25,580 bases of DNA from a virus, in IMG/VR virus record IMGVR_UViG_3300032893_000258, positions 1-25,580 of that record; one strand, given 5' to 3'. Every line of letters starts with the position of its first letter. The first letter of the stretch is position 1. A model generated the notes under the pieces. That model was not told the origin of the DNA. It searched no databases and was given only the letters and a program-made list of their open reading frames with translations. Position numbers and translations under genes: made by a program. Positions 1-25,580 of this stretch are shown here, piece after piece.

Positions 1-126
1 ATAGATGCGTTTAATGGTAACGTCCGCGCCGGTGACGTGGCGCAGCGTCATCATCAGGTCGATGGCGTGATTGACATCCGCGATGTAGTAGCGAACGCTC
101 TGACAGGTGATGAGATAGCACAACAT
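1..126 (-). CDS. Hypothetical protein, 3' part outside window
   Basis: Open frame of 42 codons on the minus strand that runs off the left edge with no stop. It starts MLCYLITCQSVRYYIADVNH and goes on with a helical segment. The ATG at 126 is chosen because a GGAGG at 136-132 sits 5 bases ahead of it; an in-frame ATG at 138 lies upstream of that site and is less likely. I do not recognise the family. It points away from the plus-strand gene at 250, so the AT-rich gap between them should carry divergent promoters. It probably belongs to the same class of small accessory phage genes as the minus-strand operon at 520-1279. Confidence 0.6.
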   Translation of the reverse strand, partial: MLCYLITCQSVRYYIADVNHAIDLMMTLRHVTGADVTIKRIY

Positions 127-249
127 AGTAGCCTCCATTTCTGCACGGCTGAATTGCCGTGATGGGGGTAGAATACATTAATAAAGTTACTAATTAGTTT
201 GCTTAATATTACCAATATATTAATTATCTAAATTATTTTGGAGAAAATT
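127..249. promoter_or_regulatory. AT-rich divergent intergenic region
   Basis: This gap separates a minus-strand start (126) from a plus-strand start (250). It turns very AT-rich from about 170, with repeated TAATTA and TAATAT words. A plus-strand pair TTGCTT (199-204) and AATTAT 17 bases later is a possible but weak sigma-70 promoter. The ribosome binding site GGAG of the next gene lies at 240-243. The promoter assignment is inference from layout and base composition only. Confidence 0.35.
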
Positions 250-504
250 ATGCAGTCCATCGAAGAAATATCATCCCGCCGCGCGGATTTATACCGCGAT
301 ATGCGCAGGATGGAGAAAGAGGATATGGGGGCTTCTCCTCAATGGAACTATGCCAATATCGAATGGAGACTCCTGGAACCTATCCAATGGCTCATGGAGC
401 GACACAAGGCGCAGGCGGAGCATATCGAGCACCTGACGGGGATAAATAAGCTGCTGGTGCGGCTAATGGACAAAAAAGAACCCCCGCCGGCTGGCGAGGG
501 CTGA
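250..504 (+). CDS. Hypothetical small charged protein
   Basis: 84 residues, starting MQSIEEISSRRADLYRDMRR. An in-frame TTG at 238 exists, but the ATG at 250 has GGAG at 240-243 at normal spacing and is preferred. The protein is highly charged and looks mostly helical, with Glu/Arg-rich stretches over residues 1-35 and a Pro-rich tail. There is no signal peptide or membrane segment. I recognise no domain. It is the only plus-strand gene in a block of minus-strand small genes and reads convergently towards the gene ending at 520, with 15 bases between the two stops. Role unknown; small early phage proteins of this kind are often host-interaction factors, but nothing here shows that. Confidence 0.6.
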   Translation: MQSIEEISSRRADLYRDMRRMEKEDMGASPQWNYANIEWRLLEPIQWLMERHKAQAEHIEHLTGINKLLVRLMDKKEPPPAGEG

Positions 505-519
505 GTCGCAACGGGAGAG

Positions 520-714
520 TTATAACACCTCCTCGGTCAACGCGGCGATGAGTCTAAAAGTGTATAGCCTCACTTGTGCCGCTGCGGCGTTAGCGTGCCT
601 CAGATTTTCATCATTATCGACGAGAGCGGAAGCTATATTATATTCTTGAAATTCCTTATACGCCTCATCGAGCGCAGCGACGGCGAGCTGGACGGATTCG
701 GGAAGGTATTGCAT
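520..714 (-). CDS. Hypothetical small protein, last of a minus-strand operon
   Basis: 64 residues, MQYLPESVQLAVAALDEAYK onward, acidic and probably all-helical; Ala and Leu spacing in the last 30 residues suits an amphipathic helix. The ATG at 714 comes one base after the stop of the upstream gene (716-718), and AAGGTGG near the end of that gene serves as its ribosome binding site, so translation is probably coupled. Family not recognised. It is the fourth and last gene in a tight series (1279 to 520). Confidence that it is a gene rests mainly on this operon spacing. Confidence 0.6.
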   Translation of the reverse strand: MQYLPESVQLAVAALDEAYKEFQEYNIASALVDNDENLRHANAAAAQVRLYTFRLIAALTEEVL

Positions 715-715
715 A

Positions 716-892
716 TCACGCCACCTTTTCTATGCGGTATCCCGCATCATACGCTTGACGCTCAGTCGTATTCTTTCCGAGCACGAAACAGAGCAGCAGG
801 TAGCACTCATGGCATTCGCCGGGTTCGGCAAGGCGCGGGTCATTATTGAGCTTGCGGTCGAGGATGTTTACTACGCGGTGTAGGTTTGACAT
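716..892 (-). CDS. Hypothetical 58-residue protein in minus-strand operon
   Basis: 58 residues starting MSNLHRVVNILDRKLNNDPR. It has Cys in a CHEC arrangement (residues about 28-31) with two more residues of Cys around position 36-41, which could bind a metal, although no full zinc-finger pattern is obvious. The ATG at 892 follows the upstream stop by two bases, with AAAGGA just before it inside the upstream gene. The stop is one base before the next start (714). Such spacing on both sides is strong evidence for a real gene despite the short length. Function unknown. Confidence 0.6.
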   Translation of the reverse strand: MSNLHRVVNILDRKLNNDPRLAEPGECHECYLLLCFVLGKNTTERQAYDAGYRIEKVA

Positions 893-894
893 AA

Positions 895-1056
895 CTAATC
901 CTTTCCAAGTTGCTGTTTGAGAGTATGCAGTATAAATCCTTTGCGGACGCGCTTATCGGCGATCCTGAGAGCTTCGTTTTGCGTATCCCCGTAGAAGGTC
1001 AGCCAATAATCCGGCTTTTCATGGTGACGGTGGATATAGTGAGCGATGAAGCGCAT
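895..1056 (-). CDS. Hypothetical 53-residue basic protein in minus-strand operon
   Basis: 53 residues, starting MRFIAHYIHRHHEKPDYWLT, rich in His, Lys and Arg, with a C-terminal basic helix. The ATG at 1056 lies one base after the stop of the upstream gene (1058-1060); its own stop TAG is two bases ahead of the next start (892). No family recognised. The high net positive charge would allow nucleic-acid binding, which is inference only. The gene is supported by operon packing rather than by similarity. Confidence 0.6.
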   Translation of the reverse strand: MRFIAHYIHRHHEKPDYWLTFYGDTQNEALRIADKRVRKGFILHTLKQQLGKD

Positions 1057-1057
1057 G

Positions 1058-1279
1058 TCATGCCGCCATCATGTCCGGGGTGACGATGGTGAACTCGCTC
1101 ATCTGGATCGCCCATGCTTTGTCATAGGTTCCGCCATGTCTGCGGTTATTGCGGAAATAGCAGCTTTCGCCATCGTTCCATTCGACGGTATAGACCTCGC
1201 CAGCGGTCAGGTACGAGCCGCAAGGGATTTTGCTGAAGATGACGTGAGCGCCTTGGGTTAGTTGTTTAATCTTGCTCAT
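1058..1279 (-). CDS. Hypothetical small protein, first of minus-strand operon
   Basis: 73 residues from MSKIKQLTQGAHVIFSKIPC. The ATG at 1279 is preferred over upstream in-frame ATGs (1306 region) because AGGAGAG sits about 7 bases before it. The middle part (GEVYTVEWNDGESCYFRNN) alternates hydrophobic and polar residues and resembles a small beta-barrel of SH3-like size, as in many short phage proteins; this is a shape guess, not a match. It heads the operon 1279-520. A TTGACA box and a regulator-type repeat lie 80-100 bases upstream. Confidence 0.7.
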   Translation of the reverse strand: MSKIKQLTQGAHVIFSKIPCGSYLTAGEVYTVEWNDGESCYFRNNRRHGGTYDKAWAIQMSEFTIVTPDMMAA

Positions 1280-1334
1280 AAAACTCTCTCCTGTTTTCAT
1301 CATCATCGAATCGCTTGAGTGCGTCTCGATGATT

Positions 1335-1365
1335 AGAGAATCTCATAGTATTCTCTGCTTGTCAA
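1335..1365 (-). promoter_or_regulatory. Candidate promoter of the minus-strand small-gene operon
   Basis: Read on the minus strand, a perfect TTGACA occupies 1365-1360. The -10 hexamer at 17 bases spacing would be GATTCT (1342-1337), a poor match. That position lies inside an inverted repeat AGAGAAT/ATTCTCT (1335-1341 and 1350-1356, 8-base centre), which could be another operator. The distance to the first start codon (1279) fits a leader of about 50 bases. The site directly adjoins the ACATGT repeat at 1365-1381, suggesting repression. Weak -10, so only moderate confidence. Confidence 0.4.
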
Positions 1366-1381
1366 CATGTTTTTTACATGT
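1365..1381. promoter_or_regulatory. Candidate ribbon-helix-helix operator, copy 2
   Basis: ACATGT (1365-1370), five T, ACATGT (1376-1381): two identical 6-bp palindromes spaced 11 bp, one helical turn. The same layout recurs at 1563-1579. It overlaps the edge of the TTGACA box of the minus-strand operon and lies three bases past the regulator gene's stop codon. Ribbon-helix-helix proteins commonly bind tandem short palindromes about one turn apart; the link to the neighbouring regulator is inference. Confidence 0.5.
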
Positions 1382-1383
1382 AG

Positions 1384-1557
1384 CTATAATTTTCTTCTAG
1401 CTATCTTATTTAGCTCTATTCTTAGCATGGCTTTCAAGGTACGACCTTCCTTTGCGGCCAATTTTGTCAGCATATTATGGATTTCCGCTTCAACCCATAC
1501 CTGAATAGGGTAAAGTTTCTCGCCTGTGATTTTATCTCTTGTCTGATCGTATGCCAT
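1384..1557 (-). CDS. Ribbon-helix-helix (Arc/MetJ-type) transcription regulator
   Basis: 57 residues, starting MAYDQTRDKITGEKLYPIQV. Residues about 17-23 (YPIQVWV) form the short beta strand that such dimeric regulators insert in the major groove; the remainder gives two helices (EAEIHNMLTKLAAKEGRTL, then KAMLRIELNKIARRKL), with the GRT turn between them. Size and layout fit Arc-like phage repressors and antitoxins. The gene is divergent from the GIY-YIG nuclease, with 37 bases between start codons, and is flanked on both sides by matching ACATGT repeats, so it probably represses itself, the nuclease and the operon at 1279-520. No clear ribosome binding site is visible upstream of 1557. Family call from pattern only. 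Confidence 0.65.
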   Translation of the reverse strand: MAYDQTRDKITGEKLYPIQVWVEAEIHNMLTKLAAKEGRTLKAMLRIELNKIARRKL

Positions 1558-1560
1558 ATG

Positions 1561-1581
1561 CTACATGTTATATAAATGTAG
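1561..1581. promoter_or_regulatory. Candidate ribbon-helix-helix operator, copy 1
   Basis: CTACAT (1561-1566) and ATGTAG (1576-1581) form an inverted repeat. Viewed as a tandem site it reads ACATGT (1563-1568), TATAT, AAATGT (1574-1579), with the same 11-bp period as the copy at 1365-1381. It fills most of the 37-bp gap between the regulator (start 1557, minus) and the nuclease (start 1595, plus), so a bound protein could block both transcripts. Binding is inferred. Confidence 0.55.
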
Positions 1582-1594
1582 AAAGGATGTCAAT

Positions 1595-1939
1595 ATGGAA
1601 AAGAAAGAATTTAAAGGAGTTGCTCTTTATCAAATTATTTGCCGGACAACAGGGCAACGCTATTTCGGCTCTACCATTAATTATAGACACCGGGTTTGCT
1701 GCCATCGGGCATTTTTTGACGGGAGATGCAATAAAAAAATGAGAGATATTATAGAAAAATATGGGGCTGACTCTTTTGTTTTTTCCATTATTGAGAAATG
1801 GGAAAACCAGACTAAAGATAGTTTAAAAGAAGCCGCAATCAAAGAAATGGGATTAATAAAACTCTATGCAAAAATTTTCCCTGAGAAATTATTAAATACC
1901 CGTATCCATCCCCTGCAAGTAAACCCTGCTTTACGGTAA
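1595..1939 (+). CDS. GIY-YIG family endonuclease (free-standing)
   Basis: 114 residues. The start at 1595 has GAAAGGA at 1581-1587; an in-frame ATG at 1565 lies inside the putative operator and is less likely. Residues about 8-13 (GVALYQ) match the GIY part and RYFGST the YIG part of the family; Arg residues follow in NYRHRV, the catalytic-type Glu fits in KEMGLI, and the closing LLN near residue 100 is also typical. These enzymes cut DNA, usually as homing nucleases, mobile-intron nucleases or repair factors. No C-terminal DNA-binding module is seen beyond the catalytic domain. AT-rich codon use differs from the late genes, consistent with recent arrival. It is probably controlled by the divergent ribbon-helix-helix protein. 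Confidence 0.75.
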   Translation: MEKKEFKGVALYQIICRTTGQRYFGSTINYRHRVCCHRAFFDGRCNKKMRDIIEKYGADSFVFSIIEKWENQTKDSLKEAAIKEMGLIKLYAKIFPEKLLNTRIHPLQVNPALR

Positions 1940-2117
1940 TCAACATAAATTCCTTATAAAAATCTCCGTTGCGCTTAGAAGGGGAGTGTGGTTTAGTGGG
2001 AGGGCAATAGCTTGAGGATTGCGTTGATGACTTTTCCTTTACACCCTTAAATTATGGCCGTGCAGATTGTGCGCGACCTCAAGCCGCGTGCATTCTGCCG
2101 GTCTCCAAGGGGATTTT
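1940..2117 (+). other. Non-coding stretch with no clear gene
   Basis: 178 bases between the nuclease stop and the start at 2118. I see no convincing open frame. A stretch at 1980-2030 (GGTTTAGTGGGAGGGC) superficially resembles a tRNA D arm, but no T arm or acceptor pairing follows. The segment may hold the promoter or a structured leader for the next gene, whose ribosome binding site AAGGGGA is at 2107-2113. Confidence 0.3.
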
Positions 2118-2318
2118 ATGACTGACTTAAATTACAAGGTATCTAAAAAGATAGACGACAAATGGCTAAGTTTCGGAAATGTCAAGAGGAATTCATACGG
2201 CAATATGCAACTTGGCATCCATGTAACGGCGCTGTTTAAGAAGATAGTAGCCGAGACAGAGGAAGGGAAATGGCTGAATCTGAGCTTGTTCGAGGATAAG
2301 CCTAAAGAACCTAAGTAA
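2118..2318 (+). CDS. Hypothetical small protein upstream of the primase-helicase
   Basis: 66 residues, starting MTDLNYKVSKKIDDKWLSFG. The ATG at 2118 has AAGGGGA at ideal spacing, so the longer frame from 2067 is rejected. The sequence suggests a small beta-rich fold: YKVSKKIDDKWLSFGNVKRN followed by LGIHVTALFKKIV and WLNLSLF. It recalls single-domain phage proteins that carry one beta-sheet of substrate-like strands, but I cannot name a family. It precedes the primase-helicase and is separated from it by two hairpins. A role in early replication is only a guess from position. Confidence 0.65.
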   Translation: MTDLNYKVSKKIDDKWLSFGNVKRNSYGNMQLGIHVTALFKKIVAETEEGKWLNLSLFEDKPKEPK

Positions 2319-2340
2319 TGGTGGCGTTATGCGCTACCAT
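2318..2340 (+). terminator. Hairpin after the 2118-2318 gene
   Basis: ATGGTGGCG (2318-2326) pairs with CGCTACCAT (2332-2340) over 9 bp with one G-U pair and a 5-base loop. It starts at the last base of the stop codon. No T run follows, so it is not a classical intrinsic terminator; it may be an attenuator or mRNA 3' end stabiliser. Confidence 0.35.
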
Positions 2341-2372
2341 CTTAAATGCATTCTCATACGCTTGCATTCTTA

Positions 2373-2394
2373 CGGCCTATTGCCCGATAGGCCG
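2373..2394 (+). terminator. GC-rich hairpin ahead of the primase-helicase
   Basis: Perfect 8-bp stem CGGCCTAT (2373-2380) with ATAGGCCG (2387-2394), loop TGCCCG. No U tract follows. It lies 39 bases before the ATG at 2433, so it could be a weak terminator, an operator or a leader structure of the replication gene. Confidence 0.35.
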
Positions 2395-2432
2395 GTAACG
2401 TGGTTATTTACCCTCTTTAGATTACATGATGT

Positions 2433-4664
2433 ATGACCATAGATTTCCCCGCTCTGGCTGAAAAGCTATTGGCCGATGCGCCTTCCTTGTTGCGCCAATG
2501 GTTTCCGGCGGGGAAATTGGTTGGTCGTGAATTCAAGATAGGTGACTTGCAAGGCAACGCTGGGGAATCGGCCAGCATCAATATAGACACAGGCGCATGG
2601 GGAGATTTCGCCACTGGAGAAACGGGAGGCGACCTTATCAGCTTATACGCCGCTATTCATGGGATAAAGCAATCGGAAGCGGCAAAGCGCCTTGGCAACG
2701 GCCACGATGTCACCGCAGAAGATGTTTTTATAACCGGCGAAAAATGCCATCCCATCCCGCGCCATAAATACGGCAAGCCAGTTGCGGTATATGAATATGT
2801 TGATAAACAAAGTAATACAATAGGATATGTATGCCGGTTTGAGCCATTAAATGAATCGAAGCAATTTTCGCCCCTTACTTGCTGGCGTGATGCAAAAGGC
2901 ATTTTGAAATGGAAGTGGAAAAAATGGCCTGGGCCTAATCCGCTTTACCATGCTGATCGCCTTGCCGCTAACCCGCAAAATAAAGTCCTGATCGTCGAAG
3001 GCGAAAAAACCGCCGATGCAGCGCAACTTCTATTACCTGATTGGATAGTCACAACATGGCCAGGTGGTGCTGGCGCAGTAAAGCACGCTGACTGGAGCCT
3101 TTTAAAAACCCGTTATTGCGCTGCGTGGCCGGATAATGATAGACCGGGAAAAGACGCTGCCCACGCCCTAAAGAAAATCATTCCGACGCTTCACATTGTC
3201 CAGTTACCCGACGAATTGCCGGAAGGCTTTGACCTTGCCGATGCTGAACCAGGCTTTGACGTGCGGGCGCATATCAATGCACCGATGCAGCCGAAGCAAA
3301 TATCCATGAATGAAGCCTTGATTGCCGCCAATGACCGCGATTCTAATCCTGATTCCGTCGATGCTAAGCTGGTACGCGGCGCCAGTGCTAACACACAAGT
3401 TGTTATCAATGGAAAAGTGCATAAAGGCGTTGAGCGGAAATCTGTGCAAAATGTGATGGTTCTGACAGAGACTGATAAAGAAATTAATGAATGCCTGATT
3501 TATAATATTTTTGCCGATGATATTTTTTTCGTAAAGTGCCCACCTTGGGAAGATAATAAAACCTTCCTGCCTCACCCTTTGCGTGATGACGAGATATTAA
3601 ATTACCGCGCATGGGTGGAAACGCGGGGCTTAAGTGTAGGGAAAAACGATGCCGCTGACATCCTGGTTGCTATTGCGCGGCGTAATAGCGTAAATCCGCC
3701 TCATGATTATTTTGAAACGCTGGTATGGGATGGCAAGCGGCGACTCGATACATGGCTTTCTTATTATCTTGGCGCTGAAAGCCAAAATCCTGATTATCTG
3801 CGGCTCGTTGGCAGCAAGTGGCTTATCGCCGGAGTCAAGCGTGTCTATGAAGCAGGCTGTAAATTCGATTGCGTTCTTATCCTTGAAGGCGATCAATATA
3901 TCGGGAAAAGCACCGCATTGGAAAAACTCGCCACCGTTAAAGGAAGCCGATATTTTACCGATGAAAGCATTGATTTTAAAAACAAAGACTCACTTATAAA
4001 ATTACAAGGAAAATTAATATTTGAGATGGCGGAACTCGCCAGCTTCCGCAAAGCCGAAACAGACGAAATAAAAGGATTTGTCCGTCGAAGTGTTGATGAA
4101 TATCGTCCTCCTTATGCGCGAAAATCATCCACGCGCCCACGAATGTTCATTATCGCCGGAAGCGTCAACCCAACTGCCGGATATTTGACCGACCCAACCG
4201 GCAACACCAGATATTGGCCTGTTAAGTGCGGAAAGGTTATCGACCTCCTGGCTCTTGAACGCGACAAAGAGCAATTATGGGCAGAAGCAGTTCATAGGTA
4301 TAAAACAGGCGAACGCATTTGGTTGGAAGCCGAAGAACATAAACTCGCCTGTATCGAACAAAAACAGCGCATGATCGAGGATATTATGAGTGATAAAATA
4401 TTATCTATAGCTGCCGCGCTCGTTAAAGAGTCCTGGGTTACTCATGATTTTTTCCTCGCTGACCTTGTTAAGAAAATGGATATCCCAATTATCCATCAGG
4501 ATGGAAAATTAAGACTCAGAATTACCGATTGCCTTGTTTCTAATGGATATATTGAGTATAGACCCCGTATTGATGGCGTGCAAAAAAGAAAATGGAAGCA
4601 AAATATCGAAACGGATAATCAGCCAGAAATAGAAAATATACTCAATAATGTAATAGATTTCTGA
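2433..4664 (+). CDS. Toprim/VapE-type primase-helicase
   Basis: 743 residues. The N-terminal part (about 25-90) has the WGDFATGETGGDLISLYA pattern of phage primases that lack a zinc ribbon. A Toprim domain follows at about 184-270: VLIVEGEKTADAA carries the catalytic Glu and WPDNDRPGKDAA the Asp pair. The C-terminal half (about 425-620) is a virulence-associated E type ATPase: FETLVWDGKRRLDTWL, then Walker A in EGDQYIGKST (about 485-494), a Walker B-like KLIFEMAEL, and PTGNTRYWPV as likely sensor/arginine finger. Such fusions prime and unwind phage or satellite DNA. The ribosome binding site before 2433 is weak. The gene is followed directly by the GAGAC repeat array, which could be where it loads. 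Codon use is mixed and AT-leaning, unlike the terminase. Confidence 0.85.
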   Translation: MTIDFPALAEKLLADAPSLLRQWFPAGKLVGREFKIGDLQGNAGESASINIDTGAWGDFATGETGGDLISLYAAIHGIKQSEAAKRLGNGHDVTAEDVFITGEKCHPIPRHKYGKPVAVYEYVDKQSNTIGYVCRFEPLNESKQFSPLTCWRDAKGILKWKWKKWPGPNPLYHADRLAANPQNKVLIVEGEKTADAAQLLLPDWIVTTWPGGAGAVKHADWSLLKTRYCAAWPDNDRPGKDAAHALKKIIPTLHIVQLPDELPEGFDLADAEPGFDVRAHINAPMQPKQISMNEALIAANDRDSNPDSVDAKLVRGASANTQVVINGKVHKGVERKSVQNVMVLTETDKEINECLIYNIFADDIFFVKCPPWEDNKTFLPHPLRDDEILNYRAWVETRGLSVGKNDAADILVAIARRNSVNPPHDYFETLVWDGKRRLDTWLSYYLGAESQNPDYLRLVGSKWLIAGVKRVYEAGCKFDCVLILEGDQYIGKSTALEKLATVKGSRYFTDESIDFKNKDSLIKLQGKLIFEMAELASFRKAETDEIKGFVRRSVDEYRPPYARKSSTRPRMFIIAGSVNPTAGYLTDPTGNTRYWPVKCGKVIDLLALERDKEQLWAEAVHRYKTGERIWLEAEEHKLACIEQKQRMIEDIMSDKILSIAAALVKESWVTHDFFLADLVKKMDIPIIHQDGKLRLRITDCLVSNGYIEYRPRIDGVQKRKWKQNIETDNQPEIENILNNVIDF

Positions 4665-4770
4665 TTATTTTATTCTTTTTTGGTTTTTTATAACAATATA
4701 TATAAAAATCATTTGTTTATAGAAAAATAGTAGCATCATCATGCCCAAAATTTGCTCTTTTTCTGAGACG

Positions 4771-4803
4771 TGAGACAAGATAGAGCCATTATTTCTTGTC
4801 TCA
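4771..4803. repeat. Perfect 10-bp inverted repeat in the GAGAC array
   Basis: TGAGACAAGA (4771-4780) is the exact reverse complement of TCTTGTCTCA (4794-4803), with 13 bases between. It joins one direct and one reversed GAGAC copy, so it can be read as a dimer binding site or a hairpin. No T run follows. Confidence 0.55.
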
Positions 4804-4934
4804 GCTATGTTATTGAATAATATAAATAAAAAAATAGTTAATCAATGGGTTATCTTGCTGAGACGTGAGACAGGGGATTTTCCCAAAACTTTGTCATAAC
4901 CCTGCTTACATATATATAACTTATGTCTCTATGT

Positions 4935-5009
4935 CTCAATCTTATAACATATTGACTCTATATATAATAATATATATATAACAATATGTTATGCCGAGAC
5001 AAGATTGAG
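4935..5009. repeat. Long inverted repeat around a TA-rich centre
   Basis: The left arm 4935-4954 (CTCAATCTTATAACATATTG) is matched by CAATATGTTAT (4982-4992) and AAGATTGAG (5001-5009), i.e. 20 paired bases with an 8-base insertion (GCCGAGAC, one more core copy) in the right arm. The 27-base centre is almost pure TA. A TA-rich bubble framed by inverted repeats fits a DNA unwinding element of an origin; a transcription end signal is possible. Confidence 0.5.
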
Positions 5010-5080
5010 CCAAGAATGAGTTGAGCAGAAAATCCTTTGTCTCAGTTTGACAGAATCATTACGAATCAGTATGATAGATT

Positions 5081-5389
5081 ATGACTATGAAAGAAAGAAT
5101 ATCAAGCGTTCCAGCGAATATTGGCATTCCTGCGCCAACCGATAATGATTTAGACGAACAAACCCTGGCCAGCCTTGCGGGGAAAACGGCTGACGAGCTG
5201 ACCGATGACGACATCCGGCGGCTGAGCAGGAAACGCTTGATTAACATGCTGATAAGCTGTAAGGATGAGCGTGTGGTGCTGCCTGTCATCAACGCGCTGC
5301 TGGACAAGATAGCGCCGGAAGCGCCGAAGCCAGCGGATGAGATAACGAAGATTGAGGTGGTGATTATTGACCCGAAAGCAGACAGTTAA
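5081..5389 (+). CDS. Candidate small terminase subunit
   Basis: 102 residues (96-102 depending on ATG 5081 or 5087), acidic N-terminal half, then a helical region with LSRKRLINMLISCKDERVVL and PVINALLDKIAPEAP. In phages of this type the gene directly ahead of the large terminase usually encodes the small subunit that recognises pac/cos DNA, and the DERV-x-INALLDKIAP stretch resembles the helical part of such proteins. However, no helix-turn-helix is evident and the protein is short for the family. The large terminase starts about 350 bases later, an unusually long gap. No strong ribosome binding site is seen. Assignment is by position and weak resemblance. Confidence 0.45.
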   Translation: MTMKERISSVPANIGIPAPTDNDLDEQTLASLAGKTADELTDDDIRRLSRKRLINMLISCKDERVVLPVINALLDKIAPEAPKPADEITKIEVVIIDPKADS

Positions 5390-5397
5390 GGAAGATT

Positions 5398-5422
5398 TTG
5401 GGGGTATATTTGGGGGTATATT
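5398..5422. repeat. Tandem 12-bp G-tract repeat
   Basis: TTGGGGGTATAT is present twice head to tail (5398-5409 and 5410-5421), each with a run of five G. It is located just after the small terminase candidate stop. Possible protein binding site; function unknown. Confidence 0.5.
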
Positions 5423-5543
5423 ATTATTTATCGACAGCGAGAATCATTATATTACATGACGTTATTGTGTGAATGTGAGTCCTAATATAACAACCATATT
5501 CAGTCGAGCGCATTAGAGACCCATACAGCGCAGTGAGCATCAA

Positions 5544-5726
5544 ATGGCTATAACCCTACCAGAGCACAGGTACAACCGCTGTACGCCCTCCCTAATGCGT
5601 TTAAAAGGCATTCCGGGATGGGCGCCGGGTGGGGCGGGGGGATACCATCAAATCGACTTTGGGGTGCCGGCCTTGGTTCTGGTACCGATACCATCCTCTA
5701 TGCACCTGAATTTTCAGAAAGGATGA
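5544..5726 (+). CDS. Doubtful 60-residue ORF in the terminase leader
   Basis: Open frame starting MAITLPEHRYNRCTPSLMRL. It ends over the ribosome binding site of the large terminase, which would allow coupling. Against it: weak ribosome binding site, Gly/Pro-rich composition that follows from the local G-rich DNA, and no recognisable family. Listed because it is the only plus-strand frame in this gap; it may be chance. Confidence 0.2.
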   Translation: MAITLPEHRYNRCTPSLMRLKGIPGWAPGGAGGYHQIDFGVPALVLVPIPSSMHLNFQKG

Positions 5727-5735
5727 TTTAAGATT

Positions 5736-7029
5736 GTGTCAACGTTAAGGATTGAAACGCCTCGAGCGTTTGTTCCTTTGTTATCGCCAGCGCGGTACAA
5801 GGGGACATGGGGGGGGCGAAGGCGGCGGCAAGAGCCATTTTTTTGCGGAGCTGAGTGTGATACGGCATGTGCAGGGGTGCGTGAGGCAGGCATGTATCCG
5901 TGAGGTACAGCGTTCGATAGCTCAGTCTGTTAAATTATTGATAGAGGATAAGATAAAGGCATTGGGGGTAGGGGGATATTTTACGGTGTACAAGGATGTG
6001 ATAGAGACTCGGCATGGAGGTGTTATTATATTTCAGGGGATGCAGAATTTCACGGCTGACAACATTAAGTCATTGGAGGGGTATGACATTGCGTGGGTAG
6101 AGGAGGCTCAGACGTTAGGGGAGCGGAGTTTGCGGTTATTGCGTCCGACGATAAGGAAGGATGGGAGCGAGTTATGGTTTAGTTGGAACCCTGAGAATGA
6201 GGAAGATCCTGTGGATGTGTTGCTGCGCGGAGCGGGGCGGGTGAAGGATGCGCGGGTAGTGCGGGTAAATTACATGGATAATCCGCATCTTACGGCTGAG
6301 TTACGGCAGGAGATAGCGATTGATTCGGAGGGTGACCCTGAGATATTTGCGCATGTATGGTTGGGGGAGTATAACAAGGTCACGGAGGGGGCGATTTATG
6401 CTAAATTAATGATAGATATGAGGAATGAAGGGAGATTGTGCAAGGTGCCGTACAATCCTGCGTTTGAGGTTCATACGGCGTGGGACATCGGGGGGGACGG
6501 GACAAGTATTGTGTTTTTTCAGGTGGTTGGTAGGGAGCCGAGGATTATCGATTCGTATATGGAGGTAGGGACGCAGCTGGGGGACCAGGTAAGGATATTG
6601 AAGGAGAAGGGTTACAATTATGGAACACATGTTTTGCCGCATGACGCGGGGCACCAGAGCGTGCGGACGGGGATGACGATGGTGGCGCAGCTGGAGGGTA
6701 TGGGGCTGGAGAATTGCGAGGTATTACCGAGGGATGACATAGAGCCTGGGATAGAGCTGGTGAAGGCGTTGCTGCCGCAGCTGGTGGTGGATGAGGAGAA
6801 GGGGGAGCCGTTCGTTCGGGCGATGAAGAATTACCAGCGGCAATGGAACCGTGAGCATAAGGTATTTTCGAAGAAGCCGTTACATAACTGGTCGAGTCAT
6901 ATGGCAGACGCTAGCCGGGCTATGGCGGTATGGCTGGCGACGCGGAACAATTATCCTGTTGTAAAGGCGAGCGAACCGGCGTATGGTTATGGATGGGGTC
7001 ATGGAGGGGATACGGCATGGATGGTATAA
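5736..7029 (+). CDS. terL: Large terminase subunit (PBSX/Terminase_3 type), frame interrupted at G run
   Basis: ATPase-nuclease that drives DNA into the prohead. From GTG 5736 the frame reads as a typical N terminus (ETPRAFVPLLSPARYKGTWG), then at the eight G of 5809-5816 it leaves the frame of the rest (GGEGGGKSHFFAELS onward). Seven G would give a continuous 430-residue protein. Walker A is GGEGGGKS, Walker B YDIAWVEEAQ, motif III-like WFSWNPENEEDPVD, and the nuclease aspartates are in TAWDIGGDGT, LPHDAGHQSV and SHMADASRAMAVW. The only unshifted alternative is a TTG at 5752, giving an unrelated N terminus. Codon use is odd: Gly mostly GGG/GGT, Leu TTG/TTA, Glu GAG, unlike the portal. The 3' end overlaps the next gene by 13 bases. 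Confidence 0.85.
5809..5816 (+). other. Run of eight G at the terminase frame break
   Basis: The upstream frame reads ACA TGG GGG GGG CGA; the downstream frame needs GGC GAA from 5815. The shift is +1 (one base skipped), and falls exactly in the Walker A loop coding sequence. Explanations: a homopolymer length error in the read, a true inactivating insertion, or slippage that yields some full-length protein. Confidence 0.75.
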
Positions 7030-7193
7030 ACAGCGCGGAAGAGATTCTCGATGAGGATTACAAACTTATCCGTTGCGGGAGGATTCTTGGGTGCAAGCCG
7101 AAATATGTGCAGAGCATCCTATTGGAAATGTACCGGAAAATCAATGAATGCGACGCGGTGTTGAGAGAGGGCGGCGAGAATCTGGTACATTAG
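7017..7193 (+). CDS. Hypothetical small protein between terminase and portal
   Basis: 58 residues, starting MDGINSAEEILDEDYKLIRC. The ATG at 7017 has GGAGGGG at 7002-7008 and overlaps the terminase end by 13 bases in another frame. The sequence is helical with an RCGRILGCKPKYVQSIL segment that could form a small helix-turn-helix-like unit; this is not certain. Three Cys residues occur (about 20, 25 and 45). Small proteins at this location are common in podoviruses and are usually uncharacterised. Base use returns to that of the other late genes here. Confidence 0.65.
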   Translation: MDGINSAEEILDEDYKLIRCGRILGCKPKYVQSILLEMYRKINECDAVLREGGENLVH

Positions 7194-7215
7194 CATTGAC
7201 ACCTGTTAAACAATC

Positions 7216-7242
7216 GCTTATCGTTGCAACTGGCCAATAAGC
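7216..7242 (+). repeat. Inverted repeat in the portal leader
   Basis: GCTTAT (7216-7221) pairs with ATAAGC (7237-7242) across 15 bases that contain the self-complementary words GTTGCAAC and TGGCCA. Weak hairpin in the 70-base gap before the portal; possibly a leader structure. Confidence 0.3.
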
Positions 7243-7263
7243 AATGGATTCGGCGTTACGCTG

Positions 7264-10200
7264 GTGGCCGCAGCGGGCGGCGCGGGTCGCAAGCATGAGT
7301 GCTTCCCCGTGGATGAAGAAAGTGATTCAGCCGTAAATCCTGTTATTGCCAAGGCGCTTAAGCGGTTCAAGCTGGCGGAGGACGCGGAAGAGGACATACG
7401 CACTAAATCCTTGAAGGATTTACGTTTCCGCGCCGGAGAGCAATGGCCGGAGGATATTCAGCAGACACGCGTGCTGGACAAGCGCCCATGCTTGAATATC
7501 AACAGGTTGCCACAATTCATCCGGCAGGTGACGAATGACCAGCGGCAGAACAGGCCGTCGCTGAGATTCACTGCGACCGACGAGTCCACTGTCGATACGG
7601 CGGAGATTATGGAGGGGCTGGCACGGCATATCCAGTCGGCCAGCAACGCGGATATAGCGTTCGATACGGCCTGCGAAATGCAGGTAACCATCGGTTTCGG
7701 TTATTTCATGGTTGACACGGAGTATTGCGATGATAATGGCTTCGACCAGGAGATAAAAATCAAGAGGATAAAAAACCCGTTCACCGTGTATTTCGACCCT
7801 GACGCCCGCGAGCCGGATTATTCGGATGCGAAATGGGCGTTCATCGTCAGTGATGTAAGCAAGGATGAATTAAAGGGGCAGTCGGAGTTAAGCTATTCCG
7901 ATATATCGCTTTCGTCAGTGGGAGACCAGGCGCCGGGCTGGATACAGGATACTCGTGTCCGTATCGCGGAATATTGGGAAGTGGAAGAAACGGAACGCAC
8001 AGTGTACCTCCTGGCGGACGGCACGCTTACCGAGGAAAAACCAAAAGATAAAAACCTCATTGCCAAAAAACGGCAAGCCATTGACCGAAAAGTCATCTGG
8101 CGGAAAATCACGGCGATGGAAGTGCTCGATGAACGCGAATGGCCGGGACGGTATATCCCTATCGTGCCTGTCCTGGGAGACGATCTCGACATCGACGGCA
8201 AGCGCCGGTTAACCGGCATGGTGCGCGATGCGCAAGACCCCATGCGCATGTATAATTACTGGTCGCCTTTAGCATTGGATACCCCTATCCCTACGCCTTC
8301 CGGGTGGACTACAATGGGTGAAATTAAAGTTGGAGACCAAGTATTTGATGAACGTGGCGAAATATGTGACGTGCTTGGCGAGAGTCCTGTACATATTAAC
8401 CGGGAATGCCTCAAGATTACTTTTGACGATGATTCAATTATCGTCGCCGATAAAGAACATCCTTGGGTAGTCGAGGAACGCGGCAACAGGAAAACCATTA
8501 CTTGGGACTGGAAGAAAAAGAAAATAACAACAGGTGAGTTAACACCCGGCAAACATTTCATATGGTCGTCTAAGCCTCTTGTCACAAAAGAAAAAGAACT
8601 TCCGGTTCATCCTTATCTTCTGGGGGTATGGTTAGGGGATGGCTGTACAGCTGTGCCTCGTATTTCCCAAGGAAAAGACGATTTACAAGATTTAAGAGGC
8701 GAGCTTTCAGATTTAGGGTTCGACCTTGGTAAAAGTTATATTGATGCTAGCGGGCATGGGCATTTTACCGTATTGGGGATGACAGAAGCATTTTTAGCAG
8801 CGGGAGTATTAGGAAGAAAGCATATCCCATCTGATTATTTGCGTGCATCGTACGAACAAAGACTCTTCTTATTGCAAGGGCTGATGGATACTGACGGCTC
8901 TATTTGTACTAAGACCAAAACATGCGAATATACCACTATTCTTCCTGAATTAAGGGATGGTTTGATCGAATTGCTGCGTTCGATGGGGATAAAGGCGAAA
9001 GTATTATATCGTAATCGCAAAATCGCTGTTTTTGGCGATAGATCATATAAGACGGCAGAAGCATATCAATTTAATTTTACATGCCCTGAGCTACCAATAT
9101 TCCGTTTAAAAAGAAAAAAGGAAATGCAGGCGGATAAAAAGAATTATCATCCGCGTCGCACCAAAAGATATGGTATAAAAAGCGTCGAATCCGTCACTTC
9201 GGTGCCTGTTAAATGTATTGGCGTTTCCAGCAAGTCTCACCTTTTTCTAGCTGGCGAGGCAATGATACCGACGCACAACAGTGCTATCACGGAAGCGATT
9301 GCGCTGGCCCCGCGCGCGCCGTTCATCGCGGCGGAAGGCCAGATAGAGAACTATAAGGCGCTATGGGAAAGCGCCAATACGCGCAACTGGTCGCATCTTC
9401 CCTATAGACCCGTCGCGCTCAATGGCGCGCTGGTGCCCGCTCCGATGCGCAACCAGGCCGAACCGCCGATCATGGCCATGCAGCAAGCCCTTGCCGGAGC
9501 CGATCGTGACCTCATGCACACGACCGGCATTTATCAGGCGGGACTCGGCCAGAAAAGCAATGAAACCAGCGGTCTCGCCATCCAGAAACGCCAGCATGAA
9601 GGTGATGTGGCGAATTTCCATTACATCGATAATCTAAGCCGGGCAATTCGTTTCCTTGGCGTCATATTATTGGATTTGATACCGAAAATTTATGATACCG
9701 CCCGCGTCATCCGTATTTTGCATGAAAATAATGAAGCGGAAGTGGTAAAGATCAACCAGATATTCAGCCACAAAGGAAAGACCGTCAATTACGACATGAC
9801 GGTGGCGAAATACGATGTCTCCGTGCAGGTCGGGCCGAGTTTCGATACGAAACGCCAGGAATCCGCCGATGCCATGTCCACGGTCTTGCAGGCTAACCCC
9901 CAGCTTTGGAATGTTATCGGCGATCTGGCCGTGCAGAACATGGACTGGCCGGGCGCGCAACAAATGGCCGAACGCCTGAAAAAAATGCTGCCGCCGCCCT
10001 TGCAGGAAAACCCCAATGGACAGCCGCCATTGCCGCCGCAGGTACAGGCACAGCTCCAGCATTCCCAGCAGATGATTCAGCAACTGACGCAGGCGCTCAA
10101 CGAAGCGCAGGATAAAATCGACGCCAAGCAGCAGGACATCGAGAGTCGCGAACGCATCGCCGCGCAGAACAATGAAACGAATCTTGCCATTGCCGCGTTG

Positions 10201-10344
10201 CGCATGGAGGGCGCGAATAACCTTGGTTTGCTTAAGGAAGAGTTAACCCATATCCGCGAACGTCTGGCTATGCTCCACGCCAATGTCCCGATGGAAAATG
10301 AAACCGCCGAACCGCCGCAGGGGCAAACATTACCAGCTTCTTAA
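7264..10344 (+). CDS. P22-like portal protein precursor containing an intein
   Basis: 1026 codons. Residues 1-334 and 673-1026 form a P22-family portal: NPVIAKALKRFKLAEDAEED, LDKRPCLNINRLPQFIRQVT, FTVYFDPDAREPDYSDAKW, then after the intein IALAPRAPFIAAEGQIENY and RDLMHTTGIYQAGLGQKSNE, and a C-terminal Gln-rich coiled coil (about 930-1000). The portal is the dodecameric vertex ring through which DNA is packaged and ejected. Removing the 338-residue intein leaves 688 residues, close to P22 gp1 (725). The ligated junction reads MYNYWS-SAITEA, which fits the family's conserved block. The start is uncertain: GTG 7264 has no clear ribosome binding site, and GTG 7309 would also suit the family length. 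Confidence 0.9.
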   Translation: MAAAGGAGRKHECFPVDEESDSAVNPVIAKALKRFKLAEDAEEDIRTKSLKDLRFRAGEQWPEDIQQTRVLDKRPCLNINRLPQFIRQVTNDQRQNRPSLRFTATDESTVDTAEIMEGLARHIQSASNADIAFDTACEMQVTIGFGYFMVDTEYCDDNGFDQEIKIKRIKNPFTVYFDPDAREPDYSDAKWAFIVSDVSKDELKGQSELSYSDISLSSVGDQAPGWIQDTRVRIAEYWEVEETERTVYLLADGTLTEEKPKDKNLIAKKRQAIDRKVIWRKITAMEVLDEREWPGRYIPIVPVLGDDLDIDGKRRLTGMVRDAQDPMRMYNYWSPLALDTPIPTPSGWTTMGEIKVGDQVFDERGEICDVLGESPVHINRECLKITFDDDSIIVADKEHPWVVEERGNRKTITWDWKKKKITTGELTPGKHFIWSSKPLVTKEKELPVHPYLLGVWLGDGCTAVPRISQGKDDLQDLRGELSDLGFDLGKSYIDASGHGHFTVLGMTEAFLAAGVLGRKHIPSDYLRASYEQRLFLLQGLMDTDGSICTKTKTCEYTTILPELRDGLIELLRSMGIKAKVLYRNRKIAVFGDRSYKTAEAYQFNFTCPELPIFRLKRKKEMQADKKNYHPRRTKRYGIKSVESVTSVPVKCIGVSSKSHLFLAGEAMIPTHNSAITEAIALAPRAPFIAAEGQIENYKALWESANTRNWSHLPYRPVALNGALVPAPMRNQAEPPIMAMQQALAGADRDLMHTTGIYQAGLGQKSNETSGLAIQKRQHEGDVANFHYIDNLSRAIRFLGVILLDLIPKIYDTARVIRILHENNEAEVVKINQIFSHKGKTVNYDMTVAKYDVSVQVGPSFDTKRQESADAMSTVLQANPQLWNVIGDLAVQNMDWPGAQQMAERLKKMLPPPLQENPNGQPPLPPQVQAQLQHSQQMIQQLTQALNEAQDKIDAKQQDIESRERIAAQNNETNLAIAALRMEGANNLGLLKEELTHIRERLAMLHANVPMENETAEPPQGQTLPAS
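8266..9279 (+). other. Class 3-type intein with LAGLIDADG homing endonuclease
   Basis: 338 residues excised from the portal. It starts PLALDTPIPTPSGWTTMGEI (block A) with Pro at position 1, not Cys or Ser, and ends MIPTHN followed by Ser +1. The class 3 triad is complete: Trp67 in KEHPWVV (block B), Cys317 in VKCIGV (block F) and Thr336 next to His337-Asn338 (block G). In class 3 inteins the block F Cys makes the first thioester, replacing the missing N-terminal nucleophile. The endonuclease has LLGVWLGDG (about 117-125), HIPSDYL and LLQGLMDTDG (about 202-211), with acidic residues kept in both motifs, so it looks active. Codon use is more AT-rich than the surrounding portal. Confidence 0.88.
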
Positions 10345-10412
10345 GAAAGCGCTTGCCACGTTGCTACTAATATGCAATAGTGCGCTTAAGCATACCACTT
10401 ATGCAACCTGCT

Positions 10413-10427
10413 TGTGCCATTGGCACA
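10413..10427 (+). promoter_or_regulatory. Leader hairpin before the scaffold gene
   Basis: TGTGCC (10413-10418), loop ATT, GGCACA (10422-10427): a perfect 6-bp hairpin that ends a few bases before the GGGAGA ribosome binding site of the ATG at 10438. The 93-base gap also has GCATA/TATGC and GCTTAAGC palindromes. May set translation rate or protect an mRNA 5' end. Confidence 0.4.
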
Positions 10428-10437
10428 TGGGAGAAAT

Positions 10438-11220
10438 ATGAATCAAGGCGAATCTGGCGCGCAAGGCGCTGTGGATACTGCGGAGAGCTATGTTGAAGAG
10501 GGAGCCGTTCAGGAAACCCCGGCATCGCCGGAACCCGCCCGCGCTCCCGCCGAAACGGAAACTCCTGCTGAAAGCCCTGAAGAGAATGCTGACGGCAGCG
10601 AAACGGCGAAAAAACGCAAGCGCAGCGGATACGTTAAAAAACTGGATCGAAAAGACGCAGAGATTGCCGCTTTAAAAGCGGAATTAGCGAAAGTAAATCC
10701 GGCATCCCCGCCAGTAACAGCGTCCAAGCCAACGCCCGAGCAATACCCTGATGACTGGAACGCTTATAACGAAGCGCTGATTGACTGGAAGGCTGACCAG
10801 AAAGTTAGTGAGCGCTTAAAAGAGCAGGAAATCCAGTCTCGTCAACTCAAAGCCAATGAAATCTGGGAAAACCGGAAGGAAAAAGGCAGAGAGAAGTACG
10901 AGGACTACGATGAAGTTATCGCGGAATACGATGATGTCCCCGTAAGGAAAGATATTATCGACGCATTAACGGAATCGGATATAGGCGAAGATGTCCAATA
11001 CTACCTGGCGAAAAACCCGGAAGAATTGGACAAGATCAACCGGGACGGAATAAGTTCTGTGCGGATTGGCAAGGAAATCGCCCGTATCGAAGCGCTCATC
11101 AGGGGCAAGCAAGGGAAAGCTGCGGTCAAGGTAACACAAGCACCACCGCCGCTTGACCATGTAAAGCCTTCTTCCTCTGGCGCTGCAAACACAGACCCCA
11201 GGGGATACATAGAGCTTTAA
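10438..11220 (+). CDS. Scaffolding protein
   Basis: 260 residues from MNQGESGAQGAVDTAESYVE; the ATG at 10438 has GGGAGA at good spacing, so the in-frame TTG-type extension from 10414 is rejected. The N-terminal 80 residues are Ala/Pro/Glu-rich and disordered, followed by a Lys/Arg patch (KKRKRSGYVKKLDRKDAEIA) and a long charged helical region with KPTPEQYPDDWNAYNEALID, a signature common in scaffold proteins of P22-like podoviruses. Scaffolding protein nucleates coat polymerisation around the portal and leaves the prohead before packaging. Position between portal and coat equals P22 gene 8. The last 30 residues are flexible (Pro/Ser/Gly) rather than the basic helix-turn-helix of P22 gp8. Confidence 0.85.
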   Translation: MNQGESGAQGAVDTAESYVEEGAVQETPASPEPARAPAETETPAESPEENADGSETAKKRKRSGYVKKLDRKDAEIAALKAELAKVNPASPPVTASKPTPEQYPDDWNAYNEALIDWKADQKVSERLKEQEIQSRQLKANEIWENRKEKGREKYEDYDEVIAEYDDVPVRKDIIDALTESDIGEDVQYYLAKNPEELDKINRDGISSVRIGKEIARIEALIRGKQGKAAVKVTQAPPPLDHVKPSSSGAANTDPRGYIEL

Positions 11221-11227
11221 GGCCATC

Positions 11228-11254
11228 CGGCAGTGGGTAACGTAACCCATGCCG
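11228..11254 (+). promoter_or_regulatory. Leader hairpin before the coat gene
   Basis: CGGCA-G-TGGGT (11228-11238) pairs with ACCCA-TGCCG (11245-11254): ten base pairs with a one-base bulge (G 11233) and loop AACGTA. AAAGG of the coat ribosome binding site follows at 11257-11261. No U run, so an mRNA stabiliser, processing site or attenuator is more likely than a terminator. Confidence 0.45.
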
Positions 11255-11267
11255 CGAAAGGCTTTTT

Positions 11268-12509
11268 ATGGCAACGAATACCCTGCTTTCCATCGGGATG
11301 ATCACGCGAAAATCCCTTGAAATTCTCGAAAACACCCTGACGTTTACTAAATTCGTCAACCGCGATTACCAGGATCAGTTCGGTAATAAATCAGCGCAGA
11401 TAGGCGATACTATCAGCATCCGCAAGCCGCCGCGTTATACGGTGACTACCGGGAACGTGTTTACTCCGCAAGGCACCACCGAGGATTCGGTGCCGCTGAC
11501 GTTGCAGCAGTATAATAATGGCATCAGCTTCACCAGCAAGCAGCTTACGCTCGACATCAACGAGTTCAGCCGTCAGGTGTTTATGGATGCCTGCATTGCT
11601 GCGCTCGCTAACAAAATCGATAATGTGGGCATGGCGCTTTACCAGAATGTCTACCAGATGGTCGGCACGCCGGGCACCACGCCATCATCCATCACCACTA
11701 TCTTCGCTGCCCTTACCAAGCTTGCCAACCAGGCGTGCCCAATGGACGGCAATCTGTCGCATGTCATGAACCCTGCGGCGTACCAGGGCTATGCGGGCGG
11801 TGCAGTGACGTATTTCAATCCGACCACCGATATTTCCAAGCAATACCAGACCGGGAATTTGTCGGCGATGGTAGGCGGGTTCAAATCCAGCATGGATCAG
11901 AACGTCAACACACAGGTCACCGGCACTTACGCGGCGCTGGCATCTGGCTCCGGCACGGCAGTTACGCTTTCCGCTGATATTACCAGCGGGACTTCCGTGG
12001 CGACAACCGGCTGGACAAGCGGCGATACGCTGAACGTTGGAGATATTTTCCATATCGCCAACGTGTATTCGGTCAATCCGCAAACGCGCACCTCGACCGG
12101 CCAGCTCCAGCAGTTCGTCGTGACAGCTACCCCGACGCCTGCCGGTGGCCCCGGCACGATTACCTTCACGGTCAGCCCGTCGATGGTATTCTCCGGCCAG
12201 TTCCAGAATGTCTATGCGGTTGCCGGTAAAGCCTCGTCCGGCGCTGTCGTGACAGTCGAAGCGGCTAGCGCCGTGCAGACGCCGCAGAACCTCGCCTTCC
12301 ACCGGGATGCCTTCACCTTTGCGACGGTTCCCATGGAGAAGCCGCAAGGTGGCGCAATGTCCGCCGTCTACAAAAGTCCCAAGCTCAATATGTCGATTCG
12401 CGGCACGATGTTCTGGGATGGCATGTCGGACGCGCAAAACATTCGCTTCGATATTATGGGCGGCTGGGCGTGTACACGTCCTGAGCTTGCCGTTCGCATC
12501 GCCGGTTAA
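11268..12509 (+). CDS. Major coat protein (P22 coat family)
   Basis: 413 residues. The N terminus (ITRKSLEILENTLTFTKFVN, then KSAQIGDTISIRKPPRYTVT) and the end (GGWACTRPELAVRIAG) are the landmarks of the P22 coat family, an HK97-fold capsid protein. A region at about 215-330 (from TYAALASGSGTAVTLSADIT through GDIFHIANVYSVNPQTR) corresponds to the extra beta-rich I-domain typical of this family. Length is close to P22 gp5 (430). The start at 11268 has AAAGG nearby and follows the leader hairpin. Regular codon use, with many GCC, GGC and ACC, suits high expression. Together with the scaffold and portal it defines the P22-like head. Confidence 0.93.
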   Translation: MATNTLLSIGMITRKSLEILENTLTFTKFVNRDYQDQFGNKSAQIGDTISIRKPPRYTVTTGNVFTPQGTTEDSVPLTLQQYNNGISFTSKQLTLDINEFSRQVFMDACIAALANKIDNVGMALYQNVYQMVGTPGTTPSSITTIFAALTKLANQACPMDGNLSHVMNPAAYQGYAGGAVTYFNPTTDISKQYQTGNLSAMVGGFKSSMDQNVNTQVTGTYAALASGSGTAVTLSADITSGTSVATTGWTSGDTLNVGDIFHIANVYSVNPQTRTSTGQLQQFVVTATPTPAGGPGTITFTVSPSMVFSGQFQNVYAVAGKASSGAVVTVEAASAVQTPQNLAFHRDAFTFATVPMEKPQGGAMSAVYKSPKLNMSIRGTMFWDGMSDAQNIRFDIMGGWACTRPELAVRIAG

Positions 12510-12527
12510 CAGAAAGGAAACCATGTT

Positions 12528-13127
12528 ATGACCGCTGTTTATAATTCAACCGTTGCCGATATTCTCGGACGCACGGGTTACCCAAGTGAAATGATTGGCA
12601 ACGCAACGAGCGCCGCAATCGGGTTTTACGGCACAACGCCGGTAACTCAGCAAGCCAATACAGTCAGTTTGCTGGCTCAATTGATAAATCTAGGCCTTTG
12701 TCCTTCCGGCACTAATGTAGGAAGCAGGGGGACGCCTAATCTGGTGACTGCGAGTACCGCTACTATCGTTCCTGGAGCGGTTAATCTTGTGAGCAAGGCA
12801 GCCGGCTTCGCTATCGCGTTACCCGCCGCCACCGGTACCGGGAATGTCTATGATTTCATCATAGGCACCACCGTAACTACCGGTTCCCAGACATTCGTGC
12901 TGAATTCAACGGCAGGTGATAAAATGTATGGGAATGCTTTCCAAACATCCGGAGCGTCAACCGCGACTTTCTATGCCAGCGGGGCTACCACGGCTGTTAC
13001 TTTCAACGGAAGCACTCTCGGCGGATTCATCGGCGATAAAGTAAGCTTCCTCGATGTTTCCACCGGTATCTGGGCTGTTAACGTGATGAGCAAGGTAACC
13101 GGCATTGCCGCGACTCCGTTCTCGTAA
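12528..13127 (+). CDS. Putative head decoration/minor structural protein
   Basis: 199 residues, start ATG 12528 with AGAAAGGA before it. The first 55 residues contain GFYGTTPVTQQANTVSLLAQ, a phrase frequent in small phage head proteins placed after the coat gene; the remainder is Thr/Ser/Ala/Gly-rich with alternating hydrophobics (beta structure), ending WAVNVMSKVTGIAATPFS. Cys is nearly absent. No signal peptide. I infer a capsid surface or vertex protein. The C-terminal beta domain resembles generic trimeric fibre modules, so a short head fibre is another possibility. It is 18 bases downstream of the coat stop and presumably co-transcribed at high level, ending before a strong hairpin (13145-13174). 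Confidence 0.55.
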   Translation: MTAVYNSTVADILGRTGYPSEMIGNATSAAIGFYGTTPVTQQANTVSLLAQLINLGLCPSGTNVGSRGTPNLVTASTATIVPGAVNLVSKAAGFAIALPAATGTGNVYDFIIGTTVTTGSQTFVLNSTAGDKMYGNAFQTSGASTATFYASGATTAVTFNGSTLGGFIGDKVSFLDVSTGIWAVNVMSKVTGIAATPFS

Positions 13128-13144
13128 AAATCTGGTTGTGCTTG

Positions 13145-13174
13145 GCCTGTTATTGGATTATCCATATAACAGGC
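13145..13174 (+). terminator. Strong hairpin between head genes and glycosyltransferase
   Basis: GCCTGTTAT-TGGA (13145-13157), loop TTA, TCCA-T-ATAACAGGC (13161-13174): 13 base pairs with a single bulged T. It starts 18 bases after the stop of the preceding gene and ends shortly before the CGGAGG ribosome binding site. No T tract follows. Probably limits read-through or sets an mRNA end, reducing expression of the glycosyltransferase relative to coat. Confidence 0.5.
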
Positions 13175-13194
13175 TAACATAACCGGAGGTATTT

Positions 13195-14646
13195 ATGAAG
13201 GTAACTGTCTGCACGATGAATTACAATCTTGGTAATTTCATCGGGGAAACCATCAAAAGCGTATTGGCGCAGACTTTTACCGATTTTGAGTATATTATTA
13301 TCGATGACGCGTCCACCGATGATTCGCTGGATGTCATCGATTCCTTTGACGATCCACGTATCCGCGTTATTCCGCTGCGTGAAAACAGCGGAAATCCTGA
13401 TATATTGGCAAATATGGCCTTGGAACAGGCTAAAGGCGATTATTTTACAATTATTCCCTCCGATGACGTATGGGAACCTCAATATCTAGAAAAAACAGTG
13501 GGGAAACTTGATGCCGACCCTGTTTTTGGCTCTGTCATCACGCATTTAAGCCTTATTGACGAAGATTCAAAGCTTTATGGCAAGCCACATCCTTGCGACA
13601 CCATCCTTGAAGAGCCTAATCGGGGACAAGGGGAATGGCTGCAACTGCTCTATGCTGGTAATCGTATCCGTGGTGGCTTCATTTTCCGCCGTTCGCTGAA
13701 TATTGGGGAATTCGATACATCCCTGGCGCAGTTGGCGGATTTGGATTTTTACATCCGCGCCATTAAGGCCGCGCCGATTTTCGTTGTAAGAGAAAAATTA
13801 ATGAAAATCCGCGTTCGCGGCAATGAAAACCGTTGCGCTGAAACATCAAAAAATATAGAAGCGCACATTAAAAATTTAGGCATCATCCAGCGGCGTTATT
13901 ACCGCACTCCAGTGAACCGCTCTGCCCCAAAATTAATTATCGCCACGCCATTTTATGAAGCCAAGGGGTTTTCGCCTTATATCGACTCCATCGTAAAGAC
14001 GGGTAGGCTTCTGGATAAAATGGGTATTGATTGGGAATTCATGAGTCTTTCCGGGGATTCTTACGTTGACCGCGCCAGAAACACCATTTGCGCTAAATTT
14101 CTTGAAAGCGACGCTACTCATTTATTGCTTATCGATTCCGATGAATCATGGGATGAAAACGCCATTCCCAAAATGCTGGCCTGCGATAAGGAAGTGATCG
14201 GAGGAGCTTATCCGCAAAAAAACAACTGGGATACATGGAGTAGCATACCTTATACGCCTGATAATAAAATCATCGGGGAATCCTGCAATGGTGAGCATAT
14301 TATCGAGGCGCAATGCGTGAGCGCGGGATTTATGATGGTCAAAAGAGAAATTTTGGAGGAATTTGAAAAATATTATCCCCAGATGTGCTATACTGACACC
14401 AGCGCGTCTCCTGAGCGCCCCATGCGGATGTATATCAGCTTTTTTGAGTGCTTCAGGAGCGGTGGTAGGCGATATGGAGAGGATTACACTTTCTGTAACC
14501 GTGTGCGTGACATGGGAAAGAAAATATGGATTTATCCTTATATCAGTTTCGGACATTATGGTATTCATGGCTGGTATGGGAACTATGCGGAATCCTTATG
14601 CAAGAATCCCGTTACCGAATGTGACCGTTATGGGCGTGTATTATGA
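13195..14646 (+). CDS. Two-domain glycosyltransferase (GT-A folds, first is family 2)
   Basis: 483 residues, start ATG with CGGAGG before it. Domain 1 (1-235): MKVTVCTMNYNLGNFIGETI, YIIIDDASTDDSLDVIDSF and the DxD-like IPSDDVW are family 2 glycosyltransferase landmarks. Domain 2 (about 240-483): PKLIIATPFYEAKGFSPYID, then SYVDRARNTICAKF and LLLIDSDESWDENAIPKML, GGAYPQK, and RRYGEDYTFCNRVRDMGKKI with GHYG; this matches the GT-A-like proteins found in phages and in glycan clusters. Two catalytic units in one chain suggest transfer of two sugars or a transferase plus a regulatory/acceptor domain. Its place among head genes is unusual; targets could be the virion itself, host surface glycans or DNA. 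Stop overlaps the next start (ATGA). No membrane segment. Confidence 0.8.
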   Translation: MKVTVCTMNYNLGNFIGETIKSVLAQTFTDFEYIIIDDASTDDSLDVIDSFDDPRIRVIPLRENSGNPDILANMALEQAKGDYFTIIPSDDVWEPQYLEKTVGKLDADPVFGSVITHLSLIDEDSKLYGKPHPCDTILEEPNRGQGEWLQLLYAGNRIRGGFIFRRSLNIGEFDTSLAQLADLDFYIRAIKAAPIFVVREKLMKIRVRGNENRCAETSKNIEAHIKNLGIIQRRYYRTPVNRSAPKLIIATPFYEAKGFSPYIDSIVKTGRLLDKMGIDWEFMSLSGDSYVDRARNTICAKFLESDATHLLLIDSDESWDENAIPKMLACDKEVIGGAYPQKNNWDTWSSIPYTPDNKIIGESCNGEHIIEAQCVSAGFMMVKREILEEFEKYYPQMCYTDTSASPERPMRMYISFFECFRSGGRRYGEDYTFCNRVRDMGKKIWIYPYISFGHYGIHGWYGNYAESLCKNPVTECDRYGRVL

Positions 14647-14933
14647 CTTTTCCCCGATGGAAATATACAGGCGATAAGGTGACGATAAAAACCGGAGATT
14701 TTATGCGCCCCGGATTGCATGGCCGTATCATTAATTCACAGGAAGAGTTAGACGCGCTCGGCGGCATATGGTATGATACGCCCACCCAGGTTTATGACGC
14801 GCAAAATAAGGGGGCGCCCACGGAAGATGACGAAACAATTGATTCGCTACGCAGGAAACTCGATAAAGCTGGAATTTCTTATGATAAAAGAATTGGGGTT
14901 AATAAATTAAAAGAATTATTGAGTGAGGTATGA
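14643..14933 (+). CDS. Small protein with C-terminal HeH/SAP-like motif
   Basis: 96 residues. Start overlaps the glycosyltransferase stop (ATGA at 14643-14646), so translation is coupled. The N-terminal half (DFMRPGLHGRIINSQEELDA) is unrecognised. Residues about 65-96 (DSLRRKLDKAGISYDKRIGV, then KLKELLSEV) fit the helix-extended loop-helix (HeH/LEM/SAP-like) unit seen at the ends of many phage head proteins, a small DNA- or protein-binding element. It probably attaches to the head-tail connector or DNA. The stop overlaps the start of the gp4-like gene by 4 bases (ATGA). Confidence 0.6.
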   Translation: MTFPRWKYTGDKVTIKTGDFMRPGLHGRIINSQEELDALGGIWYDTPTQVYDAQNKGAPTEDDETIDSLRRKLDKAGISYDKRIGVNKLKELLSEV

Positions 14934-15661
14934 CGGCTGTTTTGCAGATAATCACCGATGCGATGATGGACATCGGGGCGCTCGCGCTGGAAGAAACGCC
15001 GACCGATGCAGAAGCCGCAGCCTGTCTGCGCGCCCTGAATAACCTGCTGGAGACATGGAATACCGAAGAATTGATGATTTACAATGTCACGCCGCATGTC
15101 TTTTCCTATGTGGCCAATCAGCAGAGTTATACAATCGGCACAGGCGGAGATTTCAACGTCCCGCGACCGGTCAAAATTGAAGGAGCATTTAACCGCGGGA
15201 ACGCCAGCACTCCCAGCGAATTCGATATTCCTATATATGTTACTGAAAATCCTGACGAATACAGTTCCATTATATCCAAGCGCATCGCAACGGTTCTGCC
15301 GCTGGTGGTTTATGATAATGGGGACTATCCGTTAAAAACTCTTTATTTCTGGCCTATCCCCACTGATACTACATACGCCCCCGTCTTATGGTACTGGACG
15401 CCCGTTTCGTCCTTTGCTACGACATCGGACACTGTTTCGCTTCCTCCGGGCTATCAAAGGGCACTACAAAAAAATCTTGCCCTGGAAATCTGTCCTGCTT
15501 TCGCGGCAGCTCCTTCACAATTGCTTGGCGCTCAGGCGATGGAATCAAAGGCGCAGATAAAGAGAATTAACTATACAGTTGACGTGCTCGATATGCCGAG
15601 CGGAATCCCCGGCACGGAGCGCCGCTGGGGGCTTGGCCAATTCCTTGCCGGTTATCCTTAG
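14930..15661 (+). CDS. Head closure / tail accessory factor, P22 gp4-like
   Basis: 243 residues. The opening MTAVLQIITDAMMDIGALAL, then ETPTDAEAAACLRALNNLLE and TWNTEELMIYNVTPHVFSYV, followed by QQSYTIGTGGDFNVPRP, is the typical start of podovirus gp4-type connector proteins, which bind under the portal and start tail assembly. A beta-rich region with LPPGYQRALQKNLALEICPA follows; the end is GTERRWGLGQFLAGYP. It is longer than P22 gp4 (166), as is common for homologues outside Salmonella. Start ATG 14930 overlaps the previous stop (ATGA), with GAGTGAGG before it. It precedes the gp10-like gene, as in P22. Confidence 0.8.
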   Translation: MTAVLQIITDAMMDIGALALEETPTDAEAAACLRALNNLLETWNTEELMIYNVTPHVFSYVANQQSYTIGTGGDFNVPRPVKIEGAFNRGNASTPSEFDIPIYVTENPDEYSSIISKRIATVLPLVVYDNGDYPLKTLYFWPIPTDTTYAPVLWYWTPVSSFATTSDTVSLPPGYQRALQKNLALEICPAFAAAPSQLLGAQAMESKAQIKRINYTVDVLDMPSGIPGTERRWGLGQFLAGYP

Positions 15662-15673
15662 CATGGGGGTATT

Positions 15674-17149
15674 ATGCCGCGCTTATCCACTGCTGCAAAG
15701 GCCGCTTCTTCCCGGCATAACGGCTCGCGTTTTCCTTTTGTCGGGCCAAGTTATGTTTACAACAGCCTTAATTTTGACTGCCAGCGGTCTGTAAACATTT
15801 TTCCGGTTATCAGCGAAGCAAAAGACAGCAAATCCCAGATCGGCATGATGGGGACGCCTGGCTTAAGTCAATTCGCAGCTCCCGTGGTTTCCCCTGCCCG
15901 TAATAGCTGGGTAGTACAGGATAGATGCTTTTTCGTGCTTGGTCCCTATCTCTACGAAATTTTCAGTGATGGCACGAGCACATTACGCGGCACCATGCTT
16001 ACCTCCACCGGATTTGTCGGGATTTCCGATAACGGGACGCAGATCTGCATCGTGGATGGCGATAATGGGTATATTTTTACTCTAGCAACCAATGTTTTCG
16101 CCCAGATAACATCTGCGGGCTGGCGCGGGTCGAATACCATCTGTTATATTGACGGCTATTTCATGTTCCAGGAACCGGGGACAGGAGTTTACTACATCAG
16201 CGCCATTAATGACGGCAGCAATATCGACAGCCTTGATTTCGCCAGCGCGGAAGGCCTGCCGGATAATATTGTAGGAGTAGCAGCCGTTCACAAGCAAGGA
16301 TGGCTATTCGGTACGGAATCAGTCGAAGTGGTTTATGATAGCGGGGCGGCTGATTTCCCCTTTCAGCGCATCGAAGGTGTTTTCATGCAATATGGTTGCA
16401 TCGCTTACGGTTCCATTGCGACCAACGCCAATACGGTTTTCTGGCTCGGGCAGGATCCGCAAGGTTCCGGCATCGTGTGGATGGCAAATGGCTATCAGCC
16501 GCAGCGTATCAGCACATTCGCGGTTGAATATGCCTTACAGGGGTACGCTGATTTATCTTCGGCTACAGGATACACTTATCAGGAGGGCGGTCATTATTTT
16601 TATGTTCTTAACTTCCCGGAAAACACATGGGTTTACGATGTCACTACCCAGCAATGGCATGAACGCTGTTATCTTAATACAAATACGGGGCTTTATGAAC
16701 GCCACCGGGCGGAGTGCCATGCCTTCGCCTTTGGCAAGCATCTGGTCGGGGATTATGAAAACGGCATCATTTATGAACAGTCATTAAATATTTACGACGA
16801 TAACGGGCATCCTAAAAGGTGGCTGCGCGCCGCGCCGCATTTTGCCGATGACGAGGAATATTTGTTTCATAAGGAAATGCAAATCATCATGGAAACCGGC
16901 ATAGGGCTGGAATCGGGCGCGGATGAAGACGAAGACCCGCAAATCATGCTGCGCTGGTCTGACGATGGCGGCCATACATGGTCGAATTCGCATTGGCGCA
17001 GCGCCGGAGCCGTCGGGGACTACCGCAAGCGCGTCATCTGGAGGAGGCTTGGCCGCGCGCGGGACAGGGTATATGAAGTTTCTGGTTCAACCAACACCAA
17101 GGTATTCATTAGCGCAGCGCGCCTTGAAATCAGCATGGGATCTGCCTGA
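15674..17149 (+). CDS. Packaged-DNA stabilisation protein, P22 gp10-like
   Basis: 491 residues (P22 gp10 has 472). Start ATG 15674 follows GGGGG. Family landmarks: YVYNSLNFDCQRSVNIFPVI, then GMMGTPGLSQF near residue 60, several WxxDGGHTW-like turns near the end (LRWSDDGGHTWSNSHWRSAG) and GAVGDYRKRVIWRRLGRARD. The fold is a beta-propeller-like hub protein that seals the head under the gp4 ring and binds the needle and tailspikes. The stop overlaps the next start (TGATG at 17147-17151). Confidence 0.85.
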   Translation: MPRLSTAAKAASSRHNGSRFPFVGPSYVYNSLNFDCQRSVNIFPVISEAKDSKSQIGMMGTPGLSQFAAPVVSPARNSWVVQDRCFFVLGPYLYEIFSDGTSTLRGTMLTSTGFVGISDNGTQICIVDGDNGYIFTLATNVFAQITSAGWRGSNTICYIDGYFMFQEPGTGVYYISAINDGSNIDSLDFASAEGLPDNIVGVAAVHKQGWLFGTESVEVVYDSGAADFPFQRIEGVFMQYGCIAYGSIATNANTVFWLGQDPQGSGIVWMANGYQPQRISTFAVEYALQGYADLSSATGYTYQEGGHYFYVLNFPENTWVYDVTTQQWHERCYLNTNTGLYERHRAECHAFAFGKHLVGDYENGIIYEQSLNIYDDNGHPKRWLRAAPHFADDEEYLFHKEMQIIMETGIGLESGADEDEDPQIMLRWSDDGGHTWSNSHWRSAGAVGDYRKRVIWRRLGRARDRVYEVSGSTNTKVFISAARLEISMGSA

Positions 17150-17775
17150 TGGCCAGTGCTACCAATCTCCCGCCTCCTCCTGTCCGTGAGCCTATAACCG
17201 GCGCTGATGGCTTGGTAAGCTCTATATGGAATATATGGTTTATCCAGTTTTATACTCGCGTGGGAGGAGCTATCGCGCCAGATAACACGGATTTGGCGGT
17301 GCTCGATGCCTATGAGGGCATTCCGCAGCCTGCCGCAAAATCTGTTGGGCAGGATACCCTGTTTGATGCGCCTGCGCATCCTTCCGTTTCTTATGACCAG
17401 GAGCTTGCATGGCTTTCAATCAGGCCGTCTCCGCCCACGAAACTCCCTGCGCCGCGTGTCATCGCCTTGGCGGATGCGACTTCTTTCACGCCGAACATTA
17501 ACATTGCGGATATTAACACGCAAACCAACACGCAGGCATTGGGCACGCTTACCGCCAATGCTCCTACTGGTGCCGTTTTGGATGGCCAGGCATGGCAATT
17601 TATTATCAAATCCACCAATGCGCAGACATTTTCATGGAATGCGGCTTATGCTGGAGGAACCACCACAGCTCTGCCAACAGCTTCGACGGGAGGAGGTAAA
17701 ATAGACAGATTTTTCTTTCAATATAATGCAATAAGCAGTAAATGGGAAATCACCAACGCCCAATATGGGTATTAA
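17149..17775 (+). CDS. Putative tail/structural protein at the gp26 position
   Basis: 208 residues, start coupled to the previous stop (TGATG). The N terminus has PVREPITGADGLVSSIWNIW then FIQFYTRVGG, a signature I associate with small podovirus structural proteins; the C-terminal half (about 120-208) is a beta domain with DGQAWQFIIKSTNAQTFSWN and ends FFFQYNAISSKWEITNAQYG, like the stalk or tip modules of phage fibres. In P22 this position encodes the tail needle gp26, but the heptad coiled coil of that protein is absent. So I call it a structural protein of uncertain place, possibly a needle substitute. Confidence 0.5.
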   Translation: MASATNLPPPPVREPITGADGLVSSIWNIWFIQFYTRVGGAIAPDNTDLAVLDAYEGIPQPAAKSVGQDTLFDAPAHPSVSYDQELAWLSIRPSPPTKLPAPRVIALADATSFTPNINIADINTQTNTQALGTLTANAPTGAVLDGQAWQFIIKSTNAQTFSWNAAYAGGTTTALPTASTGGGKIDRFFFQYNAISSKWEITNAQYGY

Positions 17776-17789
17776 CAAAGGAGAAAGTT

Positions 17790-17951
17790 ATGGCTAAGAT
17801 GGGAAAAAAGCACCCTGGTTTTAAAGCGGTGCAAAAAAAGATTGAAGGGGAAGGCTACAGTAAGAAATCCGCTGGGGCTATTCTGGCAAATGCCAGCCGA
17901 AAGGCTTCCCCGAAGGCGAAAATGAAGAATCCGCGTCTAAAAAAGGTTTGA
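17790..17951 (+). CDS. Small basic protein, conserved HPGFKAV family
   Basis: 53 residues, start ATG 17790 with AAAGGAGAA. Sequence MAKMGKKHPGFKAVQKKIEG, then GYSKKSAGAILANASRKASP, with about one third Lys/Arg. Such small basic proteins with HPGFKAV and SKKxAGAIL are common between the stabilisation and injection genes of podoviruses. It is presumably DNA- or virion-bound; no function is established to my knowledge. Confidence 0.75.
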   Translation: MAKMGKKHPGFKAVQKKIEGEGYSKKSAGAILANASRKASPKAKMKNPRLKKV

Positions 17952-18059
17952 TTTCCTCTTATCTTGAGGATAATGTACTGAATACATGGCACTTACTATC
18001 CGGCGCTGCGTCACGTTTGCCATGAGCGGGTCTCGCGTGTCCTTTCTAACGGATTCACC

Positions 18060-18398
18060 ATGACCACCAGCGCCAAGAAATTATTCAGCCCTGCCCTGCT
18101 TACGGCATCGGCGGCGACATATTACACCGCGCCGGCAAATACCCATACCATCCTCAAAAAACTTACCTTCACGAATACCGATACGGTAGCGCGCACCATC
18201 ACGGTGTATCTGGTGCCTTCGGCAGGGAGCGCCAGCGCAACCAATACGCTGACTTCCGCGCAAACCATAGCGCCGGGGGCTACTTATGAATGCTTCGAGG
18301 GCGAAGGGCACGTTCTGAATCCTGGGGATTTTCTTCAGGCTTTGGCGTCTACTGCCACCGTCGTTAATATTCAGGGCAGCGGAGTGGAGATTTACTAA
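18060..18398 (+). CDS. Hypothetical beta-sandwich structural protein
   Basis: 112 residues, starting MTTSAKKLFSPALLTASAAT. Alternating hydrophobic residues (HTILKKLTFTNTDTVARTI, then VYLVPSAG and GATYECFEGEGHVLNPGDF) suggest an eight-stranded beta sandwich of the kind common in phage tails and fibre-associated factors. The ribosome binding site is weak; the gene lies 108 bases past the previous stop. Stop and next start overlap (TAATG at 18396-18400), so it is co-translated with the ejection protein. A related-looking protein occurs at 23927-24241. Confidence 0.55.
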   Translation: MTTSAKKLFSPALLTASAATYYTAPANTHTILKKLTFTNTDTVARTITVYLVPSAGSASATNTLTSAQTIAPGATYECFEGEGHVLNPGDFLQALASTATVVNIQGSGVEIY

Positions 18399-19420
18399 TG
18401 GGCTTCCTGAGTGCTATAGGCGGTATAGTGGGAAATCTAGTAGCCCCAGGCATAGGGGGCGCTATCGGCGGCGCGCTGGGTGGTTTGGGTGATTCCGCTA
18501 TTTCCGGCGGTTCAGCATCGGATGCGGCATCTACGCAAGCACAGGGCGCAAATGCGGGCGTAGCGCTGCAAAAGCAGATTTACGAGCAGAACCGCCAAGA
18601 CCAGATGCCATTTTACAATACAGGCGTCGCGGCGAATCAGCAGCTTGCTTATTTGATGGGGTTGAATCCTTCCACATCGGGAACGGCATCCGGTGCACCC
18701 ACTGGCTATACGAAAATGACTGGCCAGGAATATGCCACGATTACGAACGGCAAAGGTGGCGCTGTCGCGCCGGGTTCCTATAGCGTGGCTAATCCAGGGA
18801 GTCCTACAGGCGATACGATTTATGTCCCCACGCAATATGTTCCGCAAGGGTTTCAATCAACGGTCGATAAACTTGCGCCAGGCGCAACGCCTGATTTACC
18901 ACCGGGTTCCAGCGCCGCTAACGGCGCATTCGGCAGCCTTTCCAAGCCATTCTCGGCAGCAGATTTCGTGGCTGACCCCGGCTATCAATTCAGCGTTTCC
19001 GAAGGGGAGAAAGCATTGGAGCGCAGCGCAGCGGCCAAGGGTGGGCTGATGTCAGGCGCGGCGCTGAAAGCCATTACGGAATTCGGACAAGGCACAGCGG
19101 CGCAGGAATACCAACAAGTATACGACCGCTATAATACGAATCAGACAAATCTCTATAATCGGCTGGCGGGGTTAAGCGGAACGGGACAGGTGGCCGCTAA
19201 TAATAATGCTGCTACCGGAACTAATTACGCCAATAATGCGGCAACAGGAATTCAAAATGCCGCGAATTACAATGCTTCCGGCCAGGTAGCCAATACGAAC
19301 GCATGGACGACCGGGCTTAACAGTGCGGTTTCGGGGCTATCCAATTATTTTGGCGGCAATAATGGCTCAACTACGACTGGGAATAGTAGTGTGAATTACG
19401 GGCTGGGAGGGCTGTATTAA
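18398..19420 (+). CDS. DNA ejection protein, P22 gp7-position homologue
   Basis: 340 residues. The N-terminal 35 residues (GIVGNLVAPGIGGAIGGALG) are a glycine-zipper hydrophobic segment suited to insertion in the host membrane. A conserved block at about 188-250 (FVADPGYQFSVSEGEKALER, SAAAKGGLMSGAALKAITEF, EYQQVYDRYNTNQTNLYNRL) is the hallmark of podovirus DNA transfer proteins. The last 100 residues are Asn/Ala/Gly/Thr-rich and flexible. These proteins leave the virion with the DNA and help form a conduit across the envelope. It is the first of three ejection genes in P22 order. Confidence 0.75.
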   Translation: MGFLSAIGGIVGNLVAPGIGGAIGGALGGLGDSAISGGSASDAASTQAQGANAGVALQKQIYEQNRQDQMPFYNTGVAANQQLAYLMGLNPSTSGTASGAPTGYTKMTGQEYATITNGKGGAVAPGSYSVANPGSPTGDTIYVPTQYVPQGFQSTVDKLAPGATPDLPPGSSAANGAFGSLSKPFSAADFVADPGYQFSVSEGEKALERSAAAKGGLMSGAALKAITEFGQGTAAQEYQQVYDRYNTNQTNLYNRLAGLSGTGQVAANNNAATGTNYANNAATGIQNAANYNASGQVANTNAWTTGLNSAVSGLSNYFGGNNGSTTTGNSSVNYGLGGLY

Positions 19421-19421
19421 T

Positions 19422-21008
19422 TTGCCGCTTGATCCAACATATATGGCTTTCAATGTCCTGCGTCCTGACCAGATTGCGGCGGGTGGTCTTGATTTGCAGC
19501 AAAAGCAGCAGGATGTGCAAGCCAGCGTCAATAAAAATTCTTTGTTTCCTCTGGAACGGCAGCAAGTACAGCAGCAAGTACAGCAAGGGGCGAACACGCT
19601 CGATACGGAAAAATTAAAACTGGCCTCGGATAAGCTCGATTATTCGCTGCAATCGCTGTCCCGCGTCCAGAATCAGCAACAGTATGATGCATGGAAACAG
19701 GACATGAACGCCAAAGGGATAGACACGACCGGCGACCCGGACGTTTTCGACCCCAACTGGAAGCAGCAGAGTCTCTTGGAGGGCATGTCCTTAAAAGACA
19801 AACTCACTCTGCAAGCACAGAATCCATTCATGAATCTTGGCGTTGGTGGAGGAATGGGAATAAATTCCGCTATTGCTATGCCCGCCTCTTCCCCTCCGGG
19901 TAATTTACCGGCAAATGTTTTGTTCGCCCAAGAGTCCGGTAATAACCCGAATTCTCCGACAAGTATTAACGGAGCAGTGGGGCAAGCACAAATTATCCCC
20001 GCTACTTTCCAGAGATACGCGCAGCCGGGAGAAGATATTAATAACCCGAAGGATAATGTAGCCGTTGGGCAGCGCATACTCGCTGATTTGCAGCAGAAAT
20101 ATCCCGGCGATGCGGCACGACAAGCGGTGGGTTATTTTTCCGGCGAAGGGAATGTGGCACCCCCGGGAAGCCCGACACCTTGGGTTAAGGATGTCGCCGA
20201 CGGCAATGGCAAAACAGTTTCATCTTATGTGAATGATATTAATAGTAAGATGGGAGGTAATCAATCTTCTCCTGGGATGGCTGCATCTCCTTCGTCTAGC
20301 GGTAAAAATGATCAAGTATTGGCTGCGATGCCCCCACAAATTGCCTCCCAGGTTAAAGCACTGGCTGAGGGAAGGATGGCATTCCCGTCTGGGTTTGCCT
20401 TAAAATCCCCGTACTGGCAGGGGATGTTAAGCGCTGTCAGCCAATATGATCCTTCTTTCGACGCGGTGAACTACAATGCGCGCTCGAAAATGCGCAATGA
20501 TATTACCAGCGGGAAGATAGGGCAAAATATCAACGCTATAAACACTGTTATCGGGCATTTGCAGGTTTTGAGCGATGCAGCCGATAAGCTTAATAATCGC
20601 GGTATTCCCGCATGGAACACTGTGGCCAATCTGACTGAAAGCGCTCTTGGCGATCCACGGGTAAAGAATTTCAATGCGACCAAAAAAGCCGTGGTTGATG
20701 AACTGACGCGGGTTTACCGTGCATCGGGAGGTTCGGAAAATGACATTAAAACCTGGTCTGACGCTATAGATTCATCCGGCTCCCCTGAGCAGTTGCATAG
20801 TGTTATAGCCCAAATTGGCGATTTGCTCGAATCGAAGCTTGACGCCACCAAGGAACAGATCAAGCAAGGCATGGGTACAACGGATATTCCGGTACAGGTT
20901 GTTTCCCCCAAGGCATCGGCAGCGCTTGATGTTTTAAGGCAGCGTAGTGGTGGGCAGCAGGTATCCGCCGCCACAAGCAATCCTCTTGATAAATACATGA
21001 GGCCGTGA
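19422..21008 (+). CDS. DNA ejection protein with lytic transglycosylase domain (gp20 position)
   Basis: 528 residues. TTG 19422 is the likely start (GGGAGGG at 19404-19410); ATG 19443 is an alternative. N-terminal 120 residues form a Gln-rich coiled coil (VQASVNKNSLFPLERQQVQQ). At about 165-270 is a lysozyme-like transglycosylase domain: LFAQESGNNP with likely catalytic Glu171, GAVGQAQIIPATFQRYAQPG and AAVGYFSGEGN-type ending. The C-terminal part (about 300-528) is helical. The domain would cut peptidoglycan to let DNA cross the periplasm during infection. The stop overlaps the next start (TGATG). Confidence 0.8.
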   Translation: MPLDPTYMAFNVLRPDQIAAGGLDLQQKQQDVQASVNKNSLFPLERQQVQQQVQQGANTLDTEKLKLASDKLDYSLQSLSRVQNQQQYDAWKQDMNAKGIDTTGDPDVFDPNWKQQSLLEGMSLKDKLTLQAQNPFMNLGVGGGMGINSAIAMPASSPPGNLPANVLFAQESGNNPNSPTSINGAVGQAQIIPATFQRYAQPGEDINNPKDNVAVGQRILADLQQKYPGDAARQAVGYFSGEGNVAPPGSPTPWVKDVADGNGKTVSSYVNDINSKMGGNQSSPGMAASPSSSGKNDQVLAAMPPQIASQVKALAEGRMAFPSGFALKSPYWQGMLSAVSQYDPSFDAVNYNARSKMRNDITSGKIGQNINAINTVIGHLQVLSDAADKLNNRGIPAWNTVANLTESALGDPRVKNFNATKKAVVDELTRVYRASGGSENDIKTWSDAIDSSGSPEQLHSVIAQIGDLLESKLDATKEQIKQGMGTTDIPVQVVSPKASAALDVLRQRSGGQQVSAATSNPLDKYMRP

Positions 21009-22516
21009 TGCCATTCGATGTAGCAGCAGCCCGTAAGGATGGAGTGCCGGACAGTCAGATCGCTGATTATCTGGCATCGAAGGTCAATTTTGACCTGAAA
21101 GCGGCGCGCAATGACAATGTGCCTGACAGCCAGATTGTTGATTATCTTGCTCCGAAAATCGGCGCGCAGCCATCAAATATCGAATCCGTTGGGCAGGCCG
21201 GACAGACGGTTGCTTCCAATATAATGGAAAATCTCAAGGATGCCGCGACGCAGACAGGGGAAGCCATCTCGAATCCCACGCCCGGTGCGCCCGTTATTCT
21301 CCAGCGCATAGGACAGGTAGGGAATGCCATCCAAGGCGTAGGACAGGCGGCGATGGCTCCTGTTGCCGGGCTTGCCACGGCAGCGGTTGAGCCGTTTTTA
21401 CCTGCGGCGTCTCGTTTCGTGAAGGGGCTTGTGCCGAACGACCCGCGTTTCCAGGCGTTGCAGCCTGGGGATGCAGTGCATCAGGTAGCGCGCGGCATCG
21501 GCAGTGACGTAGCGACGGCAGCAGGGCTTGGCATGGCAGCAAATGCCGGACGCGCCGCTGCCCTTGAACGCGCCGGATTGCCGCCTGAGCCGACTCCCAT
21601 GCAAAGATTCGTGGGCAATCAGGCATCCGGGGGCGTGGATGTGCAGCCGACGCCGCAGGCTCCTGCTTCTCCGGCTGTAGCTGTTCCTTCGATTGAAGAT
21701 ATTAAAAATAAAGCGGTGGATTTTTACAATTCAGCGGAATCCAAGGGCGGTCTGTTGAAAGAAGATGTAGTGAACAATGTGATTAATACAGCCAACCAGG
21801 AAGCCGGTTTACAATCACAGGAAGGACGCACTTTTGCTGGTGATAATGCTGTTACAAAAACTTTGGCCGATTTGGATAAGTTGCGTGACAAGCCAATTTC
21901 CCTGAAAGGATTAGGCGAAATAGACGACGACATCGGCGACAGGATAGGTGCGGCATTCCGCGCTGGGAATAATGAGCAAGCGACAAAACTTATGAAAATA
22001 AGGGATACTCTGCGCGATGCTTCCACTTCCGCCGCTCAAAGCGACATGGTCAATCCCAACGGTTTCGCGGATTGGCGAACTGGAGATCAATTATGGACAG
22101 CCTATCGTTCTGCTGATGATGTACAAAAAATTATTGAAAATGGAATGCGCGCCGATGTCCCCTCTACGGCAATCAAGAATGGTTTTAAAACTTTTATCAG
22201 GAATGAAAAAAATTTAAGGCCATTCACAGAAGCAGAGAAAACGGCATTGCGGCAGGCAGCGAAGACCGGGCTTGTCACTGCTGCCTTAAAAAGCGTTGGG
22301 AGCAAGATAATAACCGGGGTTGCAGCTGGTGGTGCAGGGTTTGCTGGAGGCGGCATTCCCGGAGCATTAGTCGGCTCAGCTATTGGCCAGGCAGTTGGGT
22401 ATCCGATGCGGGCAGCAGCAACGGCTATACAAGCAGGCAAAGGGCAAAATGTCATTAATATGATAGGGCAACGCCCTGTAGTGCAGCAGGCATTCAAAAA
22501 AGGACTCAAACCATGA
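21008..22516 (+). CDS. DNA ejection protein (gp16 position), two N-terminal repeats
   Basis: 502 residues. ATG 21008 overlaps the previous stop (TGATG); GTG 21005 is possible. The N terminus repeats the motif FDVAAARKDGVPDSQIADYL about 25 residues apart (second copy FDLKAARNDNVPDSQIVDYL). Long Ala/Gly stretches follow (GVGQAAMAPVAGLATAAVEP), a helical middle, and a C-terminal glycine-zipper (IITGVAAGGAGFAGGGIPGA) fit for membrane insertion. Third ejection gene as in P22. Stop overlaps the next start by 4 bases (ATGA). Confidence 0.7.
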   Translation: MPFDVAAARKDGVPDSQIADYLASKVNFDLKAARNDNVPDSQIVDYLAPKIGAQPSNIESVGQAGQTVASNIMENLKDAATQTGEAISNPTPGAPVILQRIGQVGNAIQGVGQAAMAPVAGLATAAVEPFLPAASRFVKGLVPNDPRFQALQPGDAVHQVARGIGSDVATAAGLGMAANAGRAAALERAGLPPEPTPMQRFVGNQASGGVDVQPTPQAPASPAVAVPSIEDIKNKAVDFYNSAESKGGLLKEDVVNNVINTANQEAGLQSQEGRTFAGDNAVTKTLADLDKLRDKPISLKGLGEIDDDIGDRIGAAFRAGNNEQATKLMKIRDTLRDASTSAAQSDMVNPNGFADWRTGDQLWTAYRSADDVQKIIENGMRADVPSTAIKNGFKTFIRNEKNLRPFTEAEKTALRQAAKTGLVTAALKSVGSKIITGVAAGGAGFAGGGIPGALVGSAIGQAVGYPMRAAATAIQAGKGQNVINMIGQRPVVQQAFKKGLKP

Positions 22517-23916
22517 GCGCATCTCTTCTCCCTGTCCCAAAAGCGCGGTTTTTCACGGCTGACGGATTGCCCTTGGCTGGGGGCAAGGTTTATACCTATG
22601 TTACTGGTACGACCACGCCGAAAGCCACTTATACCGATGCGGGAGCAGGAACGCCAAATGCCAACCCGGTTGTGCTGGATGCCAACGGCGAAGCTAATAT
22701 CTGGCTTATCGGGACATACACTATCCTTCTTGAAGATTCTACCGGTACACAACAATGGTCAATCGATGGAGTTTCTTCGCTTACGGCTGGGAGCCTGGGC
22801 CTCGTTACCAACAGCGTAACGAATGCCGTGGATTATTTGACTGTTACGCCAGGCATTAGCGGTAGCAATTTAGTGAGTCTGTCGTCTACCGGAAGTGACA
22901 CTAATATAAGCATAAATTATATCACTAAGGGTAGCGGGGGGCAGACATTCTATACTAATGGCAGCGTTCCCCAGTTGCAGATCCCGCATTCCGCCGCTTC
23001 GGTTGATTATTTGCAGATTTTTGGGGGAGCGACAGGGAGTCCGGGCGTCGCCACGATTCAGGCTGCTGGGTCTGATACTGATGTCAGCATTACCATAACG
23101 CCTAAAGGAGCCGGGTTGCTCAACACAACCTGCCTGAACGCCACGGGGGCTACGGTTCCCACAAGCGGGATTTACCGCCCATCCGGTTCGAATCTTGGGG
23201 TATCCGCAGCAGGCGCTTTAGGATTCCTTGTCAATGGAGTGGCCAGCGCCGTTAATTATATAAGTGTCACTCCCTCTATCAGTAGTGGTGGTGTTGCCAA
23301 TGTTAACGCCACAGGCGACGATACCAATATCGGCATGGCATTGACCACTAAAGGTTCTGGCGCGTTTACTTTCTACACCAATGGAAGCGTGCCTCAATTC
23401 CAGGTTACGCATACCGCATCCTCCGTGAATTATCTCGCTGCCACGGGAAGCGCCAGCGCCGGAGGGAATGTTTATTTATCTGCTGTCGGCGGCGACACCA
23501 ACCTTAGTATTAATTTAGTAGCTAAAGGTTCCGGAAATGTAATAGCCCCCAGCGTTAACGCCAACACAACCGGGAGCGCCGCGAATGTCTATGTTGACGG
23601 CAATGGTATTTTGTTACGTGCCACCTCATCTAAACGCTATAAAACGGATATTCGTGACTATACTCCAGGCATTGATAAACTTTCACAAATTCGGCCTGTT
23701 CTGTATAAAAGCAATCAGCCCTTAGATGGCGATAAGGATTTCGCCGGTTTCTTAGCGGAAGATATTGATGCGCTTGGCTTAAAGGAATTTGTAGTGTATA
23801 ACGCTGAAGGTGAACCGGATGCGTTGGCTTACCCTAATATGATGGCTTTGGCGGTGAACTGCATCAAGGAATTGAGTGATAGAATCAAGGTATTAGAGAG
23901 TAAGCTGGCATCCTAA
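22513..23916 (+). CDS. Tail fibre/spike with self-cleaving S74 chaperone domain
   Basis: 467 residues. N-terminal 80 residues (VPKARFFTADGLPLAGGKVY, TYVTGTTTPKATYTDAGAGT, NPVVLDANGEANIWL) are the usual virion-binding module of podovirus tailspikes. Residues about 105-365 hold four degenerate repeats, each with an NYL.V opening, GSDTNISI-like turn and KGSG end, forming a beta shaft. Residues 372-467 are an intramolecular chaperone of the Peptidase_S74 family: SSKRYKTDI provides the Ser372/Lys377 dyad (spacing five), with FAGFLAEDI and a terminal coiled coil (IKELSDRIKVLESKL). The chaperone would trim itself off after trimerisation. The shaft is short with no visible enzymatic domain, so it binds rather than cuts its receptor. 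Confidence 0.85.
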   Translation: MSASLLPVPKARFFTADGLPLAGGKVYTYVTGTTTPKATYTDAGAGTPNANPVVLDANGEANIWLIGTYTILLEDSTGTQQWSIDGVSSLTAGSLGLVTNSVTNAVDYLTVTPGISGSNLVSLSSTGSDTNISINYITKGSGGQTFYTNGSVPQLQIPHSAASVDYLQIFGGATGSPGVATIQAAGSDTDVSITITPKGAGLLNTTCLNATGATVPTSGIYRPSGSNLGVSAAGALGFLVNGVASAVNYISVTPSISSGGVANVNATGDDTNIGMALTTKGSGAFTFYTNGSVPQFQVTHTASSVNYLAATGSASAGGNVYLSAVGGDTNLSINLVAKGSGNVIAPSVNANTTGSAANVYVDGNGILLRATSSKRYKTDIRDYTPGIDKLSQIRPVLYKSNQPLDGDKDFAGFLAEDIDALGLKEFVVYNAEGEPDALAYPNMMALAVNCIKELSDRIKVLESKLAS

Positions 23917-23926
23917 AGGAGAATTT

Positions 23927-24241
23927 ATGACTGAGATTTTACCATTTTACCCGCTTCCCGCCTCGACCGTTAATATTAACGCGGGAACTTCGAGTGCCAA
24001 CGTCGCGCTTGTGGACAGAGCGGGAGCCGAAGGAACGATCCGCGTGGTCAATCCTTCTATAATTAATATTTTTATCGAATTCGGCACTAGCAGTTCTGTA
24101 GCGGCGAGCCTGACGACGAGTATCCTAATGCCCCCCGGCGCAATGGAATTATTCAGGCTTCCGCAAAATGTTACCTATGTCGCCGCGATAACGGCGAGCA
24201 GTACCGGGTACATTTATTTCACGCCGGGAAAGGGATCTTGA
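23927..24241 (+). CDS. Hypothetical beta-rich structural protein
   Basis: 104 residues, start ATG 23927 with AAAGGAG. Sequence MTEILPFYPLPASTVNINAG followed by alternating beta-type strands (GTIRVVNPSIINIFIEFGTS, MPPGAMELFRLPQNVTYVAA) and a GYIYFTPGKGS end. It resembles the protein at 18060-18398 in size and predicted fold (strand pattern, apolar/Thr-rich), but I see no strict sequence repeat. Probably an attachment or capping protein of the fibre; function not known. Confidence 0.6.
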   Translation: MTEILPFYPLPASTVNINAGTSSANVALVDRAGAEGTIRVVNPSIINIFIEFGTSSSVAASLTTSILMPPGAMELFRLPQNVTYVAAITASSTGYIYFTPGKGS

Positions 24242-24242
24242 T

Positions 24243-24299
24243 ATGTCTTTACATCCCATTAAACCAAGTGTTGTAAGCGGAAAAGGATATTGTTTATGA
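24243..24299 (+). CDS. Possible 18-residue leader peptide
   Basis: ATG 24243 to TGA 24299 encodes MSLHPIKPSVVSGKGYCL. AAAGGGA (24229-24235) is seven bases ahead, an ideal spacing, and the frame begins one base after the preceding stop and ends with ATGA overlap onto the next start (24296). Could be a coupling leader for the coiled-coil gene, or chance. Confidence 0.35.
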   Translation: MSLHPIKPSVVSGKGYCL

Positions 24300-24874
24300 G
24301 TATCATAAGAAGCGGCCAGATGAAAAATCCTGAAATGGATGCTTTAAAAACATGGAGTTCTGTAGCCGAAGCATTAAAATTATATCAGGATTTGCAAAGC
24401 AACCCTGATAAAATAGAGAAAACGATACAAAGCATTAATTCTGCCGTGCAATTAACTGATGCAGAAATTAAGCTCCGGGATGATGCTGCTGCGGAGTTTG
24501 ATAACGCTAAAGCCGGATTGGAGAATGTAAAATTAGAAATAAGCCAAATGCGTAAAGACTTAGAAAAGGAAAAAGCGCGACATGAAGAAGAGTGCGAAAA
24601 GGGAAGAGTTGATGTGGATATATATAAACAAAAAGCATTAGACGTCGTAGAATCTTCTCGTAATGACTTAAAGATCAGGGAACAGGATTGTTCAAACAGA
24701 GAGAAAGAATTACTCGAACGTGAAATTTCAATAAAAGAGAAAGAAAAGGCATTAGAGGAAGAAACCCAGCGCATGCAAGATTTCGAGCAGAAAAAAGCGG
24801 ATTGGGAGAAGGATTTCTCATACCGCTTTAACAGGCTTTCCGATATTGAAAAAACAAGATTCTTGAAAGGGTAG
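24296..24874 (+). CDS. Coiled-coil protein of unknown function
   Basis: 192 residues; ATG 24296 (AAAAGGA upstream) is preferred over TTG 24290. From about residue 65 to 180 it is a nearly continuous charged helix with heptads (KDLEKEKARHEEECEKGRVD, EREISIKEKEKALEEETQRM), rich in Glu and Lys. No transmembrane segment. Codon use is more AT-rich (AAA, GAA, TTA) than its neighbours, hinting at a recent insert. Could be a fibre-associated linker or assembly chaperone; unknown otherwise. Confidence 0.65.
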   Translation: MSIIRSGQMKNPEMDALKTWSSVAEALKLYQDLQSNPDKIEKTIQSINSAVQLTDAEIKLRDDAAAEFDNAKAGLENVKLEISQMRKDLEKEKARHEEECEKGRVDVDIYKQKALDVVESSRNDLKIREQDCSNREKELLEREISIKEKEKALEEETQRMQDFEQKKADWEKDFSYRFNRLSDIEKTRFLKG

Positions 24875-24877
24875 CAA

Positions 24878-25306
24878 ATGGCCGGTACAAACTCAACCTT
24901 CGCTAACGATCTGTTGCTGTTGATTTTTAATGCAACAGCCATAGCCAATATCGCGGATAACGCCAGTTCATCCCCGATAACCAACATCTATGTTTCGCTG
25001 CATACAGGCGATCCCGGCAACGGTACGCAATCATCGAGCGAAGCGGCTTATAGCAGCTATGCACGGGTTGCCGTGGCGCGCACCTCCGGCGGCTGGACGG
25101 TTAGTAGCAATACTGTCGTTCCAGTAGCAACTATCAGCTTCCCGGCGGCAACCGGCGGCAGTGAAACGGAAACCTATGCTGGTATCGGTAAAAGCGTTAG
25201 CGGCAGCACATTGTTATTTTTCAGCGGCGCAATTAGCCCGACCATCGCCGTCTCTTCCGGTGTTACGCCACAGCTTACAACCGCCTCAACCTTGACGATG
25301 ACATGA
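24878..25306 (+). CDS. Putative fibre-associated structural protein (YVSLHTGDPG family)
   Basis: 142 residues, start ATG 24878 with GAAAGGG. Features: NIYVSLHTGDPGNGTQSSSE, then AAYSSYARVAVARTSGGWTV and ISFPAATGG, a pattern that recurs in many podovirus and siphovirus tail-associated proteins. It starts with a short apolar helix (FANDLLLLIFNATAIANI) and then a beta sandwich. No enzyme motif. The stop overlaps the start of the next gene (ATGA), which opens with the related MTTAYVSLHT, so the two may be diverged copies. Confidence 0.65.
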   Translation: MAGTNSTFANDLLLLIFNATAIANIADNASSSPITNIYVSLHTGDPGNGTQSSSEAAYSSYARVAVARTSGGWTVSSNTVVPVATISFPAATGGSETETYAGIGKSVSGSTLLFFSGAISPTIAVSSGVTPQLTTASTLTMT

Positions 25307-25580
25307 CAACCGCCTATGTTTCTCTCCACACGGCCGCGCCGCATTCACAGTTACATTGCGAAGTGGCCTATAAGGGCTATTGCCGCCTGCCGGTAGAATT
25401 CGGTGAGGATTTTGGCGTTGAGCCGGTTAATCTCACTTTTCCCATCATTGAGGCGGATTCGCCCGACATTGTAACCTATATCGCCGTCGGCAGTGTTGAG
25501 AGAGGGCAGGGAGAAATCTTCATGCGCGTTCCGGCGATGCCGCATATTCCGCTCAAGACGGAGCCGCAACGCCTTATTCC
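25303..25580 (+). CDS. Fibre-associated protein, partial at right edge
   Basis: 92 complete codons with no stop before the window ends. It starts MTTAYVSLHTAAPHSQLHCE, overlapping the previous stop (ATGA). YVSLHT and the EVAYKGYCRLPVEF region align with YVSLHTGDPG and EAAYSSYARVAVAR of the preceding gene, so the core fold is probably shared. Further along, VNLTFPIIEADSPDIVTYIA continues the beta pattern. Rest outside the window. Confidence 0.65.
   Translation, partial: MTTAYVSLHTAAPHSQLHCEVAYKGYCRLPVEFGEDFGVEPVNLTFPIIEADSPDIVTYIAVGSVERGQGEIFMRVPAMPHIPLKTEPQRLI

Follow-up and report, generated by a model that had tools for sequence, protein, structure and literature searches.

A probable class 3 intein in a P22-like phage portal gene and its relatives at the same portal site

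Class 3 inteins are defined by three residues, Trp at B:12, Cys at F:4 and Thr at G:5 (PMC5222942; likewise PMC5050341), and in MchDnaB1 Trp67 adjoins an active site described as a Cys-His-Thr triad (PMC7664689). Class 3 inteins that begin with Pro are established, as in phiCbK TerL (PMC3556154), and the same article cites another in DnaB of the mycobacteriophage Bethlehem. The initial annotation of the locus described here had singled out Pro1 as noteworthy, which, given the textbook phiCbK case, it is not. Its view that a portal host is unusual needs narrowing too, since Kelley 2016 (PMC5050341) already tabulates six portal (PORT) inteins in cluster C1 mycobacteriophages. While the claim to novelty is thus weaker than first stated, what appears to be new is a set of inteins in P22-type portals and their occurrence in two insertion registers: our literature search found no description of inteins in P22-type portals and no paper on adjacent intein registers.

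A class 3 insert in a P22-type portal gene

The window, by which we mean the whole 25,580-base IMG/VR fragment analysed, comes without a cultivated phage. It derives from a P22-like phage and carries, all in a single direction, genes for primase/helicase, TerL, portal, scaffold, coat, head-closure and tail proteins. The start of terL (GTG at 5736, ...TPRAFVPLLSPARYKGTWGG; window 5736-5830) is out of frame with the rest of the gene, the two frames joining at an eight-G run at 5809-5816; this reflects a slippery site, or else an error in the assembly or the homopolymer, and because of it the assembly may hold errors. In an AT-rich non-coding stretch upstream (4760-5060), GAGAC/GTCTC recurs many times in either orientation (e.g. 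CTGAGACGTGAGACA); this may be an origin or a set of regulatory repeats. A free-standing 124-aa ORF at 1565-1939 matches PHROG homing endonuclease families (GIY-YIG), and is a second homing element on the same fragment as the portal intein.

The portal ORF (7264-10344, plus strand) encodes 1026 residues with no internal stop (Table 1). The Pfam profile PF16510 (P22_portal) matches it at 5.1e-167 in two stretches that lie on either side of the insert and together span the whole length of the profile; the first pairs portal residues 32-334 with profile positions 1-310, and it is at position 310 that the intein splits the profile. Both the P22-family host and the 338-residue in-frame insert proposed in the initial annotation are thereby borne out. 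When the flanks are joined, they read RMYNYWS^SAITEAIALAP (^ marks the insertion point), to be compared with RMYNYWV^SQEAEMLALAP and others from intein-free portals: the alignment is gap-free, and removal of the insert gives back uninterrupted family sequence.

Table 1. Features of the interrupted portal gene, in window positions
Feature	Position	Strand	Basis
N-extein, portal residues 1-334, GTG start	7264..8265	+	PF16510; phmmer to Sf6 gp3 (7sfs) and P22 portal (3lj5)
Class 3 intein, 338 aa, Pro1 to Asn338	8266..9279	+	Translation, homology, predicted structure
Block B codons His65 (B:10), Pro66, Trp67 (B:12)	8458..8466	+	H65 and W67 kept in 16/16 P22-portal inteins
Homing endonuclease domain, about residues 108-295	8587..9150	+	VIA-align to I-Tsp061I (2dch), Z 15.8
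First LAGLIDADG motif LLGVWLGDG, Asp125	8617..8643	+	Asp invariant in 16/16
Second LAGLIDADG motif LLQGLMDTDG, Asp210	8869..8898	+	Asp invariant in 16/16; PF14528 and PF05204 above cut-off
Cys317 (F:4), predicted first nucleophile and branch point	9214..9216	+	Invariant in 16/16 P22-portal inteins
Block G end: Thr336 (G:5), His337 (G:6), Asn338 (G:7)	9271..9279	+	Invariant in 16/16
C-extein, portal residues 335-688 and stop	9280..10344	+	phmmer to Sf6 gp3, 2.1e-17; second PF16510 stretch
Ser+1 (G:8), predicted second nucleophile	9280..9282	+	Direct reading

As read directly from the translation, the insert begins PLALDTPIPTPSGW and ends MIPTHN, with Ser as the next residue. It carries the full class 3 signature (W67, C317, T336), a Ser at +1 as class 3 allows (Ser/Thr) and, by sequence, no nucleophile at residue 1, which is Pro; the numbering of His65 and Trp67 is identical to that of MchDnaB1 (PMC7664689). 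In a phmmer search of the PDB the top matches are the class 3 DnaB inteins 6bs8, 6rix and 6riy (E 5.6e-25 to 4.2e-23), aligned up to both ends of the intein. An AlphaFold (AF2) model, for which 57 related inteins were used, reaches a pLDDT of 96.7 and shows the HINT fold (VIA-align), its splicing domain superimposing on 6bs8 (1.1 Å, 125 residues, 44% identity) and the entire model matching PI-SceI over 320 residues (Z 27.5). The Trp67-Cys317-Thr336 set noted at the outset is present, and both the predicted fold and the positions of the active-site residues match solved class 3 inteins. All features of sequence and modelled structure by which class 3 can be assessed here agree, which supports membership of that class; the element is a real and very probably functional class 3 intein.

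For splicing we propose that Cys317, aided by His65, Trp67 and Thr336, would attack the Ser334-Pro1 peptide bond, so that the N-terminal half of the portal would be transferred first to Cys317 and from there to Ser+1; Asn338 would cyclise with the assistance of His337, and the exteins would be joined as MYNYWS-SAITEA into a 688-residue portal containing the junction-spanning peptide MYNYWSSAITEA. Since the class 3-like Arth_1007 intein is a pseudogene and a class 3-like intein that lacks Cys F:4 and His B:10 was shown to be inactive (both PMC3196547), and splicing of the window intein is a prediction, the insert could instead be an inactive relic, or a HINT domain that cleaves but does not ligate and so splits the portal into two chains. 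We regard this as highly improbable, given that the window intein keeps Cys F:4, His B:10, all other catalytic residues and Ser+1, that the portal frame is intact with a family match on both sides in a tailed phage, which needs its portal, and that the junction gives back the family sequence exactly.

The position of the insert within the portal also bears on splicing. When the intein-free relative L217 is modelled (pLDDT 77; best match P22 portal, Z 34), the insertion site falls within helix 323-346. Because the intein would interrupt the middle of this predicted long helix, ring formation by unspliced subunits is unlikely, and judging from the model an unspliced intein would very probably keep the subunit, or the ring, from folding. 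The description of the site as the most conserved block of the family holds only in rough terms: the 31-residue window around the site ranks 8/668 for conservation, the 15-residue window ranks 113/684, and right at the junction the residue varies within the family.

Relatives at the same portal site and their two registers

Searching IMG/VR viral contigs by junction pattern and alignment, we found class 3 inteins at the insertion site of the window intein in the P22-type portals of 16 further contigs (L044, L046, L049, L056-L067 and L084); L046 is a near-copy of L044, and the counts of invariance below are taken over 16 distinct sequences. The relatives are 46-56% identical to the window intein, none exceeding 56% in the sets searched. 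The set, which had not been listed before, comprises at least 15 different class 3 inteins at one spot in the P22-type portals of uncultivated phages. The search for the insertion site elsewhere, which the initial annotation had suggested, thus succeeded among viral contigs, but in INPHARED (50,697 phage records) neither the window intein nor that of L066 has a relative more than 39% identical, with no portal among the matches listed. Scans with a junction pattern in genome contigs and with a C-junction pattern in viral contigs gave zero matches, the latter pattern being too strict. The best plasmid match, Endozoicomonas CP092490, was considered as a portal intein and rejected, its context being a gpA-type terminase.

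H65, W67, D125, D210, C317, T336, H337 and N338 show zero variation across the 16 P22-portal inteins, and Cys F:4 is also shared without exception by the 57 class 3 relatives in the intein alignment. Residue 1, on the other hand, varies among P, L, C, A and D. Such a fixed catalytic set together with a free residue 1 is what class 3 predicts, and this argues for active elements. The +1 residue is Ser or Thr, L066 with Cys being the exception. L060 and L061 have Cys at residue 1 alongside the full Trp-Cys-Thr set. A 72-row tree favours a single clade for the P22-portal inteins (SH-aLRT 89), whereas a 26-row tree does not resolve the point and the AU test does not reject monophyly (p 0.31); we therefore do not claim a single origin.

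The inteins occupy two adjacent registers. In 12 of the 16 distinct sequences (register 1) the intein lies between NYWx, or its counterpart, and Ser/Thr. In the other four (register 2; L056, L059, L066 and L084) it sits one codon earlier, directly after NYW (NFW in L056, NYN in L084), so that the x residue becomes +1 (T, T, C and T, respectively). These four do not group in the intein tree (0/200 bootstrap trees; AU p 0.019), and L066 is sister to L044 of register 1 (93/98). The two have an identical predicted mature sequence, NYWCSQEAEML, with the TGC codon lying 5' of the intein in L044 and 3' of it in L066. A reading of L044 as a class 1 intein starting at the Cys before Pro was rejected, as the portal would be one residue short. 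The second register arose repeatedly. Either repeated one-codon shifts of the splice register or independent insertions would explain this, and that the register shifted by one codon several times is, in our judgement, an evenly balanced proposition. If it is true, the freedom of class 3 at residue 1 would allow the element to slide whenever the neighbouring codon can supply the +1 nucleophile. The roughly 15 natural variants at one site, which differ in residue 1 (P/L/C/A/D), in +1 (S/T/C) and in register, could serve to test the residue needs of class 3 splicing, and also shed light on the invasion by inteins of an essential ring protein, one in which every subunit presumably has to be spliced.

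The endonuclease, empty sites and patchy distribution

The LAGLIDADG endonuclease that had been annotated in the insert is confirmed, with two motifs that each hold a catalytic acidic residue (D125 and D210) and with LAGLIDADG_3 and Hom_end both above their Pfam cut-offs; K185 is invariant in 16/16 P22-portal inteins. It would cut intein-free portal genes at the conserved site, and repair would copy the intein in. Such empty sites, sought as proposed initially, are plentiful: all 80 of the closest portals in viral contigs are intein-free and continuous across the site, as are without insert the five annotated phage portals examined. At the level of DNA, the joined flanks of L044 are 79.7% identical to L270 across the site over 1801 nt, and those of L066 are 76.6% identical to L053 over 1803 nt.

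On the portal tree, presence and absence of the intein imply 9 changes, of which well-supported branches force 8; as intein-free portals were sampled by closeness, the 9 changes are a lower bound on turnover and give no rate. This patchy presence is consistent with homing. The pair L060/L061 fits recent transfer: the intein has a dN of 0.010 and a dS of 0.127, versus a dS of 0.354 in the C-terminal half of the portal (Fisher p 1e-5). The low dN relative to dS indicates purifying selection on this intein, and its lower dS than that of the portal indicates a common ancestor younger than that of the surrounding gene.

Endonuclease decay is common among inteins, and it could be that the window intein splices while its endonuclease no longer cuts, the element being inherited vertically with the portal gene. 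The 56% ceiling on identity to the window intein in the sets searched speaks for this, as no copy close enough to show recent movement directly came up. We nevertheless consider it rather unlikely: K185 and the two catalytic aspartates show no variation, the GC content of the window intein (42.7%) is about 12 points off that of the exteins (54.1 and 55.6%), and distribution on the portal tree is patchy. The same patchiness among otherwise similar portals speaks against conditional splicing as a needed switch that times portal assembly, for example by redox control at Cys317, and the locus has no sign of regulation. Mycobacterial class 3 DnaB inteins are reported to be sensitive to redox, chlorine and zinc (PMC6195587, PMC8557812 and PMC7360933), which lends this idea some plausibility, although we hold it to be improbable here. 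The preferred reading is that 8266-9279 is, in all likelihood, a bifunctional class 3 intein, HINT domain plus LAGLIDADG homing endonuclease, inside a P22-type portal; that it splices and cleaves DNA we infer from what can be seen directly, namely the sequence, the fold, the empty sites, the invariance of the catalytic residues and the patchy distribution.

Comparison with known inteins

The class 3 DnaB inteins of M. smegmatis (6bs8) and M. chimaera (6rix, 6riy) share the fold of the window intein (rmsd 1.1-1.6 Å, ~40-44% identity), His65/Trp67, the block F Cys and the block G Thr-His-Asn, but they are mini-inteins without an endonuclease in a DnaB helicase, whereas the window intein bears a LAGLIDADG domain and lies in a portal. 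PI-SceI has the same two-domain layout of splicing domain and LAGLIDADG endonuclease, but differs in its class 1 chemistry, its yeast VMA host and its identity of ~20%. Like the window intein, those of Bethlehem (as cited in PMC3556154) and phiCbK TerL start with Pro, carry an endonuclease and interrupt a phage gene; their host proteins, however, are DnaB and terminase rather than portal, and none of the closest annotated phage inteins exceeds 39% identity. The cluster C1 PORT inteins share the portal host gene, but these are myovirus portals for which the accessible part of PMC5050341 does not establish membership of the P22 family and states neither the intein class nor the insertion site.

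Class 3 relatives are also found in gpA-type terminases. Class 3 inteins of terminases lie at PK(G)^SGK (L088, L092) and GK^S/T (L136), both within the Walker A region and separated by about three codons. Among HK97-type portals (PF04860), L008, L077 and L085 carry class 3 inteins, as does L094 by identical junction sequence. All four share one site, GAGE or KAE followed by the intein and then by S/T-R-x-A-A or similar, and form their own starred clade in the intein tree. A class 3-like intein in a Mu-type portal (PF06074; L013:2742-5426) lies at NPEGR^S, on a very long tree branch. These HK97- and Mu-type portal inteins resemble that of the window in combining the class 3 signature with a portal host, but differ in portal family, insertion sequence and branch of the intein tree. 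Class 3 inteins were seen here in three portal families, and the P22-type portal, which is thus a recurrent intein site, is one of them.
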